Positions 1 through 64,000 of a stretch of 64,000 nt of DNA are shown one piece after another (the stretch's first letter is position 1; each line of letters opens with the position of its first letter). Position numbers and translations under genes: made by a program. Source of the DNA: Pseudohongiella sp. Lineage in GTDB: Bacteria; Pseudomonadota; Gammaproteobacteria; Pseudomonadales; Pseudohongiellaceae. Location of the stretch: the NCBI RefSeq assembly GCF_011050365.1, contig NZ_DRFV01000001.1:124001-188000 (forward strand). Reading direction: 5' to 3'. The notes beneath the pieces are model-generated. The model saw only the letters and a program-made list of their open reading frames with translations. It was not told the DNA's origin and made no database searches.

Positions 1-567
1 CTGACGCTGGTGGCTGATGTGAATCCGGTGGACACCGGCGCTACCATTGGCAACTATCCCGGATCGCCGGCCATCATGCAGTCGCAACTGCGCGATGACG
101 ACCACCTGGTACTGATGGAGTTGCACAGTACTGAAATTGAGCATCTGCGCGACAACTTCAGGCGCGACCCGCGTATCAGCATTCATCACCGTGATGGTTT
201 TGAGGGGGCCGTGGCACTGACGCCACCGACGCCGCGCCGTGGCCTGATGCTGATGGATCCGGCCTACGAGAACAAGGCCGACTATCAGCAGGCGATCAAA
301 ACGGTGCAGGCAGTGCATCGGCGTTGGCCGACAGGTATCATTGCGCTGTGGTACCCGATGTTGGGGCAGTCGCGCGATCTCAGTGGTCTGGTGAAACAGA
401 AGCTGGGCAATGCGGCTGACAGCATCAGTATTGAGTTGACGGTGGCGCCGCAGTCGGATGCGTTCGGCATGCACGGCTCCGGCATGATAATTCTTAATCC
501 GCCCTGGCAACTGAGCGAGCGGGTGAACGCAGCACTGAGCAAGGTTCAACCGCTGTTGCAGGTATAA
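1..567 (+). CDS. rlmJ: 23S rRNA (adenine-2030-N6)-methyltransferase RlmJ, 3' part
   Basis: The frame is open from base 1, so the gene is cut by the window edge; 188 C-terminal residues are present against about 280 in the family. RlmJ methylates A2030 of 23S rRNA using S-adenosylmethionine. Family landmarks visible are GNYPGSP near the start, MELH, HHRDGFEG, the run TGIIALWYP, and SGMIILNPPW near the C-terminus, in the same order as E. coli RlmJ. The catalytic motif IV, normally DPPY/F, reads DPAYE here (bases 256-270), so the second proline is an alanine. The gene stands alone, followed after 26 bp by an unrelated secreted protein. Identity is firm; whether the altered motif lowers activity is not known. 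Confidence 0.93.
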   Translation: MTLVADVNPVDTGATIGNYPGSPAIMQSQLRDDDHLVLMELHSTEIEHLRDNFRRDPRISIHHRDGFEGAVALTPPTPRRGLMLMDPAYENKADYQQAIKTVQAVHRRWPTGIIALWYPMLGQSRDLSGLVKQKLGNAADSISIELTVAPQSDAFGMHGSGMIILNPPWQLSERVNAALSKVQPLLQV

Positions 568-593
568 GGCAGAGCGCTGTTATGGGGAAAACC

Positions 594-1139
594 ATGAAAA
601 CATTCGAAGCTGGACGACTGGCGCTGATATTGGCATTGCCGCTGTCCATGGCAGCGATGCCGGCCCTGGCGCAAGAGGCTTCACCCGGACAGGAGGCTTC
701 ACCGACACAAGAGGCTTCACCAGGACAGGAGGCCTCACCGACACAAGAGGCCTCACCGGCACTGAGGTACAGCGGCATTGACCTGTCGCCCGGCACCGAG
801 CACGCCGGGGAGTTGGCAGATTTTCATCCACAGATGAGCGATGGTACCCACGCCGATTGCTTTCAGTTACGACCACAGCCCGGCATGGAGTACACCGTCA
901 CCTTGCGCTCCGCTGATTTCGACAGCTTTCTGCTGGTCGGCGTGGGCAACTGTGACGAGGTGCTGATTCAGTTCGAGAATGACGACTTTGAAGACGAAGG
1001 GCTGGATTCACAACTGGTGTTCGCGGCGGAATACGACCTGTATTCGGTGTATGTAAACACCTACGATCCGGGCACCACGGGCAACTACTCCTTGTCGATA
1101 GAAGCCCGCCTGTTACCTATGGCGCCCGCTGCAGACTGA
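594..1139 (+). CDS. Secreted protein with EASP repeats and a PPC-like domain
   Basis: This is a predicted exported protein of about 181 residues. An N-terminal signal peptide ends at AMPALA-Q. It is followed by a low-complexity stretch of alternating EASPGQ and EASPTQ hexapeptides, then a domain resembling the bacterial pre-peptidase C-terminal (PPC) fold. PPC features seen are the pattern YTVTLRSADFDSFLLV, a following DD pair and the closing GNYSLSIEA. PPC domains usually accompany secreted peptidases, but no catalytic domain is present, so it may act as a binding or surface module. The ATG at 594 is preferred because GGGG sits 6 nt upstream; an in-frame ATG at 582 would add four residues. 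The gene ends 4 bp from the convergent next gene. Exact function is unknown. Confidence 0.75.
   Translation: MKTFEAGRLALILALPLSMAAMPALAQEASPGQEASPTQEASPGQEASPTQEASPALRYSGIDLSPGTEHAGELADFHPQMSDGTHADCFQLRPQPGMEYTVTLRSADFDSFLLVGVGNCDEVLIQFENDDFEDEGLDSQLVFAAEYDLYSVYVNTYDPGTTGNYSLSIEARLLPMAPAAD
675..761 (+). repeat. 36-bp in-frame tandem repeat coding for EASPGQ-EASPTQ
   Basis: Two copies of a 36-bp unit (675-710 and 711-746) plus a partial third copy (747-761) lie just after the signal peptide codons. Each unit encodes two hexapeptides, EASPGQ and EASPTQ. The copies differ at only a few bases, mostly silent, so the expansion looks recent. The unit is a multiple of three, so copy-number change would lengthen or shorten the linker without a frameshift. 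Confidence 0.85.
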
Positions 1140-1143
1140 TTGC

Positions 1144-2754
1144 TCAGCCCTGGTTCTCGGAACCGATATCGTCTGTTATCTGACGGGCCTGTTCGGTCGG
1201 GTCTGCCTCGGTTTTTTCCGGACCGATCCAGCGAACTTCATACAGGTCGTGACGCTGATCCTTGGCGTTGGTCACCGAGCCTTCGTGACGCACCTGCACC
1301 AGTTTGTCCAGGTCCAGATCGGCCACCAGGGCCATCTCGGTGTTGGGCGTACTCTCTGCCATGATGGCATCGTGCGGGAAGGCAAAGTCTGACGGCGAAT
1401 ACACCGCTGACTGCGCGTACTGTATGTCAACGTTGTGCACCTGTGGCAGGTTGCCGACGCTGCCACCGATGGCGACATAACACTCGTTTTCGATGGCCCG
1501 CGCCTGTGCACAGCGCTGCACCCGCAGGAAACCGTTTTTGGTGTCGGTCCAGAACGGCACAAACAGAATGTCCATGCCGCCCTTGGCAAGCATGCGCGAC
1601 AGTTCCGGAAACTCCACGTCGTAACAGATCAGGATGCCGATGCGCCCCGCGTCGGTGTCGAATACCTGCAGGCTGTCGCCGCCATCGATAACCCAGTCGC
1701 GACGCTCGTGCGGCGTGATATGCAGTTTGGCCTGCGAGTCGACAGTGCCGTCGCGGCGACACAGATAGGCTTTGTTCAGCAGCTTGTCGCCCTCCATCAC
1801 CGGAATACTGCCGGCAATGATATTGATGTTGTAAGTGATCGCAAACTCCGACAGTGCCTCAATGGAGCGGGTGGCAAAAGTGGAGAGGAAGCGGATCGCT
1901 TCGAACTGGTTGGTCTGGTCTCCCAGGCCCATCAACGGGGCATTGAAGAATTCGGGGAATAGTACAAAGTCAGCCTGGTAGTCGGCCATGGTGTCGACGA
2001 AATACTCCACCTGCGACAGCCAGGCATCAAAGGAGCTGGTCAGACGCATTTGCCACTGCAGGATACCGATACGCACCACGGCCTTGCGACGCTTACTCAG
2101 GTCGCTGGTTTCCGGTTCGTACAGGATGTTGTTCCATTCCAGCAGGGTGGCATAACCCTGGGATTTTTCGTCCTGCGGGTTGTAGTCCTTGAGCAGGCGC
2201 TTGACCTCAAAATCATTGGCGAGCTGGAAGCTGAGAATGGGGTCATGGGCGTCTTTACGATCCACCGCAGCGATGTACTGCATCGGCGTCATTTCGTCGG
2301 CGAACTTGTGATAGCTGGTGATACGACCGCCGGCCAGAATCGCGCGCAGGTTCAGGTCGCGGCACATGTCTTTGCGGGCATCGTACAGACGTCGGCCCAG
2401 GCGCAGATCGCGGTATTCGGGGTCAACGAACAGGTCCATGCCGTACATGGCATCACCGTCGGGGTTGTGCTTGATCTGTTCGCGCCGTCCAATCAGGTCT
2501 TCATAAGTGTGCTGACGGCTGAAGCGGTCGTAATCGCAGCAGATGGTCAGCGCTGCCGCTACCAGGTTGCCATAGTCTTCAATGGCGATTTGCCCTTCGG
2601 GAAAGTCCCTGATTAATCGGCGAATGGACGCTTCCGGCCAGGCACCGCCCAGATCCGGGTACACCGCTTCCATTAGCCGGGCCAGTTGCGGGTAGTCAGC
2701 TTCGGTCAGGTTGCGGAGCTTCAGGTGAACATCAGAGGGTGTATCGGCGGTCAT
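1144..2754 (-). CDS. GNAT acetyltransferase / carbon-nitrogen hydrolase fusion protein
   Basis: A 536-residue cytoplasmic two-domain protein. Residues about 10-200 form a GNAT-type acetyltransferase; the acetyl-CoA loop is visible as RDLRLGRRLYDARKDMC near residue 115. Residues about 225-510 form a nitrilase-superfamily amidohydrolase with the full catalytic set: Glu268 in LFPEFF, Lys343 in SQAKLH and Cys377 in ILICYDVEFPE. Fusions of this architecture are known in many proteobacteria, but the substrate is generally unassigned. The ATG at 2754 is chosen because the open frame upstream of it lies antisense to the next gene and lacks domain similarity; no strong ribosome site is evident. A stand-alone paralogue of the hydrolase half lies at 39169-40044. 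Family is firm, reaction is not known. Confidence 0.9.
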   Translation of the reverse strand: MTADTPSDVHLKLRNLTEADYPQLARLMEAVYPDLGGAWPEASIRRLIRDFPEGQIAIEDYGNLVAAALTICCDYDRFSRQHTYEDLIGRREQIKHNPDGDAMYGMDLFVDPEYRDLRLGRRLYDARKDMCRDLNLRAILAGGRITSYHKFADEMTPMQYIAAVDRKDAHDPILSFQLANDFEVKRLLKDYNPQDEKSQGYATLLEWNNILYEPETSDLSKRRKAVVRIGILQWQMRLTSSFDAWLSQVEYFVDTMADYQADFVLFPEFFNAPLMGLGDQTNQFEAIRFLSTFATRSIEALSEFAITYNINIIAGSIPVMEGDKLLNKAYLCRRDGTVDSQAKLHITPHERRDWVIDGGDSLQVFDTDAGRIGILICYDVEFPELSRMLAKGGMDILFVPFWTDTKNGFLRVQRCAQARAIENECYVAIGGSVGNLPQVHNVDIQYAQSAVYSPSDFAFPHDAIMAESTPNTEMALVADLDLDKLVQVRHEGSVTNAKDQRHDLYEVRWIGPEKTEADPTEQARQITDDIGSENQG

Positions 2755-3041
2755 AGAGTCAATCCGGTAAATGAGCGGCAGGTCGAGTGTGTAAAATAGC
2801 AAAAAGGGCGTGTTAAATCCATGACAGGCGCCCATATGGACTTGGCGCAGGTGTTGCGGTATCCTCGGAAGTCCTTCCCTCTGAGTGAGAGTCTCAGTAA
2901 ACCAGCGGTTCGGTATGCCAGTAGAAGGGGGGCTGCGGAGCTGCAAAGCCGGTGTGGGTGGGGTTACGTCCTGGCGAATGCTGACAACAAGAAAACCACA
3001 AAAGCCCGAATATCGTTTTTGGCTTGATGAGGAGAGTGCAC

Positions 3042-5111
3042 GTGAATATGAAAAGTAAATTACTGGCAGGCGGCTTTGCCAAAAAGCCCGCGCTGACCGG
3101 CCTGATATCCCTGGTGGCTGGTGTAGCGATGGGTGCTCCCGCGCTGCTTTCTGCCCAGGCAGAGCCTTCCGCGCAGGGAGAGTCCATCGAGTGGCTGACC
3201 CTGGGCTCAGACTATGCGCATACCCGTTATTTGCCGGCGTCACAGATCAACGCTGACAACTTTGAATCCCTCGAAACTGCCTGGGTCTGGGACGGCGCCA
3301 GCTTCGGTGCCAGCAGTGGCCGGTCAACGCCGAGTTACATCGACGGTGTCCTGTACACGGTTGCCGGCGACCGACGCCATGTCGTCGCCCTGGATCCGGT
3401 CACCGGCGAGACCATCTGGTCATACCGCGAGCCGCACACCTTCCGTCACGAATACTCCATGCGTAAAGACTACGGTAAAGGCGTAGGCTACGGTGAAGTC
3501 GACGGCAAGGGCGTGATTTACATCATCAGCCCCGGCTTTTTCCTGACCGCCCTGGACGCCAAGACTGGCGCGCCGCTGGAAGGCTTTGGTCACGAGATCG
3601 GCGTTGAAGGTTTCCCGGAAACCGGTGTTGTGGATCTGCAGAAGATCCTGGCAGAAGCCAATGGTTACGAGTTCGACCCGTACTACGGTATTCCGCTGGA
3701 AGAAGGTTACATCACCGCATCATCACCGCCCATCGTGGTCAATGGCACCGTCGTTGTGCCGAACTCTGCCGAGCAGGGTTACAACCAGACCCGTTTTGAG
3801 AACATCCCGGGTGACATCCTTGGTTTTGACAGCGCCACCGGCGAGCACAAGTGGACCTTCAACATCATTCCGGACAAAGGCGAATTCGGCTGGGATACCT
3901 GGCAGGACGGCGATGGCAACCAGATCGAAGATCCACGTGCTTACACCGGCGAGATCTCTTCCTGGGCACCGGTAGCAGCCGATCCTGAGTTGGACATGGT
4001 TTATATTCCGACCAATGCCGCCTCCATCGACTTCTATCGTGGTCACCTGCAGGGCGACAACCTGTACGGCACCAGCCTGATCGCGCTGAATGCATCCACG
4101 GGTGAGCGAGCGTGGCACTTCCAGCTGGTCCACAAGGATATCTGGAACTACGATACTCCGACGGCACCGGTGCTGCTGGACATCCAGCAGAACGGTCAGA
4201 CTATCCCGGTGGTTGCTCAGGTCAGCAAGCAGGCGTTTACCTACGTATTCAACCGTGAAACCGGCGAGCCAATCTGGCCGATCGAAGAGCGAGCGGTACC
4301 GGCAGGCCTGATCCCGGGCGAAGTACTGTCCCCGACGCAGCCGTTCCCGACCAAACCGGCGCCCTATGACATGCAGGGTCTGACTGAAGATGATCTGATC
4401 GACTTCACACCGGAACTGCGTGCACAGGCGATCGATGCGATCTCCTCGTTCGAGACCGGTCCTTTGTTCCAGCCACCATTGCATCGCGACAATGAGATGG
4501 GCAAGCAGGCCGCACTGTGGTGTCCGGGTGACATCGGTGGTGTCAACATCGACGGTCCTGCCGCCGGTGACCCAACGACAGGCACACTGTTCGTGACCTC
4601 ACGCAAGGGCTGCACCAACCGTATCATGGCACCGGCGCAAGAGCGTGATGCCATGCTCGAGCTGCCTACAGGTACAACCTTCACGGCTTACGCGCCACTG
4701 CGTTCAGCGCTGGTTCGTGGCCCACAGGGTCTGCCACTGTTCAAGCCGCCCTTCAGCCGTATCACTGCGATCGACCTGAATACCGGTGATCACAAGTGGT
4801 GGATTCCTGTTGGTGAAACGCCTGACCGCATCAAGAACCATCCTGCCCTGGAAGGTATTGATGTCGGCAACACCGGCAGTGGCACTGTGGCACCGATGAC
4901 GGTGACTGACACCATGCTGATGTACGCCAGCACTTCCAGCGACGGCTCGCCCGCGCTGTATGCGGTAGACAAGGCCACTGGTGAGCAGCTTGGCAAGGTT
5001 GCCGTGCCGGAAGTCAGCCGTTACGGCATGATGAACTACCAGCACGAAGGCAAGCAGTACGTGATGCTGCAAACCGGCGGTACGCTGACAGCACTGGCTC
5101 TGCCAGACTGA
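3042..5111 (+). CDS. PQQ-dependent quinoprotein dehydrogenase (glucose-dehydrogenase-like)
   Basis: About 689 residues with an N-terminal signal peptide (hydrophobic run LTGLISLVAGVAMG, then ALLSAQA), so the product is probably periplasmic. The body is a beta-propeller with several W-docking repeats such as TGEHKWTFN, TGERAWHFQ and TGDHKWWIPVG. The stretch HKDIWNYDTPTAPVL is typical of quinoprotein sugar or alcohol dehydrogenases that pass electrons to ubiquinone or a cytochrome. No haem-binding CxxCH motif is present, which argues against a quinohaemoprotein. The GTG at 3042 is chosen because GAGGAG ends 7 nt before it; ATG 3048 is an alternative. A strong terminator follows, so it is probably monocistronic. 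The substrate cannot be read from the sequence. No PQQ synthesis genes are in the window. Confidence 0.88.
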   Translation: MNMKSKLLAGGFAKKPALTGLISLVAGVAMGAPALLSAQAEPSAQGESIEWLTLGSDYAHTRYLPASQINADNFESLETAWVWDGASFGASSGRSTPSYIDGVLYTVAGDRRHVVALDPVTGETIWSYREPHTFRHEYSMRKDYGKGVGYGEVDGKGVIYIISPGFFLTALDAKTGAPLEGFGHEIGVEGFPETGVVDLQKILAEANGYEFDPYYGIPLEEGYITASSPPIVVNGTVVVPNSAEQGYNQTRFENIPGDILGFDSATGEHKWTFNIIPDKGEFGWDTWQDGDGNQIEDPRAYTGEISSWAPVAADPELDMVYIPTNAASIDFYRGHLQGDNLYGTSLIALNASTGERAWHFQLVHKDIWNYDTPTAPVLLDIQQNGQTIPVVAQVSKQAFTYVFNRETGEPIWPIEERAVPAGLIPGEVLSPTQPFPTKPAPYDMQGLTEDDLIDFTPELRAQAIDAISSFETGPLFQPPLHRDNEMGKQAALWCPGDIGGVNIDGPAAGDPTTGTLFVTSRKGCTNRIMAPAQERDAMLELPTGTTFTAYAPLRSALVRGPQGLPLFKPPFSRITAIDLNTGDHKWWIPVGETPDRIKNHPALEGIDVGNTGSGTVAPMTVTDTMLMYASTSSDGSPALYAVDKATGEQLGKVAVPEVSRYGMMNYQHEGKQYVMLQTGGTLTALALPD

Positions 5112-5150
5112 TAGCAATGCCGTTGCGATCCTGACCTGGTCGGGATCTGA

Positions 5151-5188
5151 AAAACCCGTCGCACCGACAAGGTCCGGCGGGTTTTTTT
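5151..5188 (+). terminator. Rho-independent terminator after the quinoprotein gene
   Basis: An inverted repeat pairs AAACCCGTCG with CGGCGGGTTT across a short loop and is followed by a run of seven Ts. It lies about 40 bp after the stop codon of the quinoprotein gene and would isolate it from the downstream amidohydrolase gene. Confidence 0.85.
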
Positions 5189-5324
5189 ATGCCCGGTTAT
5201 GCGACCAGGCGATCCCGGCTGGCGTCGGGTATTGATGTTAAGCGATCAGGATTCTTGCTACAGTCGAAGGTGACTTTTCAGCGATCGACCCTCCAATAAT
5301 TCAAATTTATGAGGTTGCCGCACC

Positions 5325-6791
5325 ATGAGCCACGAAATCGATAAAGACGGAACCCGTCTGCCCATCAAGATCGACACCACTTCCAACGGCGAATACGCCC
5401 CCATGCCGCTGTCACCGGTCAACATCAAGGCCAACGCGCTGGCGCATGCCAACGCCACCGCTAACGCCAAAAAACGGGGCTGGGATCGCCGCAAATTCCT
5501 GGTGTCCAGTTGTGGCGCCGCCAGCACACTGCTGGCCTTTAATGCGGCCAACGCAGCCGTAGGCAAGCGCGGCGGATTTTATCAGATCAATGATGAGGCT
5601 GCGGTCGACATGCAGCTGGCGCAGGCCGAGGTGGATGGCAAAGAGTTCATTTTTGATGTGCAGGGGCACTATGTGAACCCCAATGGCGCGTGGCTGAATC
5701 TGGTGCCGGAATCATCCCGGCCCTATTCCGGTATGGAGAAGGCCAGCTGCGAGCTGGCGGACATGCCGGGCGATCGTGCCTATCTCAATTGTCTGAGCGC
5801 CGACGAATTTATCAAGGATGTGTTTCTGGACAGTGATACCTCCATCATGGTGCTCAGTTTTGTGCCGTCGACGCAGGAACGCGAGCCGGTCACCATTGAG
5901 GACGCCAACGAAACGCGGAACATTGTCGCGCAGCTTGATGGCAGCAAACGGCTGATGATCCATGGTCGTGTTAACCCCAATCAGGACGGCGATCTGGAAG
6001 CGATGGATGAGCTGGCGGAGCGCTGGGACATCTGTGCCTTTAAGACCTATACCCAGTTTGGTCCCGGTGGCGTGGGATACTGGTTAAGTGATGATCCCGG
6101 CCTGGCCATGATAGAACGTGCCCGTTCGCTGGGGGTGCGCAATATCTGTATCCACAAAGGCCTGCCCTTTGGTCCGGTATCGCTGCAGCACAGCCGCTGT
6201 GATGATGTCGGGGTAGTGGCAAAGATGTACCCGGACATGAACTTCCTGATTTACCACTCCGGTTACGACAACTCCATTACCGAACAGGCATTTGCCCCGG
6301 GCGAAAACCGCATGGGTATTGATACCCTGATTCAGTCACTGATCGACAATGATGTTGCGCCCAACAGTAATGTTTACGCCGAACTGGGCAGCACCTGGCG
6401 ATTGTTGATGCGCGATCCGGACAATGCCGCGCATTCGCTGGGCAAACTGTTCAAATACGTCGGCCAGGACAATGTGCTGTGGGGCACGGATTCGATCTGG
6501 TATGGCTCGCCGCAGGACCAGATCCAGGCTTTTCGTACCTTCCAGATTTCGCAGGAATTCCAGGAGCGCTTCGACTATCCGGAAATCACACCCGAGCTGC
6601 GCCGCAAGGTGTTTGGCCTGAATGCGGCAGTGCCGTACAACATCTCCGCGGCAGAAATTCAGGGTTTTCTCGCCGGCGACAGCGTCAGTCAACGCAAGCT
6701 GGCGTATATGAACAATCCGCAGCCGCACTTCAAGACGTATGGCCCGAAAACCCGGCGTGAATTCCTGAATTTCCTCAAGCTGGGCGGGTGA
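5325..6791 (+). CDS. Tat-exported amidohydrolase (amidohydrolase-2 family)
   Basis: A 488-residue protein. A twin-arginine signal DRRKFLVSS at residues 54-62 is followed by a hydrophobic stretch and an alanine-rich cleavage region. It is unusual in lying behind a long polar extension of more than 50 residues. The mature part resembles TIM-barrel metal-dependent hydrolases of the amidohydrolase-2 (decarboxylase-like) family: FDVQGHYVNP near the start, IHKGLPFG and LIYHSGYD in the middle, and LWGTDSIWYGSPQ near the C-terminus supply the expected His and Asp ligands. The start ATG has GAGG upstream. It probably acts in the periplasm after folding with its metal in the cytoplasm. A 49-bp near-copy of its 3' end recurs at 11993. 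Substrate is unknown. Confidence 0.85.
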   Translation: MSHEIDKDGTRLPIKIDTTSNGEYAPMPLSPVNIKANALAHANATANAKKRGWDRRKFLVSSCGAASTLLAFNAANAAVGKRGGFYQINDEAAVDMQLAQAEVDGKEFIFDVQGHYVNPNGAWLNLVPESSRPYSGMEKASCELADMPGDRAYLNCLSADEFIKDVFLDSDTSIMVLSFVPSTQEREPVTIEDANETRNIVAQLDGSKRLMIHGRVNPNQDGDLEAMDELAERWDICAFKTYTQFGPGGVGYWLSDDPGLAMIERARSLGVRNICIHKGLPFGPVSLQHSRCDDVGVVAKMYPDMNFLIYHSGYDNSITEQAFAPGENRMGIDTLIQSLIDNDVAPNSNVYAELGSTWRLLMRDPDNAAHSLGKLFKYVGQDNVLWGTDSIWYGSPQDQIQAFRTFQISQEFQERFDYPEITPELRRKVFGLNAAVPYNISAAEIQGFLAGDSVSQRKLAYMNNPQPHFKTYGPKTRREFLNFLKLGG

Positions 6792-6802
6792 GGAAACGAA
6801 AT

Positions 6803-6850
6803 CTCACCCGAAGACATTGCGTTTGCCAGTGCGCAGTGTCTTCGGGTGAG
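6803..6850. terminator. Long inverted repeat between convergent genes
   Basis: CTCACCCGAAGACA (6803-6816) pairs perfectly with TGTCTTCGGGTGAG (6837-6850) around a 20-nt loop. It sits between two converging genes and begins 11 bp after the amidohydrolase stop. There is no clear T-run on either side, so it is either a weak bidirectional terminator or a transcript-end stabilising hairpin. Confidence 0.6.
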
Positions 6851-6858
6851 CGCAGCCC

Positions 6859-8175
6859 CTATTGGAAAGCATAGGACAAACCAATGCTGACTCGGCTCTG
6901 GTCCCTGAACTGTCCAAATACGCCTTCCCGGGCGCCATAGTAGCGGTCGATTTGCGAGATCAGCGTTATATTTGAACGATACCTGTAATTTGCAGATATA
7001 TTCCAGTAACCGTCTGCATCGTTCAGCGAATGCACTAACAAACCTTCCAGAGAGAATGTCTGGTTGTAAAAATCGCGTTTTACTAAAAAGGAAACCTGTT
7101 GCTCTTGCTTGTCTCTGACATAGGCATGGCTCTCACCCGCGATATGACTCAAGAACCACTGCGCACTGAGTAAGGTGTCCGAGATGCCGTTATAATCCAG
7201 TCCTATGACGCCTTTGAATTCTCGCGTTGCACTTTGCTCTAAAGTCGCTGGTGACGTAGATGGGACTCCCAACGGCACCGTATCGCTTAGATATCCCAAT
7301 TCGCTACGGACCGTCACACTGCCAAAAGCCTTTGCGACAGTCGCGCCCAATAAATGGGTACGAACGTAGCCCGTACGAATATGCAAAACATCATCCCCGG
7401 TAAATTGTGCAACCGCGCGGCCGTTATTGATTTGATTCAAGTAACCAAGACCCACATCCCAGCCACTTACGAAACCTGTCAGGCGCATGCCATAGTCAGA
7501 GTCTTGCCAAAACCGGTCAGGTTTTTCCTGCCGTTCAAACAAGACTTGTTGATTGCCGGTGAGCAGTGGCGTCAGTTTCGTCGAGCGAACCTGATATGAC
7601 GCTCCTGCTTCGGGATACGCATGATAGGTTTGATCGGGTATCCACAGTAGCTGCATTGTCCAGTCTCGCACGGGAAACTCTACATTGGCGGTCCATAGCG
7701 GGATGCGTCTGTCCTCAAGATCATCAGAGATGAACTCGCGATAGCGCAGCGGATTGACAACATCCAGCACCTGAAGTCCGTCGGCCTGACCCCATACCAC
7801 TTGCTGCTTCCCCAGACGAATAAACACGTCTTCTATATAGCCATCGACATAAAACTCGCGCAACTCCAATTCTGTTTTGCTGTCGATAAGCCAGCGCCTA
7901 TTTAATTTGTCGCTAGAGTCTTGCGTTGGTCGATATGGCTCAAGATTATCCGTGGACTCATATCGAAGCACAGTCTCGGAATAGAATCGAAAGCCATTAT
8001 CAAAACTACTTTCGATCTCTACCCCCAGCCGGTTATCGAAGTTCTGCAAACGACTAGAGTAGTTTTCGGTATTATCGACAACATAGGACGCTTGCGTATC
8101 AAAAATGCCACGTATATCTATCTCTGCGAACGACACATTGGCTACTAGCAGAAATGCGACGGCACTATACCTCAT
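6859..8175 (-). CDS. Outer-membrane beta-barrel protein (DUF1302-like)
   Basis: A 438-residue protein with a short signal peptide (AVAFLLVANVSFA) and many alternating hydrophobic segments, ending in SIGLSYAFQ, a terminal beta-signal with an aromatic residue next to the end. The segment IRLGKQQVVWGQADGLQ resembles the conserved GRQ-VVWGE region of DUF1302-type outer-membrane proteins found with RND/MMPL pumps. Its ATG overlaps the stop of the upstream gene by 4 bp, so the two are translationally coupled. It is the last gene of the MarR-controlled operon and may form the outer-membrane end of an envelope transport route. Codon use and base composition look more AT-rich than the flanks. Barrel nature is well supported; function is inferred from context. 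Confidence 0.75.
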   Translation of the reverse strand: MRYSAVAFLLVANVSFAEIDIRGIFDTQASYVVDNTENYSSRLQNFDNRLGVEIESSFDNGFRFYSETVLRYESTDNLEPYRPTQDSSDKLNRRWLIDSKTELELREFYVDGYIEDVFIRLGKQQVVWGQADGLQVLDVVNPLRYREFISDDLEDRRIPLWTANVEFPVRDWTMQLLWIPDQTYHAYPEAGASYQVRSTKLTPLLTGNQQVLFERQEKPDRFWQDSDYGMRLTGFVSGWDVGLGYLNQINNGRAVAQFTGDDVLHIRTGYVRTHLLGATVAKAFGSVTVRSELGYLSDTVPLGVPSTSPATLEQSATREFKGVIGLDYNGISDTLLSAQWFLSHIAGESHAYVRDKQEQQVSFLVKRDFYNQTFSLEGLLVHSLNDADGYWNISANYRYRSNITLISQIDRYYGAREGVFGQFRDQSRVSIGLSYAFQ

Positions 8176-8984
8176 CGTAAGCCTCGTCGCAGTCTAGCCT
8201 GAGTGAACACAGCGTCATCGATAGGGGTTGTGTAATCGACATCGGAGAACAATAACAATGTCTTGTGCTCAGTCTTGTGATTCTCTACAGATATTTCCAG
8301 GGTAGTCCAAATTCCGCCGATCTGCACAATGGAACTATTGGCGACCGTCTTGAGCCTATTGCCATTCAGGTCCCAGAACTCCGACTTTCTGGACATCCAT
8401 ATACTTGGATCCACATGAAGCAAGACTTTACTATAGCCAAGCTCCTTCGCGACATCACCATCGACTGGTGTTGCCTCGACATCGAAGACTTTGTGTCCTT
8501 CGTAGGTCGACTCCCCCAACAATCGGAATACATAGTCTTCCGTCTCTATCTTATTTTCTTTCTTTATCTCCTCATAGGTGAGGTCTGTGCCCAGAAAGTA
8601 GTCACCTCTGTTGGAGCTGGAAATTCTTCTAATTTTTCGTAACGCAGGAAGATACAGCCACTGGTCATCATCTTGTTCAGAATCTGCGTAATCGAATGTT
8701 AGAAAACCCGTTCCTCGCACATTGCTAGGTTCCGTATAGAAAAGCACTGTGCGCTTTTCTTCACCAAAGTATTTCCGATATCCTTGGGTCTTCTCAACGC
8801 GCTTTATCCCGCGCCGGTCAGTTAACTCAATGGTCAACGAGCGTGTCACGTGCTCACCATCTTCGCGTGCGTTGACTTGACCAATTATATCCAGCGCGCT
8901 CATCTCGCTCTCTTGAGCGCTGACACCTGGCGTACTCGTCGTTAAGGCAAGGGTTAGGAATGGCAACCAATATTTAATCTTCAT
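8172..8984 (-). CDS. LolA-like outer-membrane lipoprotein-sorting family protein
   Basis: A 270-residue periplasmic protein with a signal peptide ending GVSAQ. The stretches FYTEPSNVRGTGFLTFDY, QWLYLPALRKIRRISSS and RGDYFLGTDLTYEE are hallmarks of the LolA-like family encoded beside MMPL/RND transporters. Family members adopt a LolA/LolB-type fold with a hydrophobic cavity and are thought to carry lipids or other hydrophobic molecules across the periplasm; true lipoprotein sorting has not been shown for this branch. Its start overlaps the transporter stop by 11 bp, and a GGAG sequence lies 9-10 nt before the ATG. It is the middle gene of the three-gene transport operon. Confidence 0.85.
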   Translation of the reverse strand: MKIKYWLPFLTLALTTSTPGVSAQESEMSALDIIGQVNAREDGEHVTRSLTIELTDRRGIKRVEKTQGYRKYFGEEKRTVLFYTEPSNVRGTGFLTFDYADSEQDDDQWLYLPALRKIRRISSSNRGDYFLGTDLTYEEIKKENKIETEDYVFRLLGESTYEGHKVFDVEATPVDGDVAKELGYSKVLLHVDPSIWMSRKSEFWDLNGNRLKTVANSSIVQIGGIWTTLEISVENHKTEHKTLLLFSDVDYTTPIDDAVFTQARLRRGLR

Positions 8985-11313
8985 GTCGATGTTCTCCTAG
9001 AAATTTGGGTTTAAGAACTAGAGCAAGCGGTGGTAGCAAGAGCAGAGAAGCGATAAACGCTGCACTGACTGCTATTGCAACGAGAAAGCCAAACTTGAGC
9101 AGTGGCGGCACATCAGAGGTGACTAGTGCGCCAAAGCCTAAAGCAATGGCCACAAAGTTAAAGAATTGCGCTCTACCACTTTTGGCATACAAACGGGTTA
9201 GGCTCTCGGTCCACGTTTCTTGTTTTTCTTTTAACAGATGTCTCATGGTATGGGTTGTATGCACGGCGAAGTCCACACCGAGTCCGATCGCGATAGATGC
9301 GAACATCGAAGTCGATACGCTCAACCATATTCCTGTGACACCCATTACGGCGTAGATCAGCAGGATGGATAGACCCACTGGGATAAAGACCAGAAGCCCA
9401 GCTGCGACAGAACCAAATAGAATGCTCGCCATCACTACAACTGCAAGCGAGCACAAGATTACGCTCATTAGGTTGTTCTGCATGATTGGCGCGATCCAAT
9501 GATAGCTAACCGGTATATCGCCTGTGACTGTTGCAGTTGCTCCGCTGCCTGCAAAGTTCTCGTCGATCCAGCCCTGGATATCTTCTACTACCAGTTTGTT
9601 GTCGGAATATTTGTTTTGCGTCAGGGTGGCCCGGATCAGCGCCTGGCGACGTTCGCCGTCAATCTTGTCTTCGAAAGCAGTCGGATCACCCGATGCCGTA
9701 TACAAGAAAAACAGTTGAGCTATCAGCAGTTCGTCGTCGGGAATCTCATAGGTCTGTTCGTCATTTTCATTTACCGCTTTGTTCATTTGCTTAATGAAAT
9801 CAACGACAGAGGTGCTACCCTTAATCCCATCGATGCTCTCGAGGTAGCGCTGGGTTTCCTCGATCTTGCGCAGTACCAGGGGATTGTAGATTCCTTCAAC
9901 TTTTCCGGTTTCGACCAGCACGTCCAGATAGTAGGTGCCGTCCATTAGTTGATTGACCTCCTGGTCTGCTATGTAGATCGCTTCAGTGGTCTTGAAGTTT
10001 GCAATACGTTCTTCATTTGGCTCAACAAATGTAGCCCCGATAACAGCGGCCACTGCTACTGCGAAGCCAAAGAGCACGGTGAATTTTGGATTGCTTAAAA
10101 CCGACTTGCCAACGGCATGAAGCATCCTGGCGCTTAAAGTAGGTCTCACCGCTTTGTTCGCAGATGCTTTAAAAGCGCCACTTGGCTTTGGTTTTAGAAA
10201 GGACAGGAGCGCAGGTAAAGTAGTCATGCTATAGGCCCAGGCCAGGAACACCGAAAGCGCGCCAAATACTCCGAAATAGTAAATAGGTGGCATCGTGGTC
10301 GTTGCGGCGAGAGCCATAAAACCTGCAATTGTGGTGAATGTGGTGAGCGTAACCGGCTGCCACATATTACCCATGGCGCGAGTGGTGATAGTGATTGCAT
10401 CGGCATCAGGATCTAGCGCGATTTCTTCGTAGTATTGACTGAAAATGTGCACCGAGTCGGCAACTGCAATACCAATCATGCAGACAATCAGACCGTTGGT
10501 AATAGCGTAGAAGGCGACTCCTGCCGCTGCCATTGCCCCTATGGTGCCACCGGCTGTTAGTATCACAATGAGGTTTGGGATAAGCGCGCCGCGAACTGTT
10601 CGGAACGCGATAATTAGAATTATTGTGATGATGACTGCCGCTAGCGGATTGAGCTTTTTCGCGTCGTTGTCAATATAGGCCGAAAGATAGCCCGCGACGG
10701 CACCCTCTCCGGAGACATGAATGACGTCGCCATTTCCAAGGGGCGCGTCCTGTAATAGCTGTACGACAGACTGGTAAGTTTGTGCCGCTTTGTTCTCGTC
10801 TATGAGCTCTGCAACGACGACTGTGGCCTGCCCGTTTCGTGCAACCAGTGTTCCCTGGTACAGAGGGAAATCTTCAATGGCAGACTTGATCCATTGAATA
10901 CGTTCAGCGCTGTCGGGCGACTCCTCAAAGAAGTCTTCCACTTCCAGGCCATCAAAGGTACCAACAATATTGGCTTCAGTGGCCAAGGAGGTAATTTGGT
11001 CGGGGTCTATATTGTCCATTGTCTGAATGTTGTTGCTGATCCACTGCACCAGCCCCAGACTGCCCGGATTGTAGATGCCCGTATCACTGCGATTGACCAC
11101 GGTCACGAGTATCGGGGCCGCGATATTAAACAGCGCTTCGACCTCGTCGCGGTTAATCAATGCGGGGTCTTCCGGGTTGATGAACGCATCCGCACTGGTG
11201 TCTTTGCGCAGCTTGGGCGCTTGACTCCCCAGCGCCAGGAAACTCACCAGGGTTAGGGCGATGACTGGCCAGCGCCAACGGACGATAAAATTGAAGAAAC
11301 CTGCAGATGTCAT
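8974..11313 (-). CDS. RND superfamily (MMPL-type) transporter
   Basis: A 779-residue inner-membrane protein with two homologous halves. Each half has one membrane helix, a large periplasmic loop, then a cluster of five helices; see FNFIVRWRWPVIALTLVSF at the start and VILCSLAVVVMASILFGSV in the second half. ICMIGIAVADSVHIFSQYYEE and SIAIGLGVDFAVHTTH are the paired intramembrane motifs carrying acidic residues typical of proton-driven MMPL/HpnN-like exporters. The ATG at 11313 is preferred over 11349 because AAAGGAGC precedes it by 6 nt. It is the first gene of an operon with the LolA-like and barrel proteins, the usual partners in hydrophobic-compound or lipid export modules. Two palindromic operators lie upstream. 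The cargo is unknown. Confidence 0.9.
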   Translation of the reverse strand: MTSAGFFNFIVRWRWPVIALTLVSFLALGSQAPKLRKDTSADAFINPEDPALINRDEVEALFNIAAPILVTVVNRSDTGIYNPGSLGLVQWISNNIQTMDNIDPDQITSLATEANIVGTFDGLEVEDFFEESPDSAERIQWIKSAIEDFPLYQGTLVARNGQATVVVAELIDENKAAQTYQSVVQLLQDAPLGNGDVIHVSGEGAVAGYLSAYIDNDAKKLNPLAAVIITIILIIAFRTVRGALIPNLIVILTAGGTIGAMAAAGVAFYAITNGLIVCMIGIAVADSVHIFSQYYEEIALDPDADAITITTRAMGNMWQPVTLTTFTTIAGFMALAATTTMPPIYYFGVFGALSVFLAWAYSMTTLPALLSFLKPKPSGAFKASANKAVRPTLSARMLHAVGKSVLSNPKFTVLFGFAVAVAAVIGATFVEPNEERIANFKTTEAIYIADQEVNQLMDGTYYLDVLVETGKVEGIYNPLVLRKIEETQRYLESIDGIKGSTSVVDFIKQMNKAVNENDEQTYEIPDDELLIAQLFFLYTASGDPTAFEDKIDGERRQALIRATLTQNKYSDNKLVVEDIQGWIDENFAGSGATATVTGDIPVSYHWIAPIMQNNLMSVILCSLAVVVMASILFGSVAAGLLVFIPVGLSILLIYAVMGVTGIWLSVSTSMFASIAIGLGVDFAVHTTHTMRHLLKEKQETWTESLTRLYAKSGRAQFFNFVAIALGFGALVTSDVPPLLKFGFLVAIAVSAAFIASLLLLPPLALVLKPKFLGEHRHED

Positions 11314-11378
11314 ATTTTGCTCCTTTAACAGCAATACTTTCGTGTTCATTAAGTGGCTAATGCGTTATTGATCATGTA

Positions 11379-11390
11379 GTGTATATACAC
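11379..11390. promoter_or_regulatory. Palindromic operator 1 (GTGTATATACAC)
   Basis: A perfect 12-bp palindrome upstream of the RND gene. On the minus strand a TTGACC hexamer (11403-11398) that could serve as a -35 element lies between this site and the next copy, so a bound dimer would block the promoter. The likely binder is the adjacent MarR-family protein. Confidence 0.75.
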
Positions 11391-11415
11391 ATCCGCAGGT
11401 CAAGATTGCTATGTA

Positions 11416-11427
11416 GTGTATATACAC
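11416..11427. promoter_or_regulatory. Palindromic operator 2 (GTGTATATACAC)
   Basis: Second identical copy of the palindrome, centred 37 bp from operator 1. Here the symmetry extends to 14 bp (AGTGTATATACACT). It lies between the RND operon promoter region and the 3' end of the MarR gene. Confidence 0.75.
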
Positions 11428-11452
11428 TTTTGTGTTTTTAAAAAAGATGTTG

Positions 11453-11887
11453 CTAGTCGCCGAAGGCGATATCCAGCCATAGCTCCTTGTTTGCCTGCCA
11501 GTTTTCCTGGCCAATGCGGCTTACGAAGCTTGCCTGCATTTGCTTCCATAGAGGCAAGGCTTTGGCCAGGATGGCGTCACCCTTTGGCGTGATCTGCACC
11601 TTTCTTTCGCGTCTGTAGCCTTCTTCGGCAAGTGTGATCAGTCCTTTCTCGGCCATGAGTTCCAGCGTGCGGATAAGAGAAGTGCGCTCCATCGCAAGCT
11701 TGTCTGCCATCGTTGTGATAGAGGATGGCTCCTTGCCCTTTATGATCGCCAGCAGTGTGAATTGCGTGCTCTTGATGCCTATGCTCTTGAAGGCCTCATC
11801 GTAATCGCGCGTGATACGGCGCGCTGCCGCCCTGGCTCTAAAGCAGGGACAGTTTTCAAATACGTCTGTTAAGTCTTCTTTATTCAT
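11453..11887 (-). CDS. MarR-family transcriptional regulator
   Basis: A 144-residue winged-helix repressor. The helix-turn-helix region is visible as SSITTMADKLAMERTSLIRTLELM and the wing as YRRERKVQITPKG. An N-terminal Cys-Pro-Cys (residues 13-15) precedes a FRARAAARRITRDYD helix typical of this subgroup, so thiol-based sensing is possible but unproven. The ATG at 11887 is chosen because a longer frame starting at 11923 would run through the operator, and AAGG lies 9 nt upstream. The gene is in the same orientation as the RND/LolA-like/barrel operon and ends 103 bp before its promoter region. Identical palindromes upstream of both units point to autoregulation and operon control. The inducer is unknown. 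Confidence 0.9.
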   Translation of the reverse strand: MNKEDLTDVFENCPCFRARAAARRITRDYDEAFKSIGIKSTQFTLLAIIKGKEPSSITTMADKLAMERTSLIRTLELMAEKGLITLAEEGYRRERKVQITPKGDAILAKALPLWKQMQASFVSRIGQENWQANKELWLDIAFGD

Positions 11888-11904
11888 GGAGTGAACCTTA
11901 GCAT

Positions 11905-11916
11905 GTGTATATACAC
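11905..11916. promoter_or_regulatory. Palindromic operator 3 (GTGTATATACAC)
   Basis: Third identical copy, ending 18 bp upstream of the chosen MarR start codon, the expected place for an autoregulatory operator. Confidence 0.75.
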
Positions 11917-11992
11917 TACGCAACAGGTTTTAGGCGAAACTATGATGCCTCTGTAGACCGACGTCTTTTGCGAACGCCGATCCAGGACCCAG

Positions 11993-12041
11993 GGCCCGAA
12001 AACCCGGCGTGAGTTTCTGGATTTCCTCAAGCTGGGCGGGT
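11993..12041 (+). pseudogene. Remnant of an amidohydrolase gene 3' end
   Basis: These 49 bases match 46 of 49 in the 3' end of the amidohydrolase gene (6741-6789). Translated in the same frame they encode GPKTRREFLDFLKLGG against GPKTRREFLNFLKLGG, but the stop codon is changed from TGA to TCA. Nothing upstream resembles the rest of the gene, so this is a tail fragment only. Around it, the 320-bp stretch 11888-12207 holds operator 3, this remnant, a run of eight Gs (12053-12060) and a Fur-like box, but no other gene. Confidence 0.75.
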
Positions 12042-12080
12042 CAAGGCGGCGAGGGGGGGGTGAAAAAGCCAGTCGGTATT

Positions 12081-12099
12081 GATAATTATTATCATTAAG
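12081..12099. promoter_or_regulatory. Fur-box-like site
   Basis: The sequence starting GATAATTATTATCATTA matches 15 of 19 positions of the classical Fur consensus GATAATGATAATCATTATC. It lies about 110 bp upstream of the small DUF2061 gene, so that gene may be iron-controlled. Binding is an inference from sequence match only. Confidence 0.5.
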
Positions 12100-12207
12100 A
12101 TAGAAATTAACAAATTCCTATCCACAATGCCCTGTCCTATGCTTTGGTCATCGAAAAAGCCACCGGCGCCGCCGGTGGTCAACCTTCAAGCGATTAAGGA
12201 CATGGAC

Positions 12208-12414
12208 ATGAAACAGGTACAAAAAACCGCCAGTTTTGCTGTATTGCACTTTATGACGGCTTTCTCCGTGGCCTGGGCCATGACTGGCAGCATGTTGATT
12301 GGCGGCGCGGTGGCGCTGGTGGAGCCGGCGATCAATACGGTTGTGTACTTCCTGCATGAAAAATTCTGGCAGCGCAGGGGCACAGCAGTGCCTGCGCCGG
12401 TATTGAACGCCTGA
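12208..12414 (+). CDS. DUF2061 small membrane protein
   Basis: A small integral membrane protein of about 68 residues. The pattern KTASFAVLHFMTAFSVAWAMTG followed by a second hydrophobic segment and VVYFLHEKFWQR matches the DUF2061 family, whose members have two helices and no assigned function; the two halves of the first segment give the helix and its turn. The ATG at 12208 is favoured because AAGGA lies 7 nt upstream and the conserved domain begins there; ATGs at 12202 and 12127 are in frame and would add 2 or 27 residues. It follows a Fur-like box and precedes a CNNM-type membrane protein by 93 bp. Confidence 0.8.
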   Translation: MKQVQKTASFAVLHFMTAFSVAWAMTGSMLIGGAVALVEPAINTVVYFLHEKFWQRRGTAVPAPVLNA

Positions 12415-12507
12415 GTGCAACCGTCAATGCTCATAAATGTTTGTCGCTGCCGTGTTTAGTGTAGTAGCATTTGATTCCCTTGTTGTTTGGAGATTCAAAG
12501 ACCCTCT

Positions 12508-13572
12508 ATGGGCCTACTTCTGGTATTCGCACTCTTATCCATCTGTGTCTCATTTGTCTGTTCATTGCTGGAAGCGGCGCTTCTGTCTCTGACCCCCAGT
12601 CATGTCACGCGCTTTCGTCACTCCGACCCGGAGCTGTACCGTAAGCTACGCAAACTCAAAGATCGTATTGATCAGCCGCTGGCAGCGATTCTGACGCTCA
12701 ATACTGTTGCTCATACCTTTGGAGCGGCCGGTGTTGGCGCCCAGGTGGGTGTGGTGTTTGGTGACGGTTATCTGGCTGTGGCCTCTGCCGTGATGACCTT
12801 TCTGGTGCTGATTCTGTCGGAAATTATTCCCAAAACGCTGGGCGCGCGTTATTGGCAAAACCTGGTGCCGTGGTTGCCCGCGACGCTGAATTTCCTGATT
12901 CTGATTCTCAAGCCTTTCATTATGATGTCGGACAAGATCACCGAGTGGATGGGTGTGGGCGCGTCGGACGTTGACCTGCGCTCGGAAATCAAGGCGCTGA
13001 CCAATCTGGGCCGGGACACCGACCAGCTGGACGAAGACGAGCGGCGAGTGATTGCCAATATTCTGGACCTGCATGAAGTGCAGATCAAAGACATCATGAC
13101 GCCCAAGACCGTGTGTGAGTATCTGCTGGCCGACTCGGCAGTCGGAGATATTCTCGATGCCATGCGCGATACCGCATTTTCGCGTTATCCGGTGGTGGAT
13201 CAGGAAGAACATCCGCACGGCGTCGTGTTTCGCGCAGAGCTGCTGGATGCCGAGCCCAATGCCAAAGTGGCCGACCTGATCAAGCCGGTCAAAATCGTCA
13301 CCGACGAGATCAGCGCTGAGGCGCTGTTGGGGGCCTTCCTGAAGGAACATCAGCACATGGCCATGGTGTACGACCAATATGGCACCTGGCTGGGCCTGGT
13401 AACCATGGAAGATGTGCTGGAGACCATCCTGGGTCAGGCCATCATGGATGAGACCGACGATATTCCCAATATGCGGCGTTTCGCCCGCAAGCGCTGGGAA
13501 AATCGACTCAAGTATCAAAGCGGCAAACCCCAGAGTCAGGCGTCAACGGATGCCGGCGCTACCGGGAAGTAG
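12508..13572 (+). CDS. CNNM/CorC-type membrane protein (DUF21 and CBS domains)
   Basis: About 354 residues. An N-terminal DUF21 transmembrane domain (residues 1-150) contains the family motifs CSLLEAALLSLTPSH, LTLNTVAHTFGAA and SEIIPKTLGARY. Two CBS domains follow, starting with IKDIMTPKTVCEYL and ending in GTWLGLVTMEDVLETILG, a layout shared with hemolysin-C and Mg/Co transport proteins. Members are implicated in divalent-cation, mainly magnesium, export with the CBS pair as nucleotide sensor. The usual C-terminal CorC_HlyC domain is missing; the protein ends in a short polar tail. ATG 12508 is chosen; the longer frame would need a TTG start inside a GGAG stretch. Ion specificity is not readable from the sequence. 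Confidence 0.85.
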   Translation: MGLLLVFALLSICVSFVCSLLEAALLSLTPSHVTRFRHSDPELYRKLRKLKDRIDQPLAAILTLNTVAHTFGAAGVGAQVGVVFGDGYLAVASAVMTFLVLILSEIIPKTLGARYWQNLVPWLPATLNFLILILKPFIMMSDKITEWMGVGASDVDLRSEIKALTNLGRDTDQLDEDERRVIANILDLHEVQIKDIMTPKTVCEYLLADSAVGDILDAMRDTAFSRYPVVDQEEHPHGVVFRAELLDAEPNAKVADLIKPVKIVTDEISAEALLGAFLKEHQHMAMVYDQYGTWLGLVTMEDVLETILGQAIMDETDDIPNMRRFARKRWENRLKYQSGKPQSQASTDAGATGK

Positions 13573-13670
13573 TTAGCTGCCGGGAGTAGTGTCAGTACGG
13601 GCATTTTTGAGCGCAGCGCGGGAATCCGCTATACTCGCTGCATTCCCGTCCTTTAACGCGTGCTCTCATT

Positions 13671-14966
13671 ATGTCTTCCCATCACAACGATTCGCTGGTG
13701 CTGGCGCCAGTCAGCACCGCCCGCGGGGAAATTACCCTGCCGGGCTCAAAAAGCCTGTCCAACCGCATACTGCTATTGGCTGCTCTGGCGCAGGGTGAAA
13801 CCCGCATCAGCAATCTGCTGGACAGCGATGACGTGCGTTATATGCTGCAGGCCTTGACCGCGCTGGGCGTCAAGCTGTCGCTGAGCGAGGATAAAACCGA
13901 GTGTCAGGTGCAGGGCAGGGGCGGAGAGTTGTTTTATGAAGGCGCGCTGACATTGTTTCTGGGTAATGCCGGTACTGCCATGCGTCCGCTGTGTGCGGCC
14001 CTGGCGGCCAGTGGCGGAGAGTTTACGCTGACCGGTGAGCCACGCATGTATGAGCGCCCCATCGGCGACCTGGTCGACTGTCTGCGGGCGACCGGGGCAG
14101 ATATCACCTATCTGGGCGAGGAATCGTATCCACCCTTGCTGATTCGTGGCAAACGCCTGCGCGGTGGCCAGGTCAGTATTCGCGGCAATATTTCCAGTCA
14201 GTTTCTGACGGCCATGCTGATGGCGGCGCCATTGTGTGAGGGCGACCTGGAAATAGTTGTGGATGGCGAGCTGGTGTCAAAACCCTATATCCGTATCACG
14301 CTGGATGTCATGCAGCGTTTTGGCGTGATCGTCGACAACCATGACTATCAACGTTTTGTGGTTCGTGCCGGTCAGCACTACCGCGCGCCGGGCGACATCA
14401 TGGTAGAAGGCGACGCGTCGTCGGCTTCATATTTTCTGGCCGCAGCAGCCATCGCCGGCGGCACCGTGCGAGTACATGGCACGGGTTCCGCGAGCGTGCA
14501 GGGAGATGCCCGCTTTGCCGATGTTCTGGAACAGATGGGCGCAAAAGTTAAATGGGGTGAGACCTGGATAGAAGTCAGTGGCGGGCCGCTCAAAGGCGTC
14601 GACGTGGATCTTAATCATATTCCCGATGCGGCGATGACCATTGCTACCACGGCGCTGTTTGCTGAAGGGCCGACTGCGATTCGTAATATTTATAACTGGC
14701 GGGTCAAGGAAACCGATCGATTGTCGGCCATGGCCACGGAACTGCGCAAGGTGGGTGCGACGGTAGAAGAGGGGGATGATTATATTGTTATTACGCCGCC
14801 GACGCACATTTCACCGGCGGTGATTGATACCTATGATGACCATCGCATGGCCATGTGTTTTTCCCTGGCCGCTTTTGGTGACAGCCCGATCACCATCAAT
14901 GATCCGGGCTGTACCGCAAAAACCTTCCCTGGTTATTTTCAGCTGTTCAACAGTCTCACGCGCTGA
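13671..14966 (+). CDS. aroA: 3-phosphoshikimate 1-carboxyvinyltransferase (EPSP synthase), class I
   Basis: Sixth step of the shikimate pathway: it transfers the enolpyruvyl group from phosphoenolpyruvate to shikimate-3-phosphate in the cytoplasm. The 431-residue length matches the family. Diagnostic motifs are [10 protein letters not shown] (residues 23-32, substrate-binding Lys27), [60 protein letters not shown] and [13 protein letters not shown]. The residues around GNAGTAMRP are those of the glyphosate-sensitive class I type. The start ATG lacks an obvious ribosome site. An 11-bp hairpin overlaps the stop codon. The gene is not beside other aromatic-pathway genes here. Confidence 0.97.
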
Positions 14967-14978
14967 AGCGTGAGACTG
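14951..14978. terminator. Perfect 11-bp hairpin at the aroA stop
   Basis: CAGTCTCACGC (14951-14961) pairs perfectly with GCGTGAGACTG (14968-14978) around a 6-nt loop that contains part of the aroA stop region. It lies between the convergent aroA and TonB-receptor genes. No T-run follows, so it may be a bidirectional transcript-end structure rather than a classical terminator. Confidence 0.65.
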
Positions 14979-14991
14979 TGGTACGACCGGC

Positions 14992-17313
14992 TTACTGCCA
15001 GTCGTAGGAGACGTTCAGGTAAACAGTGCGACCTGGCCATGGATGCGCGACAAAGTCGATGTCATTGCCGATATTGTCGACGCCTGCACCCAGCGAGAAA
15101 CCATTGCCGAAACGATAGTCAGTCTTGATGCCCACTCGCGAATAGCCATCCTGTGCACCGTAAACATTCTGTTCGGTGTCGCGGTTATCGTTGCGACCAA
15201 AACTGGTGTCGGCGTACTGATAGTTCAGGCCCACGTTCCAGTCGTCACTGATGTGATAGGTGGCCAGCAGATTGGCGCGCCACGTTGGCAGACGCGGATA
15301 CACATTGCCCTCGATGCTGGGATCGACGCGGTTGCGCACAATTTCATTGTCGGTGTAGGTGGTATTAAAACGCAGGTCCAGGTTGTCCAGCCACAGATCA
15401 CTGGCGTTGACAATGAACTCGCCACCCAGGGTGTCCACCTGGCCAATCGGAATGAAGGTGCGTACCGAGATACCACCGGCCAGAGTTTCGGCCTGTGCCT
15501 CAATCACATCGTCAATGCTTTCCTGGAAGGCGTTGACGCGGATATAACCGCCGTCAAAGCCGTATTCCACGCCCAGGTTGTGATGCAATCCGGCTTCCGG
15601 TTTCAGCGTCGGGTTGGCCTGATTGATGGTGTTATACGCCTGGTACTGGCTGAACAGCTCCTCAACGATGGGGAAACGGTAGGCCTCGGCTACCGCGTAG
15701 CTCAGGGTCAAGTTATCGGTCGCCTGATAGGCCGCGGTAAACTTGGGTGAGAACGCACTGCGTGATTGCCCGGGCACAGCGATGGGCTGCACGTTGCCGC
15801 CAACCTGCGTGGTGTAGTAGCCACCGTTGCTGTTGAATGATTCGTAGCGCCCGCCCAGGGTCAGTGCCAGTTGCTGTGTCGGCAACCAGCTCAGTTCGGC
15901 AAACGCGGCGCTGACATCGGTTTCGCCGCCACTGCTGCTGTTAAGCTGGTCCTTGCTGCCTGACCGGTAGTCATTGGAATCATAGACATCAATGTTCAAT
16001 TCATAGGCATCGTAGCGCAGGCCCGTGACCAGGCTGAGGTTGTCGACACCGAGCTGATTGAAGGTCAGTTTTACCTCGGCACTCTGCCAACCGGTATCGC
16101 CAAAATCAGTGACCTGACCCGCTGGCGTATATCCGGGATCAGCCGGGTTGCGCAGCGAGTCGCGGCTTTCATCACGCACAATGGCAAACTGGTTGAGGTT
16201 GGTTTCCAGATCAATCGTGTCAGTCAATGGGCCACGTACTCGCAGTCCCAGTGACAGGCTGTCGCGTTCCTGCTCGCCCACACCCAGGCGACCGGCCGGG
16301 ATGCTGATGCCATTGCCGTCCTGACGCACATTGCCACTCCAGACCAGGTCCCCACTGCTGTCGCGCATATAGGCATTGGGCTGATTGCTGGAAGCACGAT
16401 CTTCGTAAGCGATATTCACCAGCCCGGACCAGGCACCGATGTCGTGACCAATCTTGATTTTGTAATTCTGGGTCTGGGTATCGACTACGCCGGTATCACC
16501 AAACCAGAGTTGAGAGTTGCCGAACTGGTCGTTGCCAATCACGCCGCCACTGACGTTGGCGGCTGTGGGACTGCTGTTGTTGGCACCAAAATAGAAGGTC
16601 TGTGGCTGTGAGTCGTTTTCCAGGCGGTTGTAGGAAAAATACAGGCTGGTATCGCCGATTTTATCGCCTACCGAGAAGAAGCTTTTGTAGCCATTGACCC
16701 GGTCATCAAAGCCATAGGCGTCGAATTCCTGCGAGTAGTAGGAACTGTCGAAATGGAATTCACGTTCCTGCGGGATGGCTGACTCGATCAGTACCACGCC
16801 GCCCATGGCATTGCCGCTGTATTCAGCAGAAAACGGTCCGTAAAGTACTTCGACCTGGGCGATTTCACTGGCTGACACCATCGACCAGCGTGGCGAGCCA
16901 TTCCAGCGCGATTGCAGCAGGTAATGCAAGGGCACGCCATCAGCAAAAACCATGGAGCGCGAAGTCTGGAACATATTGGCGCCGCGCATACCCATGGTGC
17001 CGTTGGAGTCGCCGATAAAACGACGGCGAATGACCAGGCTGGGTTCGAATTTGACGATATCTTCGGTGGTGGCGATATTGATGCTGGCCAGATCTGCCTG
17101 GGTAAGCACGCTGGCAGGATGGCTCAGGCTGGAGCGCTGTCCGGCTTCACTGCCCCAGATCAGAATCTCTTCGATGGGGGCAGCGGCGTTGCTGCTGGTT
17201 TGTTGTGTGGTTTGTGCCTGCACTATGGAGCTATGGCCGGCGGCAGCGACCAGCGCCATGGCGCAGCCAAGGAGGCGTTTGTTGAAAACCGGTCGAGCGT
17301 GTATCGAAAACAT
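14992..17313 (-). CDS. TonB-dependent outer-membrane receptor
   Basis: A 773-residue outer-membrane receptor with signal peptide (LLGCAMALVAAAGHSS, then IVQAQ). A plug domain follows: the TonB-box region may be IEEILIWG, with ATTEDIVKFEPSLVIRRR, NGTMGMRGANMF and VEVLYGPFSAEYSGNAMGG as plug hallmarks. A 22-strand barrel region ends with VYLNVSYDWQ. Barrel motifs such as LSYAVAEAYRFPIVEELF and NPTLKPEAGLHHNLGVEYG are typical of the family. The ligand cannot be read from sequence, and no Fur box or transporter partner is adjacent. The gene is flanked by aroA and a stress-protein gene, so context gives no further hint. Confidence 0.93.
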   Translation of the reverse strand: MFSIHARPVFNKRLLGCAMALVAAAGHSSIVQAQTTQQTSSNAAAPIEEILIWGSEAGQRSSLSHPASVLTQADLASINIATTEDIVKFEPSLVIRRRFIGDSNGTMGMRGANMFQTSRSMVFADGVPLHYLLQSRWNGSPRWSMVSASEIAQVEVLYGPFSAEYSGNAMGGVVLIESAIPQEREFHFDSSYYSQEFDAYGFDDRVNGYKSFFSVGDKIGDTSLYFSYNRLENDSQPQTFYFGANNSSPTAANVSGGVIGNDQFGNSQLWFGDTGVVDTQTQNYKIKIGHDIGAWSGLVNIAYEDRASSNQPNAYMRDSSGDLVWSGNVRQDGNGISIPAGRLGVGEQERDSLSLGLRVRGPLTDTIDLETNLNQFAIVRDESRDSLRNPADPGYTPAGQVTDFGDTGWQSAEVKLTFNQLGVDNLSLVTGLRYDAYELNIDVYDSNDYRSGSKDQLNSSSGGETDVSAAFAELSWLPTQQLALTLGGRYESFNSNGGYYTTQVGGNVQPIAVPGQSRSAFSPKFTAAYQATDNLTLSYAVAEAYRFPIVEELFSQYQAYNTINQANPTLKPEAGLHHNLGVEYGFDGGYIRVNAFQESIDDVIEAQAETLAGGISVRTFIPIGQVDTLGGEFIVNASDLWLDNLDLRFNTTYTDNEIVRNRVDPSIEGNVYPRLPTWRANLLATYHISDDWNVGLNYQYADTSFGRNDNRDTEQNVYGAQDGYSRVGIKTDYRFGNGFSLGAGVDNIGNDIDFVAHPWPGRTVYLNVSYDWQ

Positions 17314-17399
17314 GAAAAATTCCTGAGCCAGTTTGCCTTGATGCTGGCAGTTTACTCAGTCTCGTGATTCACACAATGTGGCATAGTGTCGCAGCGCCG

Positions 17400-18278
17400 T
17401 TAGCGCAGCACCAGCAGCGATACCCGGGTGCGTTTGATCATGGCGGTGGTGGTGCTGCCCAGAATCAGGTGGCGTATGCGCGAATGCCCGTACGCGCCCA
17501 TGACCAGCAGGTCGATATTTTCTCTTTCCTGATACTCGGCCAGCGCGGTGTCCGCGTCGCCGGCAATGATGGTGCCGGTGACCTCGAAGCCCGCCGCGGA
17601 CAGAGCATCGGTGGCTTCGCGCAGTTGCTCGCGAGCGACGTCGGTATCCGCGCCCACCATGACCACATGATGGGGAATGCCGCGTCCCAGCGGGCTGGCA
17701 GCAACAATCTGAATACCTTTGCGCATGGTGGCACTGCCATCATAGGCAACCATGATCTGCTTGGGCGGGGCAAAGGACTGCTGGGCAATGAGAATGGGTT
17801 TGTGCATGGCGCGGATGATGCTTTCCAGATGGCTGCCGATGTGGCCGTGGGCTGACTCGGTGTCGGCGCCACGTTTACCCACCACCAGAATGCGGGTTTC
17901 GGGTTCCAGCTCAATCAGGGTATCGACCAGTTCGCCATGGCGCTGCCGTGACTCGGCATCAATAATTCCTTTTGCTTCCGCCCGCTGCATGGCGGCCTGC
18001 AACATCAATTTGCCTTTTTCCATTTCAAGCTTGGCACGTTGCTGGTCTAGCTCAGCCAGTTCCTGCATCAGGTTTTCCTGCGCGCCCAGGCCCAGGCTGC
18101 CACTCAGGTTGCTGGCAGTAGTGCTTTCGGTTTTGTCCAGCACGTGCAGCAGGCTTAGCTGCGTGTTCATGCGGCTGGCAGTCCAGGCGGCGTAGTCGCA
18201 CACGGCTTCGGCGTAGATCGAATCATCAATGCAGGCCACGACCTTGCCCTTCATTTCCGGAATCTGAATGTTTGACAT
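17400..18278 (-). CDS. Universal stress protein with tandem UspA domains
   Basis: A 292-residue cytoplasmic protein with two UspA-type domains: the first from about residue 8 (VVACIDDSIYAEAVCDYAAW), the second from about residue 160 (IMVAYDGSATMRKGIQIVA). The second ends in the nucleotide-binding signature GAYGHSRIRHLILGSTT, which fits G-2x-G-9x-G(S/T); the first has VVGKRGADTESAHGHIGSHLE, a looser version. UspA proteins bind ATP or signal stress. An AGGGGA ribosome site precedes the ATG. It lies 62 bp downstream of a SulP transporter gene on the same strand; USP and SulP genes are often co-transcribed, suggesting control of, or by, the transporter. Confidence 0.92.
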   Translation of the reverse strand: MSNIQIPEMKGKVVACIDDSIYAEAVCDYAAWTASRMNTQLSLLHVLDKTESTTASNLSGSLGLGAQENLMQELAELDQQRAKLEMEKGKLMLQAAMQRAEAKGIIDAESRQRHGELVDTLIELEPETRILVVGKRGADTESAHGHIGSHLESIIRAMHKPILIAQQSFAPPKQIMVAYDGSATMRKGIQIVAASPLGRGIPHHVVMVGADTDVAREQLREATDALSAAGFEVTGTIIAGDADTALAEYQERENIDLLVMGAYGHSRIRHLILGSTTTAMIKRTRVSLLVLR

Positions 18279-18340
18279 TGTGGCTTTCCCCTATTGTTGC
18301 TGGTTGTGGTGCGGCGTTTGGTGTGACTGCCAGTGCCGAC

Positions 18341-19825
18341 CTAGTGCCCCATCAGCCGTTCTACGGCATCAGGTTTGTCGTGTACCGCAAACCGGTCCAC
18401 CAATGTCGCGCTGGCCTCATTGAGGCCAACAATGCTGACATCGGCGCCTTCGCGGCGGAATTTGATGATGACCTTGTCCAGTGAACTGATCGCGGTGATG
18501 TCCCAGAAGTGGGCACGGGTCAGGTCGATAGTAACCTTATCTATCGCCTCTTTGAAATCAAAGCCAGCGATAAACTGATCTGCCGAGGTGAAGAAAACCT
18601 GGCCGACGACCTGGTATTGACGATGATCCCCCTCATCTGACAAGGTCGAGCCGATATACAGAATATCGCCAACCTTGCGCGCGAAGAACAGGGCGCTGAG
18701 CAGGACGCCCAACAACACACCCAGCGCCAGGTTGTGGGTGATGACCACCACCACAACGGTGGCGATCATGACGATGCTTGAGCTTTTTGGGTTCTTGCGC
18801 AAGTCGGCCACCGATGACCAGCTGAAGGTGCCGAACGCGACCATGAACATGACCGCGACCAGGGCCGCCATGGGTATCTGCCCGACCCATTCGTCAAGAA
18901 ACACCACCATAAACAGCAGTACGGTGCCGGCAGTGAATGACGACAGTCGCTTGCGGCCACCGGATTTGATGTTGATGACAGATTGACCAATCATCGCGCA
19001 GCCGGCCATGCCACCGATCAGGCCGGTACCAATATTGGCAACACCCTGGCCGACACATTCGCGATTTTTGTTACTGGGCGTGTCGGTCAGGTCATCAATG
19101 ATGGTGGCGGTCATCATTGATTCCAGCAGGCCCACTACCGCCAGCGTGGCAGCATACGGAAATATGATCTGCAGGGTTTCCAGGTTGAGTGGCACATCCG
19201 GCCAAAGAAAGATGGGCAGACTGTCTGGCAGTTCGCCCATGTCGCCGACCGTGCGCATGTCAAAACCGAAATACATCGCCAGCCCGGTCATGACGACAAT
19301 GCAAATCAGTGGCGAGGGCACCGCCTTGGTGATGTAAGGCAACCCGTAAATGATCACCAGGCCGCCGGCCAGCATGGCAAAGACCAGCCATGTGGCGTTG
19401 TCACCGGTGATCTCGGGCAATTGCGCCATAAAAATCAGGATCGCCAGTGCGTTCACAAAGCCGGTCACAACCGAGCGTGACACAAAACGCATCAACAGCC
19501 CCAGTTTGAATGCACCGGCCAGAATCTGCAGCACCCCCGTCAGCAGCGTCGCCGCCAGCAGGTATTCCAGACCGTGATCGCGGACCAGGGTGACCATCAC
19601 CAGCGCCATGGCCCCGGTCGCGGCCGAGATCATGCCCGGGCGACCGCCCACGATGGCAGTAATGACGGCAATGGAGAAGGACGCGTAGAGGCCCACTTTG
19701 GGATCAACACCGGCAATAATGGAGAATGCGATAGCCTCGGGAATCAGCGCCAGGGCGACGACGATACCGGCGAGAACGTCGCCACGGATGTTAGAGAACC
19801 AGCTTTGTTTCAAGGCGTGTAACAT
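18341..19825 (-). CDS. SulP-family inorganic anion transporter with STAS domain
   Basis: A 494-residue inner-membrane transporter. The N-terminal signature [20 protein letters not shown] and GLYASF are typical of SulP proteins; about 12 helices follow, then a cytoplasmic STAS domain (last 100 residues; [19 protein letters not shown]). SulP members move sulfate, bicarbonate or other anions, usually with Na+ or H+. Bicarbonate uptake is plausible in a marine cell and given the USP partner, but the substrate cannot be set from sequence. The 290 bp between this start and the next gene upstream hold no other gene or clear signal that I can see. Confidence 0.92.
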
Positions 19826-20116
19826 GGATTGGGCCTGGGTTATAAAGGTGAAAATAACGTATCAGATGGCGGAGCGGTCGTTGCCCGCGGTCCGGACGCG
19901 CAGTCTGGCATCAAAAAATGACGGGATTGTGCAAGCAGGAACTTATGGTGGCGTGGCCGCAGGCCAGGGCGCCTGGGAACTGATTAAAGATGCCATGATG
20001 GCTGCTGTATCCAGTGACTGCGTTTGAAGGCGCGCATTTTAGCAGGCCTGACTCAGGAAATCACCCGCCTGTGCCCGGACGCGTTAAGGAGAGCCGGGCG
20101 CAAACGGGGGGCAGTG

Positions 20117-21802
20117 TCAGTCCAGTGGTGCGGTGACCACCGGCAGCACGATAGACGATGGCCGGTTGGCATCAAAATAAATCGTGTTGCGCGCTTCCTG
20201 CGCTGGTGTACTGCTGTCATCAAGTGCTGCGCCGTTATTCGGATTGACGGCAAAGCGCGGATAGTTGCTGGAGGTCACGTGCACACCGATACGGTGACCG
20301 GCTTCAAAGGTCTGCGCCGTACTCCACATATTGATGATCAGTTGTTCAACCGCGCCCGGCGTCATCAATTCGACGTCGCCCGGATTTTGCCCGTTGCGGA
20401 ACCGCGCCCGGATCGGATAATCCAGAATCAGGGCTTCATAACCGTCTGGGTAGATGTCCACCAGCTTGACCACAAAGTCGGTATCCAGAGCATCCGTGGC
20501 AACAAACAGTTCCATGTCGATATGGCCGGCCACCACAACGTCCTCTTGCAGCACCGGGGTGCTGAAACGCAGGTAGTCCTGGCGTTGACCAATGTCGCGT
20601 TGATCGCGGGGACCCACATCCGCGCCCAGGTTCTGACCACCCATGGTGGGCACCGGATTGGTCGGGTCAAAGGTATAGGTTTTGCTGGCATCAGTCACCG
20701 CAGGCGGCTCGACGGACAGGCCCATATCGGGCTGCAGGTAGTAGCGGGTTTTGTTGTTCTGCGGCGGCCAGCTGTCCATATGAATGACGCGGTTCTTGTC
20801 GGAGACATTGCCTTTGCGCGCCGAGGCCATCATGTAGATGCTCACTGGCGGCTCGTCCATGATGCCGTTGTCGATATCCTTCAGCCAGTAGTCCCACCAG
20901 CGGAACTGCTCTTCAAGGTCGCCGTTGATCATGCCGCCACCCGGATACTCCAGGTCGCCCTGCAGCACGCCATGGCCGAATGCGCCCATGAACAGTTTCT
21001 GTTTGCCACGGGCCTGTGGGTTGCCATCGTTTTGCAGATAGACAAAGTTATGCAATGAGCCTTCGGCGTAAATGTCATGCCAGCCGCCGACGTTGTAGAC
21101 CGGGATTTCGACATTGTCGCGATGAAACAGAAAGTCGGTTGCCCGCCACTGATCATCCAGCACAGCGCGTGCTTTGTAGGCGTTGATGGCTTCTTCGCTG
21201 ACGCCCTGGCCGCGCAACCAGCCGCCGGAGTGACTCTCTTTGAACACACCGCCGACAAAGCGTGAGCGGTAGAACAGGCTGTCGGGGGCGACCGTGACAT
21301 AAGCGGCGGTCAAATGTGGCGGCGCTGCGGCGGCGGCCAGGTTGGAGGTAATGCCCGGGGCCGAGGTGCCAAAAATGCCGACGTTGCCATCACTGAAGTT
21401 CTGTGCCGCGATCCATTCAACAGTGTCATAGCCGTCTTCGATATCGTTTTCGAAAGGCTGGTTTTCACCTTCCGAATCATAACGACCGCGCACATCCTGA
21501 GACACCACGGCATAACCCCGGGTGTTGTATTCGGCGACGCTGCGATCAATGCCGTCTTTATCGTAAGGGGTGCGGGTGAGAATCACCGGCCAGGGACCGT
21601 CGCCGTCAGGCAGGTAAACATTGGTAGCCAGTTGTATACCGTCGCGCATGGGCACCATGACAATGGTCTTGTTATCTGGCGTCAGTGGTTGAGCGTGCCC
21701 GGCGGCCAGCCCGCAGGACAGCATCAGAGCAACAAGGCACTGTATGGCCAGGCGCGGTGCCAGTCTTCGGGTGAGGCGACAGGGGTGTCCGGAAGAAAGC
21801 AT
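20117..21802 (-). CDS. CocE/NonD-family (S15-type) serine hydrolase, exported
   Basis: A 561-residue protein with a signal peptide (LAIQCLVALMLSCGLAAGHAQ, cleaved near HAQ), so likely periplasmic or secreted. The alpha/beta-hydrolase fold of the CocE/X-Pro dipeptidyl-peptidase family shows in VPMRDGIQLATNVYLP, VILTRTPYDK, VVSQDVRGRYDSEGE and the nucleophile elbow GIFGTSAPGI. The elbow is normally GxSYxG, so Pro replaces the usual Tyr-x pattern. A jelly-roll C-terminal domain follows (from about residue 340). Family members cleave esters, acylated beta-lactams or X-Pro peptides; the true substrate is unknown. GAGGT lies 8 nt before the ATG. It seems to be a single-gene unit. Confidence 0.88.
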   Translation of the reverse strand: MLSSGHPCRLTRRLAPRLAIQCLVALMLSCGLAAGHAQPLTPDNKTIVMVPMRDGIQLATNVYLPDGDGPWPVILTRTPYDKDGIDRSVAEYNTRGYAVVSQDVRGRYDSEGENQPFENDIEDGYDTVEWIAAQNFSDGNVGIFGTSAPGITSNLAAAAAPPHLTAAYVTVAPDSLFYRSRFVGGVFKESHSGGWLRGQGVSEEAINAYKARAVLDDQWRATDFLFHRDNVEIPVYNVGGWHDIYAEGSLHNFVYLQNDGNPQARGKQKLFMGAFGHGVLQGDLEYPGGGMINGDLEEQFRWWDYWLKDIDNGIMDEPPVSIYMMASARKGNVSDKNRVIHMDSWPPQNNKTRYYLQPDMGLSVEPPAVTDASKTYTFDPTNPVPTMGGQNLGADVGPRDQRDIGQRQDYLRFSTPVLQEDVVVAGHIDMELFVATDALDTDFVVKLVDIYPDGYEALILDYPIRARFRNGQNPGDVELMTPGAVEQLIINMWSTAQTFEAGHRIGVHVTSSNYPRFAVNPNNGAALDDSSTPAQEARNTIYFDANRPSSIVLPVVTAPLD

Positions 21803-21854
21803 AACGATTTACCTCGTGTTGTTTTTATTGAAGTATCAGCGGCTGCCTGTTGGT

Positions 21855-21928
21855 TGGAGCGGGTGAAGGGAATCGAACCCTCGTCGTAAGCTTGGGAAGC
21901 TTCTGCTCTGCCATTGAGCTACACCCGC
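21855..21928 (-). tRNA. tRNA-Gly (anticodon CCC)
   Basis: Read on the minus strand, a 74-nt cloverleaf with encoded CCA: acceptor GCGGGTG pairs with CACCCGC, T-arm has GGGTTCGATTCCC, and the anticodon loop is TTCCCAA, giving CCC. The sequence closely tracks the known tRNA-Gly(CCC) of E. coli. The first pair of the anticodon stem appears to be G-A rather than Watson-Crick. Confidence 0.95.
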
Positions 21929-21982
21929 GGAGGGCTCAAGCTAGCCGAATTATGGCGGTTTGTCGAGCGGGTTCGCTGTCGG

Positions 21983-23236
21983 TCAGACGCTATCGAAGCC
22001 TGAGCGGAAACAACCGGTAATGCCTTTGTATTGTGATACCGTCCAGCCGATGCGCTTGTTCAGCGTGTCCACCGGAAGCGCGGGGGCGATCACCACCGAA
22101 CGCGGGGGCGGGGTGTTGCCCAGATTGTCCGCGAGCCAATCACTGTAGTTCAGACACCACTGCCTGATGTCATCCGGTGCGTGTTCCAGCACAACAAAAT
22201 AATGCAATCCGGTCTGACCCTCGTGGCTGTCACTGCGGACACGGGCGTCGACGACATCCGTGTGTTGCTGCAGTGCTGTTTCCAGTTGGGCGAGATTGAC
22301 GTTGTTGCCGTGAATCTGCACCACCGGGTCGGTTCTGCCCAGCAGAGTGATATGGCTGTCGTCATGCTGCTGTAATTTATCGTGCAATTGATGCTGCTGG
22401 CCGTCGTCCCTGTCCTGCACTATCCAGTGCTCTTGCTGCTGGCTCAGCGTCCAGAACGATAGCAGGGTGAAGGGCGTATTGTCCTGCTGGCGCCATGCCA
22501 GGCCGGCGGTTTCGCTGCTGCCATACACTTCGATCAGTGTGGCATTGGCATATTGCCGACGAATGGCGGCGGCAGTGTCGGCCGGCAGCGGGGCGGTCGA
22601 ACTGATGCCGGTGAACGTGTCAGGAAGCGACACCTGATGCGTCAGCAACATGGACCAGATGTCCGGCGTTGCCGCGATAACATCACCATCGCGCAGTTGC
22701 CGGGTCCAGGTGGCCGGCAGTTCGCGCGCCGGCTTTACACGGAGGCGCTCACAGCCCAGTGCCGAGGGCAGCAGTATGCTCCAGATAAAGCCGTAAATAT
22801 GATGCGACGGTACCGTGCTGACCACGCGTCCGGCTGTCGGCAGCAACGCCCGAAAGGCATCGATTTCGCGCTGTAATTTGCTCAGCGCATGAGCGGCAGG
22901 TGTGGGCTCGCCGGTAGATCCGGAGGAGTAGAAATGCAGGCTGCTGTCGTCAATGGCCAGGCTGCGTCGGGCGACGCCGGTCCAGCCTTCGGCCGACCGT
23001 CTGGCCAGTAGCAGGTCGGATACACCGGTGCGGTCCAGGCCCAGCATGTGAGCAAAACGACGCGCCAGCTCGACCATGTCGAGCGAGGCGAGTCCGAAAT
23101 GACGGGGATGCGTCAGCAGGTCAGTTGGCTGGGTGTCTGCCTCAAGGAGCAGATCACCCAGGCCGCGTCGTTGCAGGGCATCGCTGAGAAAGTCGTCCAG
23201 ATAACTTTCCAGTAGCCCCGGTTGTTGCCACCACAT
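21983..23236 (-). CDS. Adenylate-forming ligase, probably PYP chromophore-activating p-coumarate:CoA ligase
   Basis: A 417-residue short AMP-binding enzyme. Core motifs are the phosphate loop YSSGSTGEPTP (the usual lysine after the proline is missing), YGSSETAG, LGRTDPVVQIHG and the C-terminal catalytic lysine in LPVDTLNKR. It begins 3 bp after the photoactive yellow protein gene on the same strand, so the two are almost certainly co-transcribed. In other bacteria PYP genes sit beside a p-coumarate:CoA ligase that activates the chromophore for attachment to the PYP cysteine; assigning that job here is inference from context. Residues 48-59 (GLASLDMVELAR) resemble the phosphopantetheine helix of acyl carrier proteins. 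Family is firm; substrate is inferred. Confidence 0.75.
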   Translation of the reverse strand: MWWQQPGLLESYLDDFLSDALQRRGLGDLLLEADTQPTDLLTHPRHFGLASLDMVELARRFAHMLGLDRTGVSDLLLARRSAEGWTGVARRSLAIDDSSLHFYSSGSTGEPTPAAHALSKLQREIDAFRALLPTAGRVVSTVPSHHIYGFIWSILLPSALGCERLRVKPARELPATWTRQLRDGDVIAATPDIWSMLLTHQVSLPDTFTGISSTAPLPADTAAAIRRQYANATLIEVYGSSETAGLAWRQQDNTPFTLLSFWTLSQQQEHWIVQDRDDGQQHQLHDKLQQHDDSHITLLGRTDPVVQIHGNNVNLAQLETALQQHTDVVDARVRSDSHEGQTGLHYFVVLEHAPDDIRQWCLNYSDWLADNLGNTPPPRSVVIAPALPVDTLNKRIGWTVSQYKGITGCFRSGFDSV

Positions 23237-23239
23237 GGA

Positions 23240-23620
23240 TCAGAGTCTTTTAACAAAGATCCAGAAGCTGCCACCCACCAGTGCCGGTTTCATATGAACT
23301 TTTACTTTGGTTGGTGTCATCTGGTAGTCAAAGGTGTACTCCAGCATGACGCTGCCGCGGTCGGCGACGACCTTGTCAAAGGCGCCCTTGAACTTGGGCG
23401 TATTGGTGCAGGGCGCAACATCGGTGAAGAAGTTTTTGCCGATCACCTGGCCGGGTGAGCGACCGGTGATCGCGCCTTCGGCTTCATTGTATTGCTGAAT
23501 AACGCCATTGGCATCCAGTTGAATCGCGCCAAAAGCCAGGTCGTCGATTTGTGACGTGCTCATGTTGGCCAGTTTGTTGTCGATATCCGAGGCGCCAAAA
23601 TCAATAACTTCCAATGACAT
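23240..23620 (-). CDS. pyp: Photoactive yellow protein (blue-light sensor)
   Basis: A 126-residue PAS-fold photoreceptor matching the length (125) and sequence of Halorhodospira PYP. Stretches such as [39 protein letters not shown] and [18 protein letters not shown] are nearly identical to that protein. All chromophore-pocket residues are present with a +2 offset: Tyr44, Glu48, Thr52, Arg54 and the chromophore-anchoring Cys71; Met101 corresponds to Met100 after a one-residue loop deletion. PYP binds p-coumaric acid by a thioester and undergoes a photocycle with blue light. It is followed 3 bp later by a ligase gene. No output domain is fused, so the signalling partner is unknown. A clear GGAG ribosome site precedes the ATG. 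Confidence 0.96.
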
Positions 23621-23720
23621 ACAGTTTTCTCCGGTGAACTGGGCGGTGACGCGCAGTGCTGATTTAGTTTGTTGCTTGGTTTGTGTTTAAATTTGTTGCC
23701 CGACCATTACGTTACTTTCG

Positions 23721-23735
23721 AATGATCGGATCATT
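23721..23735. promoter_or_regulatory. Palindrome upstream of pyp
   Basis: AATGATCGGATCATT, two 7-bp arms around one base, overlaps the stop codon of the Sel1-repeat gene about 100 bp upstream of pyp. It may be an operator for the pyp unit; it is too tight to form a good hairpin. AT-rich sequence with CAACAAA repeats fills the rest of the 113-bp gap. Confidence 0.3.
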
Positions 23736-24903
23736 ACGGCGGGTTATTATTGGCGTCCGTATTTTCATCCGGTATCCGGGTTACGCGGACAGTGTCCGGA
23801 TTTTGTTCCGCGTATGCGCGCATCCAGCGAGCGGCCATCAGACGGGCCTGCAGGGTGGTTTCTTCGTCCATTTCAGCGCTCAGGCGCTCAAGTGAACTGA
23901 TCGCATGTTCATAACCAAAACGGTATGCCAGTTCGTACCACATGTGGGCAATGGCGAGGTTCTGCTCTATACCCAGACCGTCAGCGAAAATACGCGCCAG
24001 AAAGTATTGTGCGGTGGCGTCGCCGCGGTGGGCGGAGCGATTGAACCAGTAGCGTGCCTGCTCGTAATCACGCGCAACACCTGCCTGATCTCCGGTCGCA
24101 TACAGAATGCCAAGCCGCGTTTGTGCATCCCGCAGTCCCTGCTCGGCCGCCAGTCTGAAATAATCCCGCGCCTGCGCGGCATCGCGCTCAACGCCCTGGC
24201 CGGTGGCGTACATCAGCGCCGCATTGTACTGCGCGTCAGCGCTGCCATTGTCGGCGGCCATGGTAAACCAGGTCAGCGCTGCGGTCGGGTTGGGTTCACT
24301 CACCAGACCACTGATCAGCAGCACGCCCAGATTATATTGTGAATCGCGGTGACCCTGGCGTGCGGCTTCCTGATACCAGCGCATGGCTTCGGGGAAATTC
24401 TCCGCCCGGCCCTGACCGTAAAAGTTCATGGTGCCAACGGCATACTGGGCATTGGCATCGCCCTGTTGGGCGGCCTGTTCGTACCAGTAATAGGCTTCCC
24501 GGTAATTCTGTTCTGTGCCCTGGCCCTGATCATACATGACGCCCAGACTGAACTGCGCGCTGACGATACCTTGCTGGGCAGACAATGCGTAGAGTTGCAT
24601 GGCGCGTTCGAAATTTTGCTCGGTCCCGATGCCCTGATGATACATCAGCGCCAGATTGTACTGGGCGATGGCGTGGCCGATCATCGCGCCTTCGGTGAAG
24701 ACACTCAGCGCCGTGTCGTAGTCTTCGTTTTGAAACGCTTCGAGCCCCACTTCCACTGCGAAGCGCTCGCTGGCGGCCGCATCCGCCGCCGGAACGTCGG
24801 CTGCTGGTTGATCCTGAGCCTGTGCCAGCGCCGCCTGTGACAGGCAACCGCATAGCATCAGTGTGGTCAATCGTCGGGATAGTCGGAGAGAAGTTGAAAT
24901 CAT
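23734..24903 (-). CDS. Exported Sel1-repeat protein
   Basis: About 389 residues with a signal peptide (RRLTTLMLCGCLSQAALAQAQ), then about eight Sel1-like (TPR-related) repeats of roughly 36 residues. Each has the pattern AxYNLALMYxxGxGTEQNxxxAxxxYxxAAxQG, for example MYHQGIGTEQNFERAMQLY and MYATGQGVERDAAQARDYF. Such solenoids mediate protein-protein contacts in the periplasm or at the outer membrane. The start at 24903 is chosen over 24939 because the signal peptide follows directly. It lies upstream of pyp on the same strand but 113 bp away, so co-transcription is uncertain. Partner proteins are unknown. Confidence 0.88.
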   Translation of the reverse strand: MISTSLRLSRRLTTLMLCGCLSQAALAQAQDQPAADVPAADAAASERFAVEVGLEAFQNEDYDTALSVFTEGAMIGHAIAQYNLALMYHQGIGTEQNFERAMQLYALSAQQGIVSAQFSLGVMYDQGQGTEQNYREAYYWYEQAAQQGDANAQYAVGTMNFYGQGRAENFPEAMRWYQEAARQGHRDSQYNLGVLLISGLVSEPNPTAALTWFTMAADNGSADAQYNAALMYATGQGVERDAAQARDYFRLAAEQGLRDAQTRLGILYATGDQAGVARDYEQARYWFNRSAHRGDATAQYFLARIFADGLGIEQNLAIAHMWYELAYRFGYEHAISSLERLSAEMDEETTLQARLMAARWMRAYAEQNPDTVRVTRIPDENTDANNNPP

Positions 24904-24942
24904 GGCCTGATTGTAGCTTGGCGCACTGACGATAGCCAATGT

Positions 24943-25019
24943 TGGTCGGAGTGAGAGGATTCGAACCTCCGACCCCTGCCTCCCGAAGGCAGTGCTCTAC
25001 CAGGCTGAGCTACACTCCG
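24943..25019 (-). tRNA. tRNA-Pro (anticodon CGG)
   Basis: On the minus strand, a 77-nt cloverleaf with encoded CCA: acceptor CGGAGTG pairs with CACTCCG, the anticodon stem CTGCC/GGCAG encloses TTCGGGA, giving CGG, and the T-arm has GGTTCGAATCC. The C1-G72 start is typical of bacterial tRNA-Pro. Confidence 0.95.
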
Positions 25020-25130
25020 AAGGGGTCTGTTACATGTATCAGCGTCGGGCCGGTGACCGCGCGTCAAGCGCTGGTCCCGGCGTCAGCGCCCGGGGCGCAT
25101 AATATGTCAGAATCGAAGGCGTTTTCCAAG

Positions 25131-25165
25131 ACCCCGGCGTACAAACTTGTACGGAAAGCCGGGGT
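25131..25165. terminator. Two-part hairpin downstream of doxX-like gene
   Basis: ACCCCGGC (25131-25138) pairs with GCCGGGGT (25158-25165); inside it GTACAA pairs with TTGTAC. Located between the DoxX-like gene stop and tRNA-Pro, it would form a stable stem. On the minus strand it is followed by CTTGGAAAA, not a good T-run, so termination is possible but not certain. Confidence 0.45.
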
Positions 25166-25186
25166 CCGGGCTCGTCGACGCTGACT

Positions 25187-25606
25187 TTATGCCGCGGGTT
25201 TGCGGTTATCCAGGCTGAAAGCACCGGCACCGGCGCCACTCAGGGCCAGCAGGCCGGCCATGATACCCATGTTCTTGAAAAAGTTCTGCGTCTCGTGCGA
25301 GCGTTGCAGACCTTCAGCCATGGTCCAGAAGTCGTGCATGACCAGGCTGATGACCAGGGTCAGGCCTGCCAGCACAAACGCCACCAGTCTGACCTGATAG
25401 CCGGTAAACAGCGCCGCGGCACCGCCAACCTGAATGACGCCGCTGAGGATCAGGAAAAACGGAATCAGGAACACGCCATGCGAGGCCATGTACTCCACGT
25501 GCATGTCGTACTGGGTAAATTTCATCAGGCCGGGCAGCAGAAAATACACGGCCAGAATAATGCGGGCGGCGGGCAAAAACAGTCGGGCAAGCGCTTCGGG
25601 TATCAT
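25187..25606 (-). CDS. DoxX-family membrane protein
   Basis: A 139-residue protein with four hydrophobic segments (IILAVYFLLPGLMKF, FLILSGVIQVGGAAALF, LVAFVLAGLTLVISLVMH and the C-terminal MAGLLALSGAGAGAF). The FLLPGLMKF opening and the placement of helices match DoxX/SURF4-like proteins, small inner-membrane proteins of broad but ill-defined roles, some linked to thiol or redox stress. The ATG at 25606 is chosen because the longer frame runs into the upstream kinase gene and AGGA lies 7 nt before it. It lies 43 bp downstream of a hybrid kinase gene on the same strand. Confidence 0.88.
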   Translation of the reverse strand: MIPEALARLFLPAARIILAVYFLLPGLMKFTQYDMHVEYMASHGVFLIPFFLILSGVIQVGGAAALFTGYQVRLVAFVLAGLTLVISLVMHDFWTMAEGLQRSHETQNFFKNMGIMAGLLALSGAGAGAFSLDNRKPAA

Positions 25607-25649
25607 GGGAGGTCCTGTTATCTGGTTGGTTGTGAGTCCGGATTGACGC

Positions 25650-27386
25650 TCAGGTACGGCGGATGGCGTCAACGGCGGCCAACAGTAGCTTTCTGCTGAA
25701 GGGTTTGTCCAGTGTTACAGACGGTTTCAGTGCCTGGATCGCGTTGCGTTCGCTCTCATTGAGGTTGCCGGATATCAACAGCACCGGCAGCGAAGGCCGG
25801 GTCGCCCGCACCCGGGTAGCCAACTCTACGCCGGTCATGCCGGGCATGGCCTGATCGGTCATCAGCAGGTCGATACGGTCGCCAGGGTTGGTCTCAAAGT
25901 GTTGCAGCGCATCGGCCGGTGAATTGAACTCAATGACCTGTATGTCTTCACGTTGCAGGGTCATGCGAATGGTAGCCCTGACCAGTTCTTCGTCATCAAC
26001 CACCATTACCCGGTAGGCAGCGGTTGGTGAGACTGATGGCGTGATCCCGGTCAGGCTGCCCGCTGCGTCCGTCGGTGGCGATACTGTTCTGAACTTCAGC
26101 GAGAACTCTGTACCTTGCTGCGGTGTCGAGCTCATTCGAATACTGCCGCCCAGCTGAGTGACCAGTTTATGCACGATGGCCAGTCCCAGACCGGTGCCAT
26201 CGCCCGTTTCCCGGGTGGTAAAAAAGGGTTCGAAAATCCGGTGGCGAATGGCAGGGTCAATACCTGTGCCGGTATCGCTGACCGTCAGCAATACCTGGTC
26301 TCCGGAACCCAGCAGATCCAGTCTGAACTCCAACAGCCCGCCCTGCGGTTTCATGGCCAGACAACCATTGGTGCCCAGGTTCATGAAGATCTGGTGGAGC
26401 ATGTCCGGTGTTGCCAGCACACAGACATCAGGCGCATTGAGGGTTTCCCGGATGCTGATATTGGCAGGCATGCTGCTGCGCAGCAGGGCGGCGGTTTCGT
26501 GCAGCACCGGAGTTATCGGGGTGCTGCTGGCATTGGCATCATTCTGCTGACTGAAGCTCAGGATACGTTTGACCAGTTGTGCTGCTCGCTCCGCCGAGGT
26601 GATGGCATTGTTGATGTGTTGTCGCTGGGTACTGTCGGGAGACGCCAGTTCGCGCGCTTCTTCGCTGGCCATGAGAATGGGCTGTAGCAGGTTGTTGAAG
26701 TCGTGGGCGATGCCACTGGCCATGGTGCCAAGCGCACTCAGCTTCTGTGAGTGCAGTAATTGCTCCTGCAGCTGTTCGCGCTCTTTCAGCGACTCGGCGA
26801 TGCGCTGGCGGGAGGACTCCAGTTCGATCATGGTGGATTCCAGGCTGCCCAGCAACCGCGCCGTGGTCAGCGAGCCCAGAATACAAAGAAACAGCATGGT
26901 GCCACTGACGCCAAACCAGGATTCCAGCGTGTAAACCAGGTCGCCGTACATCGGGTTGGGTGAGCGTGCCAGCACCAGCAGCGCGGCATAGACCAGCACG
27001 ATCAGTACCGCAAACGCGATGCCGACGAAGGCACCGCGATACCCAAAAAACAGCGCGGACAGCATTGGTACGGTCAGCAGCCATTCGGTGCCGGCACCCA
27101 CCGGCCCAAGGATCCAGAGCAAAAATACACCCACCGCAGACCACAGGACGAGGAACAGTCCTGCGCGCAGGTGATAGGGTAACCGTTTTGCCATGGCCAG
27201 CATGATCACCGCGATCCAGGCGATGTTGTCGATGATCAGCAGGCTCCAGATTTCAAGCTGATATGCCAGTATCACACTGGGTATATAGGCGATGCTGACC
27301 AGTGCAGCGGTCGCCCACAAAGTGGTCTGCAAGATGCGCTGGCGGATGCCAAGCATGCTGCGGCTGATGTTGATGACGGCGGACAT
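25650..27386 (-). CDS. Membrane hybrid histidine kinase with C-terminal receiver
   Basis: A 578-residue sensor. The N-terminal region has about six membrane helices (residues 20-170) without a recognised periplasmic sensor domain. A coiled stretch (residues 180-215) leads to the phospho-acceptor His228 in GIAHDFNNLL, an NtrB-like H-box. The ATPase domain carries NLGTNGCLAM, DTGTGIDPAIRHRIFEPFFTT and GDGTGLGLAIVHKL. A receiver domain follows (about residues 455-578) with the phosphorylatable Asp in LLMTDQAMPG and a conserved Lys near the end in LDKPFS. There is no output domain, so the phosphate probably passes to a separate regulator elsewhere. Genes on either side do not define the signal. 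Confidence 0.92.
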   Translation of the reverse strand: MSAVINISRSMLGIRQRILQTTLWATAALVSIAYIPSVILAYQLEIWSLLIIDNIAWIAVIMLAMAKRLPYHLRAGLFLVLWSAVGVFLLWILGPVGAGTEWLLTVPMLSALFFGYRGAFVGIAFAVLIVLVYAALLVLARSPNPMYGDLVYTLESWFGVSGTMLFLCILGSLTTARLLGSLESTMIELESSRQRIAESLKEREQLQEQLLHSQKLSALGTMASGIAHDFNNLLQPILMASEEARELASPDSTQRQHINNAITSAERAAQLVKRILSFSQQNDANASSTPITPVLHETAALLRSSMPANISIRETLNAPDVCVLATPDMLHQIFMNLGTNGCLAMKPQGGLLEFRLDLLGSGDQVLLTVSDTGTGIDPAIRHRIFEPFFTTRETGDGTGLGLAIVHKLVTQLGGSIRMSSTPQQGTEFSLKFRTVSPPTDAAGSLTGITPSVSPTAAYRVMVVDDEELVRATIRMTLQREDIQVIEFNSPADALQHFETNPGDRIDLLMTDQAMPGMTGVELATRVRATRPSLPVLLISGNLNESERNAIQALKPSVTLDKPFSRKLLLAAVDAIRRT

Positions 27387-27404
27387 AGGGTTCCGGTGTA
27401 AGGC

Positions 27405-27944
27405 TTACCAGCGTTCAGGGCGTAACAGGCGACGCATATCGGGCGTATAGGGCACGGCGTAGTCATGCGACGCAAGAATGATGCTATCACGGGTTCGGAT
27501 CAGGCGGGCAGTAACATAGATATTGCGCTCGGCAATGGCATAGGTGCCCACCAGCACCACATCGGCGTTGTGCTCGGCACTGATATCCGACAGGGTGCGG
27601 GACAGCAGGAATTCACCCTGATTCTGATCCACATAGACATTATTGCGCAATAGTAATTCAACGAACTGATACCCCTCAGCCGCAAATGCCGACACCAGCT
27701 GTTGCGAGGCAATGCGGCCAAAGGAGGATGACAGCGACAGGTTGTCGATGTTGGCAAAACTGGCAGCCAGCATTCTGGACGAAGGGTCAAGCTGGTCACC
27801 GGCAATACCAATAAGGCCCTGAGCTGCCTGGTGGTTGTTGGTAATGACCGGGTTGCCCAGGGTCCGGGCGACAGTTTTGCAACCACTGATGCCGGCGACG
27901 GATAGCAGTAACACGAGGATAAACAGGGGATGTTGGCGCGTCAT
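27405..27944 (-). CDS. FlgO-like outer-membrane lipoprotein
   Basis: About 179 residues with a lipoprotein signal (LVLLLSVAGISGC). The body matches the FlgO domain: SSFGRIASQQLVSAFAAEGYQFVELLLRNNVY, split here by a few variable residues, then GEFLLSRTLSDISAEHNADVVLVGTY. FlgO in Vibrio is an outer-membrane lipoprotein linked to flagellar function, but related proteins occur outside flagellar loci. No flagellar gene is near, so a different envelope role is likely. The ATG at 27944 has GGGAG 8 nt upstream. The next lipoprotein gene upstream ends 4 bp away, so the two form an operon; the downstream kinase starts 18 bp later and may join it. Confidence 0.8.
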   Translation of the reverse strand: MTRQHPLFILVLLLSVAGISGCKTVARTLGNPVITNNHQAAQGLIGIAGDQLDPSSRMLAASFANIDNLSLSSSFGRIASQQLVSAFAAEGYQFVELLLRNNVYVDQNQGEFLLSRTLSDISAEHNADVVLVGTYAIAERNIYVTARLIRTRDSIILASHDYAVPYTPDMRRLLRPERW

Positions 27945-27948
27945 GGCA

Positions 27949-28617
27949 TCAACTCCCGACCACAGTAAAGGTTTTGCCCCGGGACTGATAGTTGACCAGA
28001 TCGGCATCGCGGACGTAATAAATACGGGCGTCGGACCTCAGCAACTGATCACCGTTGTGCAAGGTGGTCGTGACGATCACCTCCGACATTGTCGCCCGGG
28101 TATCACGCCATAGATCATTGAGCACATCCAGGCCCAGGGCGAGGGGTACGATGGCGAGACTGTTGTCCTCCCAGTTGGGCACATTGCCGGCGATGGCGGC
28201 GATAGCGAAGGCGGCCGAGAAGAAACCCGGGCGCGGGCGCAGGCTGCGTCCGTTATCGTGACTGACCACCATAATGTCGTAATCGAGCTGCAGTGCCGCA
28301 GTGCCCGGATTCAGCATGACGTTGGCGCCGCTGGCCACCAGTTGCGCTGACAGTAGTCGATGATAGGCCTGCTCAAAGGGACTGTCGGTAGTATCCGTCT
28401 GTGCTATGTAAAGCATGGGCGGAGACTCAAATGCCGCGCTGATCAACGCGGCTTCGTTGGCGGCCATCAGATTCCAGTGTGCCGCCGAGCGCGCCACGGA
28501 TTGTTCGACCCCGGCAAACGTGACCGCGCGCGGGAATGCCTGATACCGGTTGTTGCAGGCGCCCAGTGCGCAGGTCGCCAGCAGGGCCAGGCAGAGTAAC
28601 TGTGTGTTACGTGTCAT
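27949..28617 (-). CDS. Lipoprotein of unknown function, partner of FlgO-like protein
   Basis: A 222-residue predicted lipoprotein (signal LLCLALLATCALGAC). I do not recognise the family. The mature part begins with a conserved-looking core PMLYIAQTDTTDSPFEQAYHRLL, written with the variable flanks left out, and contains a glycine/alanine-rich hydrophobic stretch FFSAAFAIAAIAGN at mid-length. Its last third is rich in beta-prone residues. It is the first gene of a minus-strand operon (4-bp gap to the FlgO-like gene), suggesting that the two lipoproteins form an outer-membrane complex. Its start region faces a divergent gene 164 bp away. Confidence 0.75.
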   Translation of the reverse strand: MTRNTQLLCLALLATCALGACNNRYQAFPRAVTFAGVEQSVARSAAHWNLMAANEAALISAAFESPPMLYIAQTDTTDSPFEQAYHRLLSAQLVASGANVMLNPGTAALQLDYDIMVVSHDNGRSLRPRPGFFSAAFAIAAIAGNVPNWEDNSLAIVPLALGLDVLNDLWRDTRATMSEVIVTTTLHNGDQLLRSDARIYYVRDADLVNYQSRGKTFTVVGS

Positions 28618-28781
28618 TAAGGATCCCGATAGGCAATCATTGTCGGTTCGCGGCTGTTTACACGCGCCAGTTTAATAGCATATCGACACCCGGGCATAAT
28701 ACCTTAGTCCTGGCGTGATCAAATATGCCACTGGCGCCAGTCGTGAGACCTGATATAGTCAATAATAAAAACGGGTGTTAG

Positions 28782-29999
28782 ATGAATCTGATCCTTTATG
28801 CCATCCCCGCATTCATGCTGTTGCTGCTGTTGGAGCTGGCGCTGGATTTCCGACGCAAGACCGGCTACTACCGGCTGAATGATGCTATCGCATCGCTGAG
28901 TACCGGCATGCTCAGCCAGACCATGGGCTTTGCCACGCGCTTCATGGGGTTTCTGGCCTATGCCACCTTATGGGCGGTGTTGCCGCACGGCGAGCTGACC
29001 ATGACCCCCTGGTTGTGGCTGTTGGCTTTCGTGTTCTACGATTTTTGTTACTACTGGAGCCACCGCTGTCAGCATACAATTAATGTGCTGTGGGGCATTC
29101 ACGTGGTGCATCATCAAAGTGAAGAATACAACCTGACCACTGCGTTGCGTCAGCCATTCAATGGTTTTTTCATCGGTTCGGTATTCTACCTGCCCATGCT
29201 GTTTGCCGGGTTTCCGCCGGCAGTGGTGGTAACCGTTGGGTCACTGAACCTGATCTATCAGTACTGGGTGCACACCCGGTTCATCAAAACCCTGGGCTGG
29301 GTGGAACAGGTGCTGGTGACGCCGATGAACCATCGTGTGCACCATGCCATCAATGACCCGTATATCGACAGGAATTTTGGTGGCGTGTTTATTCTCTGGG
29401 ATCGCCTGTTTGGCACCTACCAGAAAGAGCTGGACGAGGAGCCTTGTGTCTATGGCGTACGCAAACCTCTGCAAAGCTGGAACCCGTTTTACGCCAATAT
29501 GCACGTGCACTGGCAGTTGCTACAGGATTGCTGGCATGCAGAGCGCTGGCGCGACAAGTTGCGCCTGTGGTTCATGCCCACAGGCTGGCGGCCGGCCGAT
29601 GTTGAGGCGCGTTATCCGCTGGCACGCTGCCTGCCCGATAACCAGCAAAAGTATGACTTGCGACCGCCGTTGCCGCTGGCGCTCACGGTGCTGGCGCTGC
29701 ACATTCTGCTGATGGGATTCACCGTCTGGTTCTTGCTTAACGTCACCATGCCCGGCTTTGGTCTGGCGTTGGCGCACTTCATTCCCCTGGGCGGCGGGCT
29801 TTGGCTCAACAGTCGTCTGCTGGAGCAAAAGCCCGGTGCAGCCTGGCAGGCCATGCTGTTCTGGGCCAGCTGTGCGGTCTTGCCCTGGGTGGTGAGCGGG
29901 TGGCTGTTGCCGGTTCAGCTATCCTCCATCCTGCTGTTGCTGCCGGCGGTGCTGATACCGCTGGCCTCTGGTCGTCGGTTGCTCAGCCAGACAGTTTGA
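28782..29999 (+). CDS. Sterol desaturase/fatty acid hydroxylase family protein
   Basis: A 405-residue integral membrane di-iron enzyme. The histidine clusters that bind iron are visible: HRCQH in YYWSHRCQHTINVLW, HVVHH in GIHVVHHQSEEYN and HRVHH in TPMNHRVHHAINDP. Spacing of the clusters resembles alkylglycerol monooxygenase-like bacterial proteins. The C-terminal third adds three or four helices. It probably acts on a lipid in the inner membrane. The last 85 bp overlap the 3' end of the convergent phosphorylase gene. The ribosome site is weak. The precise substrate is unknown. Confidence 0.88.
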   Translation: MNLILYAIPAFMLLLLLELALDFRRKTGYYRLNDAIASLSTGMLSQTMGFATRFMGFLAYATLWAVLPHGELTMTPWLWLLAFVFYDFCYYWSHRCQHTINVLWGIHVVHHQSEEYNLTTALRQPFNGFFIGSVFYLPMLFAGFPPAVVVTVGSLNLIYQYWVHTRFIKTLGWVEQVLVTPMNHRVHHAINDPYIDRNFGGVFILWDRLFGTYQKELDEEPCVYGVRKPLQSWNPFYANMHVHWQLLQDCWHAERWRDKLRLWFMPTGWRPADVEARYPLARCLPDNQQKYDLRPPLPLALTVLALHILLMGFTVWFLLNVTMPGFGLALAHFIPLGGGLWLNSRLLEQKPGAAWQAMLFWASCAVLPWVVSGWLLPVQLSSILLLLPAVLIPLASGRRLLSQTV

Positions 30000-31717
30000 T
30001 ACGGAGCCAGTACAATTTCGCTGGTTTCCAGCGCAATGTGCTTGCCGCTGACCAGGTCATACCAGTCTTCGGTGTCGATCAGATTGATGTCCGACAACGG
30101 GATGTGATGGGTTTGCAACGAGATATTGTTGAGCGCAAAGATGCTTTGCTCGCGATTAATGCTCTGGCGCCAGAAAGCAAAAATACCATCGCCCAGGTGC
30201 AGGGTAAATTGCGTCGCATTGGGGTGAAATGCCGGTTGTCGTTGCCGGATGGCAATCAGTGATTTCAGGGCAGACAGGACCTGAGCCTGGTGTGTGCCGG
30301 CATCGCCGAGCAGGGATTTTAGCTCAGTCGGCGACCACTGATGGCGATTGATATGACGATTGTGCCCGCTCTGCGCCAGGCGTTGTTCATCGTTGCCGGT
30401 ACCCAGGAAACTGTGGATATAAAACGCGGGTACACCTTCCAGTGCCAGTAAAATCGCATGTGCACAAATAAACCGCTGTAGTTGCCAGGTGTCCGGCTGG
30501 CCCGACTGATCTTCCAGCGTGCACGACAGCGCATCCCACAAGCTGATATTGATTTCGTAGGGGCGTCGCTCCAGCGCCGACGTTGCACGCCAGGATATAC
30601 GGCCGCCGGAACGCTCCATACCCGCCAGCAGGGACTCGATTTCATGGTCACTGAGCAGGCCCTCTGCCGGTCGCAAGCCAATACCGTCATGGGAGGCAAT
30701 AAAATTGAAGTAGAACGTGCCCAGCTGTGCCGGTGGCATGCTCATTAACCAGTTCTTCAGGTGCCGGCAGTTGCCATTGAGCAGGGTGAACAGCAGCAGC
30801 GGCGGCAGGGAGAAATTATAAATACTGTGGGCTTCGTTGGCGTTGCCAAAGTAGCTCAGATTTTCCCGTTTTGGTATGTTGGTTTCAGTAATGATCAGCG
30901 CTTCGGGGTCGGCATGTTCGATCAGTGCGCGCAGCAGGCGAACGATCTCATGGGTCTGTAGCAGGTTCAGGCAATTGGTGCCGGGCTCTTTCCAGATAAA
31001 GGCGACGGCATCCAGGCGGAACACCCGGATCCGGTGGTCCAGATACAGACGGATGATACGAACAAACTCCAGCAGGACATCCGGGTTGCGAAAATCAAAA
31101 TCGACCTGGTCGTGGCCGAAAGTGCACCATACGTGCCTGACGCCACCGGCGGTGACCACCGGTCGCAGCAGCTCGCTGGTCCGCGGTCGGGTGACGGCGC
31201 TCAGATCCAGCGTCGGGTCGGCCGTGTAAAAATAGTTTTTGCCCGGCGCTTCGTCGTCGATGAACTGCTGGAACCAGGAATGCGACGATGAGCAATGATT
31301 GATCACCAGGTCCGCCATGAGTTTGAAGTCGACCGACAATGCTTCAATGTCCTGCCAGTCTCCCAGCGCAGGATGCACGGTGTCGTAATCACTGACGGCA
31401 AAACCATCGTCCGAACTCCACGGAAAAAACGGCAATACATGTACGCCGGTAATGGAACCCTTTAAATGCTGATGCAGGAATGTCTGCAGAGTCTGTAAGG
31501 GTTTATCACCGGCGTCCGCCTTGATGCTGTCGCCGTAAGTAATCAGATACACATCGTTCTGGTCCCAGGCCTGTTGTTGCCTGCCAGCGTGGACCTGACC
31601 CGGGTCCAGGCCCATGGTCGCCATCAGGTCTGAGGCCAACTGTTGTGATTCGTCGCTGTTCAGCGCCGGATAGATGTGCTGCAAATGATTGCTAACACGG
31701 GTGTTCAGATCTGCCAT
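29915..31717 (-). CDS. GH13 sugar phosphorylase, probably glucosylglycerate phosphorylase
   Basis: A 600-residue cytoplasmic enzyme of the sucrose-phosphorylase-like GH13_18 group. Visible catalytic elements are HVLPFFPWSSDDGFAVSDY, ADLVINHCS, nucleophile Asp236 in FRLDAVAF, acid/base Glu278 in IITETN and FIASHDGIG. Members reversibly split alpha-glucosides with phosphate to give glucose-1-phosphate. Its substrate is called from context: it directly follows gpgS (stop and start separated by 2 bp), a glucosyl-phosphoglycerate phosphatase gene and glycerate kinase, so glucosylglycerate is the natural target, giving glucose-1-phosphate and glycerate. The ATG at 31717 has AGGT 5 nt upstream. Its 3' end overlaps the convergent sterol-desaturase gene by 85 bp. 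Sucrose is the main alternative. Confidence 0.85.
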   Translation of the reverse strand: MADLNTRVSNHLQHIYPALNSDESQQLASDLMATMGLDPGQVHAGRQQQAWDQNDVYLITYGDSIKADAGDKPLQTLQTFLHQHLKGSITGVHVLPFFPWSSDDGFAVSDYDTVHPALGDWQDIEALSVDFKLMADLVINHCSSSHSWFQQFIDDEAPGKNYFYTADPTLDLSAVTRPRTSELLRPVVTAGGVRHVWCTFGHDQVDFDFRNPDVLLEFVRIIRLYLDHRIRVFRLDAVAFIWKEPGTNCLNLLQTHEIVRLLRALIEHADPEALIITETNIPKRENLSYFGNANEAHSIYNFSLPPLLLFTLLNGNCRHLKNWLMSMPPAQLGTFYFNFIASHDGIGLRPAEGLLSDHEIESLLAGMERSGGRISWRATSALERRPYEINISLWDALSCTLEDQSGQPDTWQLQRFICAHAILLALEGVPAFYIHSFLGTGNDEQRLAQSGHNRHINRHQWSPTELKSLLGDAGTHQAQVLSALKSLIAIRQRQPAFHPNATQFTLHLGDGIFAFWRQSINREQSIFALNNISLQTHHIPLSDINLIDTEDWYDLVSGKHIALETSEIVLAPYQTVWLSNRRPEASGISTAGSNSRMEDS

Positions 31718-31719
31718 GA

Positions 31720-32952
31720 TCAACCTGCCTGGTTCATGAATTCCCGGGTGTCGGCCTCGACCGCTTCTTTCAATTCTTCCAGAATGTTCGGCTGCGCACT
31801 GCGCACCCGATTCCAGCTCGGTATGAAAGGCGTTTCCATGGGGTTGTCGAGAAAGTACTCCCCCGCGGCCTTGATGTTGCGGGCAAACAGTTCAACGGCC
31901 TGCTCTTCCTTGTGAATATCCAGCGTCAGGCCGTTGATCAGGGCGTCGTTGCGATAGGTCTCAACAAAATCCAGCGCGATACGAAAATAGCTGGCTTTGA
32001 GGGTGCGGAAGGTTTCGCTCGACAACACCACGCCGTTGGTCGCCAGTTTGCGGAAAATCGCCTTGGCGATGTCGATGGACATTTTGGACAGGCCGGCCTC
32101 GGCGTTGTCGGCCGACAGATCCTGGTGTTTGTGATCGTAATTGTCAGCAATGTCGACCTGGCACAAACGGTTGGTGGCATTGTTGCGATACATCTCGGAC
32201 AGGATGCCGATCTCCAGTCCCCAGTCGCTGGGGATACGCAGGTCGTTGACGGCTTCAGTGCGGAAGGAGAACTCACCGGCTAACGGGTAGCGGAAGCTGT
32301 CCAGGTAATCCAGGTAATCGCTGGGCGGTAATACCTTTTTCAGCGCCCGCAACAATGGCGTCACCATCAGGCGACAGACACGGCCGTTGATTTTGCCGTC
32401 AGCGACGCGGGCATAGTAGCCTTTGCAGAATTGATAATTGAAACCGGGGTTGGCCACCGGATAGATCAATCGTGCCAGCAGTTCGCGTTTGTAGGTCAGA
32501 ATATCGCAGTCGTGCAGGGCTATGGCCTGGCTTTTGCGTGATGCCAGAGTATAACCCAGGCAATACCAGACGTTGCGGCCTTTGCCAGCCTCCGTGGGCG
32601 CCAGTCCCATGCTCTGCAGGCGTTGGTCAATGGCGCGCAGGCGGGGCCCGTCATTCCACAGAATACGGTGGTGCTGCGGTAATGCGGAGAAAAACTCCCG
32701 GGCATGGCGATATTCGGTCTCATCAGCGCGGTCGAGGCCGATCACGATCTGGCTCAGATAAGGTACCTGTGCTAACTCTTTGATGATGTTGGGCAGCGCC
32801 GGACCTTGCAGCTCCGAAAACAGTGAGGGCAGAATCAGCGTCATCGGCCGCATTTTGGAAAACACTTCCAGCTCGTATTCCAGTTCGGCCAGCGGGCGGT
32901 TACTCAGGTTGTGCAGTGTGGTGATAACGCCGTTCTGGTGGAAATCTCCCAT
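31720..32952 (-). CDS. gpgS: Glucosyl-3-phosphoglycerate synthase
   Basis: A 410-residue retaining glycosyltransferase of family GT81. It joins glucose from an NDP-sugar to 3-phosphoglycerate, the first step to the compatible solute glucosylglycerate. Family marks: the opening MGDFHQNGVITTLHNL, the metal/nucleotide motif HDCDI (residues 147-151), and FRYPLAGEFSF. Length and start fit known GpgS proteins. The ATG at 32952 is preferred to 32979 for this match and the AGAGGA 7 nt upstream. It is 58 bp after the phosphatase gene and 2 bp before the phosphorylase. A mannosyl-phosphoglycerate synthase is the alternative but those belong to a different family. Confidence 0.9.
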   Translation of the reverse strand: MGDFHQNGVITTLHNLSNRPLAELEYELEVFSKMRPMTLILPSLFSELQGPALPNIIKELAQVPYLSQIVIGLDRADETEYRHAREFFSALPQHHRILWNDGPRLRAIDQRLQSMGLAPTEAGKGRNVWYCLGYTLASRKSQAIALHDCDILTYKRELLARLIYPVANPGFNYQFCKGYYARVADGKINGRVCRLMVTPLLRALKKVLPPSDYLDYLDSFRYPLAGEFSFRTEAVNDLRIPSDWGLEIGILSEMYRNNATNRLCQVDIADNYDHKHQDLSADNAEAGLSKMSIDIAKAIFRKLATNGVVLSSETFRTLKASYFRIALDFVETYRNDALINGLTLDIHKEEQAVELFARNIKAAGEYFLDNPMETPFIPSWNRVRSAQPNILEELKEAVEADTREFMNQAG

Positions 32953-33010
32953 GCCTGTATCCTCTTGTCTGATTGTCACTCAAAGTGAGATCTATGTTAC
33001 CGGGTGTTGT

Positions 33011-33871
33011 TCAAAGCGTTTTAAGCAGGCCGTTGATGCTGTTGGCCCACCCCGCGGGTCCGGTCTCATCGCTGATGATTACGGGTTTGGTGGTGCATAG
33101 TTCGGGTAGCGCGTGAGCTGGTGAGCGGATCAGGACCGGGAAGTCCGCCGCCTGCAACATGGCGATGTCATTATCACCATCACCCAGCGCGATGGACACA
33201 ACGTTATTGCCGTCGCGGCCATACACGGCCTGAACAGCCGTCAGCGCCTTGCCCTTGTCAGTGTTGCCCAACACGTGCAGGAAACGTCCGCCGCGCAGGG
33301 TGGACAGCCCTTTTTGGGCCAGCGCCTCGCGGAACCGTTCCAGCGCGGCATCACTGTCCTGCCAGATCAGGGGTTCGCTGAATTGTCGGTTCTGTGCCCG
33401 CCGCGCGGCGGTCATGTTCAGGCCGGTGGCGGCGCAGATGTCCCCCAGGCTGGAGTCGCTCAGGGCGGTCATGCGGTAGCCGGGCTTGATATCGGCCAGG
33501 CGCTCGCGAATGTCCTCGTAGCCCAGTCCTGCCACGACCTGCCAATACACGCCATGCGATGTGCCGCCCGGTGGCGCGCTGCGGAAGCGACGCTTGGGGT
33601 AGTAGGTGGCAGAGCCGTTCTCCACAATGAAGGGGTCAGACAGGCCCAGCTTTTCGCTGAGCGCTTCGCATTCGGCCAGGGTTTTACTGGTGTTGAAAAT
33701 CAGGGGGATTCGCTGCTTCTGCAATTTGCGTATGGTCGCCATGGCCGGCTCGGCGGAATAGCTGAAATGGTCCAGCAGGGTGCCGTCCAGGTCAGTCACA
33801 ACGATGACTTTGCGCTCATCAGGGCGCTGTGTGTCGAGTGGCCGGGGTTTGTTGTCGTCAGTATTCGTCAT
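33011..33871 (-). CDS. HAD-type glucosyl/mannosyl-3-phosphoglycerate phosphatase
   Basis: A 286-residue HAD-IIB hydrolase. Motif I is VVTDLDGTLLD (nucleophile Asp27 and Asp29), motif II is FNTSKTL, and motif IV is ALGDGDNDIAML. Its length and pattern are those of mannosyl-3-phosphoglycerate phosphatases, which also act on the glucosyl compound. With gpgS next to it, the natural reaction is removal of phosphate from glucosyl-3-phosphoglycerate to give glucosylglycerate. The ATG at 33871 is given here. However, a GGAG followed 5 nt later by an in-frame TTG (33883-33881), which overlaps the stop of the upstream kinase gene, may be the true start. That would add four residues. Confidence 0.88.
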   Translation of the reverse strand: MTNTDDNKPRPLDTQRPDERKVIVVTDLDGTLLDHFSYSAEPAMATIRKLQKQRIPLIFNTSKTLAECEALSEKLGLSDPFIVENGSATYYPKRRFRSAPPGGTSHGVYWQVVAGLGYEDIRERLADIKPGYRMTALSDSSLGDICAATGLNMTAARRAQNRQFSEPLIWQDSDAALERFREALAQKGLSTLRGGRFLHVLGNTDKGKALTAVQAVYGRDGNNVVSIALGDGDNDIAMLQAADFPVLIRSPAHALPELCTTKPVIISDETGPAGWANSINGLLKTL

Positions 33872-33879
33872 GGTAGTTG

Positions 33880-34806
33880 TCAATGTAACTCCGGTTCGCA
33901 TGGGTGTATGCGATGGTCAGTGTCCAGATACAGTACCGTATCTGCCTGGGCCGGCAGTGTCGCAATGCTATGCCGGGTCAGGCGTTCATAATGCTGGATA
34001 AACCGATGAATGGCGTCCGGTGTCATTATTTTTGCGGCGAGCTGCTGATGATCGGCCAGTTTTGCTGCCAGTTTGCTTTCCTGCAGGCTGCGCCATGCCA
34101 GCACACAATCGAAGGAGGGGGCCTTCAGCATGATCAGATAATCAATGTCAGCGAACAAATCCTGGTAGTCGGCAGCCAGGCAGTGATTAACATATCGGCG
34201 CCAGCGACCGTCACTGTCCTCATTCAGTTCCAGTGGGTTAACGGGTGCTGTCAGCTCGGCCTCCGGCTGTGGTTGTACGCCAATGCACCAGCCTTCCAGG
34301 ATGATGATGTCGCGCGGCGCCCGGACGCGCCCGCAGTCAGCCTCGGCGATACAGTCATCGTTGGCCTTGTCGAAGCCGGGCAGAACGACATCGTCGTTGC
34401 CCTGGCGCAGCCGCTGCAGTGTATCCAGCGCCAGAGCGACATCGTGAGTGCCCGGCACGCCACGGGTCACCAGCAGCGGATGCACGGTTTGGCCCAGGTG
34501 CTGCCGGCTCGCGTGGCTGAGGTAGAAATCGTCCAGCGACACAACGGTGGTTTTCAGGTGGAATTTGTTTTCCAGCATCAGGGCAATTGCTTTGGCCAGT
34601 GTTGATTTACCAGTACCCTGTGCACCGTTTATGCCAACCACCAGTGGTCGTTGCTGCCGGGCGTGTAATCCGGCGATGTTGATAGCCAATGGTGTGACAT
34701 GGCGCACGGTGTCTTCAAGCCACTGCGGTGGCAGCATGTCAGTGTCCGCCAGGTCCTGCCAGAGACTGAGGACGCGATCGCCCGGCGTGTCACGTGATAC
34801 TGGCAT
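33880..34806 (-). CDS. P-loop D-glycerate kinase
   Basis: A 308-residue P-loop kinase with the Walker A VGINGAQGTGKSTLAKAI (residues 58-75), then SLDDFYLSH and a Walker B-like IIILEGWCIG. These match the GLYK (plant/fungal type) D-glycerate 3-kinase family. It would convert the glycerate released by glucosylglycerate phosphorolysis to 3-phosphoglycerate, the substrate of GpgS. The ATG at 34806 is preferred to 34860 because AGGAC precedes it by 8 nt. It is the first gene of the four-gene solute operon. Family identity is strong; the exact phosphate position (2 or 3) is inferred from family. Confidence 0.88.
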   Translation of the reverse strand: MPVSRDTPGDRVLSLWQDLADTDMLPPQWLEDTVRHVTPLAINIAGLHARQQRPLVVGINGAQGTGKSTLAKAIALMLENKFHLKTTVVSLDDFYLSHASRQHLGQTVHPLLVTRGVPGTHDVALALDTLQRLRQGNDDVVLPGFDKANDDCIAEADCGRVRAPRDIIILEGWCIGVQPQPEAELTAPVNPLELNEDSDGRWRRYVNHCLAADYQDLFADIDYLIMLKAPSFDCVLAWRSLQESKLAAKLADHQQLAAKIMTPDAIHRFIQHYERLTRHSIATLPAQADTVLYLDTDHRIHPCEPELH

Positions 34807-35038
34807 GGCTGTGTCCTGTGTTTGCTTCGGTGATGTACAAGGCCGGCATTGGTGCACCAATGTGGTGCATAACGGACGTCTCGGTGATCACGCAAGCCTG
34901 CTGTCTGTGTCGTGTGAAAGCGCGGTGATGTGGTAAGCTCCTCCGCAGATTCACAGTCGGGTTTATCGATCGCAACTGCTGGTCTGTTCAACTCGTCAGC
35001 TCAATCTGTCAACTCATAATGCAAACTCTGGTCCAGAC

Positions 35039-36220
35039 ATGCAATCTTCCCTGATTCCTGAGCGTCCATTAATCATTTCGCCGACGCTGGCGGCTACCAT
35101 TGGTCTTGAAGAGGCGGTTTTGCTGCATGTGCTCAGTGAGCTGATGGTGCATCGCAAGGGTATTGAGCGCAAGGGCCTGAACTGGTTGTTGCTGGAACAG
35201 CAGGAGCTGCTGGATGCGCTGCCATTCTGGGCCTGGATTGATATCAGACGGGTGCAGAAGAATTTGCAGGAACTGGGATTGATTCTGGTGGATGCGCACA
35301 CCGACCATGAAGATGGCTGGTATATTGCAATCAATCAACGCCAGGGAGATGGGCTCGCGGCGTCTGCGGGTGACCCTCAGCGCGCCGCGCCGGCTGACCC
35401 GGCACCGGCATCGGCAAAAGTAGCGCTGGTCACTGCCGGCAAGAGCGCCGAGGCAGGCAGAGGTTCGGCAGGCTACATTGCCCCGGACTGGCAGCCGGGT
35501 GATGAATGGCTCAGTCTGTGCCGTCAACATGGTGTGCCCGATGCCTTTGCCCGTGAGCTGGTGCCGGGTTTTGTCATGTACTGGCGCGATCGCGCTCAGT
35601 CCCGCTTCTCCTGGGGCAATGCGTTTTACAAACACGTGCTGCGCGAGTGGCGTCAGGAACAGACACGCCGTGGTGCAGCCGAGCTGGAAACCACCATGTC
35701 CGCCCAATGGCAACCCAGTCAGGATGCCATTGATATTCTGTGCAACGCCGGCATCAACGAGGCGTTTATCGAGGACGCTGTGCCGGAGTTTGTTTTATAC
35801 TGGCGCGAGCGCGGCGCCCAGAATGGCACCTGGAATACCCGTTTCATCGAACACATTCGACGGCAGTGGGCGCGTTACAAGGCATCGGTGGTTAACGACG
35901 GCGTACCGCGCCCGATCAGCGAGAACTGGCAGCCCAGTGCAGAAGTGTTTGATGTGCTGCGGCTGGCCGAAATTGACGAAGAATTTGCCCGCAGCAAGGT
36001 GCCGGAATTTGTGCTTTACTGGCGCGATACCGGGCAGCCGCAGGCATCCTGGAATACCCGCTTTTTGCAATTTATCAAATATTCCTGGGCGCGGCGTCTG
36101 GACGCTGGCGCTACAACGGGGTTGACGCATGCACGAAATAAACAATCTGCTGAGCGAGGCGGGCAAGGCCTTGAAGCCACGTTCAAGCGCTTCACAGACC
36201 GAAGCTGGGCAGAAAAGTAA
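35039..36220 (+). CDS. DnaT-like primosomal protein with three DnaT DNA-binding repeats
   Basis: A 393-residue protein. Residues 1-100 form a small winged-helix-like domain (LEEAVLLHVLSELM, WIDIRRVQKNLQELGLI) related to the replication-initiation domain of DnaT-type proteins, and a disordered Ala/Pro linker follows (about 105-145). Three copies of the DnaT ssDNA-binding domain then occur at about 149-206, 222-280 and 294-351, each with the pattern WQP-x(20)-VPxFVxYWRxxxxxxxxWNxxFxxxI. E. coli DnaT has one such domain. It overlaps the next gene, a lambda-P-like helicase loader, by 92 bp, so it likely acts in primosome assembly or replication restart. The start is the only ATG that gives the full N-terminal domain. 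Confidence 0.85.
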   Translation: MQSSLIPERPLIISPTLAATIGLEEAVLLHVLSELMVHRKGIERKGLNWLLLEQQELLDALPFWAWIDIRRVQKNLQELGLILVDAHTDHEDGWYIAINQRQGDGLAASAGDPQRAAPADPAPASAKVALVTAGKSAEAGRGSAGYIAPDWQPGDEWLSLCRQHGVPDAFARELVPGFVMYWRDRAQSRFSWGNAFYKHVLREWRQEQTRRGAAELETTMSAQWQPSQDAIDILCNAGINEAFIEDAVPEFVLYWRERGAQNGTWNTRFIEHIRRQWARYKASVVNDGVPRPISENWQPSAEVFDVLRLAEIDEEFARSKVPEFVLYWRDTGQPQASWNTRFLQFIKYSWARRLDAGATTGLTHARNKQSAERGGQGLEATFKRFTDRSWAEK

Positions 36221-36824
36221 GAACCGCTCCGGGACTGCCGGTTCTGCCGACAACAGCGGTGGTCCTGACCAGGTTGACGCCATCAATCAGCTTTTTGCCG
36301 AGTTCGAGCTGGCCTATCACAATCAGTATCACAAGGCCTACGGTGACCCGGACCGTCTGGTGCTGGCTAAAAAATACTGGCTGGAATGTCTGGCCGATTT
36401 TCACCCGCAACAACTGGTCAAAGCGGCCCGCCGACTGGTGAAAAGTCAGGATTACCTGCCTACTATTTCAGCGGTGATCCGTACCTGCGAGGAATCCTAC
36501 GGGTTGTTTGGCCTGCCCTCCGAGCGCGATGCCTACAATGAGGCCTGTCGTGCGCCGGCGCCAAAAGCGGCCTATGCCTGGTCACATCCGGCCGTGTATC
36601 AGGCAGGCAAAGCCACCGGCTGGTTTTTTCTGGCTACCGAAGCCGAGGACAAAGTGTTCCCGGTATTTGCTTATTACTATCGGCAATTGTGTCAGCGTGT
36701 TATTCGCGGTGAGGACTTGCAGGAGCCGGTGCCACCGGCACTGGAAAAGAATCCGTCCCGGCCACTGACCTTTGCTGAAAGAGAAAAAAAGCTGGCGCAG
36801 CTGCGCGCCAGCCTGGATATCTGA
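36129..36824 (+). CDS. Replication protein P-like (helicase-loader partner)
   Basis: A 231-residue protein whose central part (INQLFAEFELAYHNQYHKAYG, broken by variable residues, then AKKYWLECLADF and VKSQDYLPTISAVIRTCE) matches phage lambda P-like replication proteins found in chromosomes of many gammaproteobacteria next to a DnaT-like gene. Lambda P recruits the DnaB helicase. Here a role in replicative-helicase loading or restart together with the upstream DnaT-like protein is inferred from pairing; the two reading frames overlap by 92 bp, so expression is coupled. No other phage genes are near, so it is not a prophage remnant. Confidence 0.8.
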   Translation: MHEINNLLSEAGKALKPRSSASQTEAGQKSKNRSGTAGSADNSGGPDQVDAINQLFAEFELAYHNQYHKAYGDPDRLVLAKKYWLECLADFHPQQLVKAARRLVKSQDYLPTISAVIRTCEESYGLFGLPSERDAYNEACRAPAPKAAYAWSHPAVYQAGKATGWFFLATEAEDKVFPVFAYYYRQLCQRVIRGEDLQEPVPPALEKNPSRPLTFAEREKKLAQLRASLDI

Positions 36825-36831
36825 CGACCGG

Positions 36832-37212
36832 TCAGTTCAGTGCGGACAGCTCCCGCTCCAGCAGGCTGGTATCCCCCATATTGAGTTCCACCAGGCGACG
36901 CAGGTGCGTCATGCTGTCAACGTCAATGTGTTCACACAACAGGCCCACCTTGTCATCTTTATGGTTGGCGACCCGGGCGGTCATACAGATCTGGATGTCG
37001 CCACCCAGATGTATACTGATATCGACGGGATTGTCATCGATGACTTTCTGATCCGGCAGCACCTGTATCAGGATGCCGCGCAGGGAAATATCAATCAACT
37101 GAACTGGCCAGATGTGATCGCCCTGGGTGACAACGGTTTCTGCATCAAAAAAGATGCGCGTAAATGTTCGCCGGTTTGATTGCGGGATCGTGTGGCTGTT
37201 TTCGTCAGTCAT
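36832..37212 (-). CDS. PilZ-domain protein, possible cyclic-di-GMP effector
   Basis: A 126-residue single-domain cytoplasmic protein. The two c-di-GMP binding motifs are present: RRTFTR (residues 14-19, RxxxR type) and DISLRGILI (D/NxSxxG). The remaining residues follow the six-strand PilZ barrel pattern. It stands alone, 7 bp from the convergent P-like gene. A diguanylate cyclase lies 3.6 kb away (40825-42009), so it could read that signal, but nothing in the sequence ties it to a given output. Confidence 0.88.
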   Translation of the reverse strand: MTDENSHTIPQSNRRTFTRIFFDAETVVTQGDHIWPVQLIDISLRGILIQVLPDQKVIDDNPVDISIHLGGDIQICMTARVANHKDDKVGLLCEHIDVDSMTHLRRLVELNMGDTSLLERELSALN

Positions 37213-37357
37213 TGTGTTGGCTCTATGCTTCCTGATGGCTCCTGAAAACAGACCTCAGGCAGCGGATGAAAATGAATGCGGCAATCCCCCTCTGCTGCAT
37301 ACATCGGCCGCTTCCTGATTATCTTGACACCCGTTTGCCGGAATTTCTTGTGCGCGC

Positions 37358-39025
37358 TCATGCCAGCTTGCGGTACTTGATGCGGGTCGGTTGCGCATTG
37401 TCTCCCAGACGCTTCTTGCGATCGGCTTCGTAGTCTGAATAGTTGCCTTCGTGGAACATCACCTGGCTGTCACCTTCAAAGGCCAGAATATGGGTACAGA
37501 TGCGATCCAGGAACCAGCGATCGTGTGATACCACAATGACCGAGCCGGGGAAGTTCAACAGGCCTTCTTCCAGTGCGCGCAAGGTTTCCACGTCCAGATC
37601 GTTGGTCGGTTCGTCGAGCAGCAGCACATTCGCGCCGCGCTTGAGCAGTTTGGCCAGGTGCACCCGGTTGCGCTCACCACCGGACAGATCCTTGATGAAC
37701 TTTTGCTGGTCGCCGCCGCGGAAATTGAAACGGCCTACATAGGCCCGTGATGGCACTTCGTAGCGGCCAATCTGCAGGATATCCTGGCCGTCGGACAGCT
37801 CTTCCCACACGGTTTTGCTGCCGTCCAGTGAGTCCCGGCTCTGATCGACATACGCCAGGTCCACAGATTCACCCAGTTCGATGCTGCCGCTGTCGGGTTT
37901 TTCAACACCGGTCAGCATGCGCAGGAAGGTGGTCTTGCCGGCGCCGTTACCACCGATGATGCCGACGATGGCGCCCTTGGGTACCGAGAAGCTCAGATCA
38001 CTGATCAGGGTCTTGTCTTCGAAGGCCTTGCTCAGGTTGTTGACCTCAATGACCTTGTCGCCGAGGCGCTGACCCGGTGGGATGTACAGTTCGGTGGTTT
38101 CGTTGCGCTTCTGGAATTCCTGCGAGTTCATCTCCTCGAAGCGGGCCAGACGCGCCTTGCTCTTGGCCTGTCGACCCTTGGGGTTGTTGCGCACCCACTC
38201 CAGCTCGTGACGGATGGTTTTCTCGCGGGCAGCTTCCTGGCGTTGTTCGGTTTCAAGGCGTTTTTCCTTGTTTTCCAGCCAGTTGGTGTAGTTGCCCTCA
38301 AACGGAATGCCGTAACCACGGTCCAGTTCCAGGATCCAGCTGGCGGCGTTGTCGAGGAAGTAACGGTCGTGCGTGATCGCGACCACGGTGCCGGGGAATT
38401 CCTTCAGGAAGCGTTCCAGCCAGGCCACACTCTCCGCGTCCAGGTGGTTGGTCGGTTCGTCGAGCAGCAACATGTCCGGATTGGACAGCAACAGGCGGCA
38501 CAGTGCTACGCGGCGTTTTTCACCGCCCGACAGTTTGGTCACGTCGGCTTCCCAGGGTGGCAGGCGCAGGGCGTCAGCGGCGATTTCCAGCGTGCGTTCC
38601 AGGTCCCAGCCGTTGGCGGCGTCAATTGCGTTTTGCAAGTCGCCTTGTTTTTCCAGTAGCGCGGTCATTTCGTCATCGCTCATGGGCTCGGCGAAGCGGT
38701 CGCTGATGGCGTTGAACTCTTCCAGCAATTTGATGATTTCACCCATGCCTTCTTCAACATTGCCACGCACATCCTTGTCCGCATTCAGCGCCGGCTCCTG
38801 CGGCAGGTAACCCACATTGATGCCAGTTTGCGCGCGGGCTTCGCCGTTAAATTCCGTGTCGACACCCGCCATAATGCGCAGCAGCGTGGATTTGCCCGAG
38901 CCGTTGAGGCCCAGCACGCCGATTTTTGCGCCCGGGAAGAAGGACAGGGAGATGTCCTTGAGAATTTCTTTTTTCGGGGGCACAACTTTGCCCACGCGGT
39001 GCATGGTGTAAACGAACTGGGCCAT
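37358..39025 (-). CDS. ettA: Energy-dependent translational throttle protein EttA
   Basis: A 555-residue soluble ABC-F protein. Two ATP-binding cassettes contain GLNGSGKST and GGNGAGKTT (Walker A) and two LSGGE signatures (LSGGEKRRVALCRLL and LSGGERNRVHLAKLL). The opening MAQFVYTMHRVGKVVPP and the inter-domain linker region match EttA of E. coli, which gates translation according to the ATP:ADP ratio at the ribosomal E-site. The length matches. GGAGAA lies 10 nt before the ATG. It appears monocistronic. Confidence 0.97.
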   Translation of the reverse strand: MAQFVYTMHRVGKVVPPKKEILKDISLSFFPGAKIGVLGLNGSGKSTLLRIMAGVDTEFNGEARAQTGINVGYLPQEPALNADKDVRGNVEEGMGEIIKLLEEFNAISDRFAEPMSDDEMTALLEKQGDLQNAIDAANGWDLERTLEIAADALRLPPWEADVTKLSGGEKRRVALCRLLLSNPDMLLLDEPTNHLDAESVAWLERFLKEFPGTVVAITHDRYFLDNAASWILELDRGYGIPFEGNYTNWLENKEKRLETEQRQEAAREKTIRHELEWVRNNPKGRQAKSKARLARFEEMNSQEFQKRNETTELYIPPGQRLGDKVIEVNNLSKAFEDKTLISDLSFSVPKGAIVGIIGGNGAGKTTFLRMLTGVEKPDSGSIELGESVDLAYVDQSRDSLDGSKTVWEELSDGQDILQIGRYEVPSRAYVGRFNFRGGDQQKFIKDLSGGERNRVHLAKLLKRGANVLLLDEPTNDLDVETLRALEEGLLNFPGSVIVVSHDRWFLDRICTHILAFEGDSQVMFHEGNYSDYEADRKKRLGDNAQPTRIKYRKLA

Positions 39026-39168
39026 AACTTGAGTTTTCTCCGGGATTTAAATAGGCAGATCTGAATCGGGCGCCGCTGCCGATTTTACAGGGGCGCCGTT
39101 TGGAGAGGCGTCTCTTTGGTCGGCCTCCCCGTTTGCTGCGCACAGTCTATCATGGAGTGCTGCGCCAC

Positions 39169-40044
39169 TTAACTGACCTTGATGATCTCCACTGGCCGCT
39201 CGTAGATGTTTTTACGCTTGTCATACAAGGGGATGGTGGTGCCGCTCAGGCGGTTGGTTACCAGATCCTGCAGGTCCACATCGGCCACCACAATCTGCTC
39301 AATGTTCGGCGTGCCTTCGGCCGCAATGCCGTCACGGGCGAAGGAAAAGTCCGACGGTGTGATGATGCTGGCCTGACCGTAGTGCATACCCAACCCTTCG
39401 ACCGCCAGGTTGCCGACGGTGCTGGTCATGACCACATATACCTGGTTTTCGATCGCGCGGGCGTGGCAGCAATATCGTACGCGCAGGAAGCCCTGGCGAT
39501 CATCGGTGCATGAGGGCACCATCAGTATGTCCGCACCGGCTTCACAGACCATGCGTGAGAGCTCGGGAAACTCGATGTCGTAGCAGATCAGGATTGCAAT
39601 CTTGCCAAAGGGCGTCTCGAAAAGATGCAGCTTTTCCCCCGCTGCTGTGTCCCACTTTTCGCGCTCCCAACGGGTGCGGTGAATCTTGTCCTGTTCGTAT
39701 ATTTCGCCGCCGGGCGTGAAATAATACGCCGTATTGACCAGGCTCCCGTCCTCCTTTAACGAAGGGTGCGTGCCTCCGATGAGGTGCACGTCCCATTGCG
39801 CCGCCAGTTCCTGCATCAGGTCTTTGTAGCGACGGGTATAGTCGTTCATGTTGCGCACGGAGGTGCGCAAGTCGGTGGTGTCCATGAAGGAGAGTAGCTG
39901 CGTCGTCAGAATTTCGGGTAGCAGCACAAACTGGGGTTTGTAGTCCCCGGCCGCTTTCATGATGAAGCGGACCTGATTTTCGAATCCGGACCAATCATTG
40001 ATCTGGCGTAAAAGATACTGCACTGCGGCGATACGAACGATCAT
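39169..40044 (-). CDS. Carbon-nitrogen hydrolase (nitrilase superfamily)
   Basis: A 291-residue cytoplasmic amidohydrolase with complete catalytic triad: Glu44 (LLPEILTTQ), Lys120 (YEQDKIHRTRW) and Cys154 (AILICYDIEFPE). It is a paralogue of the hydrolase half of the GNAT fusion at 1144-2754: both share ICYDxEFPELSRM, RAIENxxYV and TPSDFxFARDxI-like stretches. The substrate is not known; the subgroup includes enzymes acting on aliphatic amides and N-carbamoyl compounds. AAGGG lies 7 nt before the ATG. It follows the ettA transcript unit but 143 bp away. Confidence 0.9.
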   Translation of the reverse strand: MIVRIAAVQYLLRQINDWSGFENQVRFIMKAAGDYKPQFVLLPEILTTQLLSFMDTTDLRTSVRNMNDYTRRYKDLMQELAAQWDVHLIGGTHPSLKEDGSLVNTAYYFTPGGEIYEQDKIHRTRWEREKWDTAAGEKLHLFETPFGKIAILICYDIEFPELSRMVCEAGADILMVPSCTDDRQGFLRVRYCCHARAIENQVYVVMTSTVGNLAVEGLGMHYGQASIITPSDFSFARDGIAAEGTPNIEQIVVADVDLQDLVTNRLSGTTIPLYDKRKNIYERPVEIIKVS

Positions 40045-40112
40045 AAAACACCCTTGTCTATCCCGATTAAGGCCTCAACTATAGGCAGTATTTGGCCCGC
40101 TGTCGATCGGGG

Positions 40113-40742
40113 CTATTGACTGAAACTGATCTTGCACAGCAGGCCAGTGTCTTTGGTCATGTAGTTGAGAAGAGCGTACTGAAACAGAATGACACCGAAC
40201 ATCTCCATGCCTTCCTCTACGGGCGTCCACAGATTGTAGGCGAGCGTATTCAACTCGTCGTTATACAGGAAAGGTTCCGTGTACAGTTCCACGCCGACAG
40301 CACCACCCAGAAAGATCAGACCTGACAGGACGAACAATGACGCTGTGCGTGCGGGCAGAAAATACAGAAAGCGAACGAATACAATGGCCAGCACCAGGGC
40401 CAGCGGCAGCGCGTACACAGCCCACGACGTTTCGGTGACCACATTCAGGCTTTCGTGCAGTCCGGCCATCTCATCCAGTGACAGTAACAGGAAGCCCCAC
40501 CCCAGCAGCATCCAGTGGTAACGCCAACGATCACGATGTCGCCATTTGTCGATAGCCAGCAGCAGTGTCAGCGCTGCCGTGAGCATCAGATTTGCCGATG
40601 AAAACCAGGTTGGAATATTGTTTTCTTCGTCGACGTCGAATAGCTGCCGGATGACCCAGGGTATGTCGCTGACGAGATAATGGTGAATATTCAGCCAGAC
40701 ATGGATGAACAGCAGGAATCCTGCCACCAGGCTCAGCAGCAA
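40113..40742 (-). CDS. Multi-pass inner-membrane protein of unknown function
   Basis: About 209 residues with six or so hydrophobic segments (LLLSLVAGFLLFIHVW, LMLTAALTLLLAI, HWMLLGWGFLLLSL, YALPLALVLAIVFVRFLYF, LFVLSGLIFLGGAVGV and a C-terminal one). Acidic residues follow the helices in LLSLDEMAGLHESL and in LWTPVEEGMEMFG, a pattern of buried glutamates and histidine. I do not recognise the family. The coordinates use a TTG start, which has no ribosome site. A strong GGAGG lies further upstream (40797-40793), 8 nt before an in-frame ATC that would begin IKQIQFKLNPRAPV and the first helix. The true start is therefore uncertain. Confidence 0.65.
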   Translation of the reverse strand: MLLSLVAGFLLFIHVWLNIHHYLVSDIPWVIRQLFDVDEENNIPTWFSSANLMLTAALTLLLAIDKWRHRDRWRYHWMLLGWGFLLLSLDEMAGLHESLNVVTETSWAVYALPLALVLAIVFVRFLYFLPARTASLFVLSGLIFLGGAVGVELYTEPFLYNDELNTLAYNLWTPVEEGMEMFGVILFQYALLNYMTKDTGLLCKISFSQ

Positions 40743-40824
40743 TACGGGCGCGCGCGGGTTAAGTTTAAACTGGATTTGTTTGATGTGGGTATCCTCCGGG
40801 CGTCCGGCGCCATCGGGTGCCGGC

Positions 40825-42009
40825 TCAGCTATCCGTGCTCAGGGGCGCACAATGCGCCTGTTTCTGTTGTTTCTTGTCGCGGTACATACTGGCGTCAGCA
40901 GCCCCAAGCAGCGTATCGAGGCTGTCGCCATCTGCGGGAAAGACCGCGGCGCCGATGCTGACGCCGGTATCCAGGCTACTGCCAGTGCCACTTAGCGTCA
41001 TTTTCCCATCCAGTTGCTGGCGTATACGCTCCACCACCTGCATCAACAGCTCGGCAGAGTCCATTTGTCGCGCCAGAATGATGAACTCATCACCGCCGAG
41101 CCGGCCGGCGAAATCGGACTCGCGCACGGCCTTTCTCAGCCGTGTTGCCAGTTTGGTCAGTACTTCATCGCCCGCGCTATGACCGTATTTGTCATTGACC
41201 TGTTTGAAATCATTGATGTCCAGGATGATCAGCGCGAATTTTTCGCCGCTACGCCGTGCCTCGGTCAAGGTCTGTGCGAATTTTTCGTCGATCCAGCGCC
41301 GGTTGGGCAGTGCGGTCAATGAGTCTTCGCGGGCCAGCAGCATCTCCTGCTGCCGGGAGCGGAAATAACAGGCCACACTCAAGCCAAAGATCCAGGCAAC
41401 ATGGAAATTGGCACCGGCAAAAATATACCACTGCGTGACAGGCGAGTCTGCCCCGCTGCCCGCAAGTTCATTGCCGCCAAGCGTCAGTGCCAATCGCCAA
41501 CTGACAACCAGTCCTATCAATATGCTGGCACTGGCCGCCAACAGGTTGGCCTGCAGCTCGTCGCGGCTGGCGGTGCGCCAGACCAATACCACGCCGGCAA
41601 GCAACTGAAATGTCATGTTAAAAGAGTCCTGGAAAATATCGCGGGCGACCGGGTCCAGGCGATAGGTCCAGGAGGCGATCAAAAAAACCGGTATCAGCGC
41701 CAGAAACAGTTGCTGGCGGCGTCTGGAGTCATAGCCGCGGAATTGCAGGGTCCCTTCCAGCACCAGCATGCTGGCCAGCAGGCTGATACTGGTGCCCATA
41801 AAGGATGCCCATCCGTCAGCCCAGCCAGCCTGGGCGCTGAGCACCGATGTTAGCGCGGAGGCGGTGTTGAGGAGTGTTCCCACCATCCAGTAGGGTACGC
41901 CCGGCATATCCCGGTTGATGCGCCAGATCATAAGCATCACGATAAACGATGTCATCGCCAGGGTGATGAACATCAATACCAGGGTGGTGATGTCTAGCTG
42001 CAAAGCCAT
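40825..42009 (-). CDS. Membrane diguanylate cyclase (GGDEF)
   Basis: About 394 residues. The N-terminal half has seven or so membrane helices (residues 1-215) and no named sensor domain. The C-terminal GGDEF domain (about 230-385) begins DSLTALPNRRWIDEKF and contains GRLGGDEFIILA, an intact active site for cyclic-di-GMP synthesis. The RxxD inhibitory site, normally five residues before GGDEF, reads RESD, so product feedback is possible. ATG 42009 is chosen because the longer frame needs a TTG. It probably raises c-di-GMP in response to a membrane or light/redox signal; the signal is not identified. Confidence 0.93.
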   Translation of the reverse strand: MALQLDITTLVLMFITLAMTSFIVMLMIWRINRDMPGVPYWMVGTLLNTASALTSVLSAQAGWADGWASFMGTSISLLASMLVLEGTLQFRGYDSRRRQQLFLALIPVFLIASWTYRLDPVARDIFQDSFNMTFQLLAGVVLVWRTASRDELQANLLAASASILIGLVVSWRLALTLGGNELAGSGADSPVTQWYIFAGANFHVAWIFGLSVACYFRSRQQEMLLAREDSLTALPNRRWIDEKFAQTLTEARRSGEKFALIILDINDFKQVNDKYGHSAGDEVLTKLATRLRKAVRESDFAGRLGGDEFIILARQMDSAELLMQVVERIRQQLDGKMTLSGTGSSLDTGVSIGAAVFPADGDSLDTLLGAADASMYRDKKQQKQAHCAPLSTDS

Positions 42010-42239
42010 TGCGCGGTGATTCCGTACATTCAAGGGTGACTAAAGGTAGCTGTATGACAAGGGATTGTCCAGATTCAGTATCCGGCAACCCGATCGGGGC
42101 TGTGGTGCATGGCAAAACGGTCGCTCATATCGGTGTTTACCGGGGTCAGGCAACGGCGGTAAAGCAATTTCAGGATGCTGAGCAGCGCCAGATCATGTAA
42201 AATACGGCCTCACTGAAATTTCCAGCCATGGGGAACTGC

Positions 42240-43502
42240 ATGTTTAGTACCAGCATGACCATCAAAGACTTTGATCCCGAGTTGCACGCCGCTATTGAAG
42301 GCGAACGTCAGCGTCAGGAAGAGCATATCGAATTGATTGCTTCGGAAAACTACACCAGCCCGCGCGTCATGGAAGCACAGGGCAGTGTTCTGACCAACAA
42401 ATATGCTGAAGGTTACCCGGGCAAGCGCTATTACGGCGGTTGTGAGTTTGTTGATGATGTGGAAACGCTGGCCATTGAGCGCGCCAAGCAGCTGTTTGGC
42501 GCCGATTATGCGAATGTGCAGCCGCACTCCGGCTCCCAGGCCAACGCTGCGGTTTACATGGCATTGCTGAAGCCGGGTGATACCGTGCTGGGCATGAGCC
42601 TGGCACACGGCGGACACCTGACCCATGGTGCCAGCGTGAGCTTTTCCGGCCGTATCTATAACGCTGTGCAATATGGCATCAAGGAAGACGCTACCGGTGA
42701 AATCGACTATGAGCAGGTCGAGGCGCTGGCGCTGGAACACAAGCCGAAAATGATTGTGGCGGGTTTTTCCGCCTATTCACGCATCGTTGACTGGATGCGC
42801 TTTCGCGAGATCGCCGACAAGGTGGGAGCATACCTGCTGGTGGATATGGCGCATATCGCGGGCCTGGTGGCGGCGGGAGTGTATCCCAGCCCGGTGAAGA
42901 TTGCTGATGTCACCACCACAACGACCCACAAAACGCTGGGCGGTCCGCGTGGTGGCATCATCATGGCCAAAGCCAACCCGGAACTGGAAAAGAAGCTCAA
43001 TTTTGCGGTATTCCCGGAAAGCCAGGGTGGCCCCCTGATGCATGTCATCGCCGCCAAAGCCGTGTGTTTCAAGGAGGCCATGACCAAGGAGTTCAGGGAA
43101 TACCAGAAGCAGGTGGTCAAAAATGCCCAGACCATGGCCAACGGTTTCATCGAACGTGGTTTTGAGGTCGTTTCCAACGGTACCGATGACCACCTGTTCC
43201 TGCTCAGTCTGGTAAAACAGGACATCACGGGCAAAGACGCTGATGCTGCCCTGGGCCGCGCCTACATCACAGTCAACAAGAATGCGGTGCCTAACGACCC
43301 GCGTCCGCCCTTTGTTACCAGTGGTCTGCGCATTGGCTCACCGGCGGTGACCCGTCGCGGTTTTGGCGAGAAAGAAGTCGCTGAACTGACCGGTTGGATG
43401 TGCGACATTCTGGACGATATTGAAAACGAAGCCGTTATCGACGCGGTGCGCGAAAAAGTGAAAGCTTTGTGCGCCCGCTTTCCCGTATACAAGAGCGCGT
43501 AA
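42240..43502 (+). CDS. glyA: Serine hydroxymethyltransferase
   Basis: PLP-dependent enzyme that moves a one-carbon unit from serine to tetrahydrofolate, giving glycine and methylene-THF. About 420 residues, matching the family. Marks: [48 protein letters not shown], the PLP-lysine motif [14 protein letters not shown] and [21 protein letters not shown] 42240 is preferred to 42228 because GGGGA lies 6 nt upstream and the N-terminus then matches the family. It is followed 25 bp later by nrdR, a common gammaproteobacterial order. Confidence 0.97.
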
Positions 43503-43527
43503 TTAAGCGCTACAGAGACGCCTGACC

Positions 43528-43980
43528 ATGCATTGTCCCTTTTGTGGCGCGCTGGATACCAAGGTGATTGATTCGCGGCTGGTCGCTGAAGGCGACCAGG
43601 TGCGACGTCGCCGTGAATGCATAACCTGTGCGGAGCGTTTTACGACCTACGAAACTGCCGAGTTGGTGATGCCTCGCATCATCAAGCAAAACGGCAACCG
43701 GGAGTCCTTTGACGAACGCAAGTTGTATTCCGGTCTGATGAAAGCGCTGGAAAAACGTCCGGTCAGTATTGAGGATGTGGAGTCTGCCGTGAATCGTATC
43801 AAACATTTCCTGCGTGGCACCGGCGAGCGGGAAGTACCGTCCCGGGTGCTCGGTGAGCAGGTCATGCGGGAATTGCGTCAGCTTGATGAAGTGGCGTTTG
43901 TCCGGTTCGCGTCGGTGTACCGTAGCTTCAAGGATCTGAACGAGTTTCGCGCAGAAATCGACCGGCTTTCTAATGAATAG
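43528..43980 (+). CDS. nrdR: Transcriptional repressor NrdR
   Basis: A 150-residue repressor of ribonucleotide-reductase genes. The zinc ribbon is MHCPFCG...[12 protein letters not shown], followed by an ATP-cone domain (from [21 protein letters not shown], broken by a few variable residues). Together these bind dATP/ATP and NrdR boxes. The length is the family norm. It is followed by ribD after 79 bp, as in many gammaproteobacteria, with glyA upstream. Confidence 0.97.
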
Positions 43981-44059
43981 CGATGCGGCTGGCACCTGGC
44001 TGGCCGCGAGCCGCCCAACATCAAATTCCGGTTAGCCCGACCATCGGAGACCTAAGCCC

Positions 44060-45190
44060 TTGACGACAGAGCAATATATGCAGCGCGCCATTGAGCTGGC
44101 GCAGTCTGTGCTGAGCGCGGGTCCGAACCCGCGCGTTGGCTGCGTGGTTGTGCGTGACGGCCAGATAGTCGGCGAGGGTTTTCACGAGAAGCCGGGCGAA
44201 GCCCACGCTGAGGCCATTGCCCTGCGTGAGGCCGGCGACAAGGCCAGGGGTGCCACGGCCTATGTCTCGCTGGAACCCTGCGCGCACATGGGTAAAACGC
44301 CGCCGTGTTCGGAGGCGTTGATCCAGGCCGGCGTGGCGGAAGTGGTTTACGCGGGCAGCGACCCGAATCCGCAAGTGTCCGGTCAGGGACTGCAGCGTTT
44401 GCTTGAGGCCGGTGTTCGTGTCCGCGGGCCGGTACTGGCGCAGGAAGCCGATGCCCTCAATCGCGGCTTTCTGAAACGCATGCGGCAGGGCCTGCCCTGG
44501 GTGCGTTGTAAAATGGCTATGAGTCTGGATGGGCGCACGGCCATGGCATCCGGCGAAAGTAAATGGATTACCGGTGCGGCGGCGCGCGCAGATGTGCAGT
44601 TGATGCGGGCCGGCAGTTGCGCGGTGTTGACCGGCGTCAACACGATTCTGAGTGATAATCCGAGCCTGAATGTGCGGCTGGACCAACTGGATGACAGCCA
44701 GGCAGCGCTGATCGGCGATCGCCAGCCACTGCGGGTGGTGCTGGATTCGTCGTTGCGCACGCCACCCGATTCGCGCTTGATCAGTTTGCCGGGTGAAGTG
44801 CTGTTTTTGACCGGGCAACCACACCGGCAACAGCGCGCGCGGTATCAGGGGTCACGAGCCAATATCCGCGAAATCCCGGTACAACCGGGCGGGCGTCTGG
44901 ATCTGCGCGCTGCCATGGCAAGTCTGGCACTGGACTACGAATGCAATGAAGTCATGCTGGAAGCCGGTCCTACGCTCAGCGGTGCCATGGTGCAGGCAGG
45001 TCTGGTCGATGAAGTGGTGATTTACATAGGTGCGCGTTTTCTGGGCAGTGATGCCTTGCCGTTGTTTCATTTGCCCGGCATCAACCGCATGCAGGATCAC
45101 ATCGGGCTGGAGATCACCGCTGTGCGTCAGATTGCCGAAGATTGTTGCATTACTGCCCGCCTCAAGCGGGTAGACAGGCAGCCGGGATAA
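44060..45190 (+). CDS. ribD: Bifunctional deaminase/reductase RibD
   Basis: Second and third steps of riboflavin synthesis: a zinc deaminase and an NADPH reductase in one 376-residue chain. The deaminase half shows GPNPRVGCVVV, HAEAIAL and EPCAHMGKTPPCSEALI; the reductase half shows KMAMSLDGRTA, SKWITG and GVNTILSDNPSLNVR. The usual PCSHxGRTPPC is here PCAHMGKTPPC. The TTG start at 44060 has GGAG 10 nt upstream; an ATG at 44078 is the alternative. It begins the rib operon; a 13-bp tandem repeat overlaps its stop codon. Confidence 0.95.
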   Translation: MTTEQYMQRAIELAQSVLSAGPNPRVGCVVVRDGQIVGEGFHEKPGEAHAEAIALREAGDKARGATAYVSLEPCAHMGKTPPCSEALIQAGVAEVVYAGSDPNPQVSGQGLQRLLEAGVRVRGPVLAQEADALNRGFLKRMRQGLPWVRCKMAMSLDGRTAMASGESKWITGAAARADVQLMRAGSCAVLTGVNTILSDNPSLNVRLDQLDDSQAALIGDRQPLRVVLDSSLRTPPDSRLISLPGEVLFLTGQPHRQQRARYQGSRANIREIPVQPGGRLDLRAAMASLALDYECNEVMLEAGPTLSGAMVQAGLVDEVVIYIGARFLGSDALPLFHLPGINRMQDHIGLEITAVRQIAEDCCITARLKRVDRQPG

Positions 45191-45223
45191 ATAGCCAGGA
45201 TAGATAGCCAGGATAGATAGCCA
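45185..45223 (+). repeat. Three 13-bp tandem repeats between ribD and ribE
   Basis: GGATAAATAGCCA, GGATAGATAGCCA and GGATAGATAGCCA follow each other without a gap from inside the ribD stop codon to just before the ribE ribosome site. The same 13-mer recurs with an 18-bp period upstream of dxs (53798-53846). They create the GGA-rich leader ahead of ribE. Confidence 0.9.
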
Positions 45224-45235
45224 GGAAAAACTGAT

Positions 45236-45922
45236 ATGTTTACCGGAATTATTGAATCGATTGGCAGCGTCGACGAGTTTAAACTGCGTGGCAATGAGTG
45301 GCGACTGAAAGTCCGCTGCCCGGCGCTGGATATGAGCGATGTGCAACTGGGCGACAGCATTGCCGTCAATGGTTGTTGCCTGACAGTGACTGCGTTCAAC
45401 AGCGACAGTTTTTGCGCCGATGTCTCCAATGAGAGTATCAGCCTGACGACATTCCAGTACCTGAAAAGCGGTGCCAAGGTAAACCTGGAAAAAGCGCTGA
45501 CACCTCAGACCCGGCTGGGTGGCCATCTGGTCAGCGGTCATGTGGACGGCATCGGCGAGTTGCTGTCCCAGACCAGCGACGGCGGTAGCTGGCGCCTGAC
45601 ATTCAGAGTGCCCGACGCGCTGGCGCGGTACGTTGCCCAAAAAGGGTCGGTCTGTATCGACGGTACCAGTTTGACCGTGAACACTGTAGAGGGTGCCTGC
45701 TTCAGTGTTAACATAATCCCGCACACGCAGCAGGCCACCGTTATTCACACCTATCGCGCAGGTCAGCATGTCAATATCGAAGTGGATCTGATTGCGCGTT
45801 ATCTGGAACGCCTGGTGCTGGGTGACAGTGCCGCGCAGGCGACAGGCAGCGCAGAAACAGCGACCGGTGGCGCCGCCGTGCTGACCAGAGCTTTTCTGGC
45901 CGATCACGGCTTCGGCAATTGA
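45236..45922 (+). CDS. ribE: Riboflavin synthase alpha chain
   Basis: Last step of riboflavin synthesis: dismutation of two 6,7-dimethyl-8-ribityllumazines. A 228-residue protein with the starting MFTGIIE motif and the two lumazine-binding halves: GDSIAVNGCCLTVT and CIDGTSLTVNTV, and LVSGHVDG. It ends with a short extra Ala/Thr-rich tail beyond the usual 215 residues. The operon runs ribD-ribE-ribBA-ribH. Confidence 0.97.
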   Translation: MFTGIIESIGSVDEFKLRGNEWRLKVRCPALDMSDVQLGDSIAVNGCCLTVTAFNSDSFCADVSNESISLTTFQYLKSGAKVNLEKALTPQTRLGGHLVSGHVDGIGELLSQTSDGGSWRLTFRVPDALARYVAQKGSVCIDGTSLTVNTVEGACFSVNIIPHTQQATVIHTYRAGQHVNIEVDLIARYLERLVLGDSAAQATGSAETATGGAAVLTRAFLADHGFGN

Positions 45923-45980
45923 TCAGTCTTACATACACACAGTCTTGAACGCACAAAGTGCAAACAAAGTAGCGAGAATT

Positions 45981-47102
45981 ATGAAACTCAATACGATTGA
46001 AGAGCTGGTGGAAGACATTCGCCAGGGCAAAATGGTTATCCTGATGGATGACGAGGATCGCGAGAACGAAGGTGATCTGGTTATTGCTGCTGAAAAAGTA
46101 CGGGCAGAAGATATCAATTTCATGGCCAAAAATGCGCGCGGACTGGTGTGTCTGACATTGACCCGGCAGCGTTGCGAGCAACTGGACCTGGGGTTGATGG
46201 TCAGCAAGAACAACACGCCGTATAACACCAATTTCACGGTGTCGATTGAAGCGTCTGCCGGCGTCACGACGGGCATTTCAGCCGCTGACCGGGCGGTGAC
46301 GATACGGGCTGCGGTGGCACGTGACGCCAGCCCATACGATATTGTACAGCCCGGTCATGTATTCCCGATCATGGCGCAACCCGGCGGAGTGTTGCGCCGC
46401 GCAGGTCACACCGAGGCTGGCTGTGATCTGGCAAGGCTGGCGGGTATGGAGCCGGCGGCAGCCATTGTCGAGATCATGAACGAAGACGGCACCATGGCGC
46501 GGCGGCCCGATCTGGAAGTCTTTGCCGAGCAGCATGGCCTGAAGATCGGCACCATTGTGGATCTGATTCACTACCGTATTGCCAACGAACATACCGTGGT
46601 GCGCAAAGACAGCAACAAAATCAAAACCGAGCACGGTGAATTCACCTTGCATACCTTTGAAGATACCATTTCCGGCGGTACCCACATGGCGTTCACCATG
46701 GGAGAGTTTACCCAGGACGATGCGGTCATGGTGCGGGTGCACATTGCCAGTACCTTGCGCGATGTATGTGATGTCGTGGTGCAGGGTCAGACCAGTTGGT
46801 CATTCAGCCGCGCCCTGGAGCGCATCGCCGCGGAAGGTTGTGGCGTCGCTGTGCTGTTGTCGGGCGACGACTACGAAGAAGATATCAACGAAAGCATCAA
46901 CAGCGTGCTGACGGCCAAGAAAATCATTCCGCGTCGTCATCGTCATGCCGGCAGTGATGTCACCATCGGCACCGGGTCGCAGATTCTGCGTGATCTGGGG
47001 GTGGGTAAAATGCGTCTGTTGAGTTATCCGGCCAAATACAACGCACTGACCGGGTTCGATCTGGAAGTGGTGGAGTTTGTTGAATTCGATGTGCCGGCAT
47101 GA
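45981..47102 (+). CDS. ribBA: 3,4-dihydroxy-2-butanone-4-phosphate synthase fused to degenerate GTP cyclohydrolase II domain (RibBX-type)
   Basis: A 373-residue fusion. The N-terminal RibB half (residues 1-205) is intact: DDEDRENEGDLVIAAE, FMAKNARGLVCLTL, GHVFPIMAQPGGVLRRAGHTE (the last run shortened), AGCDLARLAG. The C-terminal half aligns to GTP cyclohydrolase II but has lost the zinc cysteines and QEGRGIGL active-site loop: where a true RibA has [17 protein letters not shown], this has IASTLRDVCDVVVQGQTSW. It probably has no cyclohydrolase activity. The genuine RibA is encoded at 49662-50252. The ATG at 45981 begins the conserved MKLNTIEELVEDI. Confidence 0.93.
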   Translation: MKLNTIEELVEDIRQGKMVILMDDEDRENEGDLVIAAEKVRAEDINFMAKNARGLVCLTLTRQRCEQLDLGLMVSKNNTPYNTNFTVSIEASAGVTTGISAADRAVTIRAAVARDASPYDIVQPGHVFPIMAQPGGVLRRAGHTEAGCDLARLAGMEPAAAIVEIMNEDGTMARRPDLEVFAEQHGLKIGTIVDLIHYRIANEHTVVRKDSNKIKTEHGEFTLHTFEDTISGGTHMAFTMGEFTQDDAVMVRVHIASTLRDVCDVVVQGQTSWSFSRALERIAAEGCGVAVLLSGDDYEEDINESINSVLTAKKIIPRRHRHAGSDVTIGTGSQILRDLGVGKMRLLSYPAKYNALTGFDLEVVEFVEFDVPA

Positions 47103-47151
47103 TGGCCGGCTGTTGTGCACAGTCAGGAATTTTTAATCAGGGGATCAGAAC

Positions 47152-47628
47152 ATGAGCAATATCCGCACAATCGAAGGTGATTTTCTGCCGGGCAAAGGCA
47201 AGTACGCTATCGTCGCCTCGCGCTTCAACAGCTTTATTGTCGAAAAACTGATTGATGGCGCGGTGGATACGCTGCGCCGCCATGGTGTGAAAGACAGCCA
47301 GATCACTCTGGTGTGGGCACCGGGTGCCTATGAGCTGCCGCTGCTGACCAAGCATGTCCTGGCCAAGGGTTCCTATGATGCGGTGGTTGCGCTGGGCGCT
47401 GTGATCCGTGGTGGCACACCACATTTCGATTTCGTTGCCGGCGAGTGTGTAAAGGGGCTGAGCCAGGTCGGACTGGACGCCGGTGTGCCGGTAGCATTTG
47501 GCGTACTGACCGTTGATACCATCGAGCAGGCCATTGAGCGCGCCGGCACCAAAGCCGGTAACAAGGGCGCGGAAGCGGCCATGGGTGCGATTGAAATGGT
47601 CAGCGTCATCAACAAGCTGGGAGCCTGA
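47152..47628 (+). CDS. ribH: 6,7-dimethyl-8-ribityllumazine synthase
   Basis: A 158-residue enzyme that makes lumazine from a pyrimidine and 3,4-dihydroxy-2-butanone-4-phosphate; it forms icosahedral or pentameric shells. Signatures are [48 protein letters not shown] and [20 protein letters not shown] (each part of the run shown). The ATG is preceded by GGGATC. nusB starts 4 bp after its stop. Confidence 0.97.
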
Positions 47629-47632
47629 TCGC

Positions 47633-48160
47633 GTGATAGAGATTCCAGGGGTCAGCGGCTCATTGCCGGACCAGGCGGTGCCAGAGGCAGACCCGCAGAG
47701 TAAACGCGGTGACGATGCCAAAAGCAAAAAGCTGAACGAGCGTCAGAAAGCCCGTCGTATGTTATTGCAGGCCCTGTACCAGTGGGAGATTGCGCGTGCA
47801 CCGGTGCACGATATTCTGGCCGAGTTTCTGGTTTATTATCAGGGCAAAATAGACCGCGAGTTCTTTAAACAGGTATTTCCCGACGTTATCGCGCACGTGG
47901 CAGAACTGGATGAAATGATGCAGCCCTGGCTGGATCGCCAGATAAAGTCACTTGATCCTATAGAATTGTCTCTGCTCCGGCTGGGGATCTATGAGCTGGC
48001 GCACCGGATTGATGTGCCCTATAAAGTTGTGATCAACGAGGCTGTTGAACTGGCAAAAGTATTTGGTGCCACCGATGGTCACAAATACATCAATGGCGTA
48101 CTGGACCGGGCCGCCAAACAGTTGAGGGTACTGGAGCAGCGTGGCACTGGCCGAGTTTGA
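47633..48160 (+). CDS. nusB: Transcription antitermination factor NusB
   Basis: A 175-residue protein with the NusB fold, which joins NusE at the boxA sequence of rRNA and other transcripts. The core starts at KARRMLLQALYQWEIARAPV and ends with AVELAKVFGATDGHKYINGVLD. An extra ~35-residue charged N-terminus precedes the usual start, and its function is unclear. The GTG at 47633 has GGAG 9 nt upstream. thiL overlaps its 3' end by 20 bp. Confidence 0.93.
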   Translation: MIEIPGVSGSLPDQAVPEADPQSKRGDDAKSKKLNERQKARRMLLQALYQWEIARAPVHDILAEFLVYYQGKIDREFFKQVFPDVIAHVAELDEMMQPWLDRQIKSLDPIELSLLRLGIYELAHRIDVPYKVVINEAVELAKVFGATDGHKYINGVLDRAAKQLRVLEQRGTGRV

Positions 48161-49160
48161 GCTGATCAGACAGTATTTCACCACGGCCGGGTTGACGTTT
48201 GCCCGCCCGGGCATTGTGCTTGGCCCGGGCGACGATTGTGCGCTGCTGGAGTTGCCTGCAGGCACGCAATTGGCGATGTCGATGGACACGCTGAATCAGG
48301 ACGTGCATTTTCCTGCCGGCGCCGATGCTGCCGAGCTGGCCCAACGCTGTCTGCGTGTCAACCTCAGTGACCTGGCGGCGATGGGTGCGGAGCCACTGGG
48401 GTTTACGCTGGCGCTGAGTTTACCTGCAGTGGATGAACATTGGTTGCAGGGTTTCAGCGAAGGTCTGGCAACGTGTGCGGCGCAATATCAGTGCAGTCTG
48501 CTGGGAGGCGATACCACGCGCGGTCCACTGGCAATCACCATTCAGGTTCATGGCCTGGTGCCGGCAGGTCAGGCACTTCGGCGCGCGGGAGCCAGCGTGG
48601 GCGATGCCATCTATGTGACCGGAACCCTGGGCGATGCGGCACTGGCCGTGCCTTACCTGACACAACAGCCCGGCTTTGACATGACTGCACTGAGCGCCGC
48701 CGACCGGGCCTCGCTGCAGGCAGCGTTCTATCAACCTGTGCCCCGCACTGAGGCCGGTATTGCGCTGCGCGGGCTGGCGTCGGCGGCGCTTGATATTTCC
48801 GATGGCCTGGCCTCCGACCTGAATCACATTCTGCAGGCAAGCACGGGCCCCAATGTTACTCCGGGCGCCATCATAGAGAGCGCCCGGGTGCCGGTCTCCG
48901 ATGTTTTTGCCCGTCTGGTGCCGGACGCTGAGCAACTGCCCATGGCATTGGGGGGGGGTGACGATTATGAGTTGTGTGTCACGGTGCCGCCGCAACACGA
49001 AGCGCAGGCGCAAGCGGCACTGCAGGCTCTGGGGCTGAAATTCACCCGTATTGGTGAGGTGGTGGCCAGTTCCGGTATCATGCTCAGGGGCAGCGACGGG
49101 GATCCGCGTCCGCTGCCATTCAGTGGCTATCGGCACTTTGGGGACAATGGTAATGAGTAA
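48141..49160 (+). CDS. thiL: Thiamine-monophosphate kinase
   Basis: Last step of thiamine diphosphate synthesis, phosphorylating thiamine monophosphate. A 339-residue protein of the PurM-like ATP-binding family. Motifs: GPGDDCALLELP, SMDTLNQDVHFPAGAD, LSDLAAMGAEP, LGGDTTRGP, LDISDGLASDLNHIL and ALGGGDDYELC. The last is encoded across a run of nine Gs (48950-48958). GTG start at 48141, overlapping nusB. Confidence 0.95.
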   Translation: MALAEFELIRQYFTTAGLTFARPGIVLGPGDDCALLELPAGTQLAMSMDTLNQDVHFPAGADAAELAQRCLRVNLSDLAAMGAEPLGFTLALSLPAVDEHWLQGFSEGLATCAAQYQCSLLGGDTTRGPLAITIQVHGLVPAGQALRRAGASVGDAIYVTGTLGDAALAVPYLTQQPGFDMTALSAADRASLQAAFYQPVPRTEAGIALRGLASAALDISDGLASDLNHILQASTGPNVTPGAIIESARVPVSDVFARLVPDAEQLPMALGGGDDYELCVTVPPQHEAQAQAALQALGLKFTRIGEVVASSGIMLRGSDGDPRPLPFSGYRHFGDNGNE

Positions 49161-49629
49161 GACGCCAGCGTCTGTGTGGCGTAATCCGGTGCATTTCCTG
49201 GCATTCGGGCTGGGCAGTGGTGCGGCGGCAAAAGCGCCCGGTACGTTTGGGACACTCGCTGGCGCCCTGATCTGGCTGCTGCTGCCGCCAATGGGGCCGC
49301 TTTTTTATCTGTTATTCCTGGCGCTTACGTTCGCTGTCGGCATTTGGCTGTGCGGCCGCACGGCCGAAGATATTGGTGTGCACGACCATGGTGGCATCGT
49401 TTGGGATGAATTTGTCGGCCTGTGGCTGACCATGTTTCTGGCACCACCCGGTTTGCTGTGGCTGGTGTTGGGATTTTTGCTGTTTCGTGTCTTTGATATT
49501 CTGAAACCCTGGCCAATTGCCTGGTGTGATAAACACGTAGAAGGTGGTCTGGGTATCATGATTGATGATGTGCTTGCCGGCCTGATGGCACTGGCATGTC
49601 TACAGCTCATTGCTGTATCGATTCTGTGA
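49153..49629 (+). CDS. pgpA: Phosphatidylglycerophosphatase A
   Basis: A 158-residue inner-membrane enzyme that makes phosphatidylglycerol from its phosphate. Marks are LAFGLGSGAAAKAPGTFGTL, broken after GLGSG, the conserved DEFVGLW and RVFDILKPWP and the C-terminal GIMIDDVLAGL. The ATG at 49153 overlaps the thiL stop by 8 bp; an ATG at 49147 in the same frame is the alternative. It ends within a short direct repeat before ribA. Confidence 0.93.
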   Translation: MSKTPASVWRNPVHFLAFGLGSGAAAKAPGTFGTLAGALIWLLLPPMGPLFYLLFLALTFAVGIWLCGRTAEDIGVHDHGGIVWDEFVGLWLTMFLAPPGLLWLVLGFLLFRVFDILKPWPIAWCDKHVEGGLGIMIDDVLAGLMALACLQLIAVSIL

Positions 49630-49656
49630 GAGGTTATGGATTCTGTGAGAGGTTAT
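49621..49656 (+). repeat. 17-bp direct repeat at pgpA/ribA junction
   Basis: ATTCTGTGAGAGGTTAT occurs at 49621-49637 and again at 49640-49656. The first copy holds the pgpA stop codon; the second lies just before the ribA GTG. It looks like a small local duplication. It adds a second GAGAGG tract upstream of ribA. Confidence 0.85.
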
Positions 49657-49661
49657 AACAG

Positions 49662-50252
49662 GTGAGAGTCAAATTTGTTGCCCAGGCAACGCTACCCACT
49701 GAGTGGGGAGATTTTACCATTCATGGTTTTGAGGACCTGGTAACAGGAAAAGAGCACATCGTGCTGGCCATGGGCGATGTTGCTGCCGTCGACTCAGTGC
49801 TGTGTCGGGTGCATTCCGAATGTCTGACCGGGGACGCGCTGTTCAGTCTGCGCTGTGATTGCGGGCCCCAGTTACAGTACGCGATGCAGAAAGTGGCCGA
49901 GGCAGGCTGCGGTATGATTCTGTATCTGCGCCAGGAAGGGCGCGGCATCGGTTTGCTGAACAAGATCAAAGCGTATTCGCTGCAGGATCAGGGTGCTGAC
50001 ACCGTCGAAGCCAATGAGCAACTGGGGTTTGCTGCGGACGGGCGTGAATACGAAGTGTGCAAACTCATGCTGGCACACTTTGGCGTGACTGATGTACGAC
50101 TGTTGACCAACAATCCGGACAAGGTTGATGCGCTGGTGTCGCTAGGTATCACAGTATCAGAGCGGGTGCCGATCGAGATCGGTCTGAACAGTCACAATGA
50201 GAGTTATCTGGCGGTCAAGGTCAGTAAAATGGGGCACCTGCTGAAGGGCTGA
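49662..50252 (+). CDS. ribA: GTP cyclohydrolase II
   Basis: First committed step of riboflavin synthesis, opening GTP. 196 residues, the usual length. Zinc site in [15 protein letters not shown]; active site in [14 protein letters not shown]; the closing MGHLL region fits E. coli RibA. GTG start. It lies apart from the other rib genes, after thiL and pgpA, as in many gammaproteobacteria, and it complements the degenerate domain of the RibBA fusion. Confidence 0.97.
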
Positions 50253-50267
50253 AGATTGCCGGTCTGC

Positions 50268-51161
50268 TTAGCGGCGCGCCTGATCGATGTGGCCACACAT
50301 CTGACGCGCGCCCTGCAGCGCCCGCAGACTGTGGCGTTGTACCTGATCGGGCGGGATCACATACAGGTGTTGATTGCCAACAGCCGCCAGCTGTGGCCAG
50401 CGCAACCATTCGTCCAGCCAGGCTGGCGCTTGTGCCGAGGAGCCGCTGGCGATAATGACCTGCGGGTTGCGCGCCAATACATCTTCCAGATTGACTTTGG
50501 GGCCCACGGGCAGTTCCGCAAAAATATTCCCGCCGCCGCACAGGTTGATCATATCGTTGATCAATTCGTTTCCGCCGACACTGATCATCGGACTGTGCCA
50601 CACCTGATAGAAAACGCGTACGGGTTCTTTGTCGCCAAAATCCGCGCGTAATTGCTCAATCTGTCGGCTGAACTGCCGGTTGAGCTGTGCACCCTCAGCG
50701 GCGTGTCCGGTGAGGATGCCCAGGCGTTGCAGGTGGTCACCGATGCTGGCCAGCGAATCAGGCTCTGCCACATAAACCGGGAAACCCAGCGTGGCCAGGC
50801 GGTTCAGTGCACCGCGTGGGTTGCCGCTACGCCATGCCACGATCAGGTCCGGTTGCAGTGCCACGATGCGTTCCATGTCGAGGGAATCATAGCGCCCCAC
50901 GACCGGCAGACTGAGTGCTTCGGGAGGATAGTCACTGTAATCCATGACGCCCACCAGCTGGTCACCGGCACCCAGACTGAACAACAGTTCAGTCATCGAT
51001 GGCGCCAGACTGATAATGCGTTTGGCCGGCGCCGGCAGCACGATGCGGGTGCCGTCATCATCAAACACACCGAGATCGCTGTCAGAGGTGCCGGTCAGCG
51101 GCAGTACTGCCAGCAGAATGGTCGCCATCACCGACGCGCAACGTGCATGCCCCCTGAGCAT
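50268..51161 (-). CDS. Periplasmic cobalamin-binding (BtuF-like) protein
   Basis: A 297-residue helical-backbone substrate-binding protein with a signal peptide (ASVMATILLAVLPLTG). The opening RIISLAPSMTELLFSLGAGDQLVG and the closing region with AAVGNQHLYVIPPD match cobalamin-binding BtuF-type proteins. Companion permease and ATPase genes are not adjacent. The first ATG after the cobO stop (51161) is chosen. The next gene upstream is cobO, so a role in corrinoid uptake is likely; a haem- or Fe-siderophore-binding role is less likely. Confidence 0.85.
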   Translation of the reverse strand: MLRGHARCASVMATILLAVLPLTGTSDSDLGVFDDDGTRIVLPAPAKRIISLAPSMTELLFSLGAGDQLVGVMDYSDYPPEALSLPVVGRYDSLDMERIVALQPDLIVAWRSGNPRGALNRLATLGFPVYVAEPDSLASIGDHLQRLGILTGHAAEGAQLNRQFSRQIEQLRADFGDKEPVRVFYQVWHSPMISVGGNELINDMINLCGGGNIFAELPVGPKVNLEDVLARNPQVIIASGSSAQAPAWLDEWLRWPQLAAVGNQHLYVIPPDQVQRHSLRALQGARQMCGHIDQARR

Positions 51162-51162
51162 G

Positions 51163-51771
51163 TCAGTAATCGATGCCTTTCTGTACACGCACGCCGGCAT
51201 TGAATGCGTGTTTGACATCGGTGACGTCGCTGACGGTGTCTGCCAGCTCAATCAGGCGCTGGTTGGCATTACGACCGGTAATGATCACATGCTGATCTGC
51301 CGGCCGGTCGCCCAAAGCCTTGATGACACGGTCAGCATCCAGATAGCCATAAGTCAGCATATATGTCAGTTCGTCGAGCAGTACGACCTTGACGTCAGGG
51401 TTTTTCAGCAGTGTTTCGGCGTGTGCCCAGGTGGCTACTGCGGCACTGATATCGGCTTCGCGGTCCTGGGTTTCCCAGGTGAATCCGGTATTCATCACGT
51501 GGAATTCCACCAGCGGATGTTCACTGAACAGCAAATGCTCGCCACACTCCCATTGGCCCTTGATGAACTGCACCACACCGCAGCGCAAACCGTGGCCGAC
51601 ACTGCGCGCCAACATGCCAAAGGCGGATGAGCTTTTGCCCTTGCCGTTGCCCGTCAGCACGACAAGCAGCCCTTTGTCGACAGTGGCTGCGGCGATTCGC
51701 TGATCGACATGTTCTTTTTTACGTTGCATCGCCTTCTTGTGGCGTGCATTACGTTCGCTGCTGGTTTCCAT
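51163..51771 (-). CDS. cobO: Cob(I)yrinic acid a,c-diamide adenosyltransferase
   Basis: A 202-residue CobO/BtuR-type ATP:corrinoid adenosyltransferase, cytoplasmic. Walker A is VLTGNGKGKSSSAFG; other marks are GQWECGEHLLF, DELTYMLTYGYL and VIITGRNA. It makes adenosylcobalamin or its precursor. The btuF-like gene starts 1 bp after its stop. It is set between ribA and dxs, which are closer together in relatives, so the cobalamin pair may be an addition. Confidence 0.94.
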   Translation of the reverse strand: METSSERNARHKKAMQRKKEHVDQRIAAATVDKGLLVVLTGNGKGKSSSAFGMLARSVGHGLRCGVVQFIKGQWECGEHLLFSEHPLVEFHVMNTGFTWETQDREADISAAVATWAHAETLLKNPDVKVVLLDELTYMLTYGYLDADRVIKALGDRPADQHVIITGRNANQRLIELADTVSDVTDVKHAFNAGVRVQKGIDY

Positions 51772-51810
51772 AAGGTGTCCCGATGCTGTATTTATAGTGT
51801 TTTGATGGGT

Positions 51811-53727
51811 TCACTCGGCGCTGGCGTGAGGGACCCGGGCGGGTATGTTGCAGCGTGCCAGTTTATCGCTGCTGGCGCTGACAATGCCCTCGTGATTCAG
51901 GCCCGCGGCAGCGAGCATGTCAGGCACGTGGCCGTGCTGCAAAAACGTATCCGGCAGCCCCAGGTTGAGCACCGGCAGCTGAAAGTCGCGTTGCAGCAGC
52001 AGCTCATTGACAGCCGAGCCGGCACCGCCCGCGACCGCGTTTTCTTCCACGGTAACGATCAGTGCATGCTTGTCTGCCAACTCGCAAACCAGCGCCTCGT
52101 CCAGCGGTTTGATAAAGCGCATGTCAACAACAGTCGCATCCAGTGTTTCGCCTGCCGCCAATGCCGGCTGCACCATGCTGCCAAACGCCAGAATGGCAAT
52201 GGTGTGCCCTTTGCGTTTGAGCTGTGCCTTGCCTACGGGCAACATCTGCATATCCTGTTCGATGCGTGCCGCCGGCCCTTTGCCGCGCGGATAACGCACG
52301 GCCACCGGACCGGTGTGCTGGTAGCCGGTGTACAACATCTGGCGACACTCGTTTTCATCACTGGGGGCCATGATGACCAGGTTGGGAATGCAGCGCATGA
52401 AGCTCAAGTCAAAACTGCCCGCGTGTGTGGGTCCGTCTTCGCCTACCAGGCCGGCACGGTCGATGGCGAACAGCACATTCAGGTTCTGCAAGGCGACATC
52501 GTGGATGAACTGATCATAGGCGCGTTGCAGGAAGGTGGAATAAATGGCGACCACCGGTTTCATGCCATCGCAGGCCATGCCGGCCGCAAACGTAACGGCG
52601 TGCTGCTCAGCGATGGCGACATCGTAAAAACGGTCCGGGTACTGCTCGGCAAAACCGTCCATGCCGGAGCCACTGCTCATGGCCGGGGTGATGGCGACAA
52701 GCTTGTCATCGCGCGCCGCCATGTCTGTCAGCCAGTCGCCAAAAACACGCGAATACGTCGGGCTGGCAGGCTGCGAGCCCTGCGGTCGTTTGGGTTTGGC
52801 TTCGATTTTGGTCAGCGCATGCATGCCAAACGGGTCGTTCTCTGATGCTTCGTAACCTTTGCCTTTTTGCGTGACGATGTGCAGTAACTGGGGCCCACGC
52901 AGTTGTTTGATATTTTGCAGTACCTCAATCAGGCGCCCGGTGTCGTGGCCATCAACCAGGCCAATGTAATTGAAGCCGATTTCTTCAAACAGGGTGCCAG
53001 GTGACACCATCCCTTTCATGTATTCTTCGGCGCGATGGGCCGCTTTCAGCGCCGGTGGAATATGAGACAGTACTTTCTTGCTGCCGGCGCGAATAAAGTT
53101 GTAGGGCCTGCTGGCCCACATACGCGCGAAATAGCTCGACAACCCACCTACGTTTTTGGAGATGGACATATTGTTGTCGTTGAGAATGACCAGCACGTTG
53201 TCATCCAGTTCACCGGCATGGTTGAGTGCTTCAAAGGCCATGCCTGCAGTCATGGCGCCGTCGCCGATCACCGCGATGACATGACGGTCCTGTGCCTGTT
53301 GGCGGGCGGCGACCATCATGCCCAGTGCTGCGCTGATCGACGTGCTGGAATGCCCGACGCCAAAGCTGTCGTATTGGCTTTCGCTGCGGCAGGGGAAAGC
53401 CGCCAGCCCGCCGGGCTGACGCATGGTTAACATCTGTTCGCGACGGCCGGTCAGGATCTTGTGCGGGTAACTCTGGTGCCCGACATCCCAGACCAGTTTG
53501 TCTTGTGGAGTGTCGAAAACGTAATGCAGCGCGATGGTCAACTCAACAACGCCAAGGCCGGCGCCGAAGTGGCCTCCGGTCTGACCGACAGAATAAAGCA
53601 GGAACTGACGTAGCTCGCGCGCCAGATCCACGAACTGTTCCGGATCCATCTGTTTTAACTCGGCCGGCGTGTTTACCTGATCCAGCAAAGGTGTTTGCGG
53701 GCGGCTGAGCGGGATTTCATTAAGCAT
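51811..53727 (-). CDS. dxs: 1-deoxy-D-xylulose-5-phosphate synthase
   Basis: First step of the MEP isoprenoid pathway: TPP-dependent joining of pyruvate and glyceraldehyde-3-phosphate. About 638 residues. Marks: [36 protein letters not shown], the TPP site [18 protein letters not shown] (the first 15 shown), NDNNMSIS, and [15 protein letters not shown]. The ATG at 53727 gives the family N-terminus ([16 protein letters not shown]); an upstream open frame runs through the GGATAAATAGCCA repeats and is not coding. ispA lies 214 bp upstream on the same strand. Confidence 0.97.
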
Positions 53728-53797
53728 GGGTGTTAGGCCTGAACTTGTATGTCTGTACCCCGGGAGGGCAGCGGTGCCGGTGATGAATTGGCGAGCG

Positions 53798-53846
53798 GGA
53801 TAAATTGGCGAAACCGGATAAATAGCCAAAACCGGATAAATAGCCT
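53798..53846 (+). repeat. Three 13-bp repeats upstream of dxs
   Basis: GGATAAATTGGCG (53798-53810), GGATAAATAGCCA (53816-53828) and GGATAAATAGCCT (53834-53846), separated by AAACC spacers, giving an 18-bp period. The middle unit is identical to the first unit at 45185-45197. They lie in the dxs 5' region between dxs and ispA. Confidence 0.9.
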
Positions 53847-53941
53847 ATGCGTTCCATTAGTCGTCCCGGGCAGTCAGTTACGTTAATCCACAGCAGTGTC
53901 ATCGTCAAACCCTAAATTCAGTGATACCGGCGCGCCGTTTA

Positions 53942-54847
53942 TCAGTGTTGCCGCGACGTAATGTACCGGGCAATGGCTTCCAGCGTGCCTGCCCGGTTGC
54001 CCATAGCAGACAACGCCGAAATGGCTTCCGTCACCAGCGCGTCAGCTTTGCTGCGTGCGCCATCAAGTCCCAGCAGGCTGACATAGGTGGGTTTGTTGCG
54101 GGCGTGGTCAGCGCCCTGAGTTTTGCCCAGGGTGGCGGTATCGCTTGTCACGTCCAGAATATCGTCCTGAACCTGGAAGGCGAGTCCGATACAGCGGGCA
54201 TAGTGGCGCAATGACGCCAGTGTCCGGGGTTCGGTGCAGCCTGCACTTAACGCGCCCAGTTCAACGCTGGCGCTGATCAGAGCGCCGGTTTTCAGCCGAT
54301 GCATGGTTTCCAGCTCATTGACGCTCAGGGATTTGCCCACGGCCGCCAGATCAATGCCCTGGCCGGCAATCATGCCCTGACAGCCAGCCGACTGCGCCAG
54401 CACGGTCAGCATACGCAGGCGCAAGGCCGCGGTGATCTGCTCGTTCTCGCCGATTACCTGGAACGCCAGTGCCTGCAGGGCGTCGCCAGCGAGGATCGCG
54501 GTGGCTTCGTCAAACGCGCGGTGCAGCGTGGGTTTACCCCGGCGCAGATCATCATTGTCCATGGCGGGCAGGTCGTCATGCACCAGTGAGTAGCAATGGA
54601 TGAATTCAACCGCACAGGCGGCCACGTCGGTGCCGCCGGCTCTGGTGTCACTCAGGGCGTCGGCACTGGCATAAACCAGTGCCGGGCGAATGCGTTTGCC
54701 TCCCAGCAGCGTGCTGTAGCGCATGGCTTCGGTCAGGCGCATCGGCATATCCGGTAGCCTGTTCAGGTATGACGCCATATGCTCCGCGCAACGTTGCTGA
54801 CAGTCCTGCAGGAAGCCAGGCAGGTCGGTTTGCGAAAGCTGACTCAT
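53942..54847 (-). CDS. ispA: Farnesyl diphosphate synthase (polyprenyl synthetase)
   Basis: A 301-residue trans-prenyltransferase making farnesyl diphosphate. The first Asp-rich motif is [18 protein letters not shown] and the second is [20 protein letters not shown] is the family opening. The length is that of IspA. It overlaps xseB by 4 bp (ATGA) and is followed by dxs, the common xseB-ispA-dxs gammaproteobacterial unit. Confidence 0.96.
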
Positions 54848-55122
54848 GGCTCTGCCTCGCCGCGGGCACTGTCATCCAGCGCCATCGGTGCGGGCTCACC
54901 GTCCGGGTTGCTCAGTATCTGCACCTTGAGCTCGGCCGCCTGCAGCGCCTGCTGACACTGCCGGGTCAGTTTGATACCGGTTTCAAAGGCGGAGAGGGCT
55001 TCCTCCAGGCTCAGATTGCCATCTTCCATGTCGCTGACCAGCGTCTCCAGTTGCTCCAGCGACTCTTCGAAGCCGGGCGTTGCCTGTTCTGCGTCGGTTT
55101 TTGCGGTTTTACGGGTGGCCAT
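54844..55122 (-). CDS. xseB: Exodeoxyribonuclease VII small subunit
   Basis: A 92-residue protein with the XseB core: [21 protein letters not shown] (20 of these) then [15 protein letters not shown]. It pairs with XseA, not in the window. AAGGA lies 7 nt before the ATG. First gene of xseB-ispA-dxs. Confidence 0.95.
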
Positions 55123-55300
55123 GACTGCATCCTTTATTCGGGAGGTGAATTATCCGTGGTCTGTGCGCTGATGGCAATCAATGTGCCCGGGGAAACGCTG
55201 ACGTGTGCCATAACGGGATTGTCACAATCTTTCCATATACTTGGCGCCAGCGAAAACGGGTAACCAGTGCACGTGACTGACTGACGCGGAGGGGCGATTG

Positions 55301-56389
55301 ATGAGCCGAATATTGTACGGGGTTTCAGGCGAAGGTTCCGGCCATTCCTCACGGGCTACGGAAATGACACGGCATCTGCTGTCATGCGGGCACGAGGTCA
55401 GGATCGTCAGCTACGATCGTGGTTACCGCAATATGAGCACCGAATTCGATGCCATCGAAATCGAAGGCCTGCATATTGTCTGCGAAAACAACCGCGTCAG
55501 GCCGCTGAAAACGCTGTGGCACAACCTGCGCCGTGGCGACAGGGCGCTGCGGCGGCTGAAGGCGCTGATAAAGCTGGTCCGGGCATTTCAGCCCGATTAC
55601 GTGATCACCGACTTCGAGCCAACCACGGCGTGGCTGGCGTGGTGGTACCGGTTGCCGTTGATCAGTCTGGATAATCAGCATCGCATGCGCTACATGAAAT
55701 TCCGCTCACCGGCACGATTGATGGTGTCGCGCTGGATAACGGTGCTGCTGATTCGCCTGTTGGTGCCGTCACCAACAGCCGCTTTGGCAACCACGTACTA
55801 CTACGGAGAGCGCAAGAATGATCGCATCTTCCTGTTTCCGCCGATTCTGCGGCGTGAGGTGCTGGACTGCAAGCCCCGTAGCGGTAACCATCACCTGGTG
55901 TATGTCACCAGTCATTTTGAGCACTTACTGGATATCCTGAAATCATTCCCCGATCAGCAGTTTGTCGTTTACGGCTGTAACCGGGAGGACGTTGATGGCA
56001 ATCTGCGTTTCCGGCCCTTCAGCACTGACGGTTTCCTGCGTGATCTGGAGAGTTGTCAGTCAGTGCTGGCGACAGCAGGTTTCACGTTGATCAGTGAGGC
56101 GATTCACCTGGGCAAGCCCTATCTTGCGATGCCCATGGCGGGGCAGTTTGAACAGCAACTTAATGCGATCTGTCTGGAAGAGCTGGGGTTTGGCATTAAC
56201 GCGCACAAGACCGACCGGGCGACACTGACGCGTTTCTTTGGCCAGCTGCCCGCTCTGCAGACCAGCGTGGCTGCCTACGCCGCGCAGCATCGTCAGCAGG
56301 GGCAACGTGATGCCAATCTTGCCATCAAGCGCAAGCTGGACGAGTTGTTGACCCGGGATCTAGCCGTGCGCGGTGTCCGCGCGTATTGA
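55301..56389 (+). CDS. Glycosyltransferase (MJ1255/VC2487 type)
   Basis: A 362-residue GT-B-type glycosyltransferase. The opening ILYGVSGEGSGHSSRATEM carries the glycine-rich nucleotide-sugar loop; later stretches are DFEPTTAWLAWW and the C-terminal TAGFTLISEAIHLGKPYLAMP motif shared with UDP-glycosyltransferase donor sites. It matches the MJ1255/VC2487 family of uncharacterised glycosyltransferases. GGAGGGG precedes the ATG. It is divergent from xseB; acceptor unknown. Confidence 0.85.
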   Translation: MSRILYGVSGEGSGHSSRATEMTRHLLSCGHEVRIVSYDRGYRNMSTEFDAIEIEGLHIVCENNRVRPLKTLWHNLRRGDRALRRLKALIKLVRAFQPDYVITDFEPTTAWLAWWYRLPLISLDNQHRMRYMKFRSPARLMVSRWITVLLIRLLVPSPTAALATTYYYGERKNDRIFLFPPILRREVLDCKPRSGNHHLVYVTSHFEHLLDILKSFPDQQFVVYGCNREDVDGNLRFRPFSTDGFLRDLESCQSVLATAGFTLISEAIHLGKPYLAMPMAGQFEQQLNAICLEELGFGINAHKTDRATLTRFFGQLPALQTSVAAYAAQHRQQGQRDANLAIKRKLDELLTRDLAVRGVRAY

Positions 56390-56437
56390 CCGCAGCCCGG
56401 GGGCGCAGTATTCTGCCGCCCTTACCGGGGTGCTTGC

Positions 56438-57304
56438 ATGTCAGATACCAAAACAAAAACCAAAACAAAAACCACCGGCCTCGTAGAGGTGCCGGCGCAG
56501 AGAGCAACCGACCTGCCGGACAGCCCTGCCAACCGCACCGGATTCGATGGCAGTGACTGGCGTATCCTGTTCGGGCTGGCGGTTACGTTGGTCTGGTTGC
56601 TGTTGGGTATGCTGTATATTTCGTTGAATGTTGGCTGGAGCAATTTTGGCGATTTGCCGATTGATGAAATGGGCAATTTTCTGGAAGGAGCCTTCGCTCC
56701 GTTGGCATTTCTGTGGTTGGTGATCGGCCTGTTTATCCAGCAAACCGTGCTGGCGCAGAATAACCGTGAGTTGTACCACAGCAACGTGGTGTCGGCGCGG
56801 CAAGCCGAGGCGCTGGCGGCCAATGAACGCAATGCCAGGCAGGAAACCTTTTTCAAGATCGCTGACAACACCCGTCGTCAGCTTGGCGGTATCAGTGGTC
56901 TGTTGCTGCAGTCCGCCAAGGGACCGGCAGGTGATGCCAGCATTACGGACGCCCAGTTCATGGAAATGTGGCATCAATTTGCCACCGGCGATTTCGAGAT
57001 ATTTTCACGCCGTTTTCTGATTCTGTCGGGGCGTAGCGAAAATATGCTGCCCCTGTTTTACGGCACCCAGATCCGCACAACGCATACTGAAAATTTCATC
57101 GTCAACTTCGACCGGCTGTTAAAGCTGGCGCGCGAATGTGACATCAACGGCATTATCACCGACGCGCAACTGCATTCTGCACACGGGCTGCTCAGCTCGA
57201 AGATGCGCGAGCTGCACCCGCGTATCAAGTTCAGGCGCTACGAGCTGACCCGTACCAGTACCTATCTGGACCAGATCATGAAAAACAGCCAGGAAGAGTT
57301 CTGA
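56438..57304 (+). CDS. Two-helix membrane protein of unknown function
   Basis: A 288-residue protein. The N-terminus has four KT dipeptides (KTKTKTKT) coded by a 12-bp DNA repeat. Two membrane helices follow at about residues 44-65 and 85-102 (ILFGLAVTLVWLLLGMLYI and FAPLAFLWLVIGLFI), and then a cytoplasmic helical domain with EALAANERNARQETFFKIADN as a possible coiled coil (20 of those residues). I do not recognise the family. The next gene (2OG oxygenase) starts immediately after its stop, so the two are co-expressed. Confidence 0.75.
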   Translation: MSDTKTKTKTKTTGLVEVPAQRATDLPDSPANRTGFDGSDWRILFGLAVTLVWLLLGMLYISLNVGWSNFGDLPIDEMGNFLEGAFAPLAFLWLVIGLFIQQTVLAQNNRELYHSNVVSARQAEALAANERNARQETFFKIADNTRRQLGGISGLLLQSAKGPAGDASITDAQFMEMWHQFATGDFEIFSRRFLILSGRSENMLPLFYGTQIRTTHTENFIVNFDRLLKLARECDINGIITDAQLHSAHGLLSSKMRELHPRIKFRRYELTRTSTYLDQIMKNSQEEF

Positions 57305-57991
57305 TTGGGCGCGCTCACCAGCTTGCCAACCGACGACGGCTCCGGTCACGAGCTCTCCGCCTTTCAGCAAATTGCCGACGGATTGCAGGCAAAGAGCTGG
57401 TGTGTGGTGCCCGATGCATTGCCGCCGGCCCTGGCGGGACAACTGTTTGAGCACGTCCGCGAGGCTGACAGTAACCGGTTTGCCCCGGCCGGCGTCGGGC
57501 GCAGCAATGATCATGTGCACAACCCCTTCGTGCGCCGCGACCGGATACGCTGGATCGACGGCAGTGCTGAGGCGGAACAGCAGTGGTTAGCCTGGAGCGG
57601 TCGATTGCAGACCTTTCTCAACCGGCAACTGTTTCTGGGGCTGTTTTCTTTTGAGTCGCATTTTGCTCACTACCAGCCCGGCGATTTCTACAAAAAGCAT
57701 GTCGACGCATTCCGGCCTGACGGGACTGAGCGTGGTGCGCGCCGGGTGTTGTCGCTGGTGACCTATCTTAATCCGGGCTGGCAGCTTGCCGATGGCGGTG
57801 AACTGGCGATCTATGACGAGGCGGGCAAACAGATAGTGCACAAGGTTTTACCGGCCTACGGCACGGTAGTGGTATTCCTGAGTACCGAGGTGCCACACGA
57901 AGTGCTGCCGGCCGCCCGCGATCGCTACAGTATCGCCGGCTGGTTTCGTGTCAACGGCAATCATGCCGATCGGCCCGACCCGCCGCGCTAG
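57305..57991 (+). CDS. 2OG-Fe(II) oxygenase (prolyl-4-hydroxylase-like)
   Basis: A 228-residue non-haem iron enzyme with a double-stranded beta-helix. Iron ligands are His/Asp in KKHVDAF and the distal His in EVPHEVLPA; the 2-oxoglutarate Arg is in RYSIAGWFR. Family members hydroxylate proteins or small molecules. The TTG start follows the upstream stop codon directly (TGA TTG), with GGAAGAG upstream; this tight join suggests translational coupling with the membrane protein gene before it. Substrate unknown. Confidence 0.88.
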   Translation: MGALTSLPTDDGSGHELSAFQQIADGLQAKSWCVVPDALPPALAGQLFEHVREADSNRFAPAGVGRSNDHVHNPFVRRDRIRWIDGSAEAEQQWLAWSGRLQTFLNRQLFLGLFSFESHFAHYQPGDFYKKHVDAFRPDGTERGARRVLSLVTYLNPGWQLADGGELAIYDEAGKQIVHKVLPAYGTVVVFLSTEVPHEVLPAARDRYSIAGWFRVNGNHADRPDPPR

Positions 57992-58075
57992 CGATGGGGG
58001 CTTGGTTTTTTGCGCTTGACAGCCAAAAACCGAAATGGTTATATCGATCGATCACAAGGGGAGGTGTATAACAAT

Positions 58076-59002
58076 ATGCTAAACGGGTTCAAAAAATTAC
58101 AATTATTATCCGCTGCAGTCGCTCTGGGCTTTATGGCCTGTTCACCTGGCGACACACAAACTTCCACTCAAATGACACCTGCCGCTGAAGCTCAGGGCTC
58201 CACGGCCATGTCATCTATTCCGCGCATGCCGGACGGCAAGCCGGATTTTAATGGCATTTGGCAGGTTCTGAGCAACGCCAACAACAATCTTGAGCCGGCG
58301 GCACCCAAGTCTGCGTTCTCCATGGTACCGGGTGACTTTGTCCCGGTGCCGGCGCCGGAAGTGGTTGCCATGGGCGCAATTGGTGCGGTACCGGCCAGTC
58401 AGGGCGTCATTACCACCAATGATGGCTACATCCCCTACAAGCCAGAGGCACTGGCACAGCGCGATGAGAATCGCGAAAACTGGCTGGCGCGTGACCCTGA
58501 AATCAAGTGCTTCATGCCGGGTGTGCCGCGCGCGACGTATCTGCCGCATCCATTCCAGATATTCCAGAGTGACAGTGCATTCTTCATTGCCTACTCGTTT
58601 GCCGGTGCTGTGCGCAATGTCTACCTGGAAGATCCGGGCGAGGCGCCGATTGATTCCTGGATGGGCCAGTCGTATGGCTATTGGGAAGGAGACACATTCG
58701 TGGTGGAAGTGTCAGGCCTGATCGATCAGACCTGGTATGACCGGGCGGGTAACTACCGGTCCTGGGAGTCCACTGTCACCGAGCGCTACACCATGGTGAA
58801 TGAGAATACCGTGCAGTACGAGGCGACGATCGAAGATCCGCAGCTTTACACCGAGCCGTGGACCATCAGTATGCCGTTGTACCGCAGACTTGAAGAGAAC
58901 TTCGAGCTCCCCCAGTTTAAGTGTGTGGAGTTTGTGGAAGAGTTGCTGTTCGGCCGCTTCCGAAAAGGCGAGCCGCTGGAAGATATGGTTATGCCGTTCT
59001 GA
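58076..59002 (+). CDS. Lipoprotein of the GKPDF family
   Basis: A 308-residue predicted lipoprotein (hydrophobic run LLSAAVALGFMAC). The body starts with MPDGKPDFNGIW and contains GQSYGYWEGDTFVVEV, a pair of motifs shared with the paralogue at 62242-63300 (PSGKPDFQGLW and GDAIGWWEGDTLVVET). The family is widespread in environmental proteobacteria and acidobacteria but has no assigned function. A predicted beta-rich fold fits a periplasmic binding role. GGGGAGG precedes the ATG. It is followed by the DUF6152 gene, which lies 163 bp downstream on the same strand. Confidence 0.8.
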   Translation: MLNGFKKLQLLSAAVALGFMACSPGDTQTSTQMTPAAEAQGSTAMSSIPRMPDGKPDFNGIWQVLSNANNNLEPAAPKSAFSMVPGDFVPVPAPEVVAMGAIGAVPASQGVITTNDGYIPYKPEALAQRDENRENWLARDPEIKCFMPGVPRATYLPHPFQIFQSDSAFFIAYSFAGAVRNVYLEDPGEAPIDSWMGQSYGYWEGDTFVVEVSGLIDQTWYDRAGNYRSWESTVTERYTMVNENTVQYEATIEDPQLYTEPWTISMPLYRRLEENFELPQFKCVEFVEELLFGRFRKGEPLEDMVMPF

Positions 59003-59165
59003 GGACGGCACAAGCAAACGGTTCAGGCAGCGTTAAGGCCTGACACCGCATAATGAGACAAAAGACCGGTGACAGACGCCAGGCAGATCCGACAGGGACT
59101 GGATTTGGAGTGCCGGGAGATGTACCATTTTACCTAGCTTAGCTAAATGAATAGGGGTGATTAAT

Positions 59166-59612
59166 ATGAAAATGAAACTGCTTGTAGCTGCTGTAGCAGT
59201 GGTTGGTGGTATTGCTGCCATGGGCGTTAAAACGCCGGCAACCGCGCATCACGCGTTCTCTGCCGAATTCGATGCCAATCTGCCGGTAGCGCTGCGTGGT
59301 CCGATTACACGAGTGGAGTGGATTAATCCCCATTCCTGGATCCACCTGAACCACACTAACGATGATGGTAGCGAGCAGGTCTGGATGGCTGAGGGTGGTA
59401 CACCCAATACGCTGCTGCGTCGTGGCATCAACCGTCGTTCACTGGAAATCGGCACGGAAATCGTGGTAACCGGTTACCAGAGTAAAGACCGTCTGTGCTC
59501 ACCAGCATGTCGTGCCAACGGACGTGACATCACGTTCCCGGATGGCCGCAAACTGTTCATGGGCTCTTCAGGCATCGGTGCACCGGAAGATGGTGCTGAT
59601 CCAGGCCAGTAA
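59166..59612 (+). CDS. DUF6152-family exported protein
   Basis: A 148-residue periplasmic protein with signal peptide (LLVAAVAVVGGIAAMG, ending PATAHH). The HHAFSAEFDANLPVALRGP opening, VEWINPHSWIHL and the later TVVxG-like ITVTGYQSKD region (here IVVTGYQSKD) match DUF6152, often found beside GKPDF-type proteins. The conserved HH after the cleavage site hints at metal binding. Two extra cysteines occur in CSPAC. A ribosome site GGGGTG precedes the ATG at 59166. Two stem-loops follow, the second a good terminator. Confidence 0.82.
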   Translation: MKMKLLVAAVAVVGGIAAMGVKTPATAHHAFSAEFDANLPVALRGPITRVEWINPHSWIHLNHTNDDGSEQVWMAEGGTPNTLLRRGINRRSLEIGTEIVVTGYQSKDRLCSPACRANGRDITFPDGRKLFMGSSGIGAPEDGADPGQ

Positions 59613-59662
59613 CAAGCTGCGCTGATTCCCGGCCGGTAATCCGGCGGGAAATGCCAAACCAG

Positions 59663-59701
59663 AAAGCACCTGTTTGAGATTGATCAAACAGGTGCTTTTT
59701 T
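59663..59701 (+). terminator. Rho-independent terminator
   Basis: AAAGCACCTGTTTGA (59663-59677) pairs perfectly with TCAAACAGGTGCTTT (59684-59698) around a 6-nt loop, with a run of six Ts. A second imperfect stem-loop lies just before it (TTCCCGGCCGG with CCGGCGGGAA). Together they end the GKPDF/DUF6152 unit. Confidence 0.93.
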
Positions 59702-59747
59702 GTTTGTGTTATCTTCTGCCATATCGATTCCAGTTGGCAGGTGCGTT

Positions 59748-60152
59748 ATGAGAGTCAAATTGATGTCCAGTGTGATTCTGTTGGCACTGTCGGTCGGCGT
59801 TTTGGCGGCCGAATCATCACTGCAGGCAACGGCAAGCATGTCGGAGCTGATGACAAGGATCATCCAGCCCACATCGGACGCCGTGTTTTATGTGTCGCGC
59901 TTCCCACCCGAAGATGACGCCGCGTGGCTTGAGATGGAAAACAAGACCCTGATGCTGGCAGAGTCAGCCAATCTGTTGCTGGTGCCGGGTTACGCACAGG
60001 ACTCGGATCAGTGGTTACGGGATACGTTGCTCATGCGCAATGCCGCCGTGGCGGCGTGGGGCGCCGCCAAGGCCAGGGATATGGATGCATTGATGGATCT
60101 TAATGGCGCCTTGTACGAGTCGTGTGAAAGCTGTCACAACGCCACTCGCTGA
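59748..60152 (+). CDS. c-type cytochrome (cytochrome c'-like)
   Basis: About 134 residues with signal peptide (VILLALSVGVLAA). One haem site, CESCH, lies four residues from the C-terminus, the position typical of cytochrome c' / c556-like four-helix cytochromes. It shares layout with the lipoprotein cytochrome at 61451-61966 (MSELMTRIIQPTSDAVFYVS and MTEFMAHVLEPTADGLWRSA, both at the helix start). ATG 59748 follows an AGG. It is convergent with the anchor-protein gene 7 bp away. Confidence 0.82.
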   Translation: MRVKLMSSVILLALSVGVLAAESSLQATASMSELMTRIIQPTSDAVFYVSRFPPEDDAAWLEMENKTLMLAESANLLLVPGYAQDSDQWLRDTLLMRNAAVAAWGAAKARDMDALMDLNGALYESCESCHNATR

Positions 60153-60158
60153 GGCGGC

Positions 60159-60713
60159 TCAGTCAGCGAATACCGGTTCCGGTGAACGGTCGGTGCTGCC
60201 GCCGCCCCGATATTCGGTGGCATGTACATAGAAGCCTGAGGTCTGCAGACGCAGGGTGACGGTGTCGAACCCGCGGTTCTCCCAGAACCAGCCATGCATG
60301 CCGTTAAATGCAGCCTCGTAAACGCCCATATCCTGGCTGGAATCACCTTCCGCGTAACTTTCTTCGTAGTCCTCTACGGTAATATTTTCTGCATGCAGGT
60401 CAAAATACAGCTCGCTATCGGCGTGCCAGCTGAAGACAAGGCCGTTGCCCTGATCCATCAGGTATTTATATTCCAGTGACTGGAAGGGCTCCAGAATAAA
60501 TTCGACCTCGTCAGTCTTGTGGAACTCGAATTGGGTTTGCAAAGCGTCGGCCGTTGTTTCAGACACGCCGCTGAGGCCGAGCAGACGACCGGTACCCAGT
60601 GGATCTCTGCCAAACTCGGCGGGCAATATGACGGCGACAAAGAGGGCGATGGCGGCAACAAAGGCGGCGCTGATGGCCACGGCCAGATTGCGGTTGGTTT
60701 TGTTTTGTTCCAT
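60159..60713 (-). CDS. Single-pass membrane-anchored periplasmic protein, HupE partner
   Basis: A 184-residue protein with one N-terminal helix (LAVAISAAFVAAIALFVAVI) and a periplasmic beta-rich domain (EFILEPFQSLEYKYLMDQGNGLVFSW, part shown). Proteins of this form are often encoded next to HupE/UreJ membrane proteins and called transmembrane anchor proteins. The gene lies 33 bp downstream of HupE on the same strand. The conserved aromatic FNGMHGWFWENRG stretch stands out. Function unknown. Confidence 0.78.
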   Translation of the reverse strand: MEQNKTNRNLAVAISAAFVAAIALFVAVILPAEFGRDPLGTGRLLGLSGVSETTADALQTQFEFHKTDEVEFILEPFQSLEYKYLMDQGNGLVFSWHADSELYFDLHAENITVEDYEESYAEGDSSQDMGVYEAAFNGMHGWFWENRGFDTVTLRLQTSGFYVHATEYRGGGSTDRSPEPVFAD

Positions 60714-60746
60714 GACGAGGTTTCTCCCGGAGAGTTGTTTCAGCGT

Positions 60747-61451
60747 TCAGCCTGCGAGTTGCCAGGCGGTCAATTGATATATCAACAGCATGAAGCCTGC
60801 ACTCATCAGTGCTGCATTGCTGATAAACGCTGTGTTGTCGAATGTGGGGGACTTGCGCCAGACGGTAAAGACAGCAACGATCAGGGACAACCCGATTATC
60901 TGCCCGATCTCGACGCCGACGTTAAAACTGATGAGGTTGATAACAAGGCCATCGGGATGCAGTTCAAGTTCCTGCAAGCTGGTCGCCAGGCCAAAACCGT
61001 GGAACAGACCGAACACCAGGACGGCCAGGCGCGTATCCGGATGCCAGCGGCCCAGCCGGTCCAGTGCGCCCATGTTTTCCAGCGCCTTGTACACCACTGA
61101 CAGCGCAATGACGGCATCTATCAGGTAAGCATTGGCATGAATGTCGGCCAGCACCCCGAAGATCAGGGTAATGCTGTGGCCAACGGCAAACAGGGTGACG
61201 TACTGAACTATCTGGCCCGGACGTGACAGAAAGAATACAACCCCGGCCAGAAACAGCAGATGGTCGTAGCCGGTGACCATGTGTTTGGCGCCCAGGTAGA
61301 TAAACGGGAACACGGCGGCGCCGGCATTGCCAGCCACAAAGGCGGCGTCACCGTCGGCGATATTGTGGGCTTGTGCGCTCACCATAAAGGCTGTTGTCAG
61401 CAACGCTGTCAACAGCAGCAAGGCGGGTTTGATAAGGTTTGCCAGGTACAT
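60747..61451 (-). CDS. HupE/UreJ-family membrane protein
   Basis: A 234-residue inner-membrane protein with about seven segments. Motifs: YLGAKHMVTGYDHLLFLAGV and FGLFHGFGLATSLQELEL (HupE/UreJ family, with metal-binding His). Such proteins are suggested nickel or cobalt uptake or cytochrome-linked membrane factors; no hydrogenase or urease genes are near here. The start ATG overlaps the cytochrome stop (TGATG). Operon: cytochrome, HupE, anchor. Confidence 0.88.
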   Translation of the reverse strand: MYLANLIKPALLLLTALLTTAFMVSAQAHNIADGDAAFVAGNAGAAVFPFIYLGAKHMVTGYDHLLFLAGVVFFLSRPGQIVQYVTLFAVGHSITLIFGVLADIHANAYLIDAVIALSVVYKALENMGALDRLGRWHPDTRLAVLVFGLFHGFGLATSLQELELHPDGLVINLISFNVGVEIGQIIGLSLIVAVFTVWRKSPTFDNTAFISNAALMSAGFMLLIYQLTAWQLAG

Positions 61452-61966
61452 CAGTCGGCCAGGCTGCCCGGGGCGAAACGCGACAGTATTTCCGGATTAA
61501 AGGCCTGGTGGCAGGCTGTGCAGACACTGTACAGCTGCGCGCCGGCCTGGAATATCGCTTCTTTATCCTGATCGCGTGCGGCCTGCATGGCAGTGAGTCC
61601 GACAGTACTCATGGCCTGGGAGTAGGTGGCCCACTCGGCCTGCGGCATCGCGCGTCCGGGTAACATCAGGGCATTGCCGGCTTCAACGATCATCGCCGCG
61701 TGATTTTCAACGCGTTGCCAGCCTTCATCATCGGTGGGGTAGAGTTCATAGTAACCATCCACCTCGTCCAGTACCCAGCCCGCCGAACGCCACAGGCCAT
61801 CAGCTGTAGGCTCCAGTACATGGGCCATGAATTCGGTCATGTTCAGCGTCAGATTGTACGTCGGGGCACTCTCGGCCACGGGTGCATCAACCGCGGTCTC
61901 ACCGCAGGCAGTCAGTAGCGCTGCGCCCAGCAGCAGGCAGGATTTGATTTGTTTAATCAGTGTCAT
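61451..61966 (-). CDS. Lipoprotein c-type cytochrome
   Basis: A 171-residue predicted lipoprotein (LLLGAALLTAC). Haem motif CTACH lies near the C-terminus (about residue 150), with a longer tail than the paralogue at 59748-60152. The motif order and helix pattern match cytochrome c'-like proteins, but lipid-anchored. First gene of the HupE operon, so a redox-coupled role for HupE is possible. GGGAA precedes the ATG. Confidence 0.85.
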   Translation of the reverse strand: MTLIKQIKSCLLLGAALLTACGETAVDAPVAESAPTYNLTLNMTEFMAHVLEPTADGLWRSAGWVLDEVDGYYELYPTDDEGWQRVENHAAMIVEAGNALMLPGRAMPQAEWATYSQAMSTVGLTAMQAARDQDKEAIFQAGAQLYSVCTACHQAFNPEILSRFAPGSLAD

Positions 61967-62241
61967 ACGGATTCCCGTGCGTCGGCGCAGCAGCAGTCGA
62001 GGTTGTCAGGTCCGACGCGGGCCGATAATGATGTGGAGTTGCATGATAAGCCCGTTCAGTATCGCATATCAACACGCGCTTTGGCGCTGAACTGCGACGA
62101 TTCGCCGCGTCTGTGGCGCCTTTTGGCGATAGCCGGGGGCATGGCGCATTGCGCTAACAGTTCTTGATTCCTGCTCACAGGTGGTTTAGTTTGCAGCATG
62201 TTCCTTGCACAATAATGACATCATAAAGGGGAATCGGGACC

Positions 62242-63300
62242 ATGAGTCTTTTTACCGTATCCACATGCGGCGGCTGTTTTTCTGCACGCCCGACGTCGCC
62301 AGGCCCGCGGCTGGTGATTTCAGCGCTGGGGCTGGCAGCCATGTTGCTGGCAGTGCCTGCTATGGCAGCCGAAGCAGTCTATGAGCCACCACGCACGCCT
62401 TCGGGCAAGCCTGATTTTCAGGGCCTGTGGACCAATGCCTCAATCACCACGTTGCAGCGCAGTGAGCGCTATGACAAATTGGTACTCGATGCCGATGAAG
62501 TGGCTGCTGTCACGGCAGCGCACCCGCAGAATGTCAGGCAGGCGACCGATGACAATCTGGAGGCCGGTGAATTGCTCGATGGCTCTGACCTTGGCATGGG
62601 GCGTGGTTACAATGCGTTCTGGATTGATCCGGGCAACAGCTTTGGTGTGGTCCGGGGCGAACATCGTACCGCCTGGATTACCGAGCCGGAAAATGGCCGC
62701 ATTCCCTACTCCGAAGAAGGGCAGCAGTTGCGTCGTGAGTTTCGGGAGCATTTCAGCAGCAATGATGGCCCCGAAGGGCGCTCACTGGGTGAGCGCTGCC
62801 TGATCGGTTTTGGCGGCACCGGCGGGCCTCCCATGCTTAATGTGCTGTACAACAATCATTACCGGTTTGTGCAGACTGACGACTACCTGATGATTCTGGT
62901 GGAAATGAATCAGGACGCCCGCATCATTCCCATCAATGGTGAGCATCGACCACCGGAGCTGCAGCAGTGGCTGGGTGACGCAATCGGCTGGTGGGAGGGT
63001 GACACGCTGGTGGTGGAAACGCGAAATCTGCACCCGCAGCAGGCGGGCAGCGGGCAGGTCAATCTGTCTGATGAGGGGCGGGTCATTGAGCGCTTTACCC
63101 GCTACTCCGACGACCAGATTCTGTATGAATTCGAGGTCGACGATCCTGTCTACTATACCCAGGTCTGGCGTGGCGAGATGAGCTTCAATACCACTGACTC
63201 GCGCATGTATGAATACGCCTGTCACGAAGGTAATTATGGTCTGCCCGGCATTCTGGCCGGTGAAAGGCGGCAAGAGGCCGACGCCGCTGCTGCGCAATAG
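62242..63300 (+). CDS. Exported GKPDF-family protein
   Basis: A 352-residue protein with a signal peptide ending AMAAEA. Core motifs: RTPSGKPDFQGLWTNAS, GGTGGPPMLNVLYNNHYR, GDAIGWWEGDTLVVET and RGEMSFNTTDSRMYEYACHEGN, part shown. It is a paralogue of the lipoprotein at 58076-59002. The family has no assigned function. Ribosome site AGGGG upstream of the ATG. It is upstream of the iron-binding protein gene, but a separate Fur-type promoter lies between them. Confidence 0.83.
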   Translation: MSLFTVSTCGGCFSARPTSPGPRLVISALGLAAMLLAVPAMAAEAVYEPPRTPSGKPDFQGLWTNASITTLQRSERYDKLVLDADEVAAVTAAHPQNVRQATDDNLEAGELLDGSDLGMGRGYNAFWIDPGNSFGVVRGEHRTAWITEPENGRIPYSEEGQQLRREFREHFSSNDGPEGRSLGERCLIGFGGTGGPPMLNVLYNNHYRFVQTDDYLMILVEMNQDARIIPINGEHRPPELQQWLGDAIGWWEGDTLVVETRNLHPQQAGSGQVNLSDEGRVIERFTRYSDDQILYEFEVDDPVYYTQVWRGEMSFNTTDSRMYEYACHEGNYGLPGILAGERRQEADAAAAQ

Positions 63301-63342
63301 TCAACACAGAGCAAATACGGTGTCGGTCAACGAAGATATAAA

Positions 63343-63375
63343 TTGCAAATCGAAATGAGAGCAATTATCATTATC
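63343..63375 (+). promoter_or_regulatory. Sigma-70 promoter overlapped by a Fur-box-like site
   Basis: TTGCAA (63343-63348), 17-nt spacer and TATCAT (63366-63371) form a good sigma-70 promoter. The 19 bases 63357-63375 match 13 of 19 of the Fur consensus, with the 3' half AATTATCATTATC nearly perfect. The site covers the -10 element, so Fur would block transcription of the iron-binding gene. Confidence 0.7.
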
Positions 63376-63410
63376 CCGAATTTAAGATAATTCTGTTTCG
63401 GGAGGTTGAT

Positions 63411-64000
63411 ATGCTGTTTGGTTCGCAACGTCGTGGTAGCGAAACACGATCTTTTAAAAAGGTTTGCTTGTCCTCTGTTGCGACACTGAGCTTGCTGGCA
63501 GCCGGCATACTCAGTGCCGCTGAGGTGAATGTGTACTCCGCCCGAGAGGAGAACCTGATCAAGCCTATCCTGGATCGTTTCTCGGAACAGACCGGTATCA
63601 CTGTCAATCTGATTACCGGTGGCGCCGATGAGCTCATCACCCGTATGGATCTCGAAGGCGCCAATTCGCCTGCTGACGTTCTGCTGACGGTCGATGTCGG
63701 TCGTTTGCACCGGGCTGAGGAAATGGGCCTGTTGCAACCGGTCGAGTCCGACGTGCTTACGTCCCTGGTTCCTGAACAGTATCGTGACGCCGAAGGTCAC
63801 TGGTTCAGCGTATCACTGCGCTCACGCGTTATTGTTTATGACAAGGAGCGCGTAGATCCGGCCGAGCTGTCGACCTACGAAGATCTTGCTGATCCGAAAT
63901 GGGCTGGCAAAATCTGCATCCGTTCATCATCCAACATCTACAACCAGTCATTGACCGCTTCGCTGGTCAGTCACCACGGCGCAGAAGCCACTGAAGAGTG
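63411..64000 (+). CDS. Fe(3+) ABC transporter substrate-binding protein, 5' part
   Basis: 196 codons are visible; the gene runs off the window (family about 340 residues). A signal peptide (VCLSSVATLSLLAAGILSA) leads to the start of the mature part EVNVYSAREENLIKPILDRF, typical of ferric-iron binding proteins (FbpA/FutA type). Then DELITRMDLEGANSPADVLLTVDVGRL (20 of those) and KWAGKICIRSSSNIYNQ continue the family. GGAGGTTG precedes the ATG by a few bases. A Fur-type promoter lies directly upstream, supporting an iron role. Permease and ATPase genes are expected beyond the window. Confidence 0.93.
   Translation, partial: MLFGSQRRGSETRSFKKVCLSSVATLSLLAAGILSAAEVNVYSAREENLIKPILDRFSEQTGITVNLITGGADELITRMDLEGANSPADVLLTVDVGRLHRAEEMGLLQPVESDVLTSLVPEQYRDAEGHWFSVSLRSRVIVYDKERVDPAELSTYEDLADPKWAGKICIRSSSNIYNQSLTASLVSHHGAEATEE

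Follow-up and report, generated by a model that had tools for sequence, protein, structure and literature searches.

Photoactive yellow protein (PYP) is a model photoreceptor whose chromophore is described, in the accessible portion of PMC12826048, as arriving via free p-coumaroyl-CoA: the ligase is said to make p-coumaryl-CoA, which reacts with apo-PYP, and its activity is stated there as demonstrated, while the accessible portion of a 2014 paper gives only "hints" of a 4CL for PYP (PMC3992019). The Halorhodospira halophila pyp operon combines pyp, the ligase gene pCL and a gene for tyrosine ammonia-lyase (TAL), and among 113 predicted pyp operons a ligase occurs in 42 and TAL in 7, so that the ligase more often occurs without TAL than with it (PMC12826048, same portion). 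An earlier sequence-only reading of the DNA studied here held that known PYP loci supply the chromophore through TAL plus ligase, which is correct for Halorhodospira and does not hold generally on these counts; it also called PYP rare, a description to be set beside the 984 homologues reported in the same text. Where TAL is missing from pyp operons, in which it is rare, the available text of PMC12826048 suggests TAL elsewhere in the genome or uptake of p-coumarate, and the available text of PMC9664959 suggests histidine or phenylalanine ammonia-lyase (HAL/PAL) as the source. GGDEF/EAL genes in pyp operons and multiple PYPs per genome are likewise already known from that portion of PMC12826048. 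Here we describe a PYP locus in a 64,000-nucleotide stretch of a Pseudohongiella sp. contig (the window), together with the remainder of that genome (G000) and loci of other bacteria; our literature search found no paper naming both "photoactive yellow protein" and Pseudohongiella.

Results

The window encodes a 126-residue PYP (23240..23620, minus strand), which scored 182.2 bits against the TIGR02373 profile, exceeding the curated cut-off of 143.05, and whose closest solved structures are PYPs. Its pocket residues Tyr44, Glu48, Thr52, Arg54 and Cys71 align with positions 42, 46, 50, 52 and 69 of the H. halophila protein; the profile score and this alignment bear out the earlier description of an intact PYP with all five attachment and photocycle residues. 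The coordinates also confirm that the PYP-linked p-coumarate ligase gene (21983..23236, minus strand; 417 aa, with a carrier-like N-terminal domain and a shortened adenylating core predicted) starts 3 bp past the PYP stop, and this spacing, with the kept gene order, supports the proposal that PYP and an activating ligase probably form an operon. As had been noted, the window contains no TAL, and the genome's sole match to the ammonia-lyase family PF00221 lies on another contig. Upstream of PYP is a gene for a Sel1-repeat protein (23734..24939, minus strand); such a gene was found near PYP in each of nine further Pseudohongiella loci (a set without G005, whose contig is short) and also precedes the PYP fragment in locus L041, and DoxX occurs near PYP in five of the nine. 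Genes for tRNA-Gly (21855-21928) and tRNA-Pro (24943-25019) flank the Sel1-PYP-ligase block. The gene at 25650-27386, which slightly overlaps the DoxX gene, encodes a hybrid kinase with MASE11, HisKA, HATPase and receiver domains; it was considered as a fixed PYP partner and set aside, being near PYP in only two of the nine other loci (L042 and L043).

Across the genus, PYP above the cut-off was detected in 11 of 15 genomes, each time with an open ligase frame next to it (11/11). Within the genus PYP stays 82-96% identical to the window PYP, and its gene is under strong purifying selection, with pN/pS values of 0.03-0.07 (five pairs among four genomes, two of them lacking any PF00221 lyase; this genome against the two lyase-less ones gave 0.03 for G007 and 0.07 for G012). 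Because the frames are open in 11 of the 15 genomes and selection maintains PYP, the pairing of PYP and ligase is not a chance arrangement.

Against TIGR02372 ("4-coumarate--CoA ligase"), to which it is homologous over most of its length, the window ligase scored 213.5 bits, below the cut-off of 334.7, and five of eight other PYP-linked ligases scanned (L030, L031, L039, L038 and L024) also fell under this threshold; judged by its sequence, it belongs among the PYP-linked ligases despite this score. The segment comprising the adenylating core and C-terminal domain (residues 98-417; 21986..22945, minus strand) has the features of the ANL superfamily, namely an AMP-binding core (PF00501, 59.8 bits, above the cut-off of 29.9), a C-terminal domain (PF13193, 22.6 bits, slightly under the cut-off of 24.5), the predicted fold, and Lys394, which is conserved in 20 of 21 aligned ligases and presumably occupies the place of the superfamily's catalytic lysine. 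The alignment with the Pfam AMP-binding model, which is 384 positions long, starts only at position 129. PltF-PigG, EntE-EntB (both solved with carrier proteins) and DltA ranked with the best structural matches of the full-length model, about level with CoA ligases; these enzymes share the core fold, whereas the window ligase is predicted to carry a carrier-like domain at its N-terminus, in place of the missing first ~128 AMP-binding positions. The above-cut-off TIGR02372 members seen (L026, L027, L029 and L082) share the same N-terminal domain, and the window ligase differs from the family in its sub-threshold score and in a non-Asp residue before the serine discussed below.

The front domain (residues 1-97; 22946..23236, minus strand) was examined in a set of 32 PYP-linked ligases, defined by a PYP or PYP-like gene adjacent or one gene off: 11 from Pseudohongiella, 15 from chromosomes or MAGs outside the genus (among them two strains of a single species), and 6 encoded on plasmids, added later as a fresh set. 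Surveys with TIGR02372 (E up to 1e-40) covered 369 and 398 genomes, of which 362 and 395 gave no match. A front domain of ~97 residues is common to the PYP-linked ligases, with a consensus that includes LGxDSLD, and its longer helices are predicted at residues 8-23, 51-64, 72-78 and 82-96. A phosphopantetheine-type serine is kept in 32/32, down to 26% identity with the window ligase, where it is Ser51 (codon 23084..23086, minus strand, computed from the start at 23236), a candidate phosphopantetheine attachment site. Both TIGR02372-like ligases taken from genomes without above-cut-off PYP (L088 and L120) lack the front domain, a control of two sequences only, whose scores (148.5 and 153.1 bits) also mark them as more distant relatives; the PYP search of their source genomes gave two weak matches of 21-22 bits in G208 and none in G777.

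Three lines of evidence concur, namely the profile comparison, a model of high confidence and the structural matches, and on this basis the first ~97 residues of the ligase appear to resemble an acyl carrier protein. The profile-profile comparison of front domain and carriers gave a score of 30.0 (probability 76), compared with a mean of 8.7 and a maximum of 16.8 in 200 column shuffles (hhalign; one value is possibly a repeat), and a score of 31.0 with all 32 front-domain sequences; a profile built from Pseudohongiella alone reached 27.1 (probability 60.4), the shuffle baseline given being that of the first score. With an ACP-HMM, 18 of the 32 front domains outscored the best of 3200 shuffled sequences. 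The front-domain model had a pLDDT of 92.2 with a helix beginning at Ser51, and 49 of the 50 structural matches listed were, as we read them, carrier proteins. The likeness to acyl and peptidyl carrier proteins of PF00550 thus comprises the predicted helix order, a serine at a helix start in a DS[LI]-like motif, and profile similarity, whereas the ligase front differs from them in having no Pfam match, in being fused before an adenylating core, and, in Pseudohongiella, in the loss of the Asp.

These differences give weight to a rival account, in which the enzyme is an ordinary p-coumarate:CoA ligase whose front domain, carrier-derived or merely carrier-shaped, structurally replaces the missing N-terminal subdomain or docks PYP, and PYP is acylated by free p-coumaroyl-CoA. 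The CoA route is the published pathway (PMC12826048, accessible portion). The PP-binding model (PF00550) matched none of 11 ligases at E values up to 10, nor 2 more at E values up to 1; most of the carrier-profile signal came from the motif columns and was weak once the motif was masked; part of the front domain superposes on the ordinary N-terminal subdomain of adenylating enzymes; and the Asp before the serine is lost in all 11 Pseudohongiella ligases, which have S, A, N or T instead. However, the serine is invariant in the set and DS[LI] occurs in all 21 PYP-linked ligases outside the genus (counted by eye; those of Halovibrio and Indioceanicola, for instance, have the canonical DSL), and neither packing nor docking would obviously demand either residue. 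We consider this account a credible alternative, if a somewhat doubtful one. The broader proposal that PYP ligases are self-loading carrier-adenylation fusions, not CoA ligases, and that most Pseudohongiella run on scavenged hydroxycinnamate, is a serious possibility that we hold tentatively. Separately, contig C3 of this genome (~47-82 kb) contains very long open frames, the longest of 4312 aa, in which carrier domains are numerous; we read this region as a large NRPS/PKS-type cluster.

A whole-genome profile search recovered a single PF00221 ammonia-lyase, at 110126-111709 on contig C2. Its closest solved match (339.5 bits) was 2o6y, titled "putative histidine ammonia-lyase", which we take to be the Rhodobacter sphaeroides TAL; the VHHL stretch is identical in the two, while the next-ranked solved match, 2o78, has VHFL at this place. 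The C2 lyase contains the motifs GASGD and NLVHHLCSG, in which ASG is presumably the MIO triad and HHL presumably occupies the TAL selectivity position, and the PYP-neighbouring lyases with the motif region covered all read [HYA]HL. In one alignment it was 41-55% identical to lyases encoded near PYP in other groups (47-59% by blastp) and 25-34% identical to HAL-type or other lyases.

Might this enzyme instead be a histidine or other ammonia-lyase, with p-coumarate scavenged here too? Such a reading concerns a different step and is compatible with the other accounts weighed here. It can draw on the NCBIfam scores, as the C2 lyase reached none of the cut-offs of the eight lyase models listed (none of them named for PYP-type TAL) and scored highest with histidine-lyase models (430.3 of 524 and 417.7 of 539.15 bits), and on the lack of a lyase in 8 of 11 PYP-bearing relatives. 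Against it stand the HHL motif shared with 2o6y, the closer identity to lyases encoded near PYP, and the far higher score of the sample's true HutH (L051, 755.9 bits); in addition, no hut genes were recognised by eye among the frames neighbouring the C2 lyase, which has a radical-SAM gene on one side and an exonuclease III gene on the other (assigned by eye). We regard this reading as improbable. From its sequence, the C2 lyase is most likely of TAL type, grouping with lyases found near PYP elsewhere, and since such an unlinked lyase is present, the organism most likely synthesises its p-coumarate itself. The source of p-coumarate, which the sequence-only reading had declared open, is thus probably accounted for in this genome and stays open for 8 of the 11 PYP-bearing genomes of the genus. 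Separately, a SAR324 contig (L035) carries PYP with an adjacent TAL-type lyase and no ligase match in the stretch, and L061 (G020:C469) holds a TAL-like frame of 323 aa without the enzyme middle, in a genome where a PYP fragment also occurs at the end of a contig.

PF00221 lyases were found in 3 of the 15 Pseudohongiella genomes (G000, G003 and G008), all PYP-bearing. The TAL type is confined to G000 and G003, whose lyases are 74% identical to each other; the G008 lyase shows 36% identity and the motif FHGCG. Profile and protein searches detected no lyase of this family in 8 of the 11 PYP-bearing genomes, which are 91-100% complete and include one single-contig assembly (G009), nor in the four PYP-less genomes. 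The exonuclease gene is present in all 15. In G007, G008, G009, G010, G012 and G014 its immediate neighbour is the radical-SAM gene, and no lyase separates the two; in the remaining seven lyase-less or PYP-less genomes and in G003, the short flanks searched did not contain the radical-SAM gene. The genus therefore shows "TAL elsewhere" in two genomes and no lyase in eight PYP-bearing ones. In the latter, the PYP-ligase unit would have to run on external p-coumarate or a similar hydroxycinnamate, or on an unrecognised route. The idea that relatives lacking TAL draw on a histidine or phenylalanine lyase (PMC9664959, available text) is unsupported for the 8 of 11 PYP-bearing genomes that had no PF00221 match. 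A tannase/feruloyl-esterase (PF07519) was likewise rejected as a common p-coumarate source, with matches in only 3 of the 15 genomes (G001, G010 and G012, all PYP-bearing and lyase-less) and none in this genome or the other five lyase-less PYP-bearing ones.

A comparison of locus genes in G003, G007 and G012 showed the ligase to be the least conserved. At the G012 locus it is 52% identical to the window ligase, compared with 82-93% for the other genes, and the difference is uneven along the protein (L045:8653-9906 versus window 21983-23236): 79% in the front domain and 47% over residues 98-300. By pN/pS, the front domain (0.19-0.24) evolves more slowly than the remainder of the ligase (0.34-0.63); TAL gave 0.24 and three neighbouring genes 0.08-0.16. 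The G012 sequence pattern could reflect core replacement or very fast change. Substrate change, relaxed constraint or recombination could each account for the divergence of the ligase. Since no other part of the locus changes as fast as the ligase core, whose pN/pS exceeds that of the three neighbours and of PYP itself, one may ask whether the PYP system is decaying in lyase-less Pseudohongiella, a reading compatible with the others. Yet the PYP and ligase frames are open in all 11 genomes, PYP remains highly similar and constrained, including in two lyase-less genomes, and the PYP of lyase-less G009 keeps the pocket residues; we therefore consider decay very improbable.

A second PYP-like gene lies on contig C6, separate from the window locus (L037:8920-9381, minus strand; 153 aa), scoring 80.6 bits, under the TIGR02373 cut-off, and situated 179 bp upstream of a GGDEF-EAL gene (L037:6971-8740, minus strand); it corresponds to the PYP2-type genes beside GGDEF/EAL genes, and such a second match was found in only 1 of the 15 genus genomes. 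Its product is 32% identical to the window PYP and keeps Tyr42, Glu46 and Cys69, with Ala50 and Leu52 at the other pocket sites, the reported family consensus for such PYPs (PMC12826048, accessible portion). Relatives 48-61% identical to it have GGDEF or EAL genes as neighbours in Methylobacterium, Sphingomonas and Indioceanicola, and in G695 a relative adjoins a segment sharing 55% identity with the beginning of the C6 GGDEF-EAL protein; a carrier-type ligase is present at all four loci. Because ligases of this type accompany C6-type relatives beside GGDEF/EAL genes, the window ligase may act on two receptors, of which one would have a c-di-GMP output. Three plasmid loci (L148, L149 and L150) carry "phosphonate transporter" annotations beside diguanylate cyclases; the Sphingomonas one (L150:518-880), 53% identical to the C6 protein, is probably a mislabelled PYP-like gene, and two from Caballeronia are cut by the end of the stretch.

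Discussion

The Pseudohongiella locus resembles the H. halophila pyp operon in having PYP followed by a PYP-type ligase, with a TAL-type lyase in the genome, and differs in that the lyase is unlinked here and was not found in 8 of 11 PYP-bearing members of the genus; as a locus, it adds another example to the known pyp loci. The carrier-fronted ligase architecture, which appears common to all PYP-linked ligases examined, is undescribed as far as our searches reached. A carrier reading of the PYP ligase was not met in the literature searched, many subscription papers being outside its scope; the word "carrier" does not occur in the available text of PMC9664959, and "acyl carrier" occurs once in that of PMC3992019, with reference to flexirubin.

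At the level of sequence and model, both genes, a conserved pocket, a TAL-type lyase and a carrier-like domain with an invariant serine are present, and from these we infer the enzyme activities, the phosphopantetheinylation, the direct hand-off and the light response. The window would thus encode a blue-light receptor unit in which PYP is accompanied by its own chromophore-loading enzyme. p-Coumarate would come from the TAL encoded on contig C2, be adenylated by the ligase core, and be moved in cis to a 4'-phosphopantetheine arm on Ser51 of the ligase's own carrier-like domain; thioester exchange from this arm onto Cys71 of PYP would then yield the photoactive chromophore, bypassing free p-coumaroyl-CoA. 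Taken as a whole, this reading of own p-coumarate, in-cis loading and hand-off seems to us moderately probable.

A working carrier domain would change the picture, summarised in the accessible text of PMC12826048, of a chromophore arriving as free p-coumaroyl-CoA, and might offer cleaner production of holo-PYP and of PYP-based tags. The patchy distribution of the lyase makes the question left open in that text, TAL elsewhere versus uptake, testable inside one genus. If the proposal for PYP ligases as a whole is true, PYP maturation would proceed by carrier-to-protein transfer, and the light sensor of most Pseudohongiella would depend on an outside compound.
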